Assembly (NCBI GenBank): GCA_938042195.1
Contig: CALIRQ010000005.1
Coordinates: forward strand, 1 to 64,000
DNA from: an uncultured archaeon
GTDB taxonomy: Archaea > Thermoproteota > Bathyarchaeia > 40CM-2-53-6 > CALIRQ01
Direction of reading: 5' to 3'
Length of the DNA stretch: 64,000 bases
The notes under the pieces: generated by a model
What the model was told of the DNA's origin: nothing
The model's input: only the letters and a program-made list of their open reading frames with translations
Databases searched by the model: none
Shown here: positions 1-64,000 of the stretch, piece after piece
Layout of the letters: every line of letters starts with the position of its first letter
Numbering within the stretch: position 1 is the first letter of the stretch
Made by a program: the position numbers and the translations under genes

Positions 1-40
1 TCATGCTTAAAAAGGAAGGGGATGGGGCCTCGATCCCTGG

Positions 41-937
41 CTAGATCCAGGCCCGCTCGACGAACTCCCGGTTCCTTACCTCGACCTTGACCTTCTTGAG
101 CTCGTTGACGATCCTCGCCCCGTAATCGGAGAACCTCTCGAAGAGCCTCTCGCCCTTTTCCTTCGATGCCTTGAATGGATCTCCAACGGTTCCATCGTCC
201 GAGTACTCGTGATGCTCCAAGGGCATCCATATGTAGCCATCGTATCCGCCGAAGGTTATCGTCGGCGCGCCGTCGTGCTTATGGAACGCCTCCGGTAGCC
301 ATTTGGGGCCGTGGACGCTGGGCTTCTTGGCCCTTTCCATTCGCACGACCCCGTCCTTATAGGCCATGTCCTGCGATGCCTCTATCTCCCCGGCGTGCCA
401 GCCAGGGTTCCCCTCAAGGGTTTCGCAAAGATCCTTCACCAGGGCCACGTTTCGCTCCGCATAGGCCATATACCAGAGGACCAGGGCGCCAGTTTCATAC
501 CTTATAGCCCTGAGGACATCGTCGACGACCTTTATCAGCGAGCCGTGGCCCGCGACGAAGACTATCTTATTGAAGCCGTGGTGGATCAGGCTCCGGGCCA
601 CGTCGTAGATGAGGCGCCGATAAGTCTCGCTCCTGAGCGTTATCGTTCCAGCGCCTTGGCCGGGGGGCCGCATGTGGTGCGGGGAATAGCCCATCCATAT
701 CAGCGGCGTATGGGGGACATCCGCCTTCCTCGCGATCCTCTTTGCGATCTCCCAAGCCGATATGCTATCGGTGCCGAGGGGGCAATGGGGTCCGTGCTGC
801 TCCAAGCTCCCAACTGGTACGAGGATCAAATCCGTCCTCTTGAGCCATTCTTGGACATCCGGGACGCACATATCGAAAAGGTCGTATACCTTATCCGCCA
901 TGTGGGGATCACGGCTCCCATGGGCTCGATGCCCCAT
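41..937 (-). CDS. Creatininase-family amidohydrolase
   Basis: This protein of about 300 residues belongs to the creatininase family, metal-dependent cyclic-amide hydrolases that include creatininase and the archaeal formamide hydrolase of riboflavin and F420 synthesis. The family signature GSLEQHGPHCPLGTD is visible about 60 residues in, followed by a GHGS segment and a WHAGEIE segment that should supply metal ligands. The substrate cannot be told from sequence. A TATA-like stretch at 969-980 places the transcript start near 948, so ATG at 937 is preferred; ATG at 901 is an alternative. It ends in TAG. It is transcribed divergently from the L15e gene and has no functional partner nearby. Confidence 0.85.
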   Translation of the reverse strand: MGHRAHGSRDPHMADKVYDLFDMCVPDVQEWLKRTDLILVPVGSLEQHGPHCPLGTDSISAWEIAKRIARKADVPHTPLIWMGYSPHHMRPPGQGAGTITLRSETYRRLIYDVARSLIHHGFNKIVFVAGHGSLIKVVDDVLRAIRYETGALVLWYMAYAERNVALVKDLCETLEGNPGWHAGEIEASQDMAYKDGVVRMERAKKPSVHGPKWLPEAFHKHDGAPTITFGGYDGYIWMPLEHHEYSDDGTVGDPFKASKEKGERLFERFSDYGARIVNELKKVKVEVRNREFVERAWI

Positions 938-968
938 ATTTATGGCTTTCCATGGCCTTGGGGAAAGT

Positions 969-980
969 TTATTTATAATC
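969..980. promoter_or_regulatory. TATA-like element between divergent genes
   Basis: An AT-rich box (tttatttataat) lies in an otherwise GC-rich gap. It is about 26 bp before the expected start of the creatininase transcript on the minus strand. The same box could also serve the L15e superoperon on the plus strand, with a leader of about 40 nt. This is inferred from position and composition only. Confidence 0.45.
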
Positions 981-1044
981 CCCTCCATCACTCCGAGGGC
1001 GATCCGGTCATCGCCAACAGTGGGCATTGGGGGATTCCATATCG

Positions 1045-1473
1045 ATGTACAAGTACATATCCGAGGCTTGGAGGAGGCCGAGGGAGGGGATTCTGGGTGA
1101 GGCATTGCGCCAGATGGCGATAAAATGGAGGAGGGGGCCCTCGATAGTCAGGATCCGAAGGCCCTCGAGGCTCGATAGGGCTAGGCAGCTCGGCTACAGG
1201 GCGAAGCAAGGTTTCGTCGTCGTCAGGGTCAGGGTCAGGAAGGGTGGGGCGAGGAAGTCGAGGCCTAGATCCGGGCGGAGGCAGAAGGCCATGGGAGTGG
1301 CCAAATACACTAGGGCGGTTGGCCTAAGGGAGATAGCCGAGGGGAGGGCCGCGAGGAAGTACCCGAACCTAAAGGTCCTGAACTCTTATTGGCTTTGGGA
1401 GGATGGGCAGAACGCTTGGTTCGAGGTCATAATGCTCGATGAGCATCACCCAGCGACCGCGCCCCCTCGATAA
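1045..1473 (+). CDS. rpl15e: Large-subunit ribosomal protein L15e
   Basis: This is an archaeal/eukaryotic large-subunit protein that binds 23S rRNA. The start [12 protein letters not shown] and the dense Arg/Lys stretches ([34 protein letters not shown]) are typical, and the length of 142 residues is close to the family norm. ATG at 1045 was chosen because it begins exactly at the conserved N-terminus, although the frame is open slightly further upstream. It is the first gene of a long plus-strand run of RNA-processing genes. There is no bacterial counterpart, which supports the archaeal assignment. Confidence 0.95.
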
Positions 1474-1498
1474 TGGTCCCTGATACAGGCCGATATCC

Positions 1499-2302
1499 TT
1501 GTCAACCGATCCGATAATAATAAAGCTCGGAGGATCCGTCATAACCGATAAATCGGCCAAGAACGTCCCCAAGCTTGGGAAGATCTCGGAGATAGCCGAT
1601 GCGATATCTTCTCTAAGCGGGGAGCTCATATTGATCCACGGGGCCGGGTCGTTCGCGCATCCAATCGTCCTCGAGCACCGCCTCCAAGAGGGCCTCTCCT
1701 CCAAGGAGCAGCTCAAGGGCTTCGTGGAGGCCAAGTATCAGCTCCTTGAGCTCCAACGAATCTTAATAAGGGAATTCCAAAGCCGCGACGTCATGGTCGC
1801 CCCAATAATGCCCTCGAGTTGCATCGTGGCGAGCGATGGAAGGATAAGCGCGTTCAACTTGGCCCCGATCAGGAAGTTCATGGAGCTCGGCTTGATGCCG
1901 CTCCTACACGGCGACCTCGTCCCGGATAGGAAGAGGGGACTCTCGGTCGTATCTGGCGATCAACTTGCGCTCCACTTGGCAGAGAGGATGAGGGCGAGGA
2001 TGGTTATATTCGGATGCGATGTGGACGGCCTCTTCGATAGAGATCCGAGGGACGATCCCGATGCGAAGCTGATCCCATTGGTGACCCCTTCTAACTACGA
2101 GGAGGCCCTGAGGGCTGCCGGGGGCTCCGGGGGTTCGGATGTGACAGGGGGAATGCGGGGGAAGGTCCTCGAGAGCATTAGGCTGGCCAGGAAGGGGATC
2201 GAGGTCGTTATCTTGAACCTGAATAGGCCATGGGAATTGGGCAAGGCCATCCGGGGCGAGCCGCTCCGTTGCACGCGGTTCCCCCCGGCTAAAGGAGCTT
2301 GA
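1499..2302 (+). CDS. ipk: Isopentenyl phosphate kinase
   Basis: This 267-residue member of the amino acid kinase fold phosphorylates isopentenyl phosphate to isopentenyl diphosphate in the archaeal mevalonate pathway that feeds membrane lipids. It shows the N-terminal IIIKLGGSVITDKS nucleotide loop, the HGAGSFAHP segment that carries the family's catalytic histidine, and a late VTGGMRGK segment. That histidine context separates it from acetylglutamate and uridylate kinases. The start is TTG at 1499. The frame's 3' end overlaps the convergent pth2 gene by 14 nt. No other isoprenoid gene is nearby. Confidence 0.9.
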   Translation: MSTDPIIIKLGGSVITDKSAKNVPKLGKISEIADAISSLSGELILIHGAGSFAHPIVLEHRLQEGLSSKEQLKGFVEAKYQLLELQRILIREFQSRDVMVAPIMPSSCIVASDGRISAFNLAPIRKFMELGLMPLLHGDLVPDRKRGLSVVSGDQLALHLAERMRARMVIFGCDVDGLFDRDPRDDPDAKLIPLVTPSNYEEALRAAGGSGGSDVTGGMRGKVLESIRLARKGIEVVILNLNRPWELGKAIRGEPLRCTRFPPAKGA

Positions 2303-2648
2303 GCTTCCCGACCAGTCCATCCAAATCCGGCTCCGGCGCGGGCCCAATGCCAGCGCAGGTGGCGGTGCCTGGGGGCAGCTGGGTTAGGCCCATATCCCTC
2401 ACCAGGGCCGCCGGCAAGCCCTTCCTCTTGGACCCCTCGTATATCTCGAGCAACTCCTCCTCCCCCTCCACCCTCAGGACGACCTTCTTTTGCCCCTTCC
2501 TCATCCACTCGCTCCACCAGCCCGGGAACTTCGCCCTGGCCTCCTCAGCAGCCGATACGGCGGCGTGGGCCACTTGGGCCGCCAATTTTCCCCTCCCCAT
2601 CCTCAAATCCCTCCGGACCACTATGGCCTGCTTGAAGCCCGGGGCCAT
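2289..2648 (-). CDS. pth2: Peptidyl-tRNA hydrolase, Pth2 type
   Basis: This enzyme cleaves peptidyl-tRNA released from stalled ribosomes so that the tRNA can be reused. The 119-residue protein shows the Pth2 pattern: KQAIVVRRDLRMGRGKLAAQ followed by AHAAVSAAEEA, a central GQKKVVLRV strand and a C-terminal LPPGTATCAGIGPAP segment. Length and motifs fit the archaeal and eukaryotic family and are unlike bacterial Pth. It is the only minus-strand gene inside the plus-strand superoperon and ends in TAG. Its tail overlaps the isopentenyl phosphate kinase gene. Confidence 0.93.
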   Translation of the reverse strand: MAPGFKQAIVVRRDLRMGRGKLAAQVAHAAVSAAEEARAKFPGWWSEWMRKGQKKVVLRVEGEEELLEIYEGSKRKGLPAALVRDMGLTQLPPGTATCAGIGPAPEPDLDGLVGKLKLL

Positions 2649-2731
2649 CGCGACCGCCCGATTTATTATCCAAAGGAATTATTGAAAAGGGAGATTTATC
2701 CCTGTGCCCGTTCGGAGGCGGTTTGGGCCGG

Positions 2732-3178
2732 ATGCGCGCGGAGCCAAGATCCTTGGAGGTGAGTGCGATAGTCCATGCCACCGAGGACGAGGGGAAGGTC
2801 ATCAGGGCCCTCATGAACGCGCTCCCGGAGGCAGCGACGCGGAAGCTCTCGATCAAGAGGGGCCGCTATAGGGGCCACCACGGAAATCCAATAACGTTCC
2901 TGAGGGCCGACCTCAGGGGGCCGCACCCCAGGGAGGCGCTGAGGCACGTGCTCGCCAACCTCCCTGAGGAGGATAGGGAGGCCCTATACTCGGGGCTGGG
3001 GGGATACATGGACGAAAGCGGGAACCTTTACATCAGGTTGGATAAGCAACGCGCTTATCTCAACGAATTGAGGCTTTCCCAAGCCGATCCGATAAGATTG
3101 AAGTGGGGGTTCCGCTTGAGCCGGGTGGCGGGGATCGAGGAGGAGATAAGGGAGGCGTGTAAGGGGTTGGTCCCCTGA
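2732..3178 (+). CDS. Exosome-associated RNA-binding protein (COG1325-like)
   Basis: This small protein of 148 residues resembles the archaeal family annotated as a predicted exosome subunit or RNA-binding protein, which is regularly encoded beside RNase P and exosome genes. An N-terminal strand-rich part (VSAIVHATEDEGKV) leads to HHGNPITFLRADLRG and to LYIRLDKQRAYLNELRLSQ, the recognisable core of the family. ATG at 2732 was chosen over an upstream TTG at 2723. Its stop overlaps the start of the RNase P component 3 gene as TGATG, indicating coupled translation. The biochemical role is inferred from neighbourhood. Confidence 0.8.
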   Translation: MRAEPRSLEVSAIVHATEDEGKVIRALMNALPEAATRKLSIKRGRYRGHHGNPITFLRADLRGPHPREALRHVLANLPEEDREALYSGLGGYMDESGNLYIRLDKQRAYLNELRLSQADPIRLKWGFRLSRVAGIEEEIREACKGLVP

Positions 3179-3882
3179 TGCGGAGCTTCGCCGACCTCCA
3201 CATAATCCACTCGGGCCAATCGCTTTCGAGGATGGCCGAGAGGGCGTCGCTTCTCGGATATTCCCTCGTAGGCCTGACCCTCGAGGGAAGGCCAGAGGAT
3301 CCCGGGTCCTTAAAGAGGGAGTTCTTGGATCGCGGGGTTGACGTCGCCCTCAGGATAGACCTATCGCCAAAGTCAAGGCAGGAGCTCCTCTCGCTCTTGG
3401 GGAGGTACAGGCCCATTTTTGAGATCGTTTCGGTGAATTGCGCCAGCAAGGCGATCTGCGACGCGGCGTCGAGGGATGGGAGAGTGGATTTGATCTTCTT
3501 CGGCGAGGGCCCGATCGGCCCCAGAGCTAGGTTGCCCAAGGAGGCGAGCTCGGCGCTCGAGGTGAACATCTGTGATCTTATAGCTACCAAGGGGGGTGGG
3601 GATATCGGGCGTGCCCTGAGGAAGATTAGGAGGGACTTGGAGGTAGCCCTGGAGAACGGGATAAGGGTAGTTGCGTCGAGCGGAGCGGGGGATCCGGATG
3701 GGATGAGGGGCCCGAGAGAGATCGCCTCTCTCCTCAAATTCCTCGGGATGGGCGCCGAGGAGGCGTTGGCCTCCGTTTCAGAAATCCCCATCTCCTTGGT
3801 CCGATCAAATCGAATGAAGCTCCGGGGCGAGGTCGTTTGCGATGGTTTAAGGGTCCTTGGGGGGAAGGGGAGGAATGGGTAA
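3178..3882 (+). CDS. rnp3: RNase P protein component 3 (Rpp30)
   Basis: This is a TIM-barrel-like protein subunit of the ribonucleoprotein that trims the 5' leader of pre-tRNA. The FADLHIIHSG start matches the family's DLHV-type opening, and the late VASSGAGDPDGMRGPREI segment is typical of Rpp30. At 234 residues it has the normal length. It overlaps the previous gene by 1 nt and the Pop5 gene by 8 nt, so the two RNase P subunits are translationally coupled. Processing of intron-bearing tRNAs in this organism would also need the splicing endonuclease, which is not in the window. Confidence 0.9.
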   Translation: MRSFADLHIIHSGQSLSRMAERASLLGYSLVGLTLEGRPEDPGSLKREFLDRGVDVALRIDLSPKSRQELLSLLGRYRPIFEIVSVNCASKAICDAASRDGRVDLIFFGEGPIGPRARLPKEASSALEVNICDLIATKGGGDIGRALRKIRRDLEVALENGIRVVASSGAGDPDGMRGPREIASLLKFLGMGAEEALASVSEIPISLVRSNRMKLRGEVVCDGLRVLGGKGRNG

Positions 3883-4204
3883 GTGGAGATACCTCCTCTT
3901 GGAGGCGTTATGTGAGGAGCCCAACGGCGCGGAGGTCCTCGATGCCCTGAGGAGGTCCCTGAAGGAGCTATTCGGCCACATGGGCCTAATGGAGGCGAAC
4001 CCAAAGCTGTTATACAGCCTCGGGAGATATTCCGTGATCAGATGCCCTAGGGGGGAAGTGGATAAAATAAGGGCATCGCTGATCTTCCTCTCGGACCCCC
4101 TCGGGAGATCGATCCCGATGTGCATCAAGAGATCCTCCGGGACCCTTAGGGCCCTCAGGGCCGCTATCCCGGGCGCTCGCGAGGGCAGGGGTCCTCCCAG
4201 ATAG
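3875..4204 (+). CDS. rnp2: RNase P protein component 2 (Pop5)
   Basis: This 109-residue Pop5/Rpp14-family protein is the partner of Rpp30 in the archaeal RNase P core that activates the catalytic RNA. The opening GKWRYLLLEALCEEP and the central LLYSLGRYSVIRCPRGEVDKI fit the family, although overall conservation is low, as usual for Pop5. ATG at 3875 was chosen because it starts at the conserved RY-L segment and overlaps the rnp3 stop. It ends in TAG. The next gene follows after about 90 nt containing an AT-rich promoter-like stretch. Confidence 0.83.
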   Translation: MGKWRYLLLEALCEEPNGAEVLDALRRSLKELFGHMGLMEANPKLLYSLGRYSVIRCPRGEVDKIRASLIFLSDPLGRSIPMCIKRSSGTLRALRAAIPGAREGRGPPR

Positions 4205-4296
4205 GCCGGTATCGCTTGGGGAGCCGCTCCAGGGCCATAAAACCTTTTTATCCCACCTAGGCGGATTGATAGTGAAGCGTTTCAACGAAACGGTGT

Positions 4297-5043
4297 ATGC
4301 GAATCATGTCCATGTTCGCTATGCCGGGTGCGTACGATCGGGCAATAACCGTGTTCTCCCCGGACGGTAGGCTCTTCCAGGTGGAATACGCATCGGAGAC
4401 GGTCAAGAGGGGGGCGACCGTGCTCGGAATCGCATGCGATAGCGGGGTCGTCTTGGCGGCGGAGGAGAGGATAACCTCGAAGCTTCAGGACTCGTCCTTT
4501 ATGTGGAAGATATTCCAAATAGACGAGCACATCGGAGCGGCCGTTGCGGGCCTGAGTTGCGATGCCCACATACTCATCGATCAAGCCAGGCTATATGCGC
4601 AAAGCCACAAGCTATTGTACGATGAGCCGATAGAGGTCGAGACCCTCACCAAGAGAATCGGGGAGATAGAGCAACTATACACTCAGCATGCGGGCGTTAG
4701 GCCCTTCGGGATATCGATCCTCTTCGGCGGCGTGGACAGGGTGGGGAGCCGCCTCTTCTGGACCGATCCCAGCGGCGCGTATCTGGCCTATAAGGCTTGG
4801 TCCATAGGCTCCGGCGGAGAAGTGGTGAACGAGCTCCTTGAGGCGGAGTATAAAAAAGACTTGGCGCTGGATCAGGCGATATTGTTGGCTATAAAGTGCG
4901 TGGACAAGGTTTTGGAAGGGAACATAGAGCCCCAGAAGATCAGGCTGGCCGTCATACCCTCGACCACTCGGAAGTTCAATAGGCTGGGTTACGAGGAAAT
5001 AAGCGAATACATAAGCAAATACAAGAGAGCGGCGGGCAGATGA
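4297..5043 (+). CDS. psmA: Proteasome alpha subunit
   Basis: This subunit forms the outer rings of the 20S proteasome that gate substrate entry. The diagnostic alpha signature [21 protein letters not shown] is near the N-terminus and is followed by the Ntn-hydrolase fold without the N-terminal catalytic threonine of beta subunits. The length of about 245 residues is normal. Several ATGs (4297, 4306, 4309, 4315) could start the gene. The stop overlaps the SBDS start by 4 nt. Position beside SBDS and the exosome genes is the classic archaeal superoperon order. Confidence 0.96.
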
Positions 5044-5729
5044 GCGGCAAATTCACGACCGCGAGGATCTCCATCGGCGGGGAGAGGTTTGAGATCCTCG
5101 TGAGGCCGGAGCCCGCCTTGGATTATAAGATGGGGAAGGGTATCCCGATCTCCAGGGTTTTGGCGATAGAGGAGATATACACTGATGCCAGCAAGGGGAC
5201 GAAGGCCTCCTCCGAGAGGCTGAGCAAGCACTTCGGGACAACGGATGTCTTCGAGATCTCGAAGAGGATATTGGAGGAGGGGGAGCTCCAGATAACCACG
5301 GAGCAAAGGAGGCGGTTGATTGAGGAGAAGAGGAGGCAGATAATCGCGTTCATATCCAAGAACTGCATGGATCCTAGGACCTCAGCGCCCCATCCCCCGC
5401 TCAGGATAGAGCAGGCCCTGGAGCAGATCAAGGCGGCAATCCATCCGTTCAAGGACGCGGAGGAGCAGGCCAAGGAGATCATAGAAAAATTGAGGGCCAT
5501 CATGCCCATAAGGATTGAAACCCTTAAGGTCGCGATCAAGCTCCCCCCGGCCGATGCGCCGAAGGCCTACGGCGCCGTGAAGGGCTATGGGAACATAGTT
5601 AGGGAGGAGTGGCAAGCGGATGGATCGTGGGTTGGGCTCGTTGAAGTACCGGCGGGTTTATACGGCCCAATGCTGGAGAAGCTGGGGAGCCTCACCCAAG
5701 GTGGGGTACAGGCCAAGGTGATCAAATAA
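5040..5729 (+). CDS. sdo1: SBDS-family ribosome maturation protein
   Basis: This is the archaeal homologue of the Shwachman-Bodian-Diamond protein, which acts with an EF-2-like GTPase in late large-subunit maturation. It has the three expected parts: an N-terminal FYSH-like domain ([20 protein letters not shown]), a helical middle ([21 protein letters not shown], spanning about residues 85-110) and a C-terminal ferredoxin-like domain ending VQAKVIK. Its 229 residues are typical. It overlaps psmA by 4 nt and precedes rrp4 by 11 nt, so it is clearly within the operon. Confidence 0.95.
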
Positions 5730-5740
5730 TCGGGGGTTAA

Positions 5741-6433
5741 ATGGTGGCACCGCTCTTAGTTGGTAGAAGGGAGATCGTGGTCCCGGGCGACCTCTTGGCC
5801 GAGGGAGATCTGAGGCCCGGGGATAACGTCCTGAGGGAGGACAATAGGATATATGCCCTTAGGGTAGGTCTCGTGGACTTAGAGGGGGGGAGGGTATCGG
5901 TGGTCCCCCTCAAGGGGTGCTATTTCCCAAGGCCAGGGGACTTGGTGATAGGCCGCATAGTCGAGGCCGGATTGACCGGCTGGGAGGTCGACATCCTCGC
6001 TCCATACCCAGCCCTATTGCCGATGTCCGAGACCTATGCCAAGGGCCAAGCCTCAAAGGCGGACCTCTCGGCCATATTCTTCACGGGGGATATGGTGATA
6101 GCCAAGGTTATAGCCTTCGATAGGACCAGGGATCCCCTACTTACGACCAAAGGGCCAGGCTTGGGGAAGGCCTTCGGAAACCGGGTGGTGAGAATATCCC
6201 CCATGAAAGTTCCGCGCTTAATAGGGAGGAAGGGCTCCATGATAACGATGCTGAAGAGGGAGACGGGTTGCCGGATAATCGTCGGTCAGAATGGCGTGGT
6301 GCTGATATCCGGGAGGGACGATAGGGCGGAGAGGGTGGCCGTGGAGGCGATATATAGGATCGAGAGGGAGGCGCATACCAAAGGGCTGACCGATGGGATC
6401 GAGGATATGGTGAGGAGGGAACTGGGGAGATGA
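5741..6433 (+). CDS. rrp4: Exosome RNA-binding subunit Rrp4
   Basis: Rrp4 caps the archaeal exosome ring and feeds RNA into it. The 230-residue protein shows an N-terminal domain ([14 protein letters not shown]), a central S1 domain ([20 protein letters not shown]) and a C-terminal KH domain containing [20 protein letters not shown] with its GRKG loop. This order is diagnostic. It overlaps the rrp41 start by 4 nt, as expected for partners made in fixed ratio. Confidence 0.96.
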
Positions 6434-7185
6434 TGCCGATGTCCCAACTATCGCCTGAGGATCTATTACGCAATGGGATGAGGGTTGACGGGAGGAGATG
6501 GAACGAGCTCAGGCCGATAAAGATGGAGGTCGGGGTCCTGGATAAGGCCGATGGCTCGGCCTATATAGAACATGGGAAGAACAAGATCCTCGTCGCCGTC
6601 TACGGCCCAAGGGAGGCCCATCCGAAGCACATAGCCCTGCCCGATAGGGCCACCATAAAGTGCAGGTACCACATGGCCCCATTCTCCGTCGATGAGAGGA
6701 AACCCCCCGCACCATCTAGGAGGGAGATAGAGATATCGAAGGTCATAAGGGAGGCCCTTGAGCCCGCGATCCTTTCCGAGTATTACCCAAGGACCAGCAT
6801 CGATATATTCATAGAGGTCCTCCAATCCGATGGCGGATCGCGATGCGCCGGAATAAACGGGGCCTCGCTGGCGCTCGCGGATGCCGGGATCCCGATGAGG
6901 GATTTGGTGGCCGCTTGCGCCGTGGGGAAGATAGCCGGCCAATTGGCCTTGGACCTCTCTGATGTCGAGGACAAGCTCGGCGAGGCCGACATGCCCGTCG
7001 CCTATATGCCCACCTATGACTCCGTTACGCTCCTCCAAATGGATGGGTCGTTCACGCACGACGAGTTCATGGCCGGGCTCGAGCTGGCCGTGGAGAATTG
7101 CAAGAGGATATATCAGATGCAGAAGGAAGCGCTCAGGAGGCAATATTTGGAAGTGGGGGGAGAGGGCGCCAGCGCGGGGAGGTGA
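6430..7185 (+). CDS. rrp41: Exosome catalytic subunit Rrp41
   Basis: This is the phosphorolytic RNase PH-fold subunit that carries the exosome active site. The opening [13 protein letters not shown], the [10 protein letters not shown]-type segment (here [15 protein letters not shown]), the [18 protein letters not shown] stretch and the late [14 protein letters not shown] segment fit Rrp41 rather than Rrp42. The expected catalytic aspartate lies in the [12 protein letters not shown] region. Length is 251 residues. Its TGA stop is in the same frame as the Rrp42-like reading that follows, and a strong Shine-Dalgarno (ggaggtga, 7178-7185) sits at its 3' end. Confidence 0.96.
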
Positions 7186-7254
7186 TCGAGGACGTCCGCG
7201 ACTCCGCAGATACCGCCGATATCCCAAATAGAGGGGAGGACCATCATCGATCTG

Positions 7255-8019
7255 GTGGCCAGCGGCAAGAGGTTGGATGGGAGGGGCTTGTTGGACCATA
7301 GGGGATTCGATATAAGGGCGAGGATCATAGAGAAGGCCAATGGCTCGGCCCACGTCAGCCTCGGGAAGACTAAGGTGATGGTGGGCGTTAAGGTCGAGGT
7401 GGGGAAGCCGTTCCCGGACGTTCCGGATCAAGGCGTCCTCACGGTCAACGCTGAGCTGGTCCCGATGGCGTATCCCCTCTTCGAGCCGGGCCCACCAGAC
7501 GAGAACTCCATAGAGCTGGCCAGGGTGGTCGATAGGGGGATAAGGGAATCGAAGATGGTGGACCTAAAGAAGCTCTGCATAATCCCGAATGAGAAGGCCT
7601 TCGTCGTCTTCGTCGATATATACGTCTTGGATCACGACGGCAATTTGATCGACGCCTCGGCCGCGGCCGCCGCGGCGGCGTTGCTGAGCACGATGATAAA
7701 CAAGTTTGAGGCGAGGGATGGAGAGGTTTCCCTCTTGCCGGAAACGATCCCCCTCCCGATATCGAATATACCCGTCACGATGACCTTCGCGAAGATCGGC
7801 GGGCAGATAGTCCTAGACCCCTCCTTGGAGGAGGAGCAGGTCATGTCCTCGAGGCTGACGGTGACCGTGGATAAGGACGGCCGGCTCTGCGCCCTTCAGA
7901 AGGGGGGCATGGGCCATATGACGATCCGGGACGTGAGGGAATGCGTTAAGTTGGCGATTGAGAGGGCCCCACAGCTCAGAAAGTCCCTGTTGGAGGCGAT
8001 AGGGTATGGGAAGGACTAA
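7255..8019 (+). CDS. rrp42: Exosome subunit Rrp42 (5' end uncertain)
   Basis: This is the inactive RNase PH-like partner of Rrp41 in the hexameric exosome ring. GKRLDGRGLLDHRGF, the ELVPMAYPLFEPGPPDEN segment and IELARVVDRGIRESKM are typical of Rrp42. GTG at 7255 is the first conventional start, but homology begins earlier: the same frame reads TPQIPPISQIEGRTIIDL just upstream, matching the family N-terminus. A Shine-Dalgarno at 7178-7185 points to a start at 7189, where the codon is AGG. The true protein therefore probably begins at 7189, with an unusual start codon or a one-base sequence error. The stop overlaps L37Ae by 14 nt. Confidence 0.92.
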   Translation: MASGKRLDGRGLLDHRGFDIRARIIEKANGSAHVSLGKTKVMVGVKVEVGKPFPDVPDQGVLTVNAELVPMAYPLFEPGPPDENSIELARVVDRGIRESKMVDLKKLCIIPNEKAFVVFVDIYVLDHDGNLIDASAAAAAAALLSTMINKFEARDGEVSLLPETIPLPISNIPVTMTFAKIGGQIVLDPSLEEEQVMSSRLTVTVDKDGRLCALQKGGMGHMTIRDVRECVKLAIERAPQLRKSLLEAIGYGKD

Positions 8020-8359
8020 GAAGGTCGGCCCCTCCGGAAGCCTTGGGCCCAGATACGGGACCTCGGTGAGGAAGAGGTACGCCGCGATAATTAGGGAGAG
8101 GAAGGGGAAAAGGGCCTGTCCGATATGCGCCCATGCGAAGGTGAAGAGGCTCAGCGTTGGGATATGGACCTGTAGGAAATGCGGCCACACCTTCGCGGGT
8201 GGCGCGTATTCCCCAATCACGAAGCTCGGGAGCATAGCTAGGAGGGCGGCGCTGGCATCGTCCTCACGAGAGGAGATCGAGAGCGAGCTCACCGGGCCGA
8301 TCAGATCCGTAAGCGAATTGATCGCGGATCTCGGCTCGAAGAAGGGGACCAAGGCGTAG
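8006..8359 (+). CDS. rpl37ae: Large-subunit ribosomal protein L37Ae
   Basis: This zinc-ribbon ribosomal protein shows the GRTKKVGPSGSLGPRYGTSV opening and the four zinc cysteines as CPIC and CRKC about 20 residues apart. The family is normally 70-95 residues. Here the protein runs to 117 because of a C-terminal extension (about residues 75-117) ending in KKGTKA whose function is unknown. It starts inside the end of rrp42 and ends in TAG. Its position between rrp42 and the Brix protein is conserved in many archaea. Confidence 0.93.
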   Translation: MGRTKKVGPSGSLGPRYGTSVRKRYAAIIRERKGKRACPICAHAKVKRLSVGIWTCRKCGHTFAGGAYSPITKLGSIARRAALASSSREEIESELTGPIRSVSELIADLGSKKGTKA

Positions 8360-8395
8360 GACGGCGAGCCGACCGACGGCGCTCGAGGGCCAACC

Positions 8396-8992
8396 GTGCT
8401 CCTGATATCCACCAGCAGAAGGCCCACGAGGCGCATCCTCAGCTTCGCAAAGGACCTCAGGAACTCCATCCCAAATTCCATCAAGATCCAAAGGGGGAAG
8501 AGGGGCCTCCGGGATCTACTCGATGCCGCCTTGGAGGCGGGTTGCGATCGGGTATTGCTCATAAATAGGTGGAAGGGGTCCCCGGGGAAGATATGGATGA
8601 TGGAGGTCGAGGGAGGGGCCTTCAGGTCGGTCCCGCCCCTGATCTACCTAAGGGGCATAAAGCTCAGGAGGGAGTTCGGCGTCAAGGGCCGCTTCGTTGC
8701 GTCCGCGATCACGGTGGGCCTGGTTGAGCGCGAGGGCATTGAGCTGGCGAGGGCCCTCTCCCGATTCCTGCGCATGCCCCTCATAGGGGATTCAGGGGTG
8801 GCGGAGGGGGATGGGACGTCAATCCACATCTCCGAGGATCGTGCCGGCGCTCTCAAGGTCTCGGTCACTAGCCCTCGAGGTGGGAGGGAGGTCGGCCCCG
8901 CGTTCACGATAAGGCACCTGATATGGGAGCTCGAAGGACATGGGGAGGACCCCGAGGAACGTCGCGAGGATAACCCTCAAGTGCGGATCTAA
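8396..8992 (+). CDS. Brix-domain ribosome biogenesis protein (Imp4-like)
   Basis: This 198-residue single Brix-domain protein is of the archaeal Imp4-like type, which binds pre-rRNA during ribosome assembly. The opening LLISTSRRPTRRILSFAKDL is the family's best-conserved block, followed by the GCDRVLLINRWKGSPGKI segment. The start is GTG at 8396. Its 3' end overlaps the Pcc1 gene by about 50 nt, an unusually long overlap that supports translational coupling. The identity is firm at family level; which rRNA step it serves is not known from sequence. Confidence 0.85.
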   Translation: MLLISTSRRPTRRILSFAKDLRNSIPNSIKIQRGKRGLRDLLDAALEAGCDRVLLINRWKGSPGKIWMMEVEGGAFRSVPPLIYLRGIKLRREFGVKGRFVASAITVGLVEREGIELARALSRFLRMPLIGDSGVAEGDGTSIHISEDRAGALKVSVTSPRGGREVGPAFTIRHLIWELEGHGEDPEERREDNPQVRI

Positions 8993-9293
8993 GCGGATGG
9001 CGAACGCCCTATTCCGAGCCCTCGAACCGGAGGCCAAGGCGGCGCCGACTGGCAGATCCAGAATCGGGATCTCGAGGAAGGGTAACGATGTGAAGATAGC
9101 GATCCTCTCAAGGGATCTCAGCTCCCTGAGGGCCGCCATCAATACATATCTAAGGCTGGCGTCGGCCTGCCAAGGGCTTCTCGAGGCCTTGAAGGGGTTG
9201 GGGGAAGGGCCCAGCCCACTTCTGGATTCGCGGGCCCAATCCGCCCTTCCGGATGGCTCGAAAGATCGCGCGGGGAAGCTGAATCGACCATAA
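8940..9293 (+). CDS. pcc1: KEOPS complex subunit Pcc1
   Basis: Pcc1 dimerises to scaffold the KEOPS complex that makes threonylcarbamoyl-adenosine on tRNAs reading ANN codons. RITLKCGSKRMANALFRAL and the late LRAAINTYLRLASACQGLL helix are typical of the family. Usual length is about 80 residues; the 117 here include a C-terminal tail (about 95-117) rich in Ser, Arg and Lys that is probably not conserved. The gene starts inside the Brix gene. No other KEOPS gene is in the window. Confidence 0.82.
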   Translation: MGRTPRNVARITLKCGSKRMANALFRALEPEAKAAPTGRSRIGISRKGNDVKIAILSRDLSSLRAAINTYLRLASACQGLLEALKGLGEGPSPLLDSRAQSALPDGSKDRAGKLNRP

Positions 9294-9346
9294 CTTAAAT
9301 AGAATCCCCCCGACCCCCATACCGAGCTGAGGAAGGTGTTAGCGGG

Positions 9347-9703
9347 TTGAGCCAAGAACGCGAGATCCCCCCTCAACTCAGGGAACAATTGATCAGATTC
9401 CAACAGCTCCAACAGACCCTCCAAGCGATCATATCCCAAAAGCAACAACTCGAGCTGGAATCGATAGAGGTGGATAGGGCGATCTCGGAGCTCGATAAGG
9501 TGGGCAACGATGCGCCGGTCTATAAGAGCGTTGGCGCGATACTCATGAAGGCCGATAAGGGGAGCCTCCTCAACGAGCTCAGGGAGCGGAAGGAGCTGAT
9601 ATCCACGAGGATCACCGTGCTGGGGAAGCAGGAGGCTAGGACTAGGGAGAGGTTGAAGGAGCTTCAGGATAAGCTCCAGGAGAGGTTGAAGCCCCAAGCC
9701 TGA
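9347..9703 (+). CDS. pfdB: Prefoldin beta subunit
   Basis: This is the beta subunit of the jellyfish-shaped prefoldin chaperone that passes unfolded proteins to the thermosome. The 118 residues are nearly all coiled coil: an N-terminal helix (REQLIRFQQLQQTLQAII), a short beta hairpin around YKSVGAILMKADKGSL, and a C-terminal helix ending QDKLQERLKPQA. The KSVGAILMK-type hairpin is diagnostic of the beta type. The start is TTG at 9347 and is preceded by an AT-rich stretch near 9290. It lies in the usual order after pcc1. Confidence 0.93.
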   Translation: MSQEREIPPQLREQLIRFQQLQQTLQAIISQKQQLELESIEVDRAISELDKVGNDAPVYKSVGAILMKADKGSLLNELRERKELISTRITVLGKQEARTRERLKELQDKLQERLKPQA

Positions 9704-9738
9704 GTCGGTCGGGAGGGCTCAGGATCCCCATCGAGCGG

Positions 9739-10758
9739 ATGGCGTTGCCGAGTTTCCCGAAGCTCAGGAAGGCCCTGACGGGCCATAAGCGCTTTCTGAT
9801 ATTATGCCATCCCAACGCCGACCCCGATGCCGTTTGCTCGGCGATAATATTGCGGAACCTCATAAGGCGGATGAGGAAAGGGGCCGAGGTCGAGATGGCC
9901 GCCCCGGAGGGCATAAGCTCCATCTCAAGGGGGATCGCCGCAAAATTCGGACAGGAGTTCTCTGAGGAACCGGATCTCTCGAGGGCCGAATCATTCCTCG
10001 CGCTCGATCTGAGCAACATATCGCAGCTGGGGGCTTGGGGGGATGAGATCTTGGGCTCCGGGAAGCCCTTGATCATCGTGGACCATCACGCCCCAGATAG
10101 CCTAACCAAGGATGGCGCGTATCTGGCGATAGTGGATGAATCTGCCACCTCGACCTGCGAGATCCTATATAGAGTAATGAGGGGGTTGAGGGTCAAGCCC
10201 TCCAGGAGGGATCTGGAGTTGCTCTTCATAGGGATCGCCCATGAGACGAGGGCCTTCTCGATAGCCACTAGGGAGGCGTTCTTGATAGCCTCGCTGGCGA
10301 TCAAGGCCGGCTCCAAGCCCCCCGAGCTATTCTCGTTGATAAGGCCGCAAATGGATAGATCCGAGCGTATAGCCAGGCTGAAGGGATCCCAAAGGATGGA
10401 GCTGAGGACCCATGGGGATTGGATCATCGCCATATCCCATGTGGATTCATTCCAAGCCTCTGTCGCTAGGGCCCTCATAAACCTAGGCGCCGACTTGGCC
10501 ATCGTGGGAGGTGGAAAGGAGGGGGCGAGGGTGAGCCTCCGATCGACTGATGCCTTCTCTAAGGGGACCGGGATCCACTTGGGGAGGGACGTTGCCCAGC
10601 CCATCGGGAGGGCCTTCAATGGGAGCGGGGGCGGCCATAGCACGGCCGCGGGGATAAGCGGCCAGGGTCCATCGGTGGAGCTGGCGAACGCGTGCTATGA
10701 GGCCATATCCGCCTTGCTAAGCGACCGGAAGGGGAGCGGCGGGGGCCCTAGCGGATAA
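9739..10758 (+). CDS. DHH/DHHA1 phosphoesterase
   Basis: This 339-residue metal-dependent phosphoesterase has the DHH-DHHA1 architecture shared by NrnA/GdpP-type nano-RNases and RecJ-like proteins. Visible motifs are CHPNADPDAV (motif I), ALDLSN (motif II), VDHHAP (the DHH motif) and GGGHSTAAG in the C-terminal DHHA1 domain. The N-terminal placement of these motifs and the length fit archaeal nano-RNase/pAp-phosphatase relatives. Substrates may be short oligonucleotides or a cyclic dinucleotide product; sequence alone does not decide. It follows prefoldin beta by 35 nt. Confidence 0.85.
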   Translation: MALPSFPKLRKALTGHKRFLILCHPNADPDAVCSAIILRNLIRRMRKGAEVEMAAPEGISSISRGIAAKFGQEFSEEPDLSRAESFLALDLSNISQLGAWGDEILGSGKPLIIVDHHAPDSLTKDGAYLAIVDESATSTCEILYRVMRGLRVKPSRRDLELLFIGIAHETRAFSIATREAFLIASLAIKAGSKPPELFSLIRPQMDRSERIARLKGSQRMELRTHGDWIIAISHVDSFQASVARALINLGADLAIVGGGKEGARVSLRSTDAFSKGTGIHLGRDVAQPIGRAFNGSGGGHSTAAGISGQGPSVELANACYEAISALLSDRKGSGGGPSG

Positions 10759-10766
10759 GGGGTCCG

Positions 10767-11642
10767 ATGCCAACCGATGACGTCATCGATCCCGGGGCGA
10801 TCGCGATGCCGCAGATAGAGGCCAAGGGCTTCTCCTTCACGTACTCCGGCTCCTCAAACCCCTCCATAAGGGATCTGGACTTGGAGATCGAGAGGGGGGA
10901 GTTCGTCCTCCTGACCGGCCCGAGCGGTTGCGGCAAGACGACCCTTTGCAGATGCCTCAATGGCCTCATACCGAACTTCTTCGCGGGCCATTGGGAGGGC
11001 GAGTTCCGGGTATGCGGCATAGATATCGCTAAGGCCAAAACGTATGAATTGGCCAAGCTCGTGGGCCACGTCTTCCAGAACCCGGAGAACCAGCTCTTCT
11101 CCCTCTCGGTCGAGAGGGAGATCGCGCTCGGCCCGGAGAACTTGGGCCTCCCGAGGGATGAGATACGCGAGAGAGTCGAATGGGCCATGGAGATCGTGGG
11201 GATCTCGGACCTGAGGGGCCTGGCGCCCTACGAGCTCTCGGGCGGGCAACAACAAAAGGTCGCGATAGCCTCGGTGCTCGCCATGAGGCCCGAGATACTC
11301 GTCCTTGACGAGCCAACATCGTTCCTAGACCCCAAATCGGCCAAGGCGATATTGGAGACGATAGCGCGGTTGAACGAGGAGCTTGATATGACGGTGATAT
11401 TGGTCGAGCATAGGTTGGATCTCGCTGCGAGGCTCGTGGATAGGGTCCTCGTCATGAATGAGGGGGAATTAGCCCTCGACGGAGGGCCGAGGGAGATATT
11501 CGGGAAGGCCGCGCACCTGATGGGCGTAGGGTTGCCGAAGGTGACCCTACTTTTCCAGATGCTGCGCGAAGATGGGCTGGACGTCGGGATCCCAATAATG
11601 GTCGAGGAAGCCTCCGCGATCCTGAGGGAGCTGCTCAATTGA
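10767..11642 (+). CDS. ecfA1: ECF transporter ATPase subunit A1
   Basis: This ABC ATPase energises an energy-coupling-factor importer for a vitamin or metal. Walker A is GPSGCGKTT, the Q-loop region is HVFQNPENQLFSLSVE, the signature is LSGGQQQK and Walker B is ILVLDEPTSFLD, followed by the H-loop in LVEHRLDL. QNPENQ is characteristic of ECF ATPases. ATG at 10767 is used here; ATG at 10806 (MPQIEAKGF) is possible. Its stop overlaps the start of the second ATPase. No substrate-binding S component is adjacent, so this is the energising half of a shared (group II) system. Confidence 0.9.
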   Translation: MPTDDVIDPGAIAMPQIEAKGFSFTYSGSSNPSIRDLDLEIERGEFVLLTGPSGCGKTTLCRCLNGLIPNFFAGHWEGEFRVCGIDIAKAKTYELAKLVGHVFQNPENQLFSLSVEREIALGPENLGLPRDEIRERVEWAMEIVGISDLRGLAPYELSGGQQQKVAIASVLAMRPEILVLDEPTSFLDPKSAKAILETIARLNEELDMTVILVEHRLDLAARLVDRVLVMNEGELALDGGPREIFGKAAHLMGVGLPKVTLLFQMLREDGLDVGIPIMVEEASAILRELLN

Positions 11643-12469
11643 TAGAGGTCGAGGGGCTCGTCTTCAGATATCCGAACGGATTCGAAGCGCTTAGGGGGGT
11701 TGACCTGAGGATAGGGGATGGGGAGTTCGTGGCCATAATGGGCGAGAACGGCGCCGGAAAGACGACCTTGGTGAAGCATTTCAATGGGCTCCTGAAGCCC
11801 ACGAGGGGTCGGGTCCTGATCGATGGGATCGACACCAAGGAGGCCAGCGTCGCGGAGCTCTCCAGATCCGTCGGCTTGGTTTTCCAGAATCCCGATCGCC
11901 AGCTGTTCAGCGAAACCGTCAGGGAGGAGGTGGCATTCGCGCTGAGGAACTTCGGGTTCAGCGGCGAAATAGTCGAAAAAAGGGTCGAGAGGATCCTCAG
12001 GCTTCTGGACCTAAGCGAGTACGCCGATACGTCTCCATTCCTGCTCAGCGGGGGGGAGAGGAAGAGGGTCGCCCTCGCCTCGGTCTTGGTATGGGATCCG
12101 AAGCACGTCGTCCTGGATGAGCCGACCATAGGGCAGGACTACCTCCAGAAGGAGCGCCTCAGGAACTTGGTGATGCAAATCAACAACCAAGGGAAGACCG
12201 TCGTGATCGTTACGCATGACGTGGAGTTCGTGGCCGAGTCAAAGCCCAGGGTGGTCCTGATGTCGAAGGGCTCCATAGTGGGGGATGGGAGGGCGGAGGA
12301 GGTATTATCGGATCGGGAGCTGGTCGATAGGGCATCTTTGATAAGGCCCCAGATCTCGGAGCTCGCCGATTCGCTATCGGATAGGGGGCTCCCAAGGCAC
12401 CTCATCGATGCCTACTCGGCCCGCTCGGCGATATTGAAGCTCCTGAGGGATAAGGGAGGATGTCCCTGA
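11639..12469 (+). CDS. ecfA2: ECF transporter ATPase subunit A2
   Basis: This is the second ECF ABC ATPase, forming a heterodimer with the preceding subunit. It has Walker A GENGAGKTT, Q-loop LVFQNPDRQLFSETV, signature LLSGGERKRVA, Walker B HVVLDEPTIGQD and an H-loop in VIVTHDVEF. The start is TTG at 11639, overlapping the ecfA1 stop, and the stop overlaps ecfT by 10 nt, so the three subunits are coupled. The C-terminal 50 residues beyond the ATPase core are typical of this subfamily's dimer-contact region. Confidence 0.9.
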   Translation: MIEVEGLVFRYPNGFEALRGVDLRIGDGEFVAIMGENGAGKTTLVKHFNGLLKPTRGRVLIDGIDTKEASVAELSRSVGLVFQNPDRQLFSETVREEVAFALRNFGFSGEIVEKRVERILRLLDLSEYADTSPFLLSGGERKRVALASVLVWDPKHVVLDEPTIGQDYLQKERLRNLVMQINNQGKTVVIVTHDVEFVAESKPRVVLMSKGSIVGDGRAEEVLSDRELVDRASLIRPQISELADSLSDRGLPRHLIDAYSARSAILKLLRDKGGCP

Positions 12470-13248
12470 GCTTCCTCGAGGGTTTGAAGTTCGCCAAGAT
12501 GGATACCCCCCTCCATAGGGCCGACCCAAGGGCCAAGTTCCTCATGGCCCTCTCCTTCTTCGCCTCATCCCTGATCTTCGCCAACGCGCTCGCGCTGCTA
12601 GCGCTCCTCGCGCTCCAAATCCCGCTCCTCGCGATCGGGAGGATATCCCGCAGGTGGTTGAAATCCCTGAGGGGCGGCGCGTTCTTGGCGATCTTGATCT
12701 TCCTAATGAATTTCCTAACGGGCCAAGGGGCCTCGTTCTCAATCGCAATGAGCATTAGGTTCGTCTGCCTCCTATCCTCCTTCTCAATCTTCTTCTTGAC
12801 GACCTCCCCCGATGACCTAGGATTGGCGCTTGAGCGATGCCGGATCCCCTATACCATCAGCTTCATTTTCACGACTGCCGTTAGGCTCGTCCCGACAATG
12901 GCCCTCGATGCCCAAGAGATCATCGATGCCCAAAGGTCTAGGGGCCTGGAGCTGGAGAGGGGTAGGTTCCTGAGGAGGGTGAGGAATTATATCCCCATCC
13001 TCGTCCCGCTAATAGTTTGCGCCATAAGGCGGAGCTTGGAGATGGCGGAGGCGCTGGAGTCAAGGGCCTTCGGGGCCTCGGAGAGGAGGACCTCGCTGGT
13101 GACGCTGAAGATGGGTCCATGGGATTACATCCTCGTCGCCCTCTCGATCGCGCTGCTGGCCTCTTCGATCCACATATCCAGATCCATCCAAATGCCCTCC
13201 CTTGAGGCCCTCGATAGGATCTTTGGCCTCGGGTGGAGAATCGCCTGA
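12460..13248 (+). CDS. ecfT: ECF transporter transmembrane subunit T
   Basis: This 262-residue integral membrane protein couples the two ATPases to a substrate-binding S component. An N-terminal PLHRADPRAKFLMALSFF segment is the EcfT opening, several hydrophobic segments follow, and the coupling motifs AQRSRGLEL and ALESRAFG (the two Ala-Arg-Gly-type helices) are visible about residues 155-210. A terminal hydrophobic helix ends the protein. With no S gene nearby, the transported compound is unknown. Confidence 0.88.
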   Translation: MSLSFLEGLKFAKMDTPLHRADPRAKFLMALSFFASSLIFANALALLALLALQIPLLAIGRISRRWLKSLRGGAFLAILIFLMNFLTGQGASFSIAMSIRFVCLLSSFSIFFLTTSPDDLGLALERCRIPYTISFIFTTAVRLVPTMALDAQEIIDAQRSRGLELERGRFLRRVRNYIPILVPLIVCAIRRSLEMAEALESRAFGASERRTSLVTLKMGPWDYILVALSIALLASSIHISRSIQMPSLEALDRIFGLGWRIA

Positions 13249-13322
13249 GCGCCCGAGGGCGCTGGGCCACACCAAAAGCGTAAAATATGGATCCCCGGAT
13301 CCTAACTCGGGCGTGAGGGGGG

Positions 13323-13922
13323 TTGGCGATAACGAAGTTCAATCGCGCCGTTGAGGGCATAATAGGTGGCGTCCTCTCATCACTCTCCTCCATCGATGAG
13401 GCCCAAGTCGAGAAGATGATCGACATCCTATTGGAGTCGAGGGATAAGAGGATATTGATCATAGGTGTGGGGAGGAGCGGGCTCGTCGGGAAGGCCTTCG
13501 CTATGCGCCTCATGCATCTGGGCTTCAACGTTTACGTCATGGGGGAGACGATAACGCCCGCGATAGGAAAAGGGGACCTGATAATAGCGATCTCCGGATC
13601 CGGCACGACGAAGCTAGCAGTCACGGCCGCGGAGATAGGCAAGGAGGTGAACGCGAGGATAATCGCCATAACCTCCTTCCCAGATTCGGATCTTGGTAAG
13701 CTCGCGGAGCATGTGGTCGTCGTCAGGGGGAGGACCAAGCTGGCGAGGGAGAAGGATTACTTCCTGAGGCAGATAATGGGGGTCCACGAACCATTGGCCC
13801 CCCTCGGGACGATCTTCGAGATATCTGCACTCGTCTTCTTGGACAGCCTCGTCGTCGAGCTAATGCATAGGCTCGGCGAAACCGAAGAGGAAATGAAGAA
13901 CAGGCATGCCACGATAGAATGA
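13323..13922 (+). CDS. hxlB: 6-phospho-3-hexuloisomerase-like SIS protein
   Basis: This 199-residue SIS-domain protein is of the size and type of archaeal 6-phospho-3-hexuloisomerase, which in the reverse ribulose monophosphate pathway works with hexulose-phosphate synthase to make ribulose 5-phosphate. The RILIIGVGRSGLVGKAFAMR and DLIIAISGSGTTKL segments form the sugar-phosphate loops, and FEISALVFLDSLVVELM is the late helix. The start is TTG at 13323. No hexulose-phosphate synthase gene lies in the window, so another sugar-phosphate isomerase role is possible. A TATA-like run lies at about 13280. Confidence 0.8.
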   Translation: MAITKFNRAVEGIIGGVLSSLSSIDEAQVEKMIDILLESRDKRILIIGVGRSGLVGKAFAMRLMHLGFNVYVMGETITPAIGKGDLIIAISGSGTTKLAVTAAEIGKEVNARIIAITSFPDSDLGKLAEHVVVVRGRTKLAREKDYFLRQIMGVHEPLAPLGTIFEISALVFLDSLVVELMHRLGETEEEMKNRHATIE

Positions 13923-13938
13923 TCGCCCGCGATCGGAT

Positions 13939-15258
13939 ATGTCGATCCTGATAAAGGATTGCGATTGGATAATCACCGAGGACTCACGGAGGAGCGTCCT
14001 GAGGGATAAGTCCGTATACATCGATGATGGCTTGATAGTCGAGATCGGGGATAGGATCGGATGCGAGGCCGATTACGTCATCGATGGATCGAAGAAGCTG
14101 ATGATGCCCGGCCTTATAAACGCGCATACACATTTGGCCATGACGCTCTTCAGGGGATACGCCGACGACATGCCCGTAAAGGAATGGTTGGAGAGGAAGA
14201 TATGGCCATTGGAGGCGTGGCTGGACGAGAGGGACGTCTTCGCCGGCTCGATGCTCGGATGCCTCGAGATGATAGAGACCGGGACCACGTGCTTCTTGGA
14301 TATGTACTTCTTCAATAAGGCCACAGCCGAAGCCGTCGAGAGGTCCGGGCTGAGGGCCATCCTATCCTACGCGATCCTCGATGCCTTCGATCCCGAAGCC
14401 AAGGGCGCGCCGGACATTTCGAAGAAGCTCGCCTCCTTCAGGAGGGCCCCGGGGAGCGGAAGGGTGGAATACGCCATCGGGCCCCACGCTCCCTACTCCT
14501 GCTCGGATGAAACCCTTCTCAAATGCAAGGAGAGGGCCCTTGAGGAGGATGCGCTGATCCATACGCATATAGCCGAGGCGGAGTGGGAGCGGAGGCTGTT
14601 CGAGGAGAGATATGGGAAGAGCGTGATCGCGCATTTGGAGGAGATAGGCTTCCTCTGCGAGAACCTCGTGGCCGCGCATTGCGTTTGGCTTGATGAGGCG
14701 GACATATCCTTGATGTCCAAAAGTGGTGCTAAGGCGGCCCTCTGCCCCGTATCCAATATGAAACTGGCGGTCGGCGGGATCGCCCCGGCCACCGAGATGC
14801 TCCGGAGGGGATTGGCCATATCCCTCGGGACGGACGGTGCTGCCAGCAACAACTCTTTGGACATGTTCGGCACGATGAAGATCTGCGCCTTGGCCCATAA
14901 ATTCGCGGAGCACGATCCAACGGTCCTGCCGGCCAATGCGGTCCTGGACCTCGCGACGATAGGGGGAGCCACGGCGCTGAGGAAGGAGGGGGAAATAGGG
15001 AGCATTGAGGTGGGTAAAAGGGCCGACCTGATCCTTTTGGATTTGAGGGCCCCGAACCTACGCCCGATACATGGCAAGGATACGGTCGTCTCGGATGTGG
15101 TTTACTCGGCGAGCGGATTCAATGTGGATACGACCATCGTGGACGGGAGACCTCTCATGCTCAACCGGGAGCTCCTCACCTTGGATAGGGAGGAAGTCCT
15201 AGGGGCGGCCGAGGAGGCGGCCCTGAGGCTCATGGAGCGCAGCCACGGATCCCGATAA
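13939..15258 (+). CDS. mtaD: Amidohydrolase, MTA/SAH deaminase-like
   Basis: This 439-residue metal-dependent amidohydrolase resembles 5-methylthioadenosine/S-adenosylhomocysteine deaminases. Metal ligands are visible as PGLINAHTHLAM (HxH), HTHIAEAEWE, a later histidine in AAHCVWLDEAD, and the catalytic aspartate in GTDGAASNNSLDMF. The latter block is specific to the MTA/SAH/guanine deaminase branch. It would recycle methylthio or homocysteine adenosyl by-products to inosyl forms. Other members act on different purines, so the exact substrate is a family-level call. It follows hxlB by 16 nt. Confidence 0.85.
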   Translation: MSILIKDCDWIITEDSRRSVLRDKSVYIDDGLIVEIGDRIGCEADYVIDGSKKLMMPGLINAHTHLAMTLFRGYADDMPVKEWLERKIWPLEAWLDERDVFAGSMLGCLEMIETGTTCFLDMYFFNKATAEAVERSGLRAILSYAILDAFDPEAKGAPDISKKLASFRRAPGSGRVEYAIGPHAPYSCSDETLLKCKERALEEDALIHTHIAEAEWERRLFEERYGKSVIAHLEEIGFLCENLVAAHCVWLDEADISLMSKSGAKAALCPVSNMKLAVGGIAPATEMLRRGLAISLGTDGAASNNSLDMFGTMKICALAHKFAEHDPTVLPANAVLDLATIGGATALRKEGEIGSIEVGKRADLILLDLRAPNLRPIHGKDTVVSDVVYSASGFNVDTTIVDGRPLMLNRELLTLDREEVLGAAEEAALRLMERSHGSR

Positions 15259-15335
15259 CTGAATTGGCCTTCCTCCCAACCCCTCGGGGCGATAGCGGCC
15301 ATTACGCGTGGGCGCTTTGCCGGGATTCGACCAAA

Positions 15336-15347
15336 ACATATAAAAAA
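15336..15347 (+). promoter_or_regulatory. TATA box of the EF-2 gene
   Basis: The run acatataaaaaa lies 47-58 bp before the EF-2 ATG in a GC-rich gap. The transcript would start near 15367 and give a leader of about 25 nt. Confidence 0.6.
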
Positions 15348-15393
15348 CCGATTGCCTCCCAGAGGGCCCAAATTCGAAAACCGGGTGCGAAAA

Positions 15394-17637
15394 ATGCCGA
15401 GGTTCAAAACCGTCGCGGATATCCTGAGGATCGCCAAGGATAAGGACCAGATCCGAAAGGCCGATGGGTCCTAAGCCAAAGGGCCATCTAAAGGACTCAT
15501 CGGCCCGGGAGATATCGGCATAATCGCCCACGTCGATCACGGAAAGACGACGATGAGCGATTCCCTCCTTGCCTCCTCGGGACTGCTTTCACCGACGGTC
15601 GCCGGGACGGCGCTTGCGCTGGACTATATGGAGGAAGAACAGAAGAGGCAGATGACGATAAAGGCCGCTAACGTCAGCCTATACCACGAGATGGATGGGA
15701 GGCCCTACCTGATAAACCTCATAGATACACCCGGCCACGTCGATTTCTCCGGCAAGGTGACCAGGTCCCTCAGGGCCATAGATGGCGCCATCGTGGTGAT
15801 TGATGCCGTCGAGGAGGTCATGGTCCAGACCGAGACTGTGACGAGGCAGGCCTTGGAGGAGAGGGTCAGGCCTGTTTTATATATAAACAAAATAGACAGG
15901 CTCATAAAGGAGTTGAAGCTGACCCCCGCTCAGATACAAGAGAAGATAGGGAGGATAATAAACGATTTCAATAACCTCATAAACCTATATGCCGAGCCCG
16001 AGTTCAAGGAGAAGTGGAAGGTAAGCTTCACGACCAATACGGTTGCCATGGGCGCCGCGAAGGATGGGTGGGGCTTCACGTCCGGGACGGCCCAGAGGGC
16101 GGGCATAAAGTTCTCCGATGTCATCGACGCCTATGAAAGCAACAAGGTGGATGAGCTGAAGGGGAAGGCCCCCCTCCATGAAGCGGTCCTGAACATGGTC
16201 GTCGATGCCATGCCGCCTCCCCACGTGGCGCAGAGGTACAGGATTCAAAAGATATGGCGCGGGGATGTGAACAGCGAGGTGGGCCAAGCGATGATGAATT
16301 GCGATGATAATGGCCCGGCCGTTATGAGCGTCTCGAACATAGTGGTCGATCCCCACGCGGGCGTCGTGGCGACCGGGAGGCTGTTCTCCGGGACGCTCCA
16401 CGAGGGCGATCAGGTTTATTTGATAGGGGCCAAGGCGCAGGCCAGGATCCAGCAGGTTTGCATATACATGGGACCGCATAGGGAGATAGTCGGATCCCTA
16501 ACGGCTGGCAACATACCGGCCCTGTTGGGGTTGGAGGCGGCGAGGGCGGGGGAAACGATATCGACGATCAGAGATATCGTGCCCTTCGAGGCCGTCAAAT
16601 ACGTGACCGAGCCGGTCGTTACGATAGCGGTCGAGCCGAAGCACAGCCGGGACCTCCCGAAGCTCGTCGATGTCCTCAAGAAGCTCTCGATAGAGGACCC
16701 GAACTTGGTGACAACCATAAACGAAGAGACCGGGGAGTATTTGATATCCGGCATGGGGACTCTGCATTTGGAGATAGCGACGACGCTGATCCAAAAGACG
16801 GGCCTTGAGATCGTAACGTCGAAGCCCATAGTAATCTATAGGGAGAGCGTCAGGGGGCGCGCAGGGCCCTTCGAGGGCAAGTCGCCCAACAAGCACAATA
16901 GGATCTACATAAGCGTTGAGCCCCTCGATGAGGAGATAATAGACATGATCAGGACGGGGGGAATAAACGAGTACATGGATCGCCACGAGATGGCCAAGGT
17001 CCTAAGGGAGAAGGGCTGGCCGGCGGAGGAGGCTAGGGGGGTTTGGAGCGTGGACGAGGGCGGCAACATGCTGATAGACCTAACGAAGGGGGCCCAATAT
17101 CTGCACGAGGCGAAGGACATGATCATCTCCGGCTATAGGTGGGGCATAAAGGAGGGCCCGATAGCCTACGAGAGGATCAGGGGCTTGAAGGCCATCATAA
17201 GCGATGTCCAGCTCCATGAGGACCCGGTCCACAGGGGCCCGGCCCAGATAATGCCAATGACCCGAAGGGCGCTCTTCGCCGCGATCCTATCGGCCGACCC
17301 ATGCCTAATGGAGCCGATCCAGAAGATAACGGTGAAGATACCGCCGGAGCTCATGGGCGAGGTGACGAGCATAATAAGCCAGAAGAGGGGCAAGGTCGTA
17401 TCGGTCGAGCAGAGGGGTCATTTGGTCTACGTGACCGGGGAGATCCCAACGGCCGAAACGTTCGACCTATCGGAGGTCATGAGGAGCGCCACCGCCGGCA
17501 GGGCCTTCTGGGGCCTCGAGTTCCTGAGGTGGGCCCCGGTCCCGGCATCGCTCTTCAATGGCATAGTCCGAGAGATAAGGAAGAGGAAGGGGCTGCCGCC
17601 CGAGCCACCGACGCCAAAGGACTTCATGGAGATGTAA
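15394..17637 (+). CDS. fusA: Elongation factor 2, interrupted by a 54-nt intron
   Basis: EF-2 is the GTPase that drives translocation. The downstream frame contains AHVDHGKTT (P loop), DTPGHVDFS and NKIDR, the full domain series, and SDVQLHEDPVHRGPAQ, which includes the histidine modified to diphthamide. The conserved N-terminus MPRFKTVADILRIAKDKDQI starts at 15394 but is separated from IGIIAHVDHG by 54 extra bases containing an in-frame TAA (15472-15474). Removing 15458-15511 restores QIRNIGIIAHVDHG and gives 729 residues, the normal length. The coding sequence should therefore be 15394-15457 joined to 15512-17637. Conventional annotation would start wrongly at 15553, deleting the P loop. 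Confidence 0.93.
15458..15511 (+). other. Predicted bulge-helix-bulge intron in EF-2 mRNA
   Basis: The element folds as an archaeal splicing substrate. Bases 15459-15471 pair with 15493-15505 (13 bp, one G-U). Just outside, the bulge 15456-15458 (aaa) is followed outward by a 4-bp helix pairing 15452-15455 with 15506-15509, and the second bulge is 15510-15512 (aga). Cutting after the second base of each bulge removes exactly 54 nt and creates an AAT codon, giving the Asn expected in the conserved IRNIGI sequence. The intron holds a TAA, so unspliced mRNA cannot yield full-length EF-2. Confidence 0.88.
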
Positions 17638-17645
17638 ATGCAAAG

Positions 17646-17677
17646 GGGGATCGGGAGCCTCGGCTCCATCCCCTTTT
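17646..17677 (+). terminator. Hairpin with T-run after EF-2
   Basis: An inverted repeat (ggggat/atcccc and ggagcc/ggctcc, with a two-base bulge) ends in tttt nine bases after the EF-2 stop. It lies between convergent genes and can act as a terminator in both directions; a second T-rich run follows at about 17693. Confidence 0.55.
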
Positions 17678-17757
17678 GGCCATCTGTAGGGGTTTTCTAG
17701 AAGGGATTTTATCCAATTGAGGGGAAGGCGGAATCGGGTTTTGAGCCTTTCTCCGCC

Positions 17758-18573
17758 TCACTCCATCAATAGCTGCTTCGAGCGCTCCGTGGCCCTCAGG
17801 ACCGCATTGATGAGGGCTATGCGTATCTTGCCCTCCTCTAGTTGCAATATGCCCTCGATCGTGGCCCCGCCGGGCGTCGTGACCATATCCCTTAGCTTGG
17901 CCGGGTGCTCCTTCGTCTCCAACACCATCTTTGCCGCGCCGAAGGCCGTTTGAGCAGCGAGCAAAAGGGAAACCTCCCTGGGGAGGCCAACCTTGACCCC
18001 ACCCTCCGTCAGTGCCTCTATGACCATGTATATATAGGCTGGGCCGCTGCCGCTCAACCCAGTGACGGCGTTGAGGAGCTCCTCCTCGACCCTCACGACC
18101 TTCCCGAGGGCCCCGAATATCTCCTCCGCGATCCTCATGCCTTCATCGCCGACCTCATCGTTCCCGGCTATCGCCGTCATGCCCTCCCTGACCAATACGG
18201 CTGTATTGGTCATGGCCCTTATTATGGGGACCCTCTTCCTGAGGTTCTTCGCGATGAAGGCTATAGGAACCCCGGCCGCTATGGTTATTATCAAATGGTT
18301 TGGGGTCACCGCCTCCCTTATCTCCTCCAATAGCCCCTTGACTTGATTCGGCCTAACGGCTATTATTACGACGTCGCTATTCCGCACGAGCTCCGGATTG
18401 CTGGAGTAGCATTTTATCCCATGCTTTTCGGAAACAATCCTCCGCCTCTCCTCCTTCTCATCGCTCGCTGAGAGCATATCCTTCGATACCCTGCCATCCG
18501 ATAGGAGCCCGGCGATGAGGGCCTCCCCTATCTTCCCGGCCCCTATGATCCCGATGCGCTTATCTATGGCCAT
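17758..18573 (-). CDS. proC: Pyrroline-5-carboxylate reductase
   Basis: This NAD(P)H-dependent enzyme makes proline from pyrroline-5-carboxylate. The 271-residue protein has the Rossmann opening IGIIGAGKIGEALIAGLL, the central AGVPIAFIAKNL segment, an MTNTAVLVREGMTAIAGN block and the family signature LSGSGPAYIYMVIEALTEGG, with a conserved DMVTTPGGATIEGI near the end. Length is normal. It is transcribed divergently from the HD-like gene, with an AT box (ctttttat) just before its start. No other proline gene is nearby. Confidence 0.95.
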   Translation of the reverse strand: MAIDKRIGIIGAGKIGEALIAGLLSDGRVSKDMLSASDEKEERRRIVSEKHGIKCYSSNPELVRNSDVVIIAVRPNQVKGLLEEIREAVTPNHLIITIAAGVPIAFIAKNLRKRVPIIRAMTNTAVLVREGMTAIAGNDEVGDEGMRIAEEIFGALGKVVRVEEELLNAVTGLSGSGPAYIYMVIEALTEGGVKVGLPREVSLLLAAQTAFGAAKMVLETKEHPAKLRDMVTTPGGATIEGILQLEEGKIRIALINAVLRATERSKQLLME

Positions 18574-18651
18574 ACCGAGTCCTTAGGGACCTCTAGGGCC
18601 ATGGATAAAAAGGTGCCGATCCCACAAGATCAAATCGGAGCGAAAGCCCAA

Positions 18652-18660
18652 GGCTTTAAA
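18652..18660 (+). promoter_or_regulatory. TATA box of the HD-domain-like gene
   Basis: The box ctttaaatc lies about 45 bp before the TTG start at 18701, and a gtgagggg ribosome-binding stretch directly precedes the start. Confidence 0.5.
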
Positions 18661-18700
18661 TCCCGGGGTTAATGAGTGAAGGGGCATTTGGTGAGGGGCT

Positions 18701-19276
18701 TTGGACCTCGGATCCATCGTCGGTCTGGCGAGGGCCGTGGGCGAGATGAAGCGATTGAGGAGGGCGGGCTGGGCCAAGAAGCTCGGGATGCCCGAGCCGG
18801 AATCGGTCGCGGAGCATGCCTTCAGGGCGGCATTCTTGGCGATGGTCCTGAGCGATTTGGCGGGGCTCGATTCCGGGAAGGCCATGAGAATGGCCCTTTT
18901 GGACGACCTGCCGGAGGCGATCACGGGCGATCTGACCCCGGAGGAGAAGGCGAGGATGGGGGCGGAGGAAGCCTTGAGGAAGGAGGAGGAGGCCTTGGGG
19001 GAGATCCTCTCGAGCCTGCCGCCGCGCTTGAGGGATTTCTATCTGGGGCTTTGGAGGGAGGGCCAACGTGGCGAATCCCAGGAGGCCAGGCTGGTCAGGG
19101 ATGCGGATAAGCTCGAGATGGCGCTTCAAGCCTTCGAATATTGGGAGAGGGGATGGCCCCTCGAGGGATCGATCGAGTTCATGGAATCCGCCAAGGCCGG
19201 CATAAGGGATGGGCGGCTATCGGCCCTGGTCGAGGAACTCATCCATAAGGCGGGCCGCGATCCTAAGCGGTATTAA
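18701..19276 (+). CDS. HD-superfamily nucleotidase-like protein with altered HD pair
   Basis: This 191-residue protein is of the YfbR/HDDC2 type, which are metal-dependent 5'-deoxynucleotidases. The block ESVAEHAFRAAFLAMVLSD supplies the first histidine, and ALLDDLPEAITGDLTPEEK corresponds to the usual HD-x-x-E region, with a later RDADKLEMALQAFEY supplying the last aspartate. The histidine of the HD pair is replaced by aspartate (LDDL for the expected LHDL), a one-base difference (CAC to GAC). Activity may be changed or lost, or the base may be an error. The start is TTG; the 3' end overlaps the convergent radical SAM gene by 60 nt. Confidence 0.82.
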   Translation: MDLGSIVGLARAVGEMKRLRRAGWAKKLGMPEPESVAEHAFRAAFLAMVLSDLAGLDSGKAMRMALLDDLPEAITGDLTPEEKARMGAEEALRKEEEALGEILSSLPPRLRDFYLGLWREGQRGESQEARLVRDADKLEMALQAFEYWERGWPLEGSIEFMESAKAGIRDGRLSALVEELIHKAGRDPKRY

Positions 19277-20131
19277 ATGGGATCCATCGCAACTCCCGGC
19301 GCTCCCCAGCTCTGGGAACCCCTCCCTGCAGGTCGAGAAGGAGAGGCCGAGATCCTCCGAGAACTCCTTGACCATTAGCAGGAGATCCCTCCGGAGCACC
19401 TCGGGTAGGTATCTCTTCCCGCCCACGGCCATGCCCCCCTCGGCGTAAAGCCCCCTCAACCCCTTGGCCACCTCGGGGAAGGCCCTGAGGACCCTCCGGA
19501 GGTCATCCCATCTGGCCTTGTAGGTGGATGCGATTACATGCCTGCACCCGGCCCCTTCGGCGGCGGCAATCAGGCGCTTGAGCCCGCCCGGGTCGTCGTT
19601 GATGCCCGGTATTATCGGATCCACCCTAACCGAGCATGGGATTCCCCTCGAAGATAGCAGCCCCATGGCGCGAAGCCTCCGGGATGGGCTCGGGGCGAGG
19701 GGCTCGAGCCTCCGCGCGAGCCGATCGTCGATCGTCGATATGCTTATGCTGACGCTGCAATTGCCCTTGGCCAAAAGGTCGGAATCCCTGACCACCAGAT
19801 CGGACTTGGTTATCAAAAGGACCCTATGGCCCAATGGCAGTAGCCTCCCGAGGGCTGATCTGGTCAGCCCCCTCTCGGCCTCGATGGGCTGGTATGGGTC
19901 GGAGCTATTGGCCATGGAGATTAACGAGCCCGGCCTCAAGCGGGCCAGATCCCTCCCCAGCCTGGCCAAGAAATCGGCCTTCTCCCTGCATCTGAACCCA
20001 TCCGGGATGTAGGAGGTTATATAGCAATAGGCGCAGGAATGGCTGCAACCCACATAGGGCGAGAGGCTGTACTTCTTAGGGCATGTGCAAAGCGGATCCC
20101 CCCAAGGGTCGAACTTTGTTATCAGCCGCAA
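19217..20131 (-). CDS. Radical SAM protein of the spore photoproduct lyase-like family
   Basis: This protein of about 300 residues has the radical SAM cluster motif in GCSHSCAYCYITSY (C-x3-C-x2-C). The flanking sequence (ITKFDPWGDPLCTCPKKYSL, SLISMANSSDPYQPIE) matches the SPL-like family often annotated as a DNA repair photolyase (COG1533). The reaction is unknown for most of this family. The frame stays open upstream through the tRNA-Gly gene, but a minus-strand TATA box at 20185-20192 puts the transcript start near 20160, so TTG at 20131 is the likely start. Confidence 0.82.
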   Translation of the reverse strand: MRLITKFDPWGDPLCTCPKKYSLSPYVGCSHSCAYCYITSYIPDGFRCREKADFLARLGRDLARLRPGSLISMANSSDPYQPIEAERGLTRSALGRLLPLGHRVLLITKSDLVVRDSDLLAKGNCSVSISISTIDDRLARRLEPLAPSPSRRLRAMGLLSSRGIPCSVRVDPIIPGINDDPGGLKRLIAAAEGAGCRHVIASTYKARWDDLRRVLRAFPEVAKGLRGLYAEGGMAVGGKRYLPEVLRRDLLLMVKEFSEDLGLSFSTCREGFPELGSAGSCDGSHLIPLRIAARLMDEFLDQGR

Positions 20132-20184
20132 GGGCCGTCTCCCGGGCTGGGGCGATGGCCTGCCCGAAAGCGCCCGAGCCAAGA

Positions 20185-20192
20185 TTATATAT
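20185..20192. promoter_or_regulatory. Shared TATA box for tRNA-Gly and the radical SAM gene
   Basis: The sequence ttatatat reads atatataa on the other strand. It is about 30 bp before the 5' end of tRNA-Gly on the plus strand and about 55 bp before the TTG of the radical SAM gene on the minus strand. One box could therefore serve both divergent transcripts. Confidence 0.45.
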
Positions 20193-20222
20193 CGAAAACT
20201 GATAATAAATATGGGGATCGGC

Positions 20223-20314
20223 GCGGCCGTAGTCCAGCCTGGCCTAAGACGCTGGCCTCCCATCGCCAAGGGGGCGAGCCAGTAACCCGGGTTCGAATCC
20301 CGGCGGCCGCACCA
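20223..20314 (+). tRNA. tRNA-Gly(CCC) with a 14-nt intron
   Basis: The acceptor GCGGCCG pairs with CGGCCGC, followed by discriminator A and an encoded CCA (20312-20314). The T arm is CCGGG-TTCGAAT-CCCGG. The anticodon stem CTGGC/GCCAG encloses CTCCCA, then an intron at 20263-20276, then A. Splicing between positions 37 and 38 gives a seven-base loop CTCCCAA with anticodon CCC. The intron fits a compact bulge-helix-bulge: CTCC pairs with GGGG, with bulges CA^T and CG^A. CCC decodes the GGG codons that are frequent here. Confidence 0.93.
20263..20276 (+). other. Intron of tRNA-Gly
   Basis: Fourteen bases sit between tRNA positions 37 and 38, the canonical archaeal site. Both cuts fall after the second base of a three-base bulge across a four-base helix. 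Confidence 0.85.
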
Positions 20315-20640
20315 TTCCAGTCCAATCCCACGTACAAGTTCTGGGCAAGGCCCCATCTCCCCCGAGCTGGAATGGACCCCGCTGGGACTGGGGCCGAAAC
20401 CATTGGTAATACCCCTTGACCATTCCTCGGGGATTGGATTCCCTTCGGCCCGATGCTCAGGCCCGCGCAGAGGCATCCGGCGATGGGGCGATCCGTCCGC
20501 CGGGATCTTTTGATCCTCCGCGGCTCATGACCCTGCCTTAAGCCTGCTGGACTTCCTCGCGACCGGTTTGGATGGCCTCAGGGGCCGGGGACGGGGACCT
20601 CCGCCTCGGATGGCTCGACCCTCTCCGGCGGAGGAGGACA

Positions 20641-20856
20641 TTAGACCGGATCTTTCAGGCGGCTCCATTTTATCGTCACTAACCCAAAGAAGGGCCCGCC
20701 ATGGGCTGGGCGATGCCCCGGCGCCTCGCGCTGCCTGGTCTCGGGCAGGATCCAAAAGACCGGATCGCCATCCCCGATGCCCCATAGCCTCCTTATCCGC
20801 TCGGGAATAACAATCCTGCTCCGATTGTGACCCTCCTTCAACCTTTGGTAGCCCAT
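20641..20856 (-). CDS. AbrB/MazE-like DNA-binding domain protein
   Basis: This short protein of 71 residues contains RIVIPERIRRLWGIGDGDPV, the swapped-hairpin AbrB signature, after an EGHNRS lead. Such proteins act as antitoxins or local transcription regulators. It begins 19 nt inside the end of the SNF2 gene on the same strand, so it may be translated from the same mRNA. The C-terminal half (about residues 42-71) is not recognisable, and no toxin gene follows. Its G+C content matches the surroundings rather than the AT-richer SNF2 gene. Confidence 0.5.
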   Translation of the reverse strand: MGYQRLKEGHNRSRIVIPERIRRLWGIGDGDPVFWILPETRQREAPGHRPAHGGPFFGLVTIKWSRLKDPV

Positions 20857-23312
20857 GGATCCTCGAGCGGCTTGAGTATCTCCAAGAGCTCCTCCCTGGT
20901 CCATTGGATTTCATCCAGCGAGCCGGGAATGACCCTGCCTGATATCTCCCGCTTCTCCCCGATCAATCTATCTATCCTCTCCTCCAACGTTCCCAGGTTC
21001 AGGATTTTGTGGACGTAGACGGTCCTCGTCTGACCTATGCGATGGACCCTATCTGTCGCTTGATCCTCAACGGCCGGGTTCCACCATCTATCCAAGTGTA
21101 TCACATGGTTCGCCGCCGTGAGGGTTATCCCATGACCCGCCGCCCTCAGGCTTAACAGCGCGATGGAAGCTTTGCCTGCATTGAATCCATCGATCAGGAC
21201 CTGCCTATCCCTCGTCGATCCATCGATGCGTATGTAATCCATCGATTCCTCATTCACGAATTTCTCAAGAAGATCAAGGGTTCCCAGGAATTGGCTGAAT
21301 ATGGCGACGCTCTCCCCTTTATCGACTATCGTCTTGACCTTTTCCACGGCTATATCGAACTTCTCGCTCCTCCCGAGGATCGGCTCCTCCTTGACGCCCT
21401 CAATCAGGGCGGGATGGTCGCAAACTTGCTTTAACTTGGTGATTACCGCGAATATATTGGGCCTTGAGACCTCCCTCCCGAGCTCCAAATCCCTCCTGAT
21501 GGACGACGCCATCTCGATCATCTGCCCATAGAGGGATCTTTGCTCCTCGGTGAGCTCGCAGAAGTCCACTATTTCCACCTTCTCGGGGAGCTCCTTGGCC
21601 ACATCGCCCTTCAGACGCCTGAGGATGAAAGGCTTGATCCTCCTCGAGAGCGCCGGCGCTTCCTCCCCATTCAAGATCCGGTTTTCGAACATGGCCTTGA
21701 AGCCGTGATATGAGCCCAAATGCCCCTTCATTAGGAAATCGAAGATAGACCAAAGCTCCATCGGCCTGTTCTCGATTAGGGTGCCGCTCAGCACGAGCCT
21801 ATGGGCAGCGTTCAGCATCTTCGCAGATCTGGCGCGAAGCGTATTGGGATTCTTAATCGCGGTCCCCTCATCTAAAACTACGAAGAGGAATGGAATGGCC
21901 TTAAGGTGTTCGATATCCCTTACGAGCGTATCGTAGGTCGTCAGGAATATTATTGGATTCTTTGAGAATAATAGATGCCTGCTCCTGAAGGATCCAACAT
22001 ACTCGTAGACGACGGCTTTCGGAAAGGCTCTCTTCAACTCATTGTGCCAGAACCTAATCACGGATTTGGGGCAAACTATGAGGCTATGGGCCTTGCTTCC
22101 GTCCGCTTCATAGATCAATCGGATCGCAAGGGCAGCTTGCAATGTCTTCCCCAATCCCATGTCGTCTGCCAATATCCCATGGAGGTTGTGCTCGAAAAGC
22201 CAACTCAGCCAATGAACTCCCGCCCTTTGATAAGGTCTCAGGATTATTTTCGAGGAGAGAAGATCCTGTTCAACACCTTTTGGCAAGGGGAATGATGGGT
22301 TTAGCTTGAAATCTGTTATATTATCAAGGAATTTTCGATATTCCTCGGATACCTGTTTGATCCCACCGACTTTTTCAATGAACTCCTCCAACGAGGCAAA
22401 GCGCATGATCTCGACATTAAATCCCCCAGGGGATGGCGATGCTCCAATCGATTTAAGTTGGGTTTGAACATTTTCAATGGTGCGCTCATCCACTCTAATC
22501 CATGTAGTATCATCTACCTGAATGTAGGGATTCCCCTTGCAAAATATATCATGTGGCAATACATAGTTGCCCGCCTTATATTTCACATTGAACTCGAGCC
22601 ATCCCCTAGCACTTAAACCTATTTGAACGATCGGCTTGAACTTCTCTTCGATGACCTTTATCTTTGAAGCAGGCTCAGTTAACACTGCCTTAAAGTTGCT
22701 TAATAAGAGTACAAGATCCCTTTTGAAGAACTCCGGTATCTCATCAAGCCCTACGGTCTTTTCTCCTACCTCAATCCATTCCCTTATCTTCGGATCAATT
22801 TCCTGAGGATATGGATAAAAATGATTTTCGAATTGAATATAGGCTCCATCAGGAGTCGTTCTCATCTCCTTAAGCAGAACGACTCCACCGCCCATTGGTT
22901 TTTCATAGCCAACCTTTATGTGAAGCCCCTCCTTTGGATCGTAAGATATTTCAGCCTTGTGCATCATAGGCTTCTTGTGGATGATCAACTTGGAGCATCC
23001 TTCCCCTTCCACGATTCCCTTCTTTCTCAGGTATAGAAGGATCGATGGCCTCAATTCAAATTCGACGCTACCATCTGGAGAGACCTTGGGATTTGCTGAC
23101 CTTATGGCTAGGAGCTTTTCCAAATCCGCCCTCGATATCACGAAGTAAATGTTGTCCTTCTCATATCGAAATCCATAATTCCATAAATGTTCAATTTCCC
23201 TAATTTTCACTTCTTCATTCCCGGCAATCATATAGACCTCGGCCACCAACTTATCTTGATCCCCTAAATCCAAGAGGATCCTCAGCGGGGCTTCTACCAC
23301 TTGTTTTCCCAT
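20838..23312 (-). CDS. SNF2-family DNA translocase
   Basis: This SNF2 superfamily protein of about 824 residues has an N-terminal region of some 380 residues before the motor. That region resembles the SNF2-associated domain of bacterial homologues (segments GWLEFNVKYKAGNYVLP, TWIRVDERTIENV). Motor motifs are LRPYQRAGVHWL, ADDMGLGKTLQAALAI (Walker A), VVLDEGTAIKNPN (motif II, DEGT instead of the commoner DEAH or DEAQ), LVLSGTLIENR, and ATDRVHRIGQTRTVYVHK (motif VI). It overlaps the upstream membrane-anchored HhH gene by 19 nt. No nuclease or methylase is adjacent. Base composition is visibly AT-richer than the flanks, suggesting later acquisition. Confidence 0.88.
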   Translation of the reverse strand: MGKQVVEAPLRILLDLGDQDKLVAEVYMIAGNEEVKIREIEHLWNYGFRYEKDNIYFVISRADLEKLLAIRSANPKVSPDGSVEFELRPSILLYLRKKGIVEGEGCSKLIIHKKPMMHKAEISYDPKEGLHIKVGYEKPMGGGVVLLKEMRTTPDGAYIQFENHFYPYPQEIDPKIREWIEVGEKTVGLDEIPEFFKRDLVLLLSNFKAVLTEPASKIKVIEEKFKPIVQIGLSARGWLEFNVKYKAGNYVLPHDIFCKGNPYIQVDDTTWIRVDERTIENVQTQLKSIGASPSPGGFNVEIMRFASLEEFIEKVGGIKQVSEEYRKFLDNITDFKLNPSFPLPKGVEQDLLSSKIILRPYQRAGVHWLSWLFEHNLHGILADDMGLGKTLQAALAIRLIYEADGSKAHSLIVCPKSVIRFWHNELKRAFPKAVVYEYVGSFRSRHLLFSKNPIIFLTTYDTLVRDIEHLKAIPFLFVVLDEGTAIKNPNTLRARSAKMLNAAHRLVLSGTLIENRPMELWSIFDFLMKGHLGSYHGFKAMFENRILNGEEAPALSRRIKPFILRRLKGDVAKELPEKVEIVDFCELTEEQRSLYGQMIEMASSIRRDLELGREVSRPNIFAVITKLKQVCDHPALIEGVKEEPILGRSEKFDIAVEKVKTIVDKGESVAIFSQFLGTLDLLEKFVNEESMDYIRIDGSTRDRQVLIDGFNAGKASIALLSLRAAGHGITLTAANHVIHLDRWWNPAVEDQATDRVHRIGQTRTVYVHKILNLGTLEERIDRLIGEKREISGRVIPGSLDEIQWTREELLEILKPLEDPWATKG

Positions 23313-24100
23313 TCCTGTTCGCACTCCTCAATTAGGGATTTGAGCCAATCAGGCATCTTACCCCACTCGGGGAAGATCCCCATCAAATGTTCGGTCGCCC
23401 TCTTGGAGGCTTCCGCATTGCCGAGGTAGGCCTTGAAGAATGTCAACACGGTGACCGATGAGAGCCTATCGAGCTCGGCCAGGGCCTTACTCCTAAGATC
23501 GTGGAGGAGGTGGAGCTTCGTTTCAATATCGGCGATTTGCGACTTGAGGGGCGAGATGAGCTTTGAGTATTTTTCGATAAGCTCCCCCTTCCCAGGGAAA
23601 TCCCCCTGGAGGAGCTCCGGCAACCTTTCCTTGACCCTCCTAGCCCATCTGCTCACGGCTTGGGCCTTTTCTTCCCCAATTCCCCGCAAGCGCCAGCCGC
23701 TCGACCGCAAATATGGCAAATCTTCTAGGCTCTCGAGGGTACCGTCGAAGCAGCCCTTTATAATCCTCTCCTTTAATACAGGCCCGATGCCGGGCACTTC
23801 CCCGAGTCCTTCATCCACAATGTGTTTGATCAAATGAGCCCTTAAGGCATTTCGCAATTCGATCTCCATTTGTTTCTTTCTAGTAGCCAAGGAAGATCTT
23901 TGAAGCCCCAATTTGTTTAATTTAGCGTTTAAGATCGATAGGAGCTCCTTTAGGGCCTCCCTCTGAAGGGTCCCTCTGGATCCTTTATAATCGCTCCAAG
24001 ACCTGAATAACAACTTCAGTTCCGATTTGAAAATGAATATTAAAATGAATATTAAAATGATAGAAACGATCACAAACCCTAAGAATAGCGTCAGACTCAT
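23294..24100 (-). CDS. Membrane-anchored coiled-coil protein with two helix-hairpin-helix motifs
   Basis: This 268-residue protein has one N-terminal membrane helix (about residues 3-25), a helical segment, then two helix-hairpin-helix motifs around VPGIGPVLKERII and LRGIGEEKAQAV (about residues 100-150). A second long helical, probably coiled-coil stretch follows to the C-terminus (about 160-235). HhH pairs usually bind DNA without sequence preference. The anchor and the overlap with the SNF2 motor suggest a membrane-tethered DNA-handling complex. I do not recognise a named family. A TATA box (about 24130-24140) precedes the ATG closely. Confidence 0.7.
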   Translation of the reverse strand: MSLTLFLGFVIVSIILIFILIFIFKSELKLLFRSWSDYKGSRGTLQREALKELLSILNAKLNKLGLQRSSLATRKKQMEIELRNALRAHLIKHIVDEGLGEVPGIGPVLKERIIKGCFDGTLESLEDLPYLRSSGWRLRGIGEEKAQAVSRWARRVKERLPELLQGDFPGKGELIEKYSKLISPLKSQIADIETKLHLLHDLRSKALAELDRLSSVTVLTFFKAYLGNAEASKRATEHLMGIFPEWGKMPDWLKSLIEECEQEWENKW

Positions 24101-24293
24101 TCTTATTACTTTTCGAGATTGGCTTCAGAATTTAAAAATTTTGCTGTCTTAGGCTAGCCTTAAGCCCATCACTTCGCCGATGAGCCTCAATTAGGCTAAT
24201 ATATTCCAGCTGCCCGTGGAGGAAAGGCTCCGAGCCAGATCCCCTCGCTAATCCCTCCATCAGCCCGAGACCTTTGCATAGCGCCCGGGATTC

Positions 24294-24563
24294 TCAGCGA
24301 TCCCCGCCCCCGATTGCGAAGCTCACCAAAAAGGATCCATCGCCCGCCTCCTTCGCCCCCTCCACGGAGGCCGCGATCCCCCGCCTCCTAAGCTCGACCG
24401 CTAGGTCCTCGAACCATTCGCTAACCCCGCAGCTTTCGCAAAAAGGCCCGCGGAACCTGACCTTCAAATGGCCCCCCGATAGCTCCTCCAGCTCGGCGAT
24501 GGCCTCGGGGCTATGATACCTGTTGTATTCCTCTATCGTAGAGAGGATCGCTCCCTTATCCAT
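24294..24563 (-). CDS. Uncharacterised small cysteine-containing archaeal protein
   Basis: This 89-residue protein has a helical start (STIEEYNRYHSPEAIAELEE), a strand-rich middle (LKVRFRGPFCESCGVSEWFE) and an EWFEDLAVELRRRG helix. The CESCGVSEWFEDL block looks like a conserved metal or redox site known from unnamed archaeal proteins. No function can be given. ATG at 24561-24563 fits a TATA-like gttttatagg stretch at about 24592-24600 on the minus strand. It diverges from the phosphoribosyltransferase operon. Confidence 0.65.
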   Translation of the reverse strand: MDKGAILSTIEEYNRYHSPEAIAELEELSGGHLKVRFRGPFCESCGVSEWFEDLAVELRRRGIAASVEGAKEAGDGSFLVSFAIGGGDR

Positions 24564-24665
24564 CCCGATCCCCTCGAGGCTTGCAATCACTCCTATAAAA
24601 CCTCGCCGGGGCTGCTGGGGCAATCGCTTATATTCCCCCTCCCCAATGCGCTCGCCAGGAGCGCC

Positions 24666-25367
24666 TTGTTCCCAAACGTTGTTGAGGAGCGATCCTATAG
24701 GGACAGGGTTCGAATATTCGAGGATAGGGCGCACGCGGGCGAGCTCTTGGCCTTGAGGCTGCGAAAATATTCGGGCCTTCCGAACGCGATACTCTTGGCG
24801 ATACCTTCCGGCGGCATCCCGGTCGCATTCGCCATCGCCCGGGCCCTGGGGATCCCGCTCGACGTGGCGGTGGCGAGGAAGGTTCAGATCCCTTGGAACT
24901 CGGAGGCGGGGTTCGGGGCGGTGGCTTGGGATGGGGAAACGGTCTTGAACGAGCCGCTCATGGAGCGCTTGCGCCTCGGCCGAGCCGCCGTTGAGGAGGC
25001 AATCTCCATGGCCAAGGGGATCGTCGAGGATAGGTTTAGGAGGTTCAGGGGGGATAGGCCTTTCCCGGATCTAAGGGAGAGGATCGCCATCTTGATCGAC
25101 GATGGATTGGCCTCGGGATTCACGATGCTGGCGGCCATCAGATCGGTCCGGAAGCTGGGCCCGAAGGCCGTGGTGGTGGCCGCGCCGACCGCCTCCCGGG
25201 ATGCGATCGCCCTATTGGCGCCGGAGGTGGATGAGCTAATTTGCCTCAATATCAGGGGCGGCCCGATATTCGCGGTCGCAGACGCATATCGATCTTGGCG
25301 CGACGTTTCCGATGAGGAGGCGCTCGGGGCCTTGGAACGCGCGCGGCGGGAGGGGATCGCCATATGA
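24666..25367 (+). CDS. Phosphoribosyltransferase-domain protein (COG1926-like)
   Basis: This protein of about 233 residues is in the predicted phosphoribosyltransferase family that acts on an unknown base or is a PRPP-binding regulator. LLAIPSGGIPVAFAIARALG and IAILIDDGLASGFTMLAAI (the PRPP loop, with DDG in place of the usual DD-T) are visible, as is the VVAAPTASRDAIALL segment. TTG at 24666 is preferred; it follows a TATA-like run at about 24628. Its stop overlaps the LOG-like gene by 4 nt, beginning a run of four overlapping genes. Confidence 0.78.
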   Translation: MFPNVVEERSYRDRVRIFEDRAHAGELLALRLRKYSGLPNAILLAIPSGGIPVAFAIARALGIPLDVAVARKVQIPWNSEAGFGAVAWDGETVLNEPLMERLRLGRAAVEEAISMAKGIVEDRFRRFRGDRPFPDLRERIAILIDDGLASGFTMLAAIRSVRKLGPKAVVVAAPTASRDAIALLAPEVDELICLNIRGGPIFAVADAYRSWRDVSDEEALGALERARREGIAI

Positions 25368-25906
25368 GGCAGATCGCCGTGATAGGAAGCGGGGGCCCGA
25401 TCCCGGAGGAGGTCCGCGCGATGGCGGAGGAGCTTGGTCGGGCCATAGCCCGATCCGGCGCCGTCCTGATAACAGGGGGAAGGGGGGGCGTCATGGAGGC
25501 GGCTTGCAAGGGGGCCAAGGAGGCCGGGGGCCTAACGATCGGGATCCTGCCGGGGCCGGACGGGCGCGATGCCAACCCCTACGTCGACATAGCGATCGTA
25601 ACTGGCATGGGGGATGCGAGGAACGTCATCAACGTCAGGTCGGCCGATGCCGTGATCATTGTCCACGGGGGCGCCGGGACGCTCTCCGAGGTCGGCTTGG
25701 CCCTTAAGGCCGGGAAAAGGGTCATAGCCATCAAGCCCTCCGGAGGTGTCGCGGAGCTCGTCGCCGGATTGGCCGTAGGCGGGGTGGGGGTTACCCCAGC
25801 GGGCTCCGTGGAGGAGGCGATCGAGTTGGCCTTTGGAAGGCCCGAAGCAGGCCCTGAGGAGCGCCATGGGGCATCGAGGGAGCGGGTTGGGGATGGGGAT
25901 CGCTGA
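25364..25906 (+). CDS. LOG-like nucleotide-binding protein
   Basis: This 180-residue Rossmann-like protein is of the LOG/TIGR00725 group. Members include cytokinin nucleotide phosphoribohydrolases, which split the N-glycosidic bond of nucleoside monophosphates. The PGGxGT-type motif appears as HGGAGTLSEVGLAL, with a GGRGGVMEAACKGAKEAGG block and ARNVINVRSAD between. The last 20 residues read through into the sirtuin gene's start region and look non-conserved. It overlaps the upstream phosphoribosyltransferase by 4 nt and the sirtuin by 14 nt. Confidence 0.82.
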   Translation: MRQIAVIGSGGPIPEEVRAMAEELGRAIARSGAVLITGGRGGVMEAACKGAKEAGGLTIGILPGPDGRDANPYVDIAIVTGMGDARNVINVRSADAVIIVHGGAGTLSEVGLALKAGKRVIAIKPSGGVAELVAGLAVGGVGVTPAGSVEEAIELAFGRPEAGPEERHGASRERVGDGDR

Positions 25907-26636
25907 GGAGCTCGGCCTGAGGGTGAGCCCGGGGCTCCGCGTCGTCGCCCTTACCGGCGCCGGCATATCGCTCGAGAGCGGAGTCCCGATATTCAGGGGC
26001 AAGGGCTCCATGTGGGAGATCCCCGAGGCCAGGAGGCTCGCGGAGAGGGCCGGGCCGCCTTGGAATACGAGGGAGACTTGGGAATATTACGAATGGAGGA
26101 GAGGCCTCGTCAGCCGCTGCAAGCCGAATCGGGCCCATTACGCGCTGGCGGAGATGGAGAGGTATTTCGAGGATTTCCTCCTGATAACGCAGAACGTCGA
26201 CGGCCTTCACGCTAAGGCGGGCAGTAGGAGGCTGTTGGAGCTCCACGGGAGCATGTGGAGGGGCAGATGCATCGAATGCGGCCGCGTCATCGATTTGCCC
26301 GAGACTCCCTTAAAGGCACTGCCGCCCCTTTGCCCATGCGGCCGCCCCCTTAGGCCGGACGTGGTCCAATTCGGGGAGCCCATAGACCCCGTGGTCCTGG
26401 ATGCGGCCTTCAAGGCCTCCAAAAAGGCCGAGCTGTTCTTGGTCATAGGAACCTCGGCGGTGGTTCATCCCGCCGCCCAAATGCCCCTGATAGCAATCGA
26501 AGGGGGCGCGAGGGCCGTGGAAATTAACCCTAACGCCACGCCCTTGACGCCCTTCATGAGCCTCTCAATCCGCGGGAGGGCTGCCGAGGTCCTGCCCAGG
26601 CTTTGGGAGGAGCTCCTATCGAGCGCCTTGGGATGA
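25893..26636 (+). CDS. cobB: Sirtuin NAD-dependent protein deacylase
   Basis: This Sir2-family deacylase consumes NAD to remove acyl groups from lysines. Motifs are VALTGAGISLESGVP, TQNVDGLHAKAG, the catalytic histidine in LELHGSMW, a zinc site CIEC and CPC, VVQFGEP and VIGTSAVVHPA. A Tyr-x-x-Arg pair (YEWR) before the catalytic core is the signature of the SIRT5/CobB branch that accepts succinyl and malonyl lysines. ATG at 25893 lies at the conserved start. The stop overlaps the next gene as ATGA. Confidence 0.92.
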   Translation: MGIAEELGLRVSPGLRVVALTGAGISLESGVPIFRGKGSMWEIPEARRLAERAGPPWNTRETWEYYEWRRGLVSRCKPNRAHYALAEMERYFEDFLLITQNVDGLHAKAGSRRLLELHGSMWRGRCIECGRVIDLPETPLKALPPLCPCGRPLRPDVVQFGEPIDPVVLDAAFKASKKAELFLVIGTSAVVHPAAQMPLIAIEGGARAVEINPNATPLTPFMSLSIRGRAAEVLPRLWEELLSSALG

Positions 26637-27355
26637 TTTCCCATATGGGGCCGGATGGAATACCAAGGATATTGCTCGGCACCTCGCCCTTCATCGGCGC
26701 CGGACAATTCGGGCGCAGGGCCCCCTCCTATTACGCCAAGTTCTACCTGAACCCGGGGAAAATATTGGGCATCATAAGGAGGGTCTATGGATTGGGGATA
26801 AACGGGATCCAGCTCCTGCCCTACCGCCCCATCGTCGAAGCGGTGGAACAGGCCCTCGGGGAAGGGATGGAGCTCAGGATCGTCGGGAGCGTTAGGCTCC
26901 GAGAGGCGGAGGAGGACATAAGCCTATTGGAGCGGCTCGGGGCCGTTGCCATGATCGCCCATGCGGAGGTCGCCGACCTAGGGGATCCCGAAACCCTCGA
27001 GACGATCCTCGATGCGATCCGCGGAACCGGGAGGCCGGCCGGACTCGCATCCCATAAGCCCTTCAGGACCCTAAGCCGGCTCGAGGGGATCGGGCTGCGC
27101 TACGAGATCCTAATGGTCCCGATGAACCCCGCCGGGGCCTTCATGGATTGTAGGCCCGAGGAGCTCGCGGCGTTGCTCAAGCGCCTCGGGAAGTTCGTCA
27201 TCGCGAAGAAGGTTTTGGCCGCGGGATCTCTTCCGCCGGCAAAGGCCCTGCCCTACGTGGCGGGCTTGGACTGCGTCAACAGCGTCGCCCTGGGGGTCTC
27301 CTCGGAGCGGGAGGTCGAAGAGACGATGGCCCTAGCCAAGCGCTTATTTGCTTGA
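26633..27355 (+). CDS. Uncharacterised barrel-like protein
   Basis: This 240-residue protein opens with GIPRILLGTSPFIGAGQFG and has alternating strands and helices (NGIQLLPYRPIVEAVEQAL, VAMIAHAEVADLG, YEILMVPMNPAGAF, FVIAKKVLAAGSLPP, DCVNSVALGVSS) in the rhythm of a TIM barrel, loosely like aldo/keto reductases. I know it only as an unnamed conserved archaeal type. No cofactor or metal site is certain. It starts on the ATGA of the sirtuin stop and closes the four-gene operon. Its 3' end overlaps the convergent FGGY kinase tail by 12 nt. Confidence 0.65.
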   Translation: MISHMGPDGIPRILLGTSPFIGAGQFGRRAPSYYAKFYLNPGKILGIIRRVYGLGINGIQLLPYRPIVEAVEQALGEGMELRIVGSVRLREAEEDISLLERLGAVAMIAHAEVADLGDPETLETILDAIRGTGRPAGLASHKPFRTLSRLEGIGLRYEILMVPMNPAGAFMDCRPEELAALLKRLGKFVIAKKVLAAGSLPPAKALPYVAGLDCVNSVALGVSSEREVEETMALAKRLFA

Positions 27356-28861
27356 TCGCCGGGACCGCGAGGGCCCAGCCCCGGACAGCTTCCACATCTC
27401 CTCCTTCGTTAGCTCGTATAGGTTCCTATAGGATCGATATAGCCTCAGGTATTCGGCATGGGCGCTCCTCGAAGGCCTCGTGACCTCCCCAGCCCTAACC
27501 CATCCCTTGATGGCCCTCCAGCTCCCAATCGCTCCGCATCCGATCCCGGCGAGGAAGGCATCCCCAAGGGGGGCCCCGGGGTTCCCGGGGTCATAGCGCT
27601 GGGTTATGCCCGTCGCGTCCGTAACTATCTTGCGCCAGAGCCGGCTCTTCGCTCCCCCATCGACCGCCACCCAACCCTTGATCCTAACGCCCAGCTCCGC
27701 ATAGATCTCCAAGTGGTGCAGGAGGCCGTAGCCGAACGCTTCCAAGATGGCCCTGTAAACGTGCGCATCGGTATGGTAGAGGTTCAGGCCGAATATAATC
27801 CCCCTGGCCCTCGGATCCATTATCGGGGACCTCTCCCCCATGAAGTAAGGCAATACGATTATGCCCTCGGAGCCGGGCGGGATCCTCCCGGCCCGCTCCT
27901 CCAGCTCCTCGAGGCCCCTTCCCCCTTCGCCCCTCAGCCTCCTGAACCATTCCACTATAGCGCCGACCGTTTGCATCGCTATGGCCGATACCCACTTCCC
28001 GGGCCTGACGTGATGGCCGAAGTATAGGCCCTTGTGGATTATCGGCTTAGAAACGCATGTATGGGCCGCGCCGACCGATCCATAGGAGAGCATCGACTCC
28101 CCATCCTCTATAACCCCCGCGCTCAGGGCGGATACGTTAGCGTCGCAGGACCCGGCCACGACTGGAGTCCCCTTCGCTATGCCGATCTCCCTCGCCGCCG
28201 GCCCGGCTACTTCGCCGACCACGGAGCCCGCCTCCACGAGCTCTGGCAACATGGCCGGGTCGATCCCAACGGCCTCGCAGAGCTCGTCGCTCCATTCCCC
28301 CTTGTGGACATCCGAGAGCCCCGTCATGTCGGCGACATAGTAGTCAGAGGCGAAGGAGCCGGTCAGCTTTTTCACGACGTAGCAATGGGATGATGGGACT
28401 ATTCTCTTCGTCTTCTCGAAGAGCTTGGGCTCGTGGCGCTGGAACCAGAGGATCTTGGGCGCTAGCATCCTATGGCTTATCGGGTTCCCGTTTATCTTCA
28501 GGAATCTTTCGTCCCCGAGCTCGGCCTTGAGGCGGTCTATCTCGGCCGCGGCCCTCGTATCCATATAGAGGATCGATTTGCGGAGTGGCCTGCCCCTCCC
28601 ATCCAAGGGAGTCAGGTTCGTCGATAGCCCGCTGATGCCCACGCAGGCAATGTCTCTCGCCCCCGCCCTCCTCAGACAGGCCCTGACGGCCTCTTTGAAG
28701 GCGGCCCACCAATGCCTCTCGGGGTCCTGCTCCGCCCATCCGGGCTTGGGGAAGTAGACCTCGTTACGCACCCTCGAGCTGGATAGGATCCTCCCCATCG
28801 GATCCACTAGGACGGCCTTGCAAGCCGAAGTTCCTATGTCCACGCCCAGTAGGCTAGGCAA
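27344..28861 (-). CDS. FGGY-family carbohydrate kinase
   Basis: This 505-residue sugar kinase is of the xylulokinase/ribulokinase/gluconokinase fold. The N-terminal LGVDIGTSACKAVLVD phosphate loop, GWAEQDPERHWWAAF, ILYMDTRAAAEIDRL, the central SCDANVSALSAGVIEDGE and the late VAVDGGAKSRLWRKIVTDATG are all typical. The sugar cannot be read from sequence. It lies 18 nt downstream of the RuBisCO-superfamily gene on the same strand, so the kinase probably makes, or follows, a phosphorylated substrate of that protein. Confidence 0.9.
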   Translation of the reverse strand: MPSLLGVDIGTSACKAVLVDPMGRILSSSRVRNEVYFPKPGWAEQDPERHWWAAFKEAVRACLRRAGARDIACVGISGLSTNLTPLDGRGRPLRKSILYMDTRAAAEIDRLKAELGDERFLKINGNPISHRMLAPKILWFQRHEPKLFEKTKRIVPSSHCYVVKKLTGSFASDYYVADMTGLSDVHKGEWSDELCEAVGIDPAMLPELVEAGSVVGEVAGPAAREIGIAKGTPVVAGSCDANVSALSAGVIEDGESMLSYGSVGAAHTCVSKPIIHKGLYFGHHVRPGKWVSAIAMQTVGAIVEWFRRLRGEGGRGLEELEERAGRIPPGSEGIIVLPYFMGERSPIMDPRARGIIFGLNLYHTDAHVYRAILEAFGYGLLHHLEIYAELGVRIKGWVAVDGGAKSRLWRKIVTDATGITQRYDPGNPGAPLGDAFLAGIGCGAIGSWRAIKGWVRAGEVTRPSRSAHAEYLRLYRSYRNLYELTKEEMWKLSGAGPSRSRRSSK

Positions 28862-28879
28862 TGGGATCGGGGCCCGCCA

Positions 28880-30193
28880 TTATTTAGGCTTGAAGACCGC
28901 CTCCTTGGGCCGCTCGTAGACCCCCCACTTCTCTATGGCCGCCCTCAGCTCCTCGTGATCCCTCGCGTATTCCTCCAGCCTTATGCCCTTTGCAGCCGCA
29001 ACCGAGGCCTGTAGCATGGCCATCACGCCGGCCTTGGTCCCCATAGGATGGCCAAGGATCCCGCCGCCGGCGATCATCATGAAGTCGATGCCCAAGTCGT
29101 TGACGTGCTGCATCGCCAGGCCCGGGTACACGGCCCCTCCAAGGGCCGGCATCGCGGCCTTGATCCCATGGAGCGGATCCCTCAAGGCGCGGACGGACCA
29201 GAAGTACTCGCTGATGGGCTGGTACATCTTCCCATAGGGGGTCGAAAGGACCGTGAGGTCCGCCCCGCAGATCCTGACGAGCTTCTTGATGACCGAATAG
29301 TTCATACCAAGCCTTTCGGGCCTCATGAAGGCCCTGGCCATCGCCGGGTGGGCCAGTATCGGGACCTTTATGCTCGGGTCCTCGGCTATCGCCCTGAGGA
29401 TGGAATAGCCCGCCGTAACATAGTTTATGAGGAGGCAGTTGGCGCCCGCTTGAACGGCCTATTCGGCGATCTCGGGCATCTTATCGACCTCGTCCGTTAT
29501 ATTCAAGGCGTAGAGGCACTTCTTGCCGCTCTCCCGGCAACCCCTATCGATCGCCTCCATCGCGGCCGAGAGCCTCTCCTCCCTCCTGCAATACGACGGG
29601 TTGGATTGCATCTCATCGTCCTTTATCAGATCCGCCCCTCCCGCGGCCGCCTCGTAGCAGACCTTGGCTACCTCCTTCGGGGACATCCCGAGCTTGGGCT
29701 TCATTATCGCCCCGACCAGGGGCCTATCGCCCACGCGCAGGAGATCCCTCAAGCCCCCTATCCCGAACTTCGGCCCCTTGAACTCCCTCAAGAAGGACTT
29801 GGGCATGAATAGGTCGACGAGCTTAACGGAAGCAAGGCCCATGGAGTATATATTGCCCGCTATGCCCGTCATGACCATCGTTATCGGCATCCCATCGCCG
29901 AAGTTCGCCAAGGGGTGGGCGACCAAGGCGAGGAACTTCCTCGAATCGCCATCGGCCGGGAACTCGTAAACCCCCAGGACCTTCCCCTGGCTCCTCTCTC
30001 TGATCTCCTCCGTTTCGGTCGGGACCCTCAGCCAAGTCCCGGTCGTGGCCTCGGCAGCCAGCGCCTCGGCCACCTTCGATGGCTCCCTTTCCCCCGAGGC
30101 CTCTATCCTATAGGCCGCTATCAGGAACTCCTCCTGGTCGATCCCTTCGAAGATGGAGAAGGCATAGGGATCGTAGGTATACTCTCTTTCCAA
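28880..30193 (-). CDS. RuBisCO-superfamily protein, interrupted by an in-frame amber codon
   Basis: The full frame has 437 codons, the normal RuBisCO large-chain length. Visible are TTGTWLRV, TGIAGNIYSM, KPKLG and GADLIKDDE, which carries the carbamylated lysine and metal ligands, and GGGILGHPMG. At the site of the usual H-R pair it reads LAHPAMARAF. The loop with the conserved histidine reads TVLSTPYGKM, and the SGG segment reads ALGGAVYPG. These changes point to a RuBisCO-like protein rather than an archaeal CO2-fixing form III enzyme. TAG at 29459-29461 interrupts the frame at residue 245 with no gap in the alignment. A TATA box precedes the start. It is paired with the FGGY kinase. Confidence 0.85.
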
Positions 30194-30325
30194 CCGGGAT
30201 CCCCTTCAATCCTGATCACGCCAAGGGATATAAAAAAGGAGATCATCCCTCCCGCCCATCGTCCGCATCCATCTGGGCCCTTCGCTATTCTCCCCGCAGT
30301 TGGGGCAGAAGGCCGAGCCCTCCGG

Positions 30326-31874
30326 TTACCCGGCGCCGCGGTTAGGACATTTGGCCGTAGCGGCGTTTGGAGCCGTGGGATGGGGCGCCGCCTCCGATTC
30401 GGGCCTCGGGCCCCCCTTCAGGGCAAGGGCAGCGACGGCGATCCCGAGGGCGATGAGGGCCATTGCCATAAGGCTCGTCGATCCGCCGGGGATCTCCCCA
30501 GAATTGCTTGGTCGGCGGGGGTTGGGCCTCGAAGACCGAGAAGGATGCGGGCGCGCTCTCTGCTGCCTTATGGCCCGAGTCGCCGGACCAGGCGGCCCTA
30601 ACGGTCCAAGCGCCAACGGCATCGGGATTGAAGGAGTCGGAGAAGGCCCCCGATGCGGATGCGGCGACCTCCCTCGCCAGCTCGGATCCATCGGGCCTTC
30701 TATATACAAGCTTGATGCCCGCTGCCAAGGGGGGCGAGAGGGCGCCGGAGACCGATAGGGATTCGCCGATCTTGAGCGAGGTTGGGCTGACCGATATCGA
30801 AATCGAGCTCTCCCCCGTGGGCCTCCCCGCCGCCTCGATCAAGAGGCTTATCGATGCCGATCGGGTCAGTCCGCCGCCCTCGCCCATTATGGTCAGCGGA
30901 TAGGTGCCGGGGGCGACTGAGGCATCGGTCGAGATGGTTAGCAGGGATGCGAATGTCGGCATCCCCGATGCCGGATCGAAAGCGCACGATGCCCCATCTG
31001 GGAGGCCCATAAGGCCCAAGGAGACGGGCTGAGCCATCCCCGAGACGAGGCTTATGGCCACCTTGAACTCCGCCGCCCCGCCCGCCCTCACGGACCCTGA
31101 GGCGGGCTCGGCCGAGATGGAGAAGTCGAACTCCGGGGGCGGCGGGGGCGGTGGCTGGCCCGGCGCCAGGACGACCACGTAGGCGTTCGCGGCTTTATTG
31201 GCGGGGCCGGGGAACGATGCGCCGGCCGAGTTGGCCCAGACCTGGAGCGCATAGGTCCCCGGGGCGACCGAGGGGCCGACGCTGACGGTCATCGTGGAGG
31301 AGAAGGGCGCGGGCCTATCTGTGGCGGAGAAGGAGGCCGAAAGCCCGAGACGGGCGGGGATTGGATCAGGCGGATGGGCGTCCCGCCCGATGAGCCCGTT
31401 ATGGAGACGGTGAACGCGGCGGTTCCTGGTGGGCTGCTGACGGCCCTCGAAGCCGGGCTAACGGAGAGGGTCCACGCCTCCTGGGCCGTTGCCACGACCA
31501 TCGTGACGTACTTGGCCTTGCTTTGCGAGCCCGCGTTGGCCTGCACGGTTAGATCCTGTCTCAAACCCTGTGGCGCGGAGAGTGGGACCGATACAAACAT
31601 CCTTGAGCCGAACGGCGCCGGCCTATCGTTGACTTGGAAGCCGATGGACCATCCGGCTGGCGGGATGCACATGAGGCGAATGCGTGGGTTGTTGGGTATC
31701 GTGCCGGTGACGACGATATCAAAATATGTGCTCCCGCCGGGGGCGACGGTCCTCGATGAGGGCGTAACGGATAGGTCCCAAGCGTAGGCTTCGGGGATCA
31801 TGACCCCTATCGATGCTAGGGGCCATTAACGCCAAGAGGAGGGCGCGGAGGGATCGCGCCCTTGAGGGGTCCAA
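30326..31874 (-). pseudogene. Surface protein with Ig-like repeats, broken by three frameshifts
   Basis: Read across three frame changes this is one secreted, anchored protein. TTG at 31874 starts a signal peptide (RSLRALLLALMAPSI); a shift near 31800 leads to WDLSVTPSSRTVAPGGSTYF and a second repeat (WTLSVSPASRAV). A shift near 31335 continues with TMTVSVGPSVAPGTYALQV, a PPPPPP linker, and FDFSISAEPASGSV and ISISVSPTSLKIG domains. A third shift near 30500 leads to a C-terminal membrane helix (SLMAMALIALGIAVAALAL). The repeats resemble archaeal Ig-like stalk domains. The breaks may be real decay or sequence errors. Confidence 0.7.
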
Positions 31875-32008
31875 AATTCATCGATAGTTAAGCCCTTCTT
31901 ATCCATAAAAGGCTTTCGATCCATCCAACCGCTCGGATGTAGGGAGCTCCGACCATATGGGATACCCAGCGGCGGCGCGGCTTGGGCTATGCCCATTTGA
32001 GAGGGGGT

Positions 32009-32491
32009 TCATTCCATTTTCAAGTATTGGAACCTCAGTCGGCATGCATCATCCCCTTTGCAAAGCTGGGACTCGAGCGAGAACCCGATGCCTTTGTCGA
32101 ACTCATCCGCCCAAGCCCGGTACTCCGCTTTGCATATCCTCTCCCCGACCCTTCCGGCGAGGGCTCCCCTGCCCGCCTCCTTCATGATCTCGAACCATGG
32201 GCACTCGCGGATTAATATCAGGACGTGATCCCCCTCGGCCTCGAAGCTCATCCTATAGCCCTCCATCCCGAACTTTATCTCCAAGGCCCTCAATAGATCT
32301 CCCAGGCCATTCCCCTCGATGCCATACAATTCCCTTATCTTCCTCGATTGGATTTTGGGCATCACCCTCCAAACCCTCTCATCGATCTCCAACGCCTTAT
32401 CGAAGGAATCCGCCTCCTCGAGCATGACGAACCAAAGCCCATCGACAGCGAAGAAGGACCTCTTGAAATACTCGAGCGCCCTTTCAGCCAT
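32009..32491 (-). CDS. DUF6125-like protein
   Basis: This 160-residue protein opens with ALEYFKRSFFAVDGLWFVML, a pattern I associate with small uncharacterised DUF6125-type proteins. The centre includes ECPWFEIMKEAGRGALAGRVG, with a conserved cysteine, and the C-terminus includes SQLCKGDDACRLRFQYL. The cysteine pattern (ECPW, ICKAEY, CKGDDAC) suggests metal or thiol chemistry, but no reaction is known to me. It lies on the same strand as the thioesterase and MscS genes, about 30 nt after the corrected thioesterase end. Confidence 0.6.
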   Translation of the reverse strand: MAERALEYFKRSFFAVDGLWFVMLEEADSFDKALEIDERVWRVMPKIQSRKIRELYGIEGNGLGDLLRALEIKFGMEGYRMSFEAEGDHVLILIRECPWFEIMKEAGRGALAGRVGERICKAEYRAWADEFDKGIGFSLESQLCKGDDACRLRFQYLKME

Positions 32492-32522
32492 CCCAAACGC
32501 CCCGATCGGCGGAACGGCTCGG

Positions 32523-32931
32523 CTATACGAGCGCCTCGCCCTTCCTATAAACGATCCCCTGGCACGACGCTATAAGCGCGCCATCATCGGATCTGACCAC
32601 GATGCGATAAAGGGCCCGTCCTCCCGCCGAGGCTCTCCTCGAACGCCTCCGCGACGAGCTCCATGCCCTCCCTCGCCGGCGAGCGGTAGCTTATGCTCAT
32701 GCAGAGGGCCAAGGCCCTTTGCCCATGGGAATTGCTGGCCGCCGCGAAGGCCGCATCGGCCAAGGAGAATATCGCGCCCCCATGGGCTATGCCATGGAAG
32801 TTGAGCATATCGCTCGTAACGGTCATCACCACCTTGCTATACCCTTCCCCTAACTCCACCAGCCTTATGCCCAAGGACTTCGAGAAGGGATCCCTTTCGA
32901 TCTTCTCCCGGATCCTATCCAGCGAGCCCAT
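32523..32931 (-). CDS. PaaI-type hotdog thioesterase with a late frameshift
   Basis: This is a hotdog-fold acyl-CoA thioesterase of the PaaI type. LGIRLVELGEGYSKVVM, the catalytic-loop block NFHGIAHGGAIFSLADAAFA and SISYRSPAREGMEL are typical. The frame then runs off into GPLSHRGQIR and stops, but a one-base shift at a ccc run (about 32612) restores LYRIVVRSDDGALIAS and QGIVYRKGEALV, the normal hotdog end, with a stop at 32523. The likely start is ATG at 32931, placed by a TATA-like stretch just upstream. The extra base is probably a sequencing error or a recent mutation. Confidence 0.75.
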
Positions 32932-32964
32932 ATGGGCCAATCCAACGCGAGCCATAAATTAAGC

Positions 32965-34269
32965 CTAAGCTCCCGGGTAGCCCCCCCGTTCCTCCGCCCC
33001 TTCCCCCGCCTTGCCCAAGGCCTTTCCCGCCCCCCTCCCGAGGATCAGGTACCTCCTTGGATAGGGGATCTCTATGCCATTGGCATCGAACTCCTTCTTG
33101 ATCTGATAGAGGATATCCCTGGCCATCTTGAAGGCCGTTGGCTGATCCTTCGCCCTGCTCAGGAGCCTGAGGTTGATCCCGGATTCCCCATAATCCATGA
33201 CGACCACGCTCGGCAGGTCCGCCGTCGGCATGCAATCCGGATGCCTCAGGGCTACTTGGCGCATTATCTCCATCGCCTTATCCAGGTCCGATTCATAGCT
33301 GACTTGGACGTATATTGGCACCAGCATCGTCGGATCCTCCGCGCTATAATTGGTGACGACCTCGGAGAGGAATAGGGAATTTGGGACCATGAGGCGCCTG
33401 TTGTCCCAGGTGCGCAGGGTCGTGTGGATGAGCTTTATATCCTCGACGAAGCAGAACTCGTTCCTGAAGGAGATCGCATCCCCTATCCTGAAGGGCTGAG
33501 ATGCGGCTATCACCATGCCAGCTATTATGTTCGAGAGGCTCGTCTGGGCAGCTAGGCCAATGACTATGGAGGCGAACCCGGCGGCGATGAATATGGATGC
33601 TATCAACCCCCCCATCCACGGGAAGGCGCTGAAGATCGCCGCCGATACCCCTAGGATGGCGGCGATCGCGAGCGCCAAGCGCCTTATGAAGGCATAGGTC
33701 GTTTCAAGCCGCGGCTCCTTGGCGATATATGGGCCGAGGTGGCGCTTCATGAGCGCGTTCAATATATGGACTATCAAATAGGTGAGCAATATACCAATTA
33801 GGAAATTTATCGCCGCCCAGAGGCCTTGCGGGATCGCCGGGAATATTGGGGAGGAGAGGATCGTGTGGATTATGGCTACGGCGCCTGCTGAGTACACGCT
33901 ATATATCGGCATCTTGTTCGATGAATGGGCTTCTAGGGCGGATGGGGCGAGGCCGCCGAGCAAGGAAGCGGTCGCCCGAACGATGGATATTAGGATCGCT
34001 ATGCGAACCAATATAGCCAGGTTGGAGGCGTTCAGGAAAGCAGAGAGCGGGCCCGGGGAAATGGCTTCCATGCGCTCGGTCGCCAAGAGCGCACCATAGC
34101 CCACTACGGTAACCGCAACGGGGCCCTCCATGAGCAAGCGCAGGGCATCCTTCGCGAACTTCGGCAGGGCCGAGCGGAGGATCAGCCTCCTAGATGCGGT
34201 CCATATGATGAACGAAGCCGCTACGGAGGCCAAGATTATGGAGGCCGAGGCCGTAAATTCCCCAACCAA
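32965..34269 (-). CDS. MscS-family mechanosensitive channel
   Basis: This 434-residue membrane channel opens under membrane tension to release solutes. It has about five hydrophobic helices in the first 230 residues, including the pore helix region FIAAGFASIVIGLAAQTSLSN, then the beta domain (PFRIGDAISFRNEFCFVEDI, MVPNSLFLSEVVTNYS) and an alpha-beta C-terminal domain ending IPYPRRYLILGRG. The start is TTG at 34269. Pore glycine-alanine packing is conserved. The long N-terminal membrane part puts it in the larger MscS class. Confidence 0.88.
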   Translation of the reverse strand: MVGEFTASASIILASVAASFIIWTASRRLILRSALPKFAKDALRLLMEGPVAVTVVGYGALLATERMEAISPGPLSAFLNASNLAILVRIAILISIVRATASLLGGLAPSALEAHSSNKMPIYSVYSAGAVAIIHTILSSPIFPAIPQGLWAAINFLIGILLTYLIVHILNALMKRHLGPYIAKEPRLETTYAFIRRLALAIAAILGVSAAIFSAFPWMGGLIASIFIAAGFASIVIGLAAQTSLSNIIAGMVIAASQPFRIGDAISFRNEFCFVEDIKLIHTTLRTWDNRRLMVPNSLFLSEVVTNYSAEDPTMLVPIYVQVSYESDLDKAMEIMRQVALRHPDCMPTADLPSVVVMDYGESGINLRLLSRAKDQPTAFKMARDILYQIKKEFDANGIEIPYPRRYLILGRGAGKALGKAGEGAEERGGYPGA

Positions 34270-34408
34270 GGCTTCGGGTCCCCTCCCCCATGGCCCACGG
34301 CGCCCTAATAAACCTGAACGCTAGGAAGATTCCCTCGATCCATTTGGAAAGGTAAAATAATTTGGCCTCGAACCCCCGAGCAATGCCGAATCGGACGCGG
34401 GATGGGGC

Positions 34409-35833
34409 TTGGATGCGGATTTAGTGGAATACTGCCTTGAGTACGCGAGGGAGAAGGGGGTCAATTACGCTGAGGTTGGGGCCCTGGATAGGCGGGAGGA
34501 GGAGATAATCCTGAAGAACGGGGAGCTCGATGCCTACGCGATCTCCTTCGACAGCGGCTTCTCCGTCAGGATCCTCGCCGGCGGAGGCCTCGGGTTCGCG
34601 TCGTCGAACCGTTGGACGAGGGAAGAAGCGAAGGGCATCGCGGAGGAGGCGTATCGGCTCGCGAGGGCATCCGGGCGGACGAGCCGAATCGAGTTCGTTG
34701 AGGAGGAGGCGGTTGAGGCGGAGTGGGGCGTCGAGCAAAGGAGGAGGATCGAGGACGTTCACCCCGAGGAGAAGATAGCCGCCCTCTTGGAGGTCGACAA
34801 GGAGGTTATGTCCCAAGGCGCCAACGTTGTTTCCAGGGCATTCATTTGCGCGGCGGAGCTTGTGGAGGGGTTCTTCGCGAACTCGGAAGGCTCGAGGATC
34901 CGTTCCCTCGTTCCAAGGGTCAGCTTCGTGGCCACTGGCATAACTGTCTTCGAATCGGGCAGGATGGAGCAGATCCCGTTCAAGGAGTATGGCCAAAGCG
35001 GCGGCTGGGAGGTCCTCGAGGGCTGGGGCCTCGGGGCCGATCTGGCTAGGGAGGTTGGGGCTTTGAAGCGCCTCATAGCCGAGGGGAGGGCGATGCGGCC
35101 GGGGAAGATGGATGTGATCTGCGGGCCGGAGGTCGTCGGGATCGCTTGCCATGAATCCTGCGGCCATCCCATGGAGGCCGATAGGATCCTGGGGAGGGAG
35201 ATGAACCAAGCCGGTAGGTCCTTCATATATGAAGGCGGCCCCTTCTGGATAGGCGCTAGGATAGGGAGCGAGCTCGTAACGATCGTCGACGATCCAACCA
35301 TAGAGAACAGCTATGGGTATTACCTTTACGATGATGAAGGGGTAAGGGCGAGGAGGCGATATCTCTATAAAAACGGGGTAATAAACGAGTTCCTCCACAA
35401 CCGCGAAACGGCCGCTAGGCTAGGCGTGAGGAGCAATGGCTCATCCCGCTCGATGAACTACGATAGGGAGCCCATAGTGAGGATGGCGAATACGTACCTT
35501 CTTCCCGGCGATATGTCTGAGGAGGAGATATTCGAGGGGATCGAGCGCGGCGTTTACATCCGATCCTTTACGGAGTGGAACATCGATGACGTTAGGTTCA
35601 ATCAGCGCTATGTAGGGAGGGAGGCCTATTTGATAGAGAAGGGGGAGCTCGGGGCCCCGGTGGCGAGGCCGATTATAGAAACGACGACCCAGGGCTTTTG
35701 GATGGCGGTCGATGCCGTTTCCAAGGGGGTGGAGTTCCAAGCGGCGACATGCGGGAAGGGGGATCCGATGCAGGGGGCCCCCGTCTTCCACGGCGGCCCG
35801 ATGATAAGGTTGAGGGGGATCCATGTAAGATGA
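34409..35833 (+). CDS. tldD: TldD metallopeptidase
   Basis: TldD is the catalytic half of the TldD/TldE heterodimer, a zinc peptidase that trims unfolded peptides and, in bacteria, matures peptides such as microcin B17. The metal motif H-E-x3-H is seen in IACHESCGHPMEADR (about residue 250), followed by GSELVTIVDDPTIENSYGYY and a late metal-site cysteine in FQAATCGKGDPMQG. Length, 474 residues, is normal. The start is TTG at 34409 after an AT-rich run (about 34352). Its TGA overlaps the tldE ATG. Confidence 0.93.
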   Translation: MDADLVEYCLEYAREKGVNYAEVGALDRREEEIILKNGELDAYAISFDSGFSVRILAGGGLGFASSNRWTREEAKGIAEEAYRLARASGRTSRIEFVEEEAVEAEWGVEQRRRIEDVHPEEKIAALLEVDKEVMSQGANVVSRAFICAAELVEGFFANSEGSRIRSLVPRVSFVATGITVFESGRMEQIPFKEYGQSGGWEVLEGWGLGADLAREVGALKRLIAEGRAMRPGKMDVICGPEVVGIACHESCGHPMEADRILGREMNQAGRSFIYEGGPFWIGARIGSELVTIVDDPTIENSYGYYLYDDEGVRARRRYLYKNGVINEFLHNRETAARLGVRSNGSSRSMNYDREPIVRMANTYLLPGDMSEEEIFEGIERGVYIRSFTEWNIDDVRFNQRYVGREAYLIEKGELGAPVARPIIETTTQGFWMAVDAVSKGVEFQAATCGKGDPMQGAPVFHGGPMIRLRGIHVR

Positions 35834-37158
35834 TGGAGGAGGCCATCGCAAAGACCGAGGCGATCGTTAGGGAGGCCAAGGCCTTGGGCGCGGATGAGGC
35901 AATAGCCAATACGGTCATTGGAAAATATCGCCAGCTCAGGTTCAGCAACGATCGGATCGATATAGGCCTCTCCTGGACGGATTATTCCACGAGCATCATG
36001 ATCGCTTGGAGGAAACGGGTCGTCCTGACGGAGATAAAGGACTTCCGCGATCCCTCGGGGGCCGTTAAGCGATTGCTAAGCTTGGCGAAGATCTCCAAGG
36101 AGAACGCTGCCTACGGCGGCGTGGCCCGGGGGAGGTTCGAATACGCCAAGCCCATGGCCGATGGGGCGATAGAGCATATCGAAGACCCATCCGAGTACAT
36201 AGAGGAGGCAATATCCGCGGCGAAGAGGGAAGCCGGGGATGGCGCGGAGACGGGCGGAATGCTATTCACGAAATACGAGCGCGCCTTCCTCTCCTCCTCC
36301 GAGGGGCCTGAAGGGTGGGATGAGAGATCCGCGATCGAGATCTCGATAAGGGCCTTCTCGCAAAGGGATGCATCCGGCCATGGCGTGGAGTGCAGCAATT
36401 CGCTCAGGGACTTCGAGCCTGGGAGGGCGGGCGAGAAGGCGGGGGAGGTAGCCAAGCTGGCCGTCAATCCAAAGGCCGGCAGGGCCGGTAGGTACGACGT
36501 GGTCCTCGATCCGTTGTTCTTCGGATCCCTCATGGGCGTATATGGCTCGATGGGCTCGGCCTTCTACGCGATGACCCGCATGTCCATCTTCGCCGATAAG
36601 CTCGGGGAAATGGTTGCGCCGGAGATCGTTACCATAAGGGACGACCCTAGGGCCTGCTCCGTAAATTGCAGGGCCTTCGATGACGAGGGCGCGCCGGTTA
36701 GGGAAACCATTTTCATAGACCGAGGGATCCTTAAGACCTTTTTCCATAACACCTCCACTGCCCGCGCCTTCGGGACGGAGACGACGGGCCACGCGGGGAT
36801 AATCGTCCCGATGCCATGGAGCCTATCCATGGATCCCGGGGATGTGGGGAAAGAGGAAATGCTGGGCGAATTGAGGAGGGGCCTTTACCTGACCAATACT
36901 TGGTATACGAGGTTCCACAACTACGCCACCGGGGATTTCTCAACGATCCCGAGGGATGGCATATTCCTCGTGGAGGGGGGCGAGGTAAAGGAGTCTTGGA
37001 AGGGGATCAGGGTGAGCGATAATGCGCTGAGGATCCTATCGAGCATATCGGCGATATCGAGGGAGAGGCAACGGGTCCATTGGTGGCTCGAGGCGGATCC
37101 CCCGTCCCTCTCCCCTTATGTCCTGATCAAGGGGGTCCGGGTAACGAGGCCGGATTGA
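35830..37158 (+). CDS. tldE: TldE/PmbA-family partner of TldD
   Basis: This is the second half of the TldD/TldE pair, lacking the H-E-x3-H motif. It has the family's late block ETTGHAGIIVPMPWSLSMDPG and LTNTWYTRFHNYATGDFSTI, which correspond to the C-terminal domain that closes over TldD. An earlier GRYDVVLDPLFFGSLMG is typical. It starts at ATG 35830 with 4 nt overlap, so the two subunits are made together. Length is 442 residues. Confidence 0.9.
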   Translation: MMEEAIAKTEAIVREAKALGADEAIANTVIGKYRQLRFSNDRIDIGLSWTDYSTSIMIAWRKRVVLTEIKDFRDPSGAVKRLLSLAKISKENAAYGGVARGRFEYAKPMADGAIEHIEDPSEYIEEAISAAKREAGDGAETGGMLFTKYERAFLSSSEGPEGWDERSAIEISIRAFSQRDASGHGVECSNSLRDFEPGRAGEKAGEVAKLAVNPKAGRAGRYDVVLDPLFFGSLMGVYGSMGSAFYAMTRMSIFADKLGEMVAPEIVTIRDDPRACSVNCRAFDDEGAPVRETIFIDRGILKTFFHNTSTARAFGTETTGHAGIIVPMPWSLSMDPGDVGKEEMLGELRRGLYLTNTWYTRFHNYATGDFSTIPRDGIFLVEGGEVKESWKGIRVSDNALRILSSISAISRERQRVHWWLEADPPSLSPYVLIKGVRVTRPD

Positions 37159-37177
37159 TCGCCCCCGCCGAGCATCC

Positions 37178-37555
37178 TCAGGCGTATTTCGCTGCGATGC
37201 CAATCGCTCCGCCGAGGAGCGCCAAAAGGCCCCCGATTCCCCCGGCTATGGCTCCTAGTATTATCAACACAATGCTCCAAGCCGGATCGGGCAACCTCTT
37301 GGCCCCGATCAGGGCGACGATGCCGCAGATCAGGACGATTATGGCCCTATAGGGTACTTGGATGCCCATGAGCAACGGGGCGGTCCACATATGGTTCCAC
37401 ATATGGGGGCAGGTCCACATATGATGGCCGAAATACCAGACGGCTCCTCCGATCAGCTCCAGGGCGCCGAGGATCAGCATCAGGACGCCCCCGAGGATGG
37501 AGAGGATGACCGCTATCTCCCTCAGGCTTTCCTTCAATCCCAAATGCCTCCCCAA
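37178..37555 (-). CDS. Small four-helix membrane protein with a His/Met/Trp loop
   Basis: This 125-residue protein has about four hydrophobic helices (residues ~14-40, 65-85 and two in 92-122). Between the first and second lies GHHMWTCPHMWNHMWTAP, encoded by three near-copies of tccacatatgg. The density of His, Met and Cys in this loop suggests binding of copper or another soft metal. I do not recognise the family. A TATA box (about 37572-37582) gives a nearly leaderless transcript at ATG 37555. It is next to an Lrp-type regulator gene on the same strand. Confidence 0.7.
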   Translation of the reverse strand: MGRHLGLKESLREIAVILSILGGVLMLILGALELIGGAVWYFGHHMWTCPHMWNHMWTAPLLMGIQVPYRAIIVLICGIVALIGAKRLPDPAWSIVLIILGAIAGGIGGLLALLGGAIGIAAKYA

Positions 37556-37593
37556 ATGGCGGAACGGCTCGGGGATTTAAAAGGTTTTCCGCC

Positions 37594-38037
37594 TTAGAGC
37601 AACCTGAAATCCTCCTTGACGGTCGTCAGGATGACGTGCGTATTGGTCCTCTCAACGAAGGGGAGCGCCAAAAGGCCCTTCGTGAACCTGCTCAAATCCT
37701 CCCTCCTCTTGAATTTGGCTATGATGATCGCATCGACGTCCCCCGTCACATCGTAAACGGCGCAGGCGTTTGGGATCTTCGCGATCTCCCTTTCGACCTC
37801 GAGCAATCGCCCCCTTGAAACCGTCAACTCCGTTATGGCTGTCAATTGATAGCCCAATTTCTCATGATCCAGGATGGCCGTATAGCCCTTTATCACGCCC
37901 TCCCTCTCCATCCTCCTCACCCTTGATAGGACCGTCCCGACCGAGCTCCCGACCCTCTTGGCTATCTGCCTGAAGGATAGCCTAGAGTCCCTCAGGAGCT
38001 CGGCCAATATTTTGGAATCCAGCTCGTCGATCTCCAT
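37594..38037 (-). CDS. Lrp/AsnC-family transcription regulator
   Basis: This 147-residue regulator has an N-terminal winged helix-turn-helix (LDSKILAELLRDSRLSFRQI, KRVGSSVGTVLSRVRRMERE) and a C-terminal RAM ligand-binding domain (YDVTGDVDAIIIAKFKRR). Such proteins sense amino acids and often control their own genes. An AT-rich promoter with a palindromic gcgatatatccgc lies between 38055 and 38095 and could hold its operator. Possible targets are the flanking membrane protein and UPF0282 genes. Confidence 0.9.
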   Translation of the reverse strand: MEIDELDSKILAELLRDSRLSFRQIAKRVGSSVGTVLSRVRRMEREGVIKGYTAILDHEKLGYQLTAITELTVSRGRLLEVEREIAKIPNACAVYDVTGDVDAIIIAKFKRREDLSRFTKGLLALPFVERTNTHVILTTVKEDFRLL

Positions 38038-38122
38038 GTGTCCAAGCTTCCCCTTGCTCTATTGAGCGGATATATCGCGCATATTTAAAGCAATGGTCCG
38101 GATAGCAATGGCCAGATGGGCT

Positions 38123-39100
38123 TTAGGGCAGCGGGGGCGGGGTTCGCCTCCTCTCCTCCGGGCTCAGCCCCGCCCATTCGAGGAACCTCTCCGAGGGCCT
38201 TTGGGATTGATAAAGCTCCCGCCTCCTGCACTCCAACAGGTTCATCCTCTCGCCCGCCAATTCGTTGGCCGTTATGAGGGCGTTCCCATTGGAGGCCGCC
38301 GCCTCGAGCGCAGGCCCCAAACGGCTTTCCCAATACCTATCCCTCAGGAGGTGGTGGTCGACGACGACCATCGGAACCTTGGCGCAGAGAACGGCTAGGT
38401 TCCTCAATCCCCTTTCGATCGCGGAATCCTCCACGCCATATCCCGATAGGTATGTCGGCGGGCCCCCTATTATCAGAGCATCCGGGGCCTCGGAGAGGAT
38501 CGCTTCCATCGCAGAATCCGAGGATGGCCCTTGGACGTCAGAGGCGAACATGAGCTTCTGCCCCCCATATTCCACCGCGGCCATTATGACCCACCCCAGC
38601 CGGCCCCCTTCCTCCCCATGCGGGACGGGCTTCGAGAACTTCAGGCGCGTTGACCCGAGCTCGATCGTGCTCCCATCCACCGCCTCCACCCTTTCCGCGA
38701 CTTCCTTAACGAACCTATAGAAGAGCCAACCCCGCCTCCTCTGGCTGAAATTTATCGAGTTCTTAAAATCCTTGACGTATACCTCCTTGCCCTCGTATAT
38801 GCGCTTTGATTCGTCCTCTGAGCTCCAAAGCCATACGAAATCGGTGAAGTTGGGCGTGTAATGGTCGTGGTGGTAATGGGATGCGATGATTATCCGGGCC
38901 CTCCTCGAAAATTCCCTTATCCTCTCCCGGCTTCGGCGTAGGGCCTCGTATTCCAATGGATGCGGCAACAGCGATTGCCTGGGCCCAAGCGCCACCCCGG
39001 CGTCCATCAATATCCCAACGTCCGGCGTTTCGACGAATGTGCACATGGACCTGACCCCGAGGCTCTCGAACGCCAAGGGGAGCGCTCTTATCCCATCCAT
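38123..39100 (-). CDS. UPF0282-type metallo-beta-lactamase-fold hydrolase
   Basis: This 325-residue MBL-fold protein has the metal motif ASHYHHDHYTPNF (H-x-H-x-D-H), an early TFVETPDVGILMDAG strand-loop, a late VMVVDHHLLRDRYW-type histidine block and SDVQGPSS for the bridging aspartate. This combination fits the archaeal UPF0282 family, whose substrate is unknown. An AT box at about 39128-39140 on the minus strand places the transcript start a few bases before ATG 39100. It ends in a proline-rich tail (RRTPPPLP). Confidence 0.85.
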   Translation of the reverse strand: MDGIRALPLAFESLGVRSMCTFVETPDVGILMDAGVALGPRQSLLPHPLEYEALRRSRERIREFSRRARIIIASHYHHDHYTPNFTDFVWLWSSEDESKRIYEGKEVYVKDFKNSINFSQRRRGWLFYRFVKEVAERVEAVDGSTIELGSTRLKFSKPVPHGEEGGRLGWVIMAAVEYGGQKLMFASDVQGPSSDSAMEAILSEAPDALIIGGPPTYLSGYGVEDSAIERGLRNLAVLCAKVPMVVVDHHLLRDRYWESRLGPALEAAASNGNALITANELAGERMNLLECRRRELYQSQRPSERFLEWAGLSPEERRRTPPPLP

Positions 39101-39599
39101 CCCCGATAGATTCGGTCTGGTCCGCGTTTAAACTTTTATTTGGGTATGGCCCAATAGCAACAACGGTGGGCGATGACGAGTCTGGCCAGGATGAGCGCAG
39201 ATGATTGGGATCTTGAGTGCGTTTGAGCTCACCTCCGATGGGGAGCCGGGCGCCGCGCCCATCAAAACGCGCTCCCAAAGTTCTATTCCTAGGCCAATTC
39301 ATCCGGGATGGGATCGAAATGGATTAATTTCCTCGATCCTTTTTTGATTTAGTTTCAAATTTATTCAAAGATGGCTCCTTCGGGCGACCCCAATAGAAGG
39401 GCTACGGCGCTATAAAACGCCGAATCTCGGGCGGGCCCTGAATACCGATATCAACTCTGGGGATCTGAAAGGGACTCCTGCTCCCGCTCGCCGATCGTCC
39501 CGCCATTAACGCGCTTATCGCCCCTATTCCTAAAAGAATCTTTAACGCAGCATTATATTAATATTGGAATGGATGGCTTAATCCGGTTATTAGGAGGTG
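39101..39599. other. Intergenic region with two promoters and no convincing gene
   Basis: About 500 nt separate the UPF0282 and threonine synthase genes. I see the minus-strand promoter near 39130, an AT-rich stretch at 39330-39372, a ctataaaa box enclosed by a perfect ggcg/cgcc inverted repeat (39411-39426), and the threonine synthase TATA (attatattaa, about 39550-39560). The segment 39430-39540 may be an untranslated RNA from the inner promoter. No open frame with recognisable protein features was found. Confidence 0.4.
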
Positions 39600-39618
39600 A
39601 TGAGGGCTCATATCGGGT

Positions 39619-40842
39619 TTGAGGTGTAGGGAGTGCGGCTCCGAGCATGAGCCGGCGAGGCTATCGGTCTGCCCGGATTGCCTTGGCCCCCTTGACGCCT
39701 TCTACGACTATAGCGAGGTGGATTGGAGCGAGGACTCGCTATCGCGGAGGCCGAGGAGCTTATGGAGATACCGCGAGCTCCTGCCATTACTGGACCATGG
39801 GAAGGCCGTCGACTTGGGCGCCGGCCTGACACCCCTGCGGAGGGCCGATAGGTTAGCGAAGGCCTTGGGCCTGAGGGAGATATATCTGAAGGACGACACG
39901 GTCAACCCGACGTACTCCTTCAAGGATCGGCCCGCATCGGTGGCCGTTTCCAAGGCCTTGGAGCTTGGATATAAGGTCGTGGGCTGCGCCTCAACTGGAA
40001 ATTTGGCGGCCGCCACAGCCGCCCATTCGGCGAGGGCGGGCCTCCCCTGCTACGTATTCATCCCAAAGGGCATAGAGGGAACCAAGATATCCCAGGCCAT
40101 AGCCTACGGCGCTCGGATAGTCAGCGTGAACGGGACCTATGATGAGGCGAACGCCGTGGCCTCGAGGGCCGCCGATCGCTTCGGATGGGCCCTCGTCAAC
40201 ATAAACGTTAGGCCGTATTATGTGGAGGGGTCGAAGAGCCTGGCCTTCGAGGTATGCGAACAGCTCGGATGGGAGGCTCCGGATCATATAATCGTCCCGA
40301 TAGGGAGCGGGGCTCTCCTGAACGCGATAGCCAAGGGTTTCGGGGAGCTCAGGGACCTCGGCCTCATCGAGGGCCGCGGGCCCAAGATCTCCGGCGCCCA
40401 AGGCCAGGGCTGCTCGCCCGTCGTAGATGCCTTCAGGGCCGGGAGGGATTCGATCGAACCTGTCGAGGTTCCAAATACCATAGCCAAGAGCCTCGCCATA
40501 GGGGATCCGGGAGATGGAGTTTACGCCCTTCGCAGGATAAGGGAGTCCGGGGGGTTCGCGGAGGCACCATCCGATGCGGAGATAACGGAGGCCATAAGGT
40601 TGCTCGGGAGGACCGAGGGCCTCTTCGCGGAGCCGGCCGGGGCTGTCACGGTGGCGGCTCTCAAGAGGCTGGTCGCCTCCGGGGCCATTGAGGGGGACGA
40701 GAGGATCGTTTGCTATATCACCGGGAACGGGCTCAAGGCGCCGGAGGCGGTTGCGCCATCCGAGGCCGATATTCTCGAAATAAGCCCAACCCTCGAGGGC
40801 CCCGGAGCCGAAATCTTGGAGGTGGGAGCTTGGCGAACGTGA
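39619..40842 (+). CDS. thrC: Threonine synthase
   Basis: This PLP enzyme converts O-phosphohomoserine to threonine. The 407-residue protein has an N-terminal zinc ribbon (CRECG and CPDC), the PLP-lysine block TYSFKDRPASV, the STGNLAAATAAHSARAG loop and VPIGSGALLNAIAKGF. The start is TTG at 39619. A strong ggaggtgatg Shine-Dalgarno lies 18 nt upstream and precedes a nine-codon overlapping frame (39600-39629), which may simply be chance. The stop overlaps the ubiquitin-like gene by 13 nt. Confidence 0.93.
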   Translation: MRCRECGSEHEPARLSVCPDCLGPLDAFYDYSEVDWSEDSLSRRPRSLWRYRELLPLLDHGKAVDLGAGLTPLRRADRLAKALGLREIYLKDDTVNPTYSFKDRPASVAVSKALELGYKVVGCASTGNLAAATAAHSARAGLPCYVFIPKGIEGTKISQAIAYGARIVSVNGTYDEANAVASRAADRFGWALVNINVRPYYVEGSKSLAFEVCEQLGWEAPDHIIVPIGSGALLNAIAKGFGELRDLGLIEGRGPKISGAQGQGCSPVVDAFRAGRDSIEPVEVPNTIAKSLAIGDPGDGVYALRRIRESGGFAEAPSDAEITEAIRLLGRTEGLFAEPAGAVTVAALKRLVASGAIEGDERIVCYITGNGLKAPEAVAPSEADILEISPTLEGPGAEILEVGAWRT

Positions 40843-41111
40843 AGGTCCTTTTGCCCTTGGCCCTTCAGAGGTTCGCTGGTGGAAGGGATGAGATCCAGCT
40901 GGAGGCCTCCACGTTGCGCGAGGCCTTGGAGAAGCTGGCCGAGGAGTTCGGGGATGAGCTTGGAAGGAGGCTCTTCGATCCCAATGGCAATGCGAACCGC
41001 CTGTTGAACTTCTACATAAACGGTAGGAACGCCAAGTTCCTGGGCCTTTTGGAGGCGAAGCTGAGGGACGGCGACGCGATCGCTGTGTTCCCAGCCGTGA
41101 GCGGGGGATGA
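40830..41111 (+). CDS. Ubiquitin-like sulfur carrier / SAMP (MoaD-like)
   Basis: This 93-residue beta-grasp protein of the MoaD/SAMP/Urm1 type ends in VFPAVSGG. The free C-terminal di-glycine is what E1-like enzymes adenylate, for sulfur transfer or protein conjugation. The core VKVLLPLALQRFAGGRDEIQ and LNFYINGRNAKFLGL fit a MoaD-like fold. The start is TTG at 40830 with ggaggtg at 40818-40824. It sits inside the end of thrC and 4 nt before an E1-like gene, the expected partner. Confidence 0.88.
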   Translation: MANVKVLLPLALQRFAGGRDEIQLEASTLREALEKLAEEFGDELGRRLFDPNGNANRLLNFYINGRNAKFLGLLEAKLRDGDAIAVFPAVSGG

Positions 41112-41115
41112 ACAG

Positions 41116-42198
41116 ATGGCGCCGTTCGATGCGGAGAGGTATTCGAGGCAGGTGGCGCTGAGGCTCATAGGCCCGAAGGGGCAGGAGAGGATAAGGGAGG
41201 GGAGGGTCGCGATTGCCGGCATCGGCGGCTTGGGCTCCGTATCGGCCATCCAATTGGCCTCGATGGGGGTCGGCTACCTGCGCTTGGTCGACCACGACTT
41301 CGTAGAGCTATCGAACCTCCAGAGACAACCGCTCTACGATACGCATTCGCTGGGGGAGCCGAAGGTGGAGGTGGCCGAGAGGAGGCTTAGGGCCCTCAAC
41401 CCCGACGTCGAGATAGAGGCCCTGCCGCTGACGATATCGCGAAGAACGGCCGAGGAGGTCGTGAGGGGTGTGGATGTGGTGGTCGATGGGCTAGATCGGC
41501 TCGCCCCAAGGTACGCCATAAATGAGGCATGCAGCAGGCTTAGGATTCCGTACGTATTCGGAAGCGCTATAGAGGCGCATGGCTCCGTGAGCACGATCGT
41601 GCCGGGAGAGACCGCTTGCTTGGGATGCATCTTCGGCATCGGATCCGATGCCGAAGATGGATTGCCAACCTGCGATGCCGTTGGGGTCCTCCCGTCGATA
41701 TTAAGCTTAGTTGCCAGCCTCCAAGTCAGAGAGACCCTATCCATCCTATTGGGCGAGAGGCCGAGCCTCGCCGGGAAGCTGCTCTTCCTCGACATTAGCG
41801 GCCCACCGGACCTGAGGCTCTTGGATGTAGAGCGATCCCCCGATTGCCCCCTATGCGGCGGCGCTCGCCAAGCCGGGCCCCAAGGGCCTAGGCTGACGAG
41901 GCTCTGCGGCGGGGGGGCCTTCATGATCGAGCCTAAGGGTCGAATCGAGCTGGATTTAGCGGGCGCGGCCCGCATTCTAGCGAATAGGTTCCGGATCAGG
42001 ATAGGTGCCAAATATGGTATGGTGCTTGAGGGCGACGGGGGCATCTCAATAAGCCTCACCAGGACCGGCAGCGCGCTCGTGAGGGGCGTGAGCAACGATG
42101 CCGATGCCCTCAGGGCCTATGAGGAGCTGATGGGCCTGATCCGAGAGAATGGCGCCGTTATGGATTGCATCGAAGGGCGGCCCCCGAAAGATATTTAA
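41116..42198 (+). CDS. E1-like ubiquitin-activating/sulfurtransferase enzyme A (UbaA/MoeB type)
   Basis: This 360-residue E1-superfamily enzyme adenylates the di-glycine tail of a ubiquitin-like carrier. Visible are the GIGGLGSVSAIQLASMG nucleotide loop, RLVDHDFVELSNLQRQ and DVVVDGLDRLAPRYAINEA. Zinc cysteine pairs appear as CLGC and CPLC. A cysteine at GLPTCDAVGVLPS aligns with the active cysteine of UbaA. Beyond residue 270 is a C-terminal domain (about 80 residues) shared with the second E1 of this cluster. The upstream ubiquitin-like gene is its likely substrate. Confidence 0.88.
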   Translation: MAPFDAERYSRQVALRLIGPKGQERIREGRVAIAGIGGLGSVSAIQLASMGVGYLRLVDHDFVELSNLQRQPLYDTHSLGEPKVEVAERRLRALNPDVEIEALPLTISRRTAEEVVRGVDVVVDGLDRLAPRYAINEACSRLRIPYVFGSAIEAHGSVSTIVPGETACLGCIFGIGSDAEDGLPTCDAVGVLPSILSLVASLQVRETLSILLGERPSLAGKLLFLDISGPPDLRLLDVERSPDCPLCGGARQAGPQGPRLTRLCGGGAFMIEPKGRIELDLAGAARILANRFRIRIGAKYGMVLEGDGGISISLTRTGSALVRGVSNDADALRAYEELMGLIRENGAVMDCIEGRPPKDI

Positions 42199-42200
42199 AT
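42190..42200 (+). promoter_or_regulatory. TATA box of the cysteine synthase gene
   Basis: The run gatatttaaat at the very end of the E1 gene lies about 40 bp before ATG 42238. It would give a short leader and separate regulation of cysteine synthase. Confidence 0.55.
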
Positions 42201-42237
42201 AACGTTGTTTATGACTCCTGGGACGACATGGTCGAGA

Positions 42238-43203
42238 ATGGGCGGGATCGTAGCCAATGACATAACTGAGTTAATAGGCAATACGCCGATGGTGCGCATC
42301 AATAGGCTGACCGGCGAATCGGATGCGACCATATACGCCAAGCTGGAATGGTATAATATAGGCGGGTCCGTGAAGGATAGGATGGCTCTATCCCTGATAG
42401 AATATGCCGAGGCGGTGGGGAAGCTCGATGGGAGGAAGCCCATACTCGAGGCGACGTCGGGCAACACGGGCATAGCGCTGGCGATGATAGGCGCCGCAAA
42501 GGGCTATAAGGTCGTTATAGTGATGCCCGAGTCGGTTAGCCTCGAGAGAAGGTCCCTAATAAGCGCCTACGGGGCGGAGCTCATCCTATCGCCGGGCGAG
42601 AAGGGGACCGCCGGGGCGATAGAGCTGAAGCAGAAGATCCTCAGGGAGGAGGGGGATCGCTACATCGATTTGGATCAGTTCAAGGACCCGGCCAACATAC
42701 TTGCCCATTACAAAACCACCGGCAAGGAGATATTGGAGCAAACGGGCGGGAGGCTCGATGCCATAGTGGTCGGGATTGGAACGGCTGGGACGGGCGTGGG
42801 CGTTTCCATGCGGGTCAAGAGGTATAACCAGTCCATCCGGATCATAGGGGTGACCCCCAAGCTCGGCGTCAGCATCCAAGGGATGAGGAATCCCGACGAG
42901 CCTTATCCGACCCAGCTCTTCAGGAGGAAGCTATTCGATGAGATCGTGGAGATCTCCCAGGAGGAGATCCCGAAGACCTTCGAGGTCGCTAGGGAGGTGG
43001 CCCGTAAGGAGGGGTTGCTGATCGGGATGAGCTCCGCGGCGATAATGTACGTGGCCCTGAAGAAGGCGAGGGAGTTGGGCAGGGGGAGGACCATAGTGGC
43101 CATATTGCCCGACGATGGGTTGAAGTATCTGAGCACCCCGCTCTTCGCGGCGCCAGTGGCTCAGGCCCAAGCGCGCTCCCTTATGGCAACGCGGGAACAT
43201 TAA
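42238..43203 (+). CDS. cysK: Cysteine synthase family enzyme (possible O-phosphoserine sulfhydrylase)
   Basis: This PLP enzyme of about 321 residues replaces the O-substituent of a serine derivative with sulfide to make cysteine. ELIGNTPMVRINRL, the PLP-lysine block YNIGGSVKDRMALSL, EATSGNTGIALAMIGAAKG and VGIGTAGTGVGVSMRVK are diagnostic. Archaeal members often accept O-phosphoserine, and a serine kinase-like gene lies 1.2 kb downstream. That would make this the second step of a phosphoserine route. ATG 42238 was chosen because the TATA at 42190-42200 excludes further upstream starts. Confidence 0.88.
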   Translation: MGGIVANDITELIGNTPMVRINRLTGESDATIYAKLEWYNIGGSVKDRMALSLIEYAEAVGKLDGRKPILEATSGNTGIALAMIGAAKGYKVVIVMPESVSLERRSLISAYGAELILSPGEKGTAGAIELKQKILREEGDRYIDLDQFKDPANILAHYKTTGKEILEQTGGRLDAIVVGIGTAGTGVGVSMRVKRYNQSIRIIGVTPKLGVSIQGMRNPDEPYPTQLFRRKLFDEIVEISQEEIPKTFEVAREVARKEGLLIGMSSAAIMYVALKKARELGRGRTIVAILPDDGLKYLSTPLFAAPVAQAQARSLMATREH

Positions 43204-43239
43204 TATATCGATGAGCGGAATGCCTCCCCGATAGGCTCG

Positions 43240-44298
43240 TTGAGCAAGGAGGCGGGAAAGCTTCAGATCCCATTCGACCCCAACGAGTATTATAAGAGGC
43301 AGATCGCCCTTCGCGAGCTCGGGCGCGAGGGGCAGGAGAGGCTGAGGCGATCGAAGGTCGCCGTTGTAGGGCTCGGGGGATTGGGGAGCCCAGCCGCCAC
43401 CTACTTGGCCTTGGCCGGCGTGGGCCATTTGCGCCTAATAGATCAGGATACGGTGGAGCTCCACAATCTCCACAGGCAGACCCTATATACTGTCGATGAG
43501 CTCAGGTATCCGAAGGCCGAGGTGGCCGCGAAGAGGCTCGCGAAGATGAACCCCGGCATCGAGGTGGAGCCCATCTCCGATAATCTTAGGGGGGACAACG
43601 TGGATGAGATTCTTAAGGGCATGGACTGCGTCGTCGATGGCCTAGACAACATGAGGACCCGCTATATAGTCAATGAGGCATGCGTTAGGAGCGGCATCCC
43701 ATATGTTTACGCCGCCGTGATAGGCTTCGAGGGGTGCCTCTCGGTCTTCAGGCACCCGAGGACCCCCTGCCTAGCGTGCGTATTCCCAGACCTAGATGAT
43801 CGGAACCTGCCGAGCTGTGAAACGCGGGGGATCCTCGGCGCCACGGCCGGGATCGTCGGCGCGATGGAGGCGATGGAGGCCGTAAAGGTGCTCGCGGGCC
43901 TCAACTCGATCGAGGGCTCTCTTTTGATATGCGACTTCGCCGATATGTACATCTCCAAGGTCGAGATCTCAAAGAACCCCAGATGCCCGGTCTGCGGGGA
44001 GGGAGGGAGGGGGACGGCCCGGTCTCCGGAGAGGCTCGTTTGGCTATGCGGCCAGGATACGGTTAACGTGAACCCGAGGGAGCCCTTGGGTTTGAGCTTG
44101 GAGGAGGTGCGCGATCGCTTGAGCGGGAAATTCAAGATCCTGCTCAAGTCTCCCTTCGTTATCGTCTTAGAGCGCGATGGGATCGAGGTCAGCCTATTCA
44201 AGGGGGGGAGGATGCTCATAAAGAACGTGAGGAGCGAGGAGGATGCCTTGAGGATATACGATGAGGTCATTGGGTGCCTGGGGGAGGAGCCGAGCTGA
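43240..44298 (+). CDS. E1-like ubiquitin-activating/sulfurtransferase enzyme B (UbaA/MoeB type)
   Basis: This second E1-like enzyme is 352 residues long. It has the loop VVGLGGLGSPAATYLALAG, RLIDQDTVELHNLHRQT, DCVVDGLDNMRTRYIVNEAC, zinc pairs CLAC and CPVC, and an active-type cysteine in NLPSCETRGILGATAGI. Its C-terminal domain begins VWLCGQDTVNVNP, continues as GIEVSLFKGGRMLIKNVRS and resembles that of enzyme A. Enzymes A and B could serve different carriers or sulfur routes. The start is TTG at 43240, with an AT box (ttaatatat, about 43199). Confidence 0.88.
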   Translation: MSKEAGKLQIPFDPNEYYKRQIALRELGREGQERLRRSKVAVVGLGGLGSPAATYLALAGVGHLRLIDQDTVELHNLHRQTLYTVDELRYPKAEVAAKRLAKMNPGIEVEPISDNLRGDNVDEILKGMDCVVDGLDNMRTRYIVNEACVRSGIPYVYAAVIGFEGCLSVFRHPRTPCLACVFPDLDDRNLPSCETRGILGATAGIVGAMEAMEAVKVLAGLNSIEGSLLICDFADMYISKVEISKNPRCPVCGEGGRGTARSPERLVWLCGQDTVNVNPREPLGLSLEEVRDRLSGKFKILLKSPFVIVLERDGIEVSLFKGGRMLIKNVRSEEDALRIYDEVIGCLGEEPS

Positions 44299-44466
44299 GC
44301 CAATGGGCGAGCGGCGGCCCTTGGGGATCGAAAACCCATGCGATATTTTTTAACTTCATATAACATTAATCGAAGAGCGTTTCGCAGATCCGCACGGAAC
44401 TGAAGGTGATGAGAATCGTCAAAGGGGTTCAGGATAAACCACCCCTCGATCTCCCTCGAGATCGCA

Positions 44467-45273
44467 TTGCAGGAAGTGGAGGGGCTTCGCCTCCATGAGG
44501 AGGTCATACCGAGCGCCGTGAGGGAGCTAGCGGATAGGATGAGGGCCGACGGCGTCTTCATGCACCCAATAATCGTGGACGAGGGGAGCCTCGTAGTCTT
44601 GGATGGGATGCATCGGGTCGCGGCCGCGAGGGAGATTGGGTATAAATTCATCCCGGTATGCCTCGTCGATTATAACAACCCGAGCATAGAGATCGGCGCT
44701 TGGTATAGGCTGTTGAGCGGCCCTGTGGATATGGGGAGGATGCCGGCCATGCTCGAGGATTTGGGCTTGAGCGCGGAGAGGGCCTCCCTGGATTCGGCCC
44801 ATGGGCTCGTGGAGGGGAGGAGGGCGATCGCCGCCATATTCTCCAAGGACGAATGCTTCGTTGTGAACGGGCCGAGGGGCGGGATCAAGGAAACCTACGA
44901 CGTTATCAAGATGGTGGAAGCGAGGCTCCTCTCGGAGGGATGCTCGATAGGCTATGATGACGAGGAGGGGGCGATGGAGAGGGTCCGTTCGGGCGAGGCG
45001 CTCGCGTCAATCATGACGCCGACGATCTCCAAGAGGGAGGTGATCGAAACGGCCTTGGCCGGAAAGGCCTTCATACAAAAATCCACGCGTCATCTCATCC
45101 CGGCTAGACCCATGTTCGTAAACGTCCCCGCCGAATTGCTCACCGGGGCTCTGGGTCTATCCGAAGCGAACGATCGCCTAGTCGCCTTGCTGTCCTCGAG
45201 GGGGCTTAAGCGGCTCCCCCCAGGCCAAATACTAGATCGCTGCTATAGGGAGGAGCTTTACGTCTTCCTATAG
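44467..45273 (+). CDS. serK: SerK-like free serine kinase (ParB/Srx fold)
   Basis: This ParB-superfamily protein of about 268 residues matches SerK of Thermococcus, an ADP-dependent kinase making O-phosphoserine from free serine. The block VVLDGMHRVAAAREIGY corresponds to the DGHHR motif, an N-terminal LRLHEEVIP carries the glutamate that aligns with the reported catalytic Glu, and ISKREVIETALAGKAFIQKSTRH aligns with the late T-x-x-E-V and KTTRH region. TTG 44467 is the only in-frame start, but an ATG with good Shine-Dalgarno at 44409 lies one frame away. A one-base gap near 44450 would give the full N-terminus. Its neighbour cysteine synthase supplies the next step. Confidence 0.8.
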   Translation: MQEVEGLRLHEEVIPSAVRELADRMRADGVFMHPIIVDEGSLVVLDGMHRVAAAREIGYKFIPVCLVDYNNPSIEIGAWYRLLSGPVDMGRMPAMLEDLGLSAERASLDSAHGLVEGRRAIAAIFSKDECFVVNGPRGGIKETYDVIKMVEARLLSEGCSIGYDDEEGAMERVRSGEALASIMTPTISKREVIETALAGKAFIQKSTRHLIPARPMFVNVPAELLTGALGLSEANDRLVALLSSRGLKRLPPGQILDRCYREELYVFL

Positions 45274-45289
45274 GGGCCGCGATCCCCTT

Positions 45290-45559
45290 TCAGGCCAGGA
45301 TGTCCTCTAGGATCCTCTCCGCCTCCTCCTTGCTCTTCAAGCCCTTCATCAGGACCTTCCCGGCCCTATACACTCGTAATGCGATGCCCCGGAAGGAGAC
45401 ATCCATGACCAGCCCCGAGATCGATCTATCGATTTGGCCCTTTTGGAGGATCCTCCTTATCGCCTCATCCCTCTTTCCATGCCTTAGCGTTGCCACGAAA
45501 TGCCTTTCCTCCCCGCAGGTCTCCTCGATGGTGGAAACGTACTCCCTGACGGAGGACAT
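45290..45559 (-). CDS. Small protein resembling the C-terminal domain of the E1 enzymes
   Basis: This 89-residue protein ends in RGIALRVYRAGKVLMKGLKS and EEAERILEDIL. That pattern (short strand, G-K-V or G-R-M, L-K-G or I-K-N, then an acidic helix) recurs at the C-terminus of both E1-like enzymes of this cluster. It lies 5 nt after sufS on the same strand, so it belongs to the nifS-iscU-sufS transcript. A role as a docking or adaptor domain for sulfur transfer is an inference; I do not know the family. Confidence 0.6.
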   Translation of the reverse strand: MSSVREYVSTIEETCGEERHFVATLRHGKRDEAIRRILQKGQIDRSISGLVMDVSFRGIALRVYRAGKVLMKGLKSKEEAERILEDILA

Positions 45560-45564
45560 TGGCC

Positions 45565-46800
45565 CTAGCCCTTCCTTATCTCCTCGAGGGCCTCGATCAG
45601 CTTATCGACCTCCTCCTTGAGGTTGTAGATGTAAAAGCTGGCCCTCACGGATCCTCTCAACCCTAGCCTTTGGTGGAGCGGTTCTGCGCAATGGAACCCG
45701 CTCCTGACCATTATGCCGAATTGATCCAAAAGGAGCGCCAAGTCGTGCGGATCGAGTCCATCCATATTGAAGGACACTATCCCGCCCCTTTCCGAACCAG
45801 GGCCAGGGCCATACCATTTGATTCCATCGACCCCATCGAGCCTCTTTAGCGCGTAATTCGTTAACTCAGACTCGTGCCTTTCCACATCCTCCATGCCCAA
45901 CCCCCTCAAGTACCTTACCGCCTCCATTAGGCCGACCGCCCCGCCCACGTTCGGGGTCCCCGCCTCGAACTTCCATGGAAGCTCGTTGTACGTGATCCTG
46001 CAGGTCCCATCCGATTTGTTATACCTCACCTCCCTTATCATCTCCCCGCCCCCCAAGAAGGGCTCCATATCCCTAAGTATGTCTTGCCTCCCATAGAGCA
46101 CGCCGATCCCGGTTGGGGCGAGCATCTTATGCCCCGAGAAGGCCAAGAAGTCGATCCCGAGCCTTTCGACGTCGATGGGCATGTGGGGGACGGATTGAGC
46201 CCCATCCACAACGACCATGGCGCCATTATCGTGCGCGATCTTCGAGATCCTCCTAAGATCGTTCTTGACCCCCGTGACGTTGGAAACATGCGCCACGCAA
46301 ACGAGCTTCGTCCTTTTAGTTACGAGGTTTTCAAGACCTTCATAATCCAATACGCCCTCGTCGTTTATATCCGCATATTTGACCTTGAACCCCTTCACCC
46401 TAGAGACGTTCTCCCAGGGCACTATATTGCTGTGGTGATCCATTAACGTGAGCACCACTTCATCCCCTGGGCCCAAGCCCCTTAAGCATAGGGAGTAGGC
46501 CACAAGGTTTATCGCCTCCGTGGCGTTCTTGGTGAATATTATCTCCTCAATCCCCTCGGCCCCTATGAACTCCGCGACCTCCTCGTGGGCCCTCTCGTAA
46601 AGCTCCGATGCCTCCTGGGAAAGCGTATGGACCCCCCTGTGCACATTCGCGTTATGCTCCTCGTAAAACCTCCTCACCGCCTCTATAACTTGGATCGGCT
46701 TCTGGGAAGTCGCCGCGTTGTCGAAGTATATGAGGGGTTTCCCCTCGATCTCCCTCCTCAATATCGGAAAGTCCTCCCTGATCCTATGGGGATTGAGCAT
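45565..46800 (-). CDS. sufS: SufS-type cysteine desulfurase
   Basis: This PLP enzyme takes sulfur from cysteine as a persulfide. It is a SufS (group II) member: PLIYFDNAATSQKPIQVIEA, LMDHHSNIVPWEN, DGAQSVPHMPIDVERLGIDF, FSGHKMLAPTGIGVLYG (with the PLP lysine) and the active cysteine in RSGFHCAEPLHQRLG. ATG 46800 starts at the conserved MLNPHRIREDFPIL and overlaps iscU by 17 nt. It is one of two cysteine desulfurases here; the other is IscS/NifS-like. Confidence 0.93.
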   Translation of the reverse strand: MLNPHRIREDFPILRREIEGKPLIYFDNAATSQKPIQVIEAVRRFYEEHNANVHRGVHTLSQEASELYERAHEEVAEFIGAEGIEEIIFTKNATEAINLVAYSLCLRGLGPGDEVVLTLMDHHSNIVPWENVSRVKGFKVKYADINDEGVLDYEGLENLVTKRTKLVCVAHVSNVTGVKNDLRRISKIAHDNGAMVVVDGAQSVPHMPIDVERLGIDFLAFSGHKMLAPTGIGVLYGRQDILRDMEPFLGGGEMIREVRYNKSDGTCRITYNELPWKFEAGTPNVGGAVGLMEAVRYLRGLGMEDVERHESELTNYALKRLDGVDGIKWYGPGPGSERGGIVSFNMDGLDPHDLALLLDQFGIMVRSGFHCAEPLHQRLGLRGSVRASFYIYNLKEEVDKLIEALEEIRKG

Positions 46801-47287
46801 CGGACCCGCCTCCCCCAACCCTCTTGGATAGGACCTCCGCCAATTCCTCCTCCTCCAGGGCCTGCTTCTCCTCGAAGGTCAGGCCCTCGGGCATCCAAGC
46901 CGGCGCGATTCCCTTGCGCTTATAATACAGCCTTATGGCCCGCCTTAGCGCCCCAACCGCCAATATGCCGCAATGGAACTTTATCGATGGGAGCCCCCCC
47001 ACTTCCTCGGCTACCATCTTCCAAGATATCTTCCAAGCCTCCTCGAGGCTCTTCCCCTTTATCATCTCCGTCAATATGCTCGACGTGGCTATGTTGGCGG
47101 CGCAGCCATAGCTCTCGAACGTTGCCCTCTCTATGACGCCCGCCTCGTTGATCTTGAGGTAGAAGGTTATCATATCGCCGCATGCGGGGTTCCCGGCCAC
47201 CGCTTGAACAGTCGCGTCCTCCATCCTCCCGAGGTTCTTCGGGTCCCTGAACAGCTCAAGGACCTTTTTGCTATATGGAAGCGGCAT
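46784..47287 (-). CDS. iscU: IscU-type iron-sulfur scaffold protein
   Basis: This scaffold builds Fe-S clusters from desulfurase sulfur. The three cluster cysteines are seen in NPACGDMITFYL, ESYGCAANIATSS and IKFHCGILAVGAL, with the conserved aspartate in CGD. The first about 125 residues fit IscU; a 40-residue C-terminal extension with an acidic helix (TFEEKQALEEEELAEVLSK) is less usual and is partly read through sufS. It lies 11 nt after the nifS-like gene, so scaffold and both desulfurases share one transcript. Confidence 0.93.
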   Translation of the reverse strand: MPLPYSKKVLELFRDPKNLGRMEDATVQAVAGNPACGDMITFYLKINEAGVIERATFESYGCAANIATSSILTEMIKGKSLEEAWKISWKMVAEEVGGLPSIKFHCGILAVGALRRAIRLYYKRKGIAPAWMPEGLTFEEKQALEEEELAEVLSKRVGGGGSDAQSP

Positions 47288-47298
47288 CCTGGACGTCT

Positions 47299-48513
47299 TT
47301 AACCATCCCCCATGGAGCCGTATATGGCCCTGAGCCTCTCCACAGCCTTCGGGATCGCCTCCAATACGTAATCCATATCCTCATCGGTATGATGCCTTGT
47401 GACCTTCATCAGGATGCTTCCATGCGCCTCCTCGAACCTCCTCCCTATGGCCGTTAGGACGTGGCTCGGCTGGAGTATCCGCCTCGTGCAGGCGCTCCCG
47501 CTTGAAACGTATACGCCCTTCAGGCTTAGCTCTATCGTCAGGGCCTCCCCCTCGCAACGAAGGAAGCTTATGTTCACGTTATCGGGGGCCCTCTTATCGC
47601 CCCTTGGGCCGTTCAGCCTCGTATCCTCCACGCCCGAGAGTATCCCGTCAATGAGCCTATCCCGGAGGCGCCTCATATGGGAAACGTTCGCCTCGAAGCC
47701 ATCGAAGGCCATCCGCGAGGCCGCGGCGAAGCCCACTATCAGCGGGGTATTCTCCACGCCCGGCCAAAGCCTCTGCGTCCCGATCTGTCCCTCGAGGATC
47801 CTCCCCACCTCGACGCCCTCCCTCACGTATAAGGCCCCGATCCCCCTCGGCCCGGAGATCTTATAGCTGCTCAGCGTCGCCATGTCCACCCCCAGCTCGC
47901 CGACATCGAAGGGGATCCTCCCATAGGCATCGGAGGCGTCCGTATGGAAGATCGCCCCCGGGCTTCTATCCTTCACTATCTCGAGCGCCTCCCTTATCGG
48001 CTCTATGGTGCCTATCTCGTTGCTGACCGCCGCTATGCTAACCAACCTCGTCTCCCCATCGACCTCTTCCTTCAACTTCTCGAGGTCTACGAAGCCCTCC
48101 CCGTCGACGGGGACCTTGGCGACTTTGAACCCGCGCTCCTCGAGCATCTGGCACACATTGGTCACGCTCAGGGGTTCTATCTCCGATATGACTATTTTGC
48201 CGCCCTTCCTCTTCCAGAGGCTCCCCATAAGGGCTAGGTTGTTGGCCTCCGTCTCCCCGGGCGTGAAGGTTATCTCCTCGGGCTCCGCGCCAATGGAGCG
48301 CGCTATCTTCCCAGCCGAGTCCATTATCGCCTCATACGCCTCCCAGCCGGGCTTGTGGGTTATAGTTGGGTTACCATATGAGGATTCGTTGAAGTATGGT
48401 AGCATGGCCCGAACGACCTCATCTGGGACCCGGCTCGAGTTCTCCGAATCCAGGTAGACCTCCCTCTCTATGCCCGCATGGGCTTTTATGAGCTCCTCCA
48501 CATCCGCCCTCAA
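47299..48513 (-). CDS. nifS: NifS/IscS-type cysteine desulfurase
   Basis: This second PLP cysteine desulfurase, 404 residues long, is of group I. EVYLDSENSSRVPDEVVRAM, FTPGETEANNLALMGSLW, HTDASDAYGRIPFDVGELG, LSSYKISGPRGIGALYV (with the PLP lysine) and the active cysteine loop VSSGSACTRRILQPSHVL are visible. The opening deviates from typical IscS (DSENSSR instead of D-N-x-A-T). It is the promoter-proximal gene of the nifS-iscU-sufS operon and diverges from arsC across an AT-rich gap of 156 nt. Confidence 0.93.
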   Translation of the reverse strand: MRADVEELIKAHAGIEREVYLDSENSSRVPDEVVRAMLPYFNESSYGNPTITHKPGWEAYEAIMDSAGKIARSIGAEPEEITFTPGETEANNLALMGSLWKRKGGKIVISEIEPLSVTNVCQMLEERGFKVAKVPVDGEGFVDLEKLKEEVDGETRLVSIAAVSNEIGTIEPIREALEIVKDRSPGAIFHTDASDAYGRIPFDVGELGVDMATLSSYKISGPRGIGALYVREGVEVGRILEGQIGTQRLWPGVENTPLIVGFAAASRMAFDGFEANVSHMRRLRDRLIDGILSGVEDTRLNGPRGDKRAPDNVNISFLRCEGEALTIELSLKGVYVSSGSACTRRILQPSHVLTAIGRRFEEAHGSILMKVTRHHTDEDMDYVLEAIPKAVERLRAIYGSMGDG

Positions 48514-48635
48514 TAGCCATCCGAGTTGGCATCGGATATCCTCCTATTATGTTTATCGATGTTCTAATAACTCCGTTAGCGCAATCGGCCCCATCGACTG
48601 GGTAGAAAGTGTCAATAACGGCATTATCTAATCAA

Positions 48636-48646
48636 AGGTTTATAAA
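48636..48646 (+). promoter_or_regulatory. TATA box of arsC; leaderless start
   Basis: The run ggtttataaag is about 26 bp upstream of the GTG at 48670, so the transcript should begin at or within a few bases of the start codon. Confidence 0.6.
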
Positions 48647-48669
48647 GGCCAAAGGGCTTACCTCTTGCC

Positions 48670-49122
48670 GTGGGAGCGTTGAAGAAGAGGGTGTTGTTCA
48701 TCTGCACCCACAACTCCGCTAGGTCGCAGATGGCGGAGGGCTTCCTGAGGGCCTTGTACGGCGACCGCTATGAGGCCCACAGCGGAGGCACGGAGCCCTC
48801 CGGCCTCAACCCCTATGCCGTAAAGGCGATGGCCGAGGTCGGCATAGACATCTCGAAGCATAGGTCGAAGAGCCTAGAGGAGTTCAGGGGGATGGAGTTC
48901 GACTACGTCGCCACGGTCTGCGATCGCGCGAAAGAAGCCTGTCCCTTCTTCCCAGGCGGGAAAAGGACCCTGCATAAGGGCTTCGAAGATCCATCGCAGT
49001 TCAAGGGGACGGAGGATGAGATACTATCAAGTTTCCGGAGGGTTAGGGATGAGATTAGGAGATGGATCGAGGAGACCTTTGGTGGGGATGGGCCAGATGC
49101 CGATCCTCAGATTGTCTCGTGA
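48670..49122 (+). CDS. arsC: Arsenate reductase, low-molecular-weight phosphatase type
   Basis: This enzyme reduces arsenate to arsenite for export. The 150-residue protein has the P loop [16 protein letters not shown] (C-x5-R) and a second cysteine pair in [16 protein letters not shown], which form the cascade of the thioredoxin-coupled ArsC family. The conserved aspartate lies in FEDPSQFKG. The start is GTG at 48670. The matching arsenite exporter (ACR3) is 8 kb downstream, with metal-handling genes between. Confidence 0.93.
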
Positions 49123-49167
49123 TATGTTTAAATCCCCAGAGCACCTTATGTCCAATCGGGATCGAGT

Positions 49168-49731
49168 TTGGACGTGGTAAAGGCGATAGAGGAAAGGAGG
49201 GCTTACCGCTCCTTGGATCCGATCGAGGTAACGGATGGGCTGCTCAAGGATCTGGCTGAGGCCGCCCGACTCGCCCCTTCCTGCTTCAACAATCAACCTT
49301 GGAGGTTCGTCTTCGTTCACGATCCCGGGGTCTTGGAGGGGGTGCGCCGAGCCCTATCTAAGGGCAACGAATGGGCCAAGTCGGCATCGATGATCGTGGC
49401 CGTGGCGAGCAAGAGGGATTACGACTGCATGATAAAGGGCAGGGACTATTACTTGTTCGATACAGGCATGGCGACCGCATTCATGATCCTCAGGGCGACC
49501 GAGCTCGGGCTCGTGGCCCACCCGATAGCTGGCTACGACGAGGAGGCGGTCAAGGTAGCGCTGGGGATACCCGCCGATATGACCGTCATAACCTTGTTGA
49601 TCGTTGGGAAGCGCTCTGGGGCATTGAGCCCCCTCCTCTCGGAGAAACAGGTCGAGGCGGAGAGGAGGAGGCCGGATAGGTTGCCCTTGGAGAAGTTCGC
49701 GTTCATGAATTGCTTTTCCATGGAAGGTTAA
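49168..49731 (+). CDS. Nitroreductase-family flavoprotein
   Basis: This FMN-dependent oxidoreductase of 187 residues reduces nitro compounds, quinones or other acceptors. The opening VVKAIEERRAYRSLDPIEV, the FMN-binding LAPSCFNNQPWRFVFV, a mid-section DTGMATAFMILRATELGL and the VTLLIVGKRS-type end (here ITLLIVGKRSG) are typical. The start is TTG at 49168, preceded by gtttaaatc (about 49130). The natural substrate is unknown; its place in the metal and arsenic block may point to stress response. Confidence 0.88.
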   Translation: MDVVKAIEERRAYRSLDPIEVTDGLLKDLAEAARLAPSCFNNQPWRFVFVHDPGVLEGVRRALSKGNEWAKSASMIVAVASKRDYDCMIKGRDYYLFDTGMATAFMILRATELGLVAHPIAGYDEEAVKVALGIPADMTVITLLIVGKRSGALSPLLSEKQVEAERRRPDRLPLEKFAFMNCFSMEG

Positions 49732-49823
49732 AAGGCGGGAGGATCTGCAGGTCCTCTGGGGAAGGGCATTGAAGCTCCATGGGCGATCCTGAGCCCTCAA
49801 TAGCCCTAAGTGAGGGCTCAGAA

Positions 49824-49834
49824 GAGTTTATATT
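49824..49834 (+). promoter_or_regulatory. TATA box of the copper ATPase gene
   Basis: The run agtttatatta lies about 40 bp before the GTG start at 49869 and is followed by a ttggtgag ribosome-binding stretch. Confidence 0.55.
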
Positions 49835-49868
49835 AAACGGCGATATAGCCTCAGGTTGGTGAGCTCGA

Positions 49869-52061
49869 GTGCACTCCCGCAGCCATCAAGGCCATCGGGG
49901 GCACCATGATCACGTCCACCATATGGAGGATTTCAAAAGGAGGTTCTGGATCTCTGCGGCGCTGACGATACCGATCCTGATCCTATCCGAGATGATCCAG
50001 GAATGGCTAGGCATAGGGCTCAAGATCCCACTCCAGAGGGAGGTCCTTCTGCTGCTCTCCTCGATCCTCTACCTCTACGGCGGATCGCCCTTCATAATGG
50101 GGGCGTTGGAGGAGGTGAAGGGCCATCGGCCCGGCATGATGACCCTGATAGGGATGGCGATCTCGGTGGCCTTCTTCTATTCGGCCGGGACCGTTGTTTT
50201 GGCATCGGGCAAGGACTTCTTCTGGGAGCTCGCCACCTTGATAGACGTGATGCTCCTAGGGCACTGGGCGGAGGCCAAGAGCGTCCTCGGGGCCTCGAGG
50301 GCTTTGGAGGAGCTCGTCGGGCTCATGCCCACAACCGCCCACCTCATAAAGGACGGTGGGATCGAGGATGTCCCGACCTCCAGCTTGAAGGCCGGCGACT
50401 TAGTCCTTGTCCGCCCGGGCGAGAAGATACCGTCCGACGGCTTCGTGATCGAGGGCGAATCATCCGCCATCGAGGCCCTTCTGACCGGCGAATCCAAGCC
50501 CGTCCGGAAGGGCGCTGGGGACAGCGTAATAGGGGGCTCGGTGAACGCCGAGGGCGCCCTGAAGGTGAGGATCGAGAGGACCGGGGAGGAGACCTACATA
50601 GCGCAGGTCATAAGGCTCGTGAGGCAGGCGCAGGAGAGCCGGTCTAGGACGCAGGATTTGGCCGATAGGGCGGCGGCTCTGCTCTTCTACATAGCCCTCG
50701 CGGCCGGGGCCCTAACGTACGCCGCATGGGCACCCAGCGGCCCGGCGACGGCCTTGGAGAGGGCCGTCACGGTCCTCGTAATAGCCTGCCCTCACGCCCT
50801 AGGCCTAGCCATACCGCTCGTCGTCGCCATATCCACCTCTATAACGGCGAAGGGCGGGATCCTGGTAAGGAATAGGGGGGCTTTCGAGAGGGCCAAGGAC
50901 GTGGATGCGGTAGTGTTCGATAAAACGGGAACTCTGACCGAGGGGGGCTTCGGCGTTAGTGACGTGATCTCCTTCTCCTCCGAGGAGGAGCTCCTCGGAT
51001 TGGCGGCGGGTCTCGAGCTAAACTCGGAGCACGTCATAGCCAAGGCCATAGTGGAATATGCGAAGGGGAGGGGCGTGAGAGTGCCCCCGGCCGAGGGTTT
51101 CGAATCGATGCCCGGAAAGGGGGCGCGCGGGAGGGTCGGGGGCCGAGAGGTCTACGTTGGGGGCCAAGCCCTTTTGGATGAGATGGGGGCGAGGATCGAG
51201 GACCCGAGGATAAGGGGGCTCCAAGCGCAGGGCAAGACAGTTGTGTTCGTTTTGGCCGATGGGAAGCCCCTCGGGGCGATAGCCCTCTCCGATAGGATAA
51301 GGGAAGAGTCGCGGGAGGCGGTGGAGGAGCTGAGGGGCATGGGCATAAGCGTCTATATGCTGACCGGGGATTCGAAGGAGGTCGCTCGCTGGGTGGCCGA
51401 GGAGTTGGGCATAAGGGATTACTTCGCTCAAGTCCTCCCGCATCAGAAGGTCGAGAAGATCGAGCTCCTGAAAGGGAGGGGCCATAGGGTCGCCATGGTG
51501 GGCGATGGCATCAACGACGCGCCTGCCCTCGCCGCGGCCGATGTGGGCATAGCCATAGGTGCCGGAACCGATGTGGCCATTGAAAGCGCAGATATCATCC
51601 TCGTGAGGAACGATCCCAGGGACGTCCCCAAGGCCATAAGGATCTCCCGGAGGACCTATTCCAAGATGGTCCAAAACCTTTGGTGGGCATCGGGCTATAA
51701 CGCGATCGCGATACCGCTCGCGGCTGGCGCCCTATCGAACCTCGGGATATCCATGGGCCCGGCGGTGGGCGCCATCATAATGTCCCTCAGCACCATCATA
51801 GTGGCCCTCAATAGCCAAGCCCTGAAGAAGCACGAGCCGAAGGGGCCCGAGATCGCGGAAAGGGAGCATTTGACCATCGATCCCGTTTGCGGCATGAGCG
51901 TCGAGCCCGAGGAGGCCGCAGGGAAGGCCGAGGTTGGGAAGTATGTGGTCTATTTCTGTTCGAAGGGATGCGAGAAGGAGTTCAAGAGGGATCCGAGCGG
52001 ATATTTGAAGAGGGCGCTGGAGTCCCGGGCCAAGGCCGAGCCGGGGCATCATCACCATTGA
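49869..52061 (+). CDS. copB: CopB-type heavy-metal P1B-ATPase with YHS domain
   Basis: This 730-residue metal pump exports copper or silver. The N-terminus is His-rich (HSRSHQGHRGHHDHVHH). The membrane metal site is CPH (VIACPHALGLAIPLV), the mark of the P1B-3 class, unlike the CPC of CopA. Catalytic motifs are TGES, DKTGTLTEG and GDGINDAPALAAADVGIAIG. A C-terminal YHS domain (about residues 675-715: DPVCGMSVEPEEA, VYFCSKGCEKEF) adds a second metal site, and the chain ends in GHHHH. A JAMM peptidase gene follows 15 nt later. Confidence 0.94.
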   Translation: MHSRSHQGHRGHHDHVHHMEDFKRRFWISAALTIPILILSEMIQEWLGIGLKIPLQREVLLLLSSILYLYGGSPFIMGALEEVKGHRPGMMTLIGMAISVAFFYSAGTVVLASGKDFFWELATLIDVMLLGHWAEAKSVLGASRALEELVGLMPTTAHLIKDGGIEDVPTSSLKAGDLVLVRPGEKIPSDGFVIEGESSAIEALLTGESKPVRKGAGDSVIGGSVNAEGALKVRIERTGEETYIAQVIRLVRQAQESRSRTQDLADRAAALLFYIALAAGALTYAAWAPSGPATALERAVTVLVIACPHALGLAIPLVVAISTSITAKGGILVRNRGAFERAKDVDAVVFDKTGTLTEGGFGVSDVISFSSEEELLGLAAGLELNSEHVIAKAIVEYAKGRGVRVPPAEGFESMPGKGARGRVGGREVYVGGQALLDEMGARIEDPRIRGLQAQGKTVVFVLADGKPLGAIALSDRIREESREAVEELRGMGISVYMLTGDSKEVARWVAEELGIRDYFAQVLPHQKVEKIELLKGRGHRVAMVGDGINDAPALAAADVGIAIGAGTDVAIESADIILVRNDPRDVPKAIRISRRTYSKMVQNLWWASGYNAIAIPLAAGALSNLGISMGPAVGAIIMSLSTIIVALNSQALKKHEPKGPEIAEREHLTIDPVCGMSVEPEEAAGKAEVGKYVVYFCSKGCEKEFKRDPSGYLKRALESRAKAEPGHHHH

Positions 52062-52076
52062 AGGGGATTCCCGATA

Positions 52077-52481
52077 ATGGTCCTGAAGATCAGGAGGGGG
52101 GATCTGGAGGCGATCCTTCGCCACGCTAGGGAGAGCCATCCATTCGAGGCGTGCGGCCTCCTCCTCGGGAAGAGGGTCGGCGAGGATGGGATCGTAGAGG
52201 AGGCGCGCCCCGCAAAGAATTTGATGAAATCCCCTTTCGAGTACCGGATCGATCCAGAGGATCTGCTCAGGATCTTCGAGGAAGCAGAGCGGAGGGGTTT
52301 GGAGATAATCGGCTCATACCACAGCCATCCCTTTTGCGAGCCATCCTGGTCCCAGATCGATGAGGAGAGGGGAGAGTTCTGGGTGGGGTATTCCTTTTTG
52401 ATAGTATCGCCGAGCGGCAGATTCGCCTCTTACGTCAAGGGGGAGAGAGGAGCGATGGAGGAGGGCATCGAAACATTATGA
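52077..52481 (+). CDS. JAMM/MPN+ metallopeptidase
   Basis: This 134-residue single-domain JAMM peptidase resembles archaeal HvJAMM1, which removes ubiquitin-like SAMP proteins from targets or trims their C-termini. The zinc motif is complete: an early glutamate in FEACGLLLG and HSHPFCEPSWSQID (H-x-H-x7-S-x2-D). The gene follows the copper ATPase by 15 nt, so the two may be co-transcribed. Its likely substrate is the ubiquitin-like carrier 11 kb upstream. Cysteine-sulfur metabolism peptidases of this fold are an alternative. Confidence 0.88.
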   Translation: MVLKIRRGDLEAILRHARESHPFEACGLLLGKRVGEDGIVEEARPAKNLMKSPFEYRIDPEDLLRIFEEAERRGLEIIGSYHSHPFCEPSWSQIDEERGEFWVGYSFLIVSPSGRFASYVKGERGAMEEGIETL

Positions 52482-52786
52482 TCTTCATGATTTGATAGCA
52501 TTTTTGGTCGTGGTAGATGGCCTAAATTTCAACTTATGCAAGCCACGAATCGCCGGGAGTCCTCATCCCCTGAGAGGCTTGGCCGGCATTATATGAGGCT
52601 ATGGTTAAAGGCCAAAGGCCCTAGAGGGCGAGCCTCTTCGAGGGGCTTCGATTTTAAAAAATCGGGCTAGGGGATGAGTTCGGCTCACTTCCATGAGATA
52701 TGGGTTCATGGAGTTGAAGTCAATTATTAAGTTTACTATGAGATTTTCATCGAAAAGTATATAAATGCGTTATTGATAACGCTGAA
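52482..52786. other. Intergenic region with hairpins and a strong TATA box
   Basis: No gene is seen in these 305 nt. A hairpin gcctc-ttc-gaggggc is followed by cgattttaaaaaatcg (about 52645-52665), a likely terminator for the copper ATPase transcript. The box gtatataaatg at about 52756 is about 26 bp before 52787, so the next gene should be leaderless. The change to AT-richer sequence begins here. Confidence 0.5.
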
Positions 52787-53560
52787 ATGGTGATTGAAAT
52801 GGCCCGAAGCGGGTTGAAGGAACTGCTTAAAAAGGTGAAAACGGCGGAGGACATCGAAAGGATCAAGCCTGATATAAAGAAAGTGCTTAGGAAAATAAAT
52901 GCCGCGGATCTGGCCATAGCGGAGCAGGAACTAATTGGGGAAGAAACGACTCTGGAGGAGGTAAGAAAGCTCTGTGGGCCTCATCTCGAACTCATTCGCG
53001 AAGAGCTTATGAGGGATGAGAGGAAACTCGATCCCTTGCACCCACTTCGGATACTCAAAGATGAGCATGAAATAATTCTGCGGAACCTCGATAAACTCAG
53101 TGGAATCATTGAAAGGGCCAACGCCGTAAAAAATTTCAGTGATTTGAGCGGCGAATTAGAAGAGCTCAAGGATGTTGCACGCGTCTTGGTAGAGGCCGAG
53201 ATCCACCATAAGCGGGAGGAGGATGTTTTATTCCATGAGTTGGAAAGGGAGGGGGTAAGCGGGCCTCCGATGGTGATGAGGATGGAGCACGCGGAACTCA
53301 GATCCCGAAAGCATGCGCTGAAGGAGCTGGCATCAGACCCAATGGGGAGAAGTTACGATGATTTTGTTTCAAGATTGAATGAGGTTGGCGGCCACATCGT
53401 CCAGAGCCTGAACGATCACATCTTTAAGGAAAACAACATCCTCTATCCAATGGCGTTGCAAATAATTCCAGAGGAGATGTGGAGGGAGATGAAAGTGGAA
53501 TTTGATAGGATAGGCTACTGTTGCTTTACCCCGACTGTGAAGCCAGAACACGATGATTGA
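52787..53560 (+). CDS. DUF438-hemerythrin protein A
   Basis: This 257-residue protein has an N-terminal DUF438 domain (about 1-75: IKKVLRKINAADLAIAEQEL, EVRKLCGPHLELI) and a hemerythrin-like four-helix bundle (about 80-245). The di-iron ligands are seen as KDEHEIILRNLDKL, AEIHHKREEDVLFHEL, MRMEHAELRSRKH and LNDHIFKENNILYPMAL. Such proteins bind non-haem iron and sense oxygen, nitric oxide or iron. It ends IGYCCFTP, as in its paralogue 2 kb downstream. Codon use is AT-richer than the flanks. The start is ATG 52787, or ATG 52799. Confidence 0.85.
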   Translation: MVIEMARSGLKELLKKVKTAEDIERIKPDIKKVLRKINAADLAIAEQELIGEETTLEEVRKLCGPHLELIREELMRDERKLDPLHPLRILKDEHEIILRNLDKLSGIIERANAVKNFSDLSGELEELKDVARVLVEAEIHHKREEDVLFHELEREGVSGPPMVMRMEHAELRSRKHALKELASDPMGRSYDDFVSRLNEVGGHIVQSLNDHIFKENNILYPMALQIIPEEMWREMKVEFDRIGYCCFTPTVKPEHDD

Positions 53561-53573
53561 GGGAGAGGGATGA

Positions 53574-54020
53574 ATGTTCGCCGAAAAACAGTGGCCAGTA
53601 AAAATCTTGCTGGTGCATCCCCAAGCGCCATTCATGCAAAAGGCCTCGCTGGTAATCGCCGCTGATTGTGCCTTGCTTACAAACCCCGATTTACCAATGA
53701 GGTTTAAAAATGGCGAGACGGTGGTCATCGGTTGTCCGCTGCTCGAAGACCCGGATAGGCTTGCGAAAAAGATTGATCTAATAATCGAGGAGACCAAGGC
53801 CAAAAACATCGATGTTTACACGATGGAGGTCCCGTGCTGCCACGCGATTCACATGATGGTTAACCAAAGCATGCAGAAGAAGCAAAAACAGGGCACAAAA
53901 GTGGAAAACCACATCGTTCGAGTCCTGACAGGGAAGGTCGAGCCATACGCATTGGGAAAGATTGATGAATCTATGATCGAGATGGAGAGGAGGGCCCACG
54001 GAGAGCATCATCACCACTAG
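53574..54020 (+). CDS. Protein like the C-terminal half of ferredoxin-type Fe-S proteins, with a His tail
   Basis: This 148-residue protein carries the pattern AADCALLTNPDLPMRFKNGE, VVIGCPLLEDPDRLAKKIDL and VYTMEVPCCHAIHMMVNQS. In other anaerobes this forms the C-terminal half of a protein whose N-terminal half is a two-cluster ferredoxin. Here the ferredoxin half is the separate next gene, so the order is inverted. The cysteines in IGCP and VPCCHA are likely redox or cluster ligands. The chain ends in GEHHHH, like the copper ATPase nearby. The exact function is unknown. Confidence 0.65.
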   Translation: MFAEKQWPVKILLVHPQAPFMQKASLVIAADCALLTNPDLPMRFKNGETVVIGCPLLEDPDRLAKKIDLIIEETKAKNIDVYTMEVPCCHAIHMMVNQSMQKKQKQGTKVENHIVRVLTGKVEPYALGKIDESMIEMERRAHGEHHHH

Positions 54021-54031
54021 GTGGATCGTTT

Positions 54032-54319
54032 ATGATGAAGCGCCTCTTGGTATCCGTAGACGGGGGCAAGTGCACAGGGTGCGGCAGATGCGTTAGGGCG
54101 TGTCTGACGGGCGCCCTCCAGATAGCCAACGGAAAAGCGAAACTGGTCAATGAGCGCTTATGCGATGGTTTTGGCTCCTGCATTGCGGCATGTCCCTACA
54201 ATGCATTGGGCTTGGAGCTCAGAGAAGCCGAGGAGTTCGATTGGAGCCTCGTGAAGAAGATAACCTATGAGGACCTGATGAATAAACTCAGACTCACATC
54301 CAGCCAGCTGGAGAGATGA
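54032..54319 (+). CDS. Two-cluster [4Fe-4S] ferredoxin
   Basis: This 95-residue ferredoxin has two Fe-S binding sites: CTGCGRCVRACLTGAL and, later, CDGFGSCIAACPYNAL. The second site has the CDGxGxC spacing known from Fe-S proteins in which this domain is fused to the partner encoded immediately upstream. The rest (LELREAEEFDW and a helical tail) matches that fused type. It should carry electrons in the cytoplasm to or from its neighbour. It lies 11 nt after the upstream gene, clearly in one operon. Confidence 0.9.
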   Translation: MMKRLLVSVDGGKCTGCGRCVRACLTGALQIANGKAKLVNERLCDGFGSCIAACPYNALGLELREAEEFDWSLVKKITYEDLMNKLRLTSSQLER

Positions 54320-54452
54320 CGAGTCAAGAAATCTGAGTCGGGCAACCAGTTGCTTTACTTATTGCCTCCCCCAAGGAAATGGACGATTACGTTTTGTCCA
54401 CCAAAAAGGAAAAATTGCCGGCCTCCGTAACCCCCTCCATCCGTGATGGCAA

Positions 54453-55283
54453 GTGTTGGGGCAATATTTAATAACGTTTAGGGAGGTCTTCGAGGCCGCG
54501 CTGATATTGGCGATCATATTTTCCTACCTAAATAGGACGGGTAGGCATCAATTAACGCGTTTCCTGTGGTATGGGGTTTATCTGGCTACGGCGGCCAGCA
54601 TTAGCTCAGGGATTTTCATTTCATTGGTTCATGGCGTTTTGCCAAAATCCTTCCAGCTACTGTTCGAAGCCATAGCTGCATTTGTAGCAGTTATCGTCTT
54701 ATCCTCAATGATATATTGGATGGCGATTAGGGGGAAATACATTAGGAAAGAGATGGAGCAACGCATTGAGGCCATCGCGACAAAGGGCGCTATCACTGGA
54801 TTGATATTGATTGCCTTCATCGTTGTGTTCAGAGAAGGTCTGGAGACCGTCCTTTTCCTGACACCATTTCTGCCGAACGAACCCATAACGACGCTCGTCG
54901 GGGTGGCCTTCGGAACAACTACCGCGCTCATATTAGCCTATGGCATTTTCATAACGGGCATGAAAATTAACTTGCAAAAGTTCTTCTACTTCACAAGCTT
55001 ACTATTAATACTCCTCGCTGGCGGATTGGCTGGCTATGGCGTTCATGAACTAATAGAATATTACAAACAAACTGAATTTAACATCGGCTGGCTAGCTGAG
55101 CCGGCCTTTGCCCTAAACATACCTGCAGAGAGCCCTCTACATCATAAAAATATAATAGGCTCCATACTGGCGACAATGCTCGGCTACACGGTAAGCGCAG
55201 AGTGGGCTAGGGTAATAGTCCATTTATCCTATTTAGCAATAGCGCTGCCCTCCACGATCTGGATTTATAAAAGGCAGATATGA
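54453..55283 (+). CDS. FTR1-family iron permease
   Basis: This 276-residue, seven-helix membrane protein is of the FTR1/EfeU family. The two family motifs REVFE (in ITFREVFEAALILAII) and REGLE (in VVFREGLETVLFL) are present; their glutamates bind iron during transport. A typical GHExxE-like site is seen late as YGVHELIEYYKQ. Transport usually needs a partner oxidase, which is not in the window; the hemerythrin and Fe-S proteins beside it may substitute. The start is GTG at 54453. Sequence is AT-rich, as in the preceding genes. Confidence 0.9.
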   Translation: MLGQYLITFREVFEAALILAIIFSYLNRTGRHQLTRFLWYGVYLATAASISSGIFISLVHGVLPKSFQLLFEAIAAFVAVIVLSSMIYWMAIRGKYIRKEMEQRIEAIATKGAITGLILIAFIVVFREGLETVLFLTPFLPNEPITTLVGVAFGTTTALILAYGIFITGMKINLQKFFYFTSLLLILLAGGLAGYGVHELIEYYKQTEFNIGWLAEPAFALNIPAESPLHHKNIIGSILATMLGYTVSAEWARVIVHLSYLAIALPSTIWIYKRQI

Positions 55284-55606
55284 AAAAGTTCGATGTTCCT
55301 CCTGGGCTAAGCAATAGCGAGGGCTTTAGCCCCAGAAGCTTGCCTGGGCGGCCCACGAGCCCCATGAGGCCCCCTTCATGGGCCATCATGGGCGTGCGAT
55401 AGGAGCTCGAGCATAGGCTTAGCGCGGGCCCTTTCAAATGATCCGGGCTCCATCCTCGCAGAAGAGATACAGGGTTAAGCATCGCAGATTGGCTTGGGGC
55501 TTTCGTCACTCCATGGGCGGTCGGAACATCTTGGACCCAAATTGGGGATGCTGGGGAGGCGATAGTTTAAAAATAACGAAGCTGGCAAAAACAATGGGGG
55601 ACATAG
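55284..55606. other. Intergenic region with GC-rich inverted repeats
   Basis: No protein gene is evident. Inverted repeats such as ggggct/agcccc and catgagg/cttcatg cluster at 55330-55400. An agtttaaaaata box at about 55566 is the promoter of the next gene. The repeats could be terminator structures or a small RNA. Confidence 0.4.
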
Positions 55607-56842
55607 ATGGGCGGGTTTTCCGAGGAGGAAAGGAAGAGGCTCTTGAAGGAAGCCATAAAGCAATTGCACACCGGCGCATCCGCTCAGGAGATCAAGGAGA
55701 GGTTCAAGCGAGTGCTGGAAGGGGTAGGCCCCCTCGAAATCGCAAAGATCGAGCAGGAGCTCATAGGGGAGGGGATATCGAGGGAGGAGATCCAGCGGCT
55801 ATGCGATGTCCATTTGGAGGTATTCGGGGAACAATTGCGAGGGCAGCAAGCGGAGGCCGCCCCAGGGAATCCGATAGGCATCCTTCGCGAGGAGCACGAG
55901 GCCCTCCAAAAGCTATCGGATAGGCTTTCCGCCTCAGCTGGCGAGATCCAAAGGGCCGAGGATCTGGGCTCCGTTAAGGGTCGCATCGAGGATTTGAGGG
56001 GGATCGCCGCGGATCTCTTGGATGCGGAAAAACATTACCTGAGGGAGGAGAACGTGCTCTTCCCGCTCTTGGAGAAGCATGGCATCACGGAACCCCCGGC
56101 CATAATGTGGATGGAGCATAACCAGCTCAGGGAGAAGAAGAAAAAGCTCAAAAACTTGATCGAAAATTCCGAAGGGATGGGGTTCGCGGAGTTCAAGGGG
56201 CAGCTTGTAGAATTGGCCGCCTCCTTGAACGACCTCCTTTCGAGCCATATCTTCAAGGAGAACAATATACTCTTCCCCGCGGCATTGCGCGTCGTCACAG
56301 ATCGGGAATGGATCGACGCAAGGAGGGAATTTGACGAAATCGGATATTGTTGCTTCACGCCGGGGCACTTAATAACGGGAACGATTGAAGTGGCTGAAAA
56401 ACCGAGATCTGGGGAGAGGCCCATGGTCGAAGGCGTCCTAGAGTTCGAAACGGGATCCCTATCGAAGGAAGAGGTCGAAGCGATCCTGAATACGCTCCCG
56501 TTGGACATAACCTTCGTGGACAAGGACGACGCGGTGAAGTATTTCAACAAGGCCGAGAAGCGCGTATTCGTGAGGACGAAGGCCATCATTGGGAGGAGGG
56601 TGCAGCTTTGCCATCCTCAGAAGAGCATACATGTGGTGAACAAAATCCTCGATGCCTTCAAGAGGGGGGAGAGGGATGTTGCGGAATTTTGGATCCAAAA
56701 GGAGGGGCGATTGATCCATATAAGATATTTCGCCGTGAGGGATGGAAACGGAAAATATTTGGGGACGATGGAGGTAACTCAGGATATAACGGATTTGAAA
56801 GGGATCGAAGGAGAAAGGAGGCTCCTCGATTGGGAGGGCTGA
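55607..56842 (+). CDS. DUF438-hemerythrin-PAS protein B
   Basis: This 411-residue protein is a longer relative of protein A at 52787. It has DUF438 (about 1-85: EEERKRLLKEAIKQLHTGAS, IAKIEQELIGEGISREEI), a hemerythrin bundle (about 88-245, with EKHYLREENVLFPLLEKHG and SSHIFKENNILFPAAL) and IGYCCFTPGHL. A PAS domain follows (about 280-400: LPLDITFVDKDDAVKYFNKA, VQLCHPQKSIHVVNKIL). The CHPQKS stretch is typical of the PAS domain in this family. A sensor of oxygen, NO or iron is likely. It has the G+C of the main chromosome, unlike protein A. Confidence 0.87.
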   Translation: MGGFSEEERKRLLKEAIKQLHTGASAQEIKERFKRVLEGVGPLEIAKIEQELIGEGISREEIQRLCDVHLEVFGEQLRGQQAEAAPGNPIGILREEHEALQKLSDRLSASAGEIQRAEDLGSVKGRIEDLRGIAADLLDAEKHYLREENVLFPLLEKHGITEPPAIMWMEHNQLREKKKKLKNLIENSEGMGFAEFKGQLVELAASLNDLLSSHIFKENNILFPAALRVVTDREWIDARREFDEIGYCCFTPGHLITGTIEVAEKPRSGERPMVEGVLEFETGSLSKEEVEAILNTLPLDITFVDKDDAVKYFNKAEKRVFVRTKAIIGRRVQLCHPQKSIHVVNKILDAFKRGERDVAEFWIQKEGRLIHIRYFAVRDGNGKYLGTMEVTQDITDLKGIEGERRLLDWEG

Positions 56843-57265
56843 AAATTTTTCATGATCGTTCTTGCTCAGCTGGGTCGATACGAATTACGCAGTATTGGCG
56901 TCAATGTCTTTAACCGTAGAAATATGGCCTAAATTCCCCTTCTGGGATATTACCAGAGCTTACTTGAAGATGGCCCTCAAGGTTCTTTATCCAATTCTTC
57001 ACGTATCAGGATGGCTGAGCTCTGCTTCTTTCCGTCTGCCAAACTTCGTGACCTCTTTCTGAGAAACGACTTTGAAGTCAAATCCTGAAAGTAGATCTGC
57101 GCATCCCATGGGGGGCTAAGTCTAAATACCCCTCGCGGTCCATACGGTCCCTCTTTCTTTACTAGGGTTGGGTGTATATAAAAATATCCAATAGGATTTG
57201 ATCATAGGAGAAAATTTAAATATAAGAATTTTTCCCCCCGGAAACTTTCCGGATGGGGGATTTGG
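56843..57265. other. Intergenic region, possibly with a decayed gene
   Basis: A 423-nt gap. Both strands contain short protein-like runs but no intact gene. Two AT boxes, gtatataaaaat (about 57173) and atttaaatata (about 57214), precede the arsenite exporter, so it may have tandem promoters. Confidence 0.4.
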
Positions 57266-58339
57266 ATGAAAAGTCGTAGGACCCTTGGGAACTGGGAGAG
57301 ATATTTGAGCTTGAACGTCGCCGCCTGCATACTGACCGGAGCGGTCATAGGCAGGGCGGCGCCGTGGATACCCGATGCCCTATCCAAGCTGGAGGTCCAC
57401 AACATCTCGATCCCGATCGCCATATGCCTCTTCGCCATGATCTACCCGATCATGGTCCAGATAAGCTTCTCCGAGGTCAAGAGCGCCGTGAGGTCTCCGA
57501 GGCCGATAGGCCTGACGCTCTTCATGAATTGGGCCATAAAGCCGTTTACGATGGCCCTCTTCGCTTGGATCTTCCTGAAGCTCATCTTCCTGCCCTACTT
57601 GGGGGCCCCTCAAGCGCAACAGTATACGGCCGGGCTCATCCTTTTGGGCGTGGCGCCGTGCACGGCGATGGTCCTCGTATGGAGCTACCTGGCCGGGGGC
57701 AATATGGCCCATACGCTCGTGATGACCGCCATCAACTCGCTCTCCATGGCGGTCCTCTATGCGCCCTTGGCGACGATCCTATTGGGAGTTTCGGGCATAC
57801 CGGTGCCCTGGGAGACCATAGCCCTGGCCGTCATCGCCTATATATGCACGCCCTTGGCCGCGGGCTGGATCACGAGGTACCAAGCCATCAGGAGGAAGGG
57901 GGCGGAATGGCTCGAGCGGAATTTGGTGCCCCGCTTGGGAAAGATGGCAATCGCCGCCCTGCTCGCGACGCTCGTCATACTCTTTTCTTACCAAGGCGAT
58001 AAGATCCTCGAGCTCCCGGCCACCATAGGGATGATAACGACCGCGATATTAGCGAATATATTGCTCGTATTTGGGCTGTCATATCTATTGGCGAGGGCCT
58101 TGGGCTTGGGCTACGAGGACGCCGCCCCCACAGCCATAATCGCCGGGAGCAACCACTTCGAGGTTTCAATCGCCGTCGCCACGACCCTATTCGGCCTGAA
58201 CTCGGGGGCCTCCCTCGCCACGGTAGTCGGCGTGCTGAATGAGGTCCCCATAATGCTCTCCTTGGTCTGGCTTTGTAGGAGGACGTCGGGCTTCTTCGGC
58301 CCTATGCCCGGTCCATCCGGCCCTGAAAGGGCCGGATAG
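57266..58339 (+). CDS. acr3: ACR3-family arsenite exporter
   Basis: This 357-residue membrane protein with about ten helices exports arsenite. The family's essential cysteine is in ILLGVAPCTAMVLVWSYLAG, preceded by FMNWAIKPFTMALFAWIF and followed by the late GSNHFEVSIAVATTLFGLNSG block, all diagnostic. ATG 57266 follows a ggatgggggatt ribosome-binding stretch and an AT box at about 57214. It completes a two-gene arsenic resistance pathway with arsC at 48670. No arsR-type regulator is visible. Confidence 0.94.
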   Translation: MKSRRTLGNWERYLSLNVAACILTGAVIGRAAPWIPDALSKLEVHNISIPIAICLFAMIYPIMVQISFSEVKSAVRSPRPIGLTLFMNWAIKPFTMALFAWIFLKLIFLPYLGAPQAQQYTAGLILLGVAPCTAMVLVWSYLAGGNMAHTLVMTAINSLSMAVLYAPLATILLGVSGIPVPWETIALAVIAYICTPLAAGWITRYQAIRRKGAEWLERNLVPRLGKMAIAALLATLVILFSYQGDKILELPATIGMITTAILANILLVFGLSYLLARALGLGYEDAAPTAIIAGSNHFEVSIAVATTLFGLNSGASLATVVGVLNEVPIMLSLVWLCRRTSGFFGPMPGPSGPERAG

Positions 58340-58355
58340 GCTTCCAATCGACCCC

Positions 58356-59486
58356 TTACCTGCCCAGCTCCGTCTTTATCCTTATCGTTCGCATCAGGTC
58401 GCTCCTGGTTATTATGCCCTTGAGCTCCCCATCCTCGATGACGGGGAGCCTCCCGATCCCGTGGGCGGACATCTTCACCATTGCCTCTACGATCGGATCG
58501 TCGGGGGATGCGGAGATTATCTCGCTCCTAGGCTTCATTATGTCCTTGGCCCTAACCCTATCCCAATCCTCCCTCGGGACCCTTTTCACGTCCGAGATTG
58601 TCACCAAGCCCATGAATTCCCCATCCCTCATGACCGGGAACCCTCCGTGCTTATACTTCATGAAGTATTCAACGATCTCCCCAACCGATGCATCGGGCCA
58701 GATGGCATCTATCTTGGTCGTCATGACGTCACCAACCTTAAGCTCCGCTAAGGCATTGCTCACGATCGTTTGCTTAAGGCTGCTCTCGGCGCCACTCTTT
58801 AGGAACCACCCTATAACGACGAGCCATATGCCGTTTAGGAATGATGCTGTGAACATAAGGATGAAGCCGAGGAACATGAAGAAGTAGGCGAAGGCGCTAC
58901 CCACCTGCGTGGCGATGCCCGTCGCCTCCAAAAGATTCCCCCTCCATCTCCAAAGCGCGGCCCTCAGAATCCTCCCCCCATCCATCGGAAAGGCCGGCAC
59001 CAAGTTGAAGGCGCCGAGGAGGGCGTTTATCAGGAAACCGTAATCGAGGGGCGCTAGGATCAGGATTCCGGCCCCGAGGCGGGCCGCGATCAGCCAAGCC
59101 GCCTTGAAGAGGATCGCTAAGCCGAAGCTCGATAGGGGCCCGGCCGCGGCCATCTTCAGTTCGATCCCCGGGCTGCTCGGCTCCTCCAATATCCTCGATA
59201 CCCCCCCGAATAGGAAAAGGGTTATGTCCGGGACGGCGATGCCCTTCCTCTTCGCCATATAGGAATGGCAAAGCTCGTGGAATAGGACCGAGGCTAGGAG
59301 CAGTAGTGAGGCGAGGATCCCCACCGCCAAATAAACCCAAGGCGGCTGGGCCGGGTAGTGGCTCGGCATGTAGAAGGACGCGAGGGAATAGACGATCAAG
59401 GTGAAGGCAATGAACCAAGTGAAGTGGAGATATATATTGACGCCGATGACCCTACCGATCCTGAGGGACGAGATCGCCCACCCTAT
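58356..59486 (-). CDS. Site-2 protease (M50) with two CBS domains
   Basis: This intramembrane metalloprotease has the zinc motif HELCHSYMAKR (H-E-x2-H) in a membrane helix, and the third ligand in LGAFNLVPAFPMDGGRILRA (N-x2-P-x4-D-G). Two C-terminal CBS domains follow (about residues 255-370: VGDVMTTKIDAIWPD, AKDIMKPRSEIISASPDD). Homology begins at IGWAISSLRIGRVIGV, where the codon is ATA (59484-59486). A minus-strand TATA about 25 bp before suggests a leaderless start there. The frame stays open to an ATG at 59579. Confidence 0.87.
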   Translation of the reverse strand: MGWAISSLRIGRVIGVNIYLHFTWFIAFTLIVYSLASFYMPSHYPAQPPWVYLAVGILASLLLLASVLFHELCHSYMAKRKGIAVPDITLFLFGGVSRILEEPSSPGIELKMAAAGPLSSFGLAILFKAAWLIAARLGAGILILAPLDYGFLINALLGAFNLVPAFPMDGGRILRAALWRWRGNLLEATGIATQVGSAFAYFFMFLGFILMFTASFLNGIWLVVIGWFLKSGAESSLKQTIVSNALAELKVGDVMTTKIDAIWPDASVGEIVEYFMKYKHGGFPVMRDGEFMGLVTISDVKRVPREDWDRVRAKDIMKPRSEIISASPDDPIVEAMVKMSAHGIGRLPVIEDGELKGIITRSDLMRTIRIKTELGR

Positions 59487-59579
59487 TTTGTTACATTGGG
59501 ATGTAAAAATAAAGCTAACGCTCGGCCCCCGGGGGATGGCGGGCTCTCGATCCCGCGGCGGGGATCCGCATCTATCCAT

Positions 59580-60674
59580 TCATCGAAGGTAGGAGTTCAA
59601 ATCCCAAACGTCCAGCTCGTCGGTTGAGAGGACATTTCTGATGAAGTTGAAGAGCTTTCGCCTTACATCCGCTGGTATGGTCGGATACCAGATCGGGCTG
59701 GCGACCACCAAGGCCCTCCAAGCGTAGAAGGGCTGGATGACGCGGAGGAGCTCCTCATCGCCCGTCAGGTCCAAGTATCCCCTCATGAACCGCTCGTAGA
59801 GCTCGAGGAAGGGCCCCTCGAGGCGACCATGGGCCTGGAGCGAGAAGAAGAGATAGTTTATGGACATGGCGGCGACGTCATCGGCCGCCTCCCCCCATTC
59901 GCCCCGGCTCCGATCGAGGACGGAGAAATCGGTCCCTTCGCGGAAGAGTACGTTCCAAGGGTGGAAGTCGCCGTGGACTTGGCAAAGCCTATGGCTCTTC
60001 CCCTTGAGCCTCCACCTCCATCCGACGCACATCCGCTCGATCTCCTCGAGCTCCCTTGCGCTCGTGAAGCCCGGGTCGGCGGGATAGCTGTCCAATAGCC
60101 CCATTATGCATTCCCCATGCCCAACGAGCTCCCTGATGCGCCTCGCGTAGAGGCTCGGCGAATGCTTCCTTACCGAGTGGATCTCGGCCAAGTAGCCCGA
60201 AAGGGCATCACACCTGGCCAAATCCAATGGCCCGAGCGCTCCCTCGGCCCTTATCCTCTCCAGATCCCTGTAATACTCGGAGCCCTTCACCTCCTCGATG
60301 AGGAGGAAGGGCTCCTCGATATCCCCCATCGACCTCATCGCCCCGCCCTTTGAGAAGTAGCCCAAGTCGATCGCCCTTGCGTGCCTCGGGAGCTTATTGT
60401 AGGAGGAATGGGCCAGCGAGAGGGATTGAAGGCGATCGGATAAATGCTCATGGCCGAACCCCTCGGCGCGCATCGTCTCTAGGATCGCGCTCCTTCTCTC
60501 GCCACCAACCGAAAACTCTATCCAATATGGCCTCCCATACCCGAAGCCCTTCAACTCCCTCTCGGCCCCCACAGCCTCCTCGGCCCTCCCCAATTCCCTT
60601 AAGGAGGTTATCGAGACCTCGGCCCCATGGATCGAGGCCAAATACCTCCTCAATTCCTCCAGGCTCAACGGCAT
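59580..60674 (-). CDS. Aminoglycoside phosphotransferase-fold kinase
   Basis: This 364-residue kinase has the APH/choline kinase fold. The catalytic loop is CQVHGDFHPWNVLF (H-x-D-x4-N) and the metal aspartate is in FSVLDRSRGEWGEAADDVA, with an early lysine region (PYWIEFSVGGERRSAIL). The substrate is unknown; the family phosphorylates sugars, choline, homoserine or antibiotics. It starts inside the end of the APS kinase-like gene (10-nt overlap) on the same strand, so the two kinases are coupled. Confidence 0.82.
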   Translation of the reverse strand: MPLSLEELRRYLASIHGAEVSITSLRELGRAEEAVGAERELKGFGYGRPYWIEFSVGGERRSAILETMRAEGFGHEHLSDRLQSLSLAHSSYNKLPRHARAIDLGYFSKGGAMRSMGDIEEPFLLIEEVKGSEYYRDLERIRAEGALGPLDLARCDALSGYLAEIHSVRKHSPSLYARRIRELVGHGECIMGLLDSYPADPGFTSARELEEIERMCVGWRWRLKGKSHRLCQVHGDFHPWNVLFREGTDFSVLDRSRGEWGEAADDVAAMSINYLFFSLQAHGRLEGPFLELYERFMRGYLDLTGDEELLRVIQPFYAWRALVVASPIWYPTIPADVRRKLFNFIRNVLSTDELDVWDLNSYLR

Positions 60675-61219
60675 CGGATCCCACCCCTCCCCTTCAGGGC
60701 CAATCCGAACTTCGCGATCATGGCTTCGAGGATCGCGCTGGCGCAGGCTTCGGGATCCATCTTGTCGGATTCAACGACCAAATCCGGCTCGATCGGCTCC
60801 TCGTAGCCCGCTTGGAGGCCCGGGACGTTGGTCGCCGAGCCCTCGATGCCCATCCTATAAATGCCCTTCGAATCCCTCTCCATGCAGACCCTAAGGGGGC
60901 ATTTCACGTAGACCTCCATAAATCTGCCTATCTCCCGCCTCGCCCGATCCCTATAGGCCCTCCTATTGGCGGTGGCGTCGAAGATCACATTGACGCCGTT
61001 ATCCGTCAATAGCTTCCCGATATAGGCCATTATGCCATAGAATAGGTCCCTCTCCTCTCGGCTGTAGGTCGGATTCGGCGTTATCGCCCGCCTGAGCTCG
61101 TCCGACTCCAAAATTTGGCAGCGGATCCCGTTCGCTGCCAGCCTTTCGGCCAAGGCCTTGGCTATCGTGGATTTGCCGCTCGATGGGAGGCCCGTCAGCC
61201 ATACCGCCCAGCCCTCCAA
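60665..61219 (-). CDS. cysC: Adenylylsulfate kinase-like protein
   Basis: This 184-residue P-loop kinase resembles APS kinase, which makes PAPS from adenylylsulfate. The Walker A is LPSSGKSTIAKALAERL, followed by LESDELRRAITPN, FDATANRRAYRDRARR and FMEVYVKCPLRVC, all close to CysC. No ATP sulfurylase or PAPS-using gene is adjacent; instead an APH-fold kinase gene overlaps. Some CysC-like proteins phosphorylate other nucleotides, so the substrate is a family-level call. The C-terminus ends in a Gly-Arg tail. Confidence 0.82.
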   Translation of the reverse strand: MEGWAVWLTGLPSSGKSTIAKALAERLAANGIRCQILESDELRRAITPNPTYSREERDLFYGIMAYIGKLLTDNGVNVIFDATANRRAYRDRARREIGRFMEVYVKCPLRVCMERDSKGIYRMGIEGSATNVPGLQAGYEEPIEPDLVVESDKMDPEACASAILEAMIAKFGLALKGRGGIRCR

Positions 61220-61324
61220 CGCGGCCGCCCCATGGGCCGCTATCCCTCCCCCGCTTTAAGCTTTAGCGAGTCCCCCCGTCGACTGGCTTCGGGACGTTGC
61301 CGAAAAGGGAGGCCCCGGCGATGA

Positions 61325-62659
61325 TCACAGCTTCCTGATGTACCTCTCCACCTCCCAGGGGCTCACCTGCATCCGATACAGATCCCATTCCTTGCGCTTC
61401 TCATCCAAGAAGTTCTTGAAGAGCGCCTCGCCCAGAGCCTCCCTGACGAGCGTCCCGTTCTCCATCTCCCTGAGGCTATGCCCGAACGACTCCGGGAGGG
61501 TATCTATGCCCCTCCTCCTCCGCTCCTCATGGCCCATCTGATATAGGTTTAGGTCCGTCGGCTCCGGGGGCTCTATCCGCCTTTTTATCCCCTCGAGCCC
61601 GGCCATGCAAAGGACCGCGAATTGGAGGTATGGGTTCCCAGCCGGATCTGGGCTCCTTATCTCGACCCTCGCCGCCTCGGGCCGCCCCCCGAAATCCGGG
61701 ACCCTTATCAGGGGCGATCGATTCCTATACCCCCAAGCCAGGTAAACGGGCGCCTCGTAGCCCGGGACGAGCCTCTTATAGGAATTGGGCCAAGAGGAGA
61801 GGACGGCGCTCATCTCCTTCCCATACCTTATCTGGCCCCCTATGAAGTAAAGGGCCTCCTTTGAGAGGAAGCCCGTGTCGGGGTTATCGTCGAAGAAGGC
61901 GTTCCTACCGTCAAGGCTCCAGAAGCTTTGATGGACGTGCATACCGGAGCCGTTCACGCCGTAGAAGGGCTTTGGCATGAACGTGGCGATGAACCCATTT
62001 TTGGCGGCCACGGATTTTATGATCATCTTGACCGTTATCGCGTTATCGGCCGTCTTCAGGGCCTCGTCGTACCTGAAGTCTATCTCATGCTGCCCCAGCG
62101 CGACCTCGTGATGGCTAAGCTCGACCTCTATACCGAAGCCCTGCGCCAGGTTGGCGATCTCGTTCCTCAGGTCCTCCGTCAGATCGCTCGGGTGGAGGTC
62201 GAAGTACCCGGCCATATCGATCGGCGTCGGGATCGGGCCGTCAATATCCTTCAGCAAAAAGAACTCCATCTCCGGGGCGCATTTGAATATGTAGCCAGCC
62301 TCGCGGCATTTCTCAAGGGCCCTTTGGAGGGCGTATCTCGGATCGCATTCAAATCTCCTTCCATCGGGCGAGTATATATCGCATATGAACCGGCATTCAT
62401 CGGGCTTCCCGGGGATCTTCGCATATGTCGATGGATCCGGGAAAAGCACCAGGTCCGACTCCTCAATCGGCCTATACCCGGTGACCGACGATCCATCGAA
62501 CGTTTGCCCGTTGTGGAAGATCCTCTCGAGGTTTTTGGCGTTGACCGATAGGCTCTTCAGGATGCCGTTTATGTCGACGAATTGGAGCCTAGCGAACTTT
62601 ATCCCCGCCGCCCTGATGTCCCTCAGGACCTCCTCCGCGAGCTCATCCCTTTTAGACAT
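61325..62659 (-). CDS. glnA: Glutamine synthetase type I
   Basis: This 444-residue enzyme joins ammonia to glutamate. GSI blocks are visible: RLQFVDINGILKSLSV, TFDGSSVTGYRPIEESD, the metal-site CAPEMEFFLL, SHHEVALGQHEIDFRY, FMPKPFYGVNGSGMHVHQS, the ATP-binding NSYKRLVPGYEAPVYLAWGY and RVEIRSPDPAGNPYL. The Tyr of the adenylylation site typical of GSI-beta is not present, fitting the GSI-alpha type. Its TATA (ttttatatac, about 62686-62695) lies about 27 bp before the ATG, so it should be nearly leaderless. Confidence 0.95.
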   Translation of the reverse strand: MSKRDELAEEVLRDIRAAGIKFARLQFVDINGILKSLSVNAKNLERIFHNGQTFDGSSVTGYRPIEESDLVLFPDPSTYAKIPGKPDECRFICDIYSPDGRRFECDPRYALQRALEKCREAGYIFKCAPEMEFFLLKDIDGPIPTPIDMAGYFDLHPSDLTEDLRNEIANLAQGFGIEVELSHHEVALGQHEIDFRYDEALKTADNAITVKMIIKSVAAKNGFIATFMPKPFYGVNGSGMHVHQSFWSLDGRNAFFDDNPDTGFLSKEALYFIGGQIRYGKEMSAVLSSWPNSYKRLVPGYEAPVYLAWGYRNRSPLIRVPDFGGRPEAARVEIRSPDPAGNPYLQFAVLCMAGLEGIKRRIEPPEPTDLNLYQMGHEERRRRGIDTLPESFGHSLREMENGTLVREALGEALFKNFLDEKRKEWDLYRMQVSPWEVERYIRKL

Positions 62660-62849
62660 TTTTATCCAAACAAGCCCTATACGCGAATAGTATATAAAAT
62701 TTCTGCAAAATTAAATGAACATTTTTTGAATTTATTTTAAAAATCATTGATTAATCATACAGAACAACCCCTCCGCGAATCGAACGGGACGAGCGGGATC
62801 AGCGCGAGGCCCCGCGGCGTTCCCCCCATCCCTTTATAACGCCGTAGCC

Positions 62850-63130
62850 CCCTATAGGGGTGGTCGCAAAGGGGCCATCTTGAATGAAATCAAAAGAATT
62901 CAAATGAATCAAATTCAGGCCGAAAGGGGCCAATTTTGGGCCTCATTTCGGCGAAAGGGGCTCAAATCAAAAGAAAAAATGACATAGGCGAAGGGTGGCT
63001 GAATGGATCGGGATTGGGCTGGGTGGATGGCCGCGCCATCCATTCCCTTATGAGCCGGGCTAAGCGAGTTTAGAGAAATTGATTGGGGGCCATCGAGGCC
63101 CTCGGCCATTGAACGCAATGGCATATTTTG
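62850..63130 (+). ncRNA. Candidate structured non-coding RNA
   Basis: This is a gap of about 480 nt with no protein gene. A TATA-like ctttataacg at about 62829-62838 would start a plus-strand RNA near 62858. It would contain a 13-bp bulged hairpin at 62919-62952 (gccgaaa/tttcggc and ggggcc/ggcctc), an 11-bp hairpin at 63021-63045 with a three-base loop, and A-rich single-stranded stretches with a repeated caaatcaaaaga-type motif. I do not recognise a known RNA family. Confidence 0.35.
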
Positions 63131-63178
63131 CAGAACCAAGTGGTAGCCCGGGGGAGATTCGAACTCCCGTCGGCGGGT

Positions 63179-63208
63179 TTCCACGGCGGGCGCCGCCCTC
63201 GCCCGCCT
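63179..63208 (-). other. tRNA-Gln intron 3 (position 37/38)
   Basis: Thirty nt at the canonical site. Bulges GG^A and AA^A flank an inner GGCGGGC/GCCCGCC hairpin. The central helix (CTTT with GTGG) is weak, with G-U pairs and one mismatch. Confidence 0.8.
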
Positions 63209-63221
63209 CCAAAGCCCGCAA

Positions 63222-63239
63222 CTCAAGGGGCCTAGCCCT
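63222..63239 (-). other. tRNA-Gln intron 2 (at the 3' strand of the D stem, about position 25)
   Basis: Eighteen nt. Exon CAAG pairs with intron CTTG (4 bp), with bulges CA^A and AG^T and an inner GGGC/GCCC hairpin with loop TAG. Confidence 0.85.
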
Positions 63240-63254
63240 TGCTTGTCCGCTACA

Positions 63255-63279
63255 TTCGGCGCAGGCTCCGCCTCCTGCT
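63255..63279 (-). other. tRNA-Gln intron 1 (after position 10)
   Basis: Twenty-five nt. Exon bases CGGT pair with intron GCCG (4 bp), with bulges GG^A and AA^T and an inner GCAGG/CCTGC hairpin. Both cuts follow the second bulge base. Confidence 0.85.
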
Positions 63280-63403
63280 CCACCGGGCTGGCAATCCCCG
63301 GGCCGATCTTGGCTCCCCAAGGGCACAAATTAAACCTTATCCAAGCGGGCGGGCATGGGAGGCCGTTTTTATTCCGCCGCCCTAGCCCTCGATTTGGGGA
63401 GCC

Positions 63404-64000
63404 ATGCCGCGGGATGCGGAGGAGATCAGGGATCACGAGCTCTTCGAGGGGATCACGGCCAGGGATTTGGTCAAACAGATGAAGGCCGCTTGGGGCTTCA
63501 CGGCCGGGAAGCTGGCCTTAGGGGTGGAGATATTGGAGGAGATGGCCTTGGACCGGGATTGCATCCGCCTCCTCTCCTTCCCGGCCTGCATAATGGCGAC
63601 GGGGACGCGCGGGGTCCTTAAGGAGCTGTTGAGGAGGCGGTTGTTCGATGCCGTCGTAACGACCTGCGGGACCCTCGACCACGACATCGCCAGGAGCTGG
63701 GGCTCTTATTATAAGGGATCCTTCGATATGGACGACGAGGCCCTATACGATAAGGGCATCAACCGCCTCGGCAACGTCCTGATTCCCCATGAGGGCTATG
63801 GGGCCCTGATAGAGGGGAAGATGCGCGAGCTGCTAACGGACCTTTGGGAGGAAGGCATCAGGTCGATATCCACGCGGGAGCTCTGCTGGGAGATAGGCCG
63901 GAGGATCTGCTCCAAGGATTCCCTCTTATATTGGGCGGCGGAGAACAGGATCCCGGTTTTCATACCGGGCATTACGGACGGGGCGGTTGGCCATCAGATA
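63404..64000 (+). CDS. dys: Deoxyhypusine synthase (5' part, runs off the window)
   Basis: This enzyme moves the aminobutyl group of spermidine to aIF5A, the first step of hypusine formation. The 199 residues present show ARDLVKQMKAAWGFTAGKLA, the VVTTCGTLDHDIAR NAD-binding loop, the family's FDMDDEALYDKGINRLGNVL and the FIPGITDGAVGHQ segment near the window edge. The active-site lysine lies beyond the window. ATG 63404 follows gtttttatt (about 63364). It diverges from tRNA-Gln. Confidence 0.92.
   Translation, partial: MPRDAEEIRDHELFEGITARDLVKQMKAAWGFTAGKLALGVEILEEMALDRDCIRLLSFPACIMATGTRGVLKELLRRRLFDAVVTTCGTLDHDIARSWGSYYKGSFDMDDEALYDKGINRLGNVLIPHEGYGALIEGKMRELLTDLWEEGIRSISTRELCWEIGRRICSKDSLLYWAAENRIPVFIPGITDGAVGHQI

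What the first reader, a model, noticed from the sequence alone, without database searches (positions are those of the whole stretch)
27344..30193. RuBisCO-like protein paired with an FGGY sugar kinase in one operon
Seen: the large-chain homologue keeps the KPKLG and KDDE metal-site segments but has changed residues where the usual His-Arg pair, loop histidine and SGG serine are expected. It is followed 18 nt later by an FGGY kinase. Known: form III enzymes of archaea work with AMP phosphorylase and ribose-1,5-bisphosphate isomerase, neither present here; form IV proteins act in methionine salvage or sugar-acid breakdown. Inference: an unassigned sugar or sugar-acid route in which the kinase supplies a phosphorylated ketose to a RuBisCO-like enolase, isomerase or decarboxylase.
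Basis: partly seen in the sequence, partly recalled or inferred. Interest (0 to 1): 0.66.

Follow-up and report, generated by a model that had tools for sequence, protein, structure and literature searches.

The report
Archaeal RuBisCO-like protein with sugar kinase
Some archaea carry a RuBisCO relative that has lost residues thought to grip one of RuBisCO's two phosphates and sits next to a sugar kinase, which points to an undescribed sugar-breakdown step; in this particular genome the gene is interrupted by a single stop codon.

Summary
The window holds a form IV-type RuBisCO-like protein (RLP, 28880-30193, minus) followed after 18 nt by an FGGY sugar kinase (27344-28861). It missed an in-frame TAG at codon 245; the 97%-identical gene of the nearest genome has TGG there. 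Low nonsynonymous change says the stop is recent or a consensus error. The genome also has a complete AMP phosphorylase / ribose-1,5-bisphosphate isomerase / form III RuBisCO cluster elsewhere.

The pairing is real: orthologues of both genes (66% and 57%) lie side by side in another family of Bathyarchaeia, and a second archaeal RLP clade pairs with a different FGGY subfamily plus a class II aldolase. One same-genus genome has the RLP but no kinase. Trees put the RLP outside form III (AU p=0.003), nearer the methionine-salvage enolase, but it fails every curated cut-off. Loss of the C5-phosphate residues with the C1-phosphate site kept suggests an enolase/isomerase acting on a ketose monophosphate made by the kinase. 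Substrate unknown; chemistry inferred. New variant of a known kind.

The parts
28880..30193 (-). RuBisCO-like protein gene (437 codons plus stop; TTG start), interrupted by one in-frame TAG
   Evidence: best NCBIfam rubisco_III 293.8 bits against a cut-off of 497; orthologues G001 97%, G002 77%, G242 66-67%
29459..29461 (-). in-frame TAG (codon 245); TGG (Trp) in G001
   Evidence: no pyrrolysyl-tRNA synthetase above cut-off in the genome; TAG is an ordinary terminator in 2 of 13 window genes checked
28862..28879 (.). 18-nt intergenic gap between RLP stop and kinase start
   Evidence: sequence
27344..28861 (-). FGGY carbohydrate kinase, 505 aa, intact, XylB-like but below the XylB cut-off
   Evidence: XylB 353.8 bits, cut-off 380.25; 91% to G001, 57% to G242
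30229..30237 (-). TATA-like stretch (TTTTTTATA) about 36 nt upstream of the RLP start; possible archaeal promoter element
   Evidence: read from the sequence only; not tested statistically

Best explanation
The RLP and the FGGY kinase form a two-gene unit of sugar catabolism in Bathyarchaeia. The kinase phosphorylates a free ketose; the RLP, using a Mg2+/carbamylated-lysine site and Lys175/Lys177/Lys334, binds that monophosphorylated ketose through the phosphate site that RuBisCO uses for the C1 phosphate, removes a proton next to the carbonyl to form an enediolate, and returns a proton elsewhere (isomerase or enolase). In related loci the product would then be split by a fuculose/ribulose-1-phosphate-type class II aldolase and the aldehyde handled by aldehyde oxidoreductases. 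Shown: the gene pair, its conservation, the residue pattern, the tree position. Inferred: the reaction, the phosphate position and the aldol step. Unknown: the sugar. In this genome the RLP copy has acquired a TAG very recently, or the base is a consensus error.
For: Pair conserved across families: G242 RLP 66% and kinase 57% side by side, 36 nt apart (L075), and that kinase is the only FGGY match in the 1.4 Mb genome. A second RLP clade (G186, G168, G555, G514) also has an adjacent FGGY kinase, from a different FGGY subfamily, plus a class II aldolase; one FGGY match per genome in G186 and G168. Both RLP clades keep K175, K201, D203, E204, H294, K334, T65, W66 but have lost R295 and H327, the residues that by established RuBisCO structure work grip the C5 phosphate (own knowledge). 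G242 and G555 RLPs score best against 2,3-diketo-5-methylthiopentyl-1-phosphate enolase, a mono-phosphate enolase, though below its cut-off. Strong constraint: 14 nonsynonymous against 79 synonymous codon differences between G000 and G001, lower than for the neighbouring genes tested and the form III RuBisCO.
Against: G002 keeps the RLP (with further changes N123E, G404A) but no FGGY kinase was found anywhere in it, so the partnership is not obligatory. G457 has the second-type RLP without an adjacent kinase. No aldolase or dehydrogenase adjoins the pair in G000/G001. The window copy has a stop. FGGY kinases can act at C1 or C5 and the sequence does not say which. The structure model was too poor to use (mean pLDDT 49.5).
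Confidence: 0.45

Rival explanations
1. It is a methionine-salvage RLP: a 2,3-diketo-5-methylthiopentyl-1-phosphate enolase or a 5-methylthioribulose-1-phosphate isomerase, and the kinase is only a neighbour.
For: Tree places it on the MtnW/photo side (97/94); G242 RLP scores 310.6 bits to that enolase family; an MtnA homologue exists in all genomes searched; RLPs with these activities are known (PMC4958253).
Against: Below the enolase cut-off of 409 bits. The MtnW references have Lys where this protein has Asn123 and have lost Lys334, which is kept here. mtnA does not adjoin the RLP. MTA phosphorylase plus MtnA already give a ketose 1-phosphate, so the conserved kinase would be unneeded; the classic pathway also needs an O2-dependent dioxygenase (established knowledge).
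Confidence: 0.15
2. It is a decarboxylase or transcarboxylase of phosphorylated sugar acids, as OiaX is for 3-oxo-isoapionate-4-phosphate.
For: OiaX-type RLPs also sit beside a sugar-acid kinase; Lys334 and Asn123, which serve carboxyl chemistry in RuBisCO, are kept.
Against: Only 231.8 bits against the OiaX cut-off of 700. The four OiaX-like plasmid proteins and 3nwr keep Arg295 and nearly all keep His327. Separate well-supported clade. Their kinases are of another family (four-carbon acid sugar kinase).
Confidence: 0.15
3. It is a divergent but genuine RuBisCO that carboxylates ribulose-1,5-bisphosphate.
For: Metal site and Lys175, Lys177, Lys334, His294, Asn123 kept; rubisco_III is the best NCBIfam family for the window copy (293.8 bits).
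Against: R295P, H327V, S379G; cut-off is 497 bits; AU test rejects grouping with form III/I (p=0.003); the genome already has an intact form III enzyme in its AMP cluster.
Confidence: 0.05
4. In this genome the RLP is a dead gene and only the kinase is functional. (This bears on the local copy and is compatible with the main explanation for the family.)
For: In-frame TAG with no sign of pyrrolysine machinery; the only clear internal stop among 54 G001 frames with a window match, so the assembly is not generally poor; G002 shows the unit can be reduced.
Against: 14 nonsynonymous to 79 synonymous differences, no clear excess on the window branch (7 against 3 polarised), no indel. A metagenome consensus error at one base cannot be excluded.
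Confidence: 0.3

Closest known systems
Form III RuBisCO of archaea (AMP pathway)
   Same: Fold family, metal site KDDE, KPKLG, Lys334; about 38-39% identity to the genome's own form III enzyme
   Different: Lost Arg295, His327, Ser379; not linked to AMP phosphorylase or ribose-1,5-bisphosphate isomerase; outside form III in the trees
2,3-diketo-5-methylthiopentyl-1-phosphate enolase MtnW/YkrW (form IV)
   Same: AHPA motif in place of HRA, PxxYG-type loop, His327 lost; nearest side of the tree; single-phosphate substrate proposed here
   Different: Keeps Asn123 (Lys in MtnW), Lys177 and Lys334; scores below the MtnW cut-offs; paired with an FGGY kinase
OiaX and related RLPs paired with four-carbon acid sugar kinases
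   Same: RLP plus sugar kinase side by side
   Different: Another RLP clade (Arg295 kept) and a different kinase family
FGGY xylulokinase XylB
   Same: Both FGGY domains, best NCBIfam match (353.8 bits)
   Different: Below the 380.25-bit cut-off; substrate and position of phosphorylation unknown

Membership tests
Form III RuBisCO | All RuBisCO catalytic and substrate-binding residues present | tested here: not met
   R295P, H327V, S379G, G381A
Form III RuBisCO | Phylogenetic position within form III | tested here: not met
   AU p=0.003 against a clade with form III/I rows; 97/94 split in the reduced tree
Form III RuBisCO | NCBIfam TIGR03326 cut-off 497.45 bits | tested here: not met
   293.8 bits
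Form IV (RuBisCO-like protein), broad sense | RuBisCO homologue lacking residues essential for RuBP carboxylation | tested here: met
   Pfam both domains; three or more essential positions changed
MtnW/YkrW enolase | NCBIfam cut-offs (409 and 513.6 bits) | tested here: not met
   288.6 and 232.2 bits for the window copy; 310.6 and 256.6 for G242
MtnW/YkrW enolase | Lysine at the Asn123 position, Lys334 absent (pattern of references 2oek, 4nas) | tested here: not met
   Asn123 and Lys334 kept
OiaX decarboxylase | NCBIfam NF042437 cut-off 700 bits and clade membership | tested here: not met
   231.8 bits; separate clade
Form IV subclades IV-AMC and IV-GOS | Clade membership | not testable with these tools
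   no reference sequences of these clades could be fetched
FGGY carbohydrate kinase | FGGY_N and FGGY_C above gathering score | tested here: met
   194.1 and 79.9 bits
Xylulokinase XylB | NCBIfam TIGR01312 cut-off 380.25 bits | tested here: not met
   353.8 bits
Any of the above enzymes | Measured catalytic activity | not testable with these tools
   needs purified protein

The most novel reading that the evidence does not exclude
Thermoproteota carry at least two deep form IV lineages that twice joined with different FGGY kinase subfamilies to run an undescribed ketose-monophosphate pathway, in which an RLP that keeps Lys334, Asn123 and His294 performs enediolate chemistry (possibly even carboxyl chemistry) on a sugar with one phosphate; these lineages branch near the origin of the bacterial methionine-salvage enolases.
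Probability: 0.35. Interest if true: 0.72.

Novelty: new variant of a known kind. Interest (0 to 1): 0.5.

Why it matters
RLPs of known function are few (methionine-salvage enolase, methylthioribulose-1-phosphate isomerase, sugar-acid decarboxylases). A conserved archaeal RLP that has shed the C5-phosphate residues, kept most of the catalytic lysines and travels with a sugar kinase gives a concrete substrate class to test, and would fill a gap between archaeal form III RuBisCO and the bacterial form IV enzymes.

Tried and rejected
Pyrrolysine reading of the TAG: rejected (no PylS above cut-off; TAG used as terminator; Trp in the orthologue). Poor assembly as the general cause of the stop: 54 G001 frames with a window match gave only this one clear internal stop; the rest lie near frame ends or on frames that look spurious. 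Nucleotide-salvage role: the AMP cluster has its own intact RuBisCO. Structure modelling: a three-sequence alignment gave mean pLDDT 49.5, so no fold search was run. Literature: no paper in the held library joined RuBisCO-like with FGGY, or RubisCO, Bathyarchaeia and form IV; the library is partial. The bacterial-type promoter scan was uninformative. The Ig-like proteins upstream (30342-31801) showed no match in the G001 or G002 stretches and were set aside. One G001 paralogue row was out of frame and the first form of the tree; it was corrected for and later.

Full report
OBSERVATION. The minus strand of the window carries a RuBisCO large-chain homologue at 28880-30193 and, 18 nt downstream, an FGGY kinase at 27344-28861. 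The 97%-identical orthologue in the closest genome, G001, has TGG there. Between the two genomes 82 of 102 base differences fall in third codon positions and there is no indel; counted by codon, 79 differences are synonymous and 14 nonsynonymous, tighter than for TldD, TldE, the mechanosensitive channel, the kinase or the form III RuBisCO. The stop is therefore very recent or a single wrong base. Pyrrolysine is unlikely: no pyrrolysyl-tRNA synthetase passes its cut-off in the genome and TAG ends two of 13 window genes.

RESIDUES. Aligned with form I, form III and form IV references (list of active-site positions as in PMC9570433), the window protein keeps Glu60, Thr65, Trp66, Asn123, Lys175, Lys177, Lys201, Asp203, Glu204, His294, Lys334, Gly403 and Gly404. 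It has Pro for Arg295, Val for His327, Gly for Ser379, Ala for Gly381. From established RuBisCO structural work (own knowledge, not tested here) Arg295, His327 and Ser379 hold the C5-phosphate end, while Thr65, Trp66, Lys334, Gly403 and Gly404 hold the C1 phosphate. The pattern fits a substrate with one phosphate. The orthologue in G242 still has SGG at 379-381, and G002 has further changes (N123E, G404A).

PLACE IN THE FAMILY. The genome has a second, intact homologue in a standard cluster with AMP phosphorylase and ribose-1,5-bisphosphate isomerase, so the AMP pathway is present, apart from this gene. In a 50-row tree the window protein, G001, G002 and G242 form one clade (100/100), outside the form III/I/OiaX group; leaving out long or partial rows gives the same split at 97/94; an AU test rejects grouping with form III/I (p=0.003). 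A second archaeal clade (G123, G168, G186, G555, G457, G514) lies beside MtnW (86/87); joining it with the window clade is not rejected (p=0.23). No curated NCBIfam cut-off is reached. Form II, IV-AMC and IV-GOS sequences could not be fetched, so identity with a named subclade is not excluded. The host class is taken to be Bathyarchaeia because the 20,424-base contig of same-genus genome G002 matches a named Bathyarchaeota MAG contig of the same length and match identity.

THE PAIR. In G001 and in G242, which is in a different family, the RLP is directly followed by the orthologous kinase; in G242 this is the only FGGY match in the genome. G002 has the RLP and no FGGY kinase was found in it. 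In the second RLP clade, G186 and G168 have an FGGY kinase directly upstream and G555 and G514 directly downstream, each with a class II aldolase nearby; those scored (G186, G555) match L-ribulose-5-phosphate 4-epimerase, L-fuculose-phosphate aldolase or ribulose-1-phosphate aldolase best, all below cut-offs. The kinase tree splits into two separate FGGY groups that match the two RLP clades. So the RLP/kinase link either arose twice or survived a kinase replacement; in either case chance neighbourhood is a poor explanation. Around these loci lie tungsten-type aldehyde oxidoreductases, lactaldehyde-type dehydrogenases, an iron alcohol dehydrogenase and transporters, consistent with sugar breakdown.

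HOW IT MOST LIKELY WORKS. The kinase supplies a ketose monophosphate; the RLP forms an enediolate and reprotonates it, as isomerase or enolase; in the better-furnished loci an aldolase then splits the product into a triose phosphate and an aldehyde. The pair, its conservation, the residues and the tree are shown; the reaction, the phosphate position and the downstream steps are inferred. Methionine-salvage and sugar-acid decarboxylase roles remain as rivals. A structure model was attempted and discarded (mean pLDDT 49.5).

VERDICT. It is a new variant of a known kind; interest 0.5.

Noticed in passing
G000 contig 6, 82297-83290 minus (L133); also L130 (G001) and L131 (G002): mtnA (methylthioribose-1-phosphate isomerase) is interrupted in all three genomes of the genus by a 22-23 nt insert that folds with its flanks into a bulge-helix-bulge motif; cutting after the second base of each bulge restores the frame (THCN-AGALATAG) in all three. 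The loop differs in sequence and length. It looks like a tiny spliced archaeal pre-mRNA intron; the known protein-gene case found in the library is cbf5 (PMC2738675).. The comparison with G242 mtnA failed (empty reference).
   Followed up: partly
G000 contig 7 (L118 5117-10203) and G001 contig 8 (L119 4158-9220): An aldehyde ferredoxin oxidoreductase 57-58% identical to the one beside the G242 RLP is followed by another FGGY kinase and a PRK02399-type protein.
   Followed up: partly
L036 3834-5111 and L037 9812-11233: G001 and G002 have a third RuBisCO paralogue (K177N, S379A, G380A) that was not found in G000.
   Followed up: partly
L038 (G008): A further RuBisCO-like variant (E60S, K177C, R295K, K334G) lies among two FGGY kinases, a class II aldolase, 2-oxoacid dehydrogenase E1/E2, ADP-dependent kinase, fructose-bisphosphate aldolase and sugar ABC genes.
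   Followed up: partly
L048 5676-8879: A Spirochaetota RLP (31% to the window protein) directly follows a transketolase encoded as two genes.
   Followed up: no
window 20223-20314 plus: ARAGORN reports a single tRNA of undetermined type with a four-base anticodon (ccca); possibly an intron-bearing or odd tRNA.
   Followed up: no
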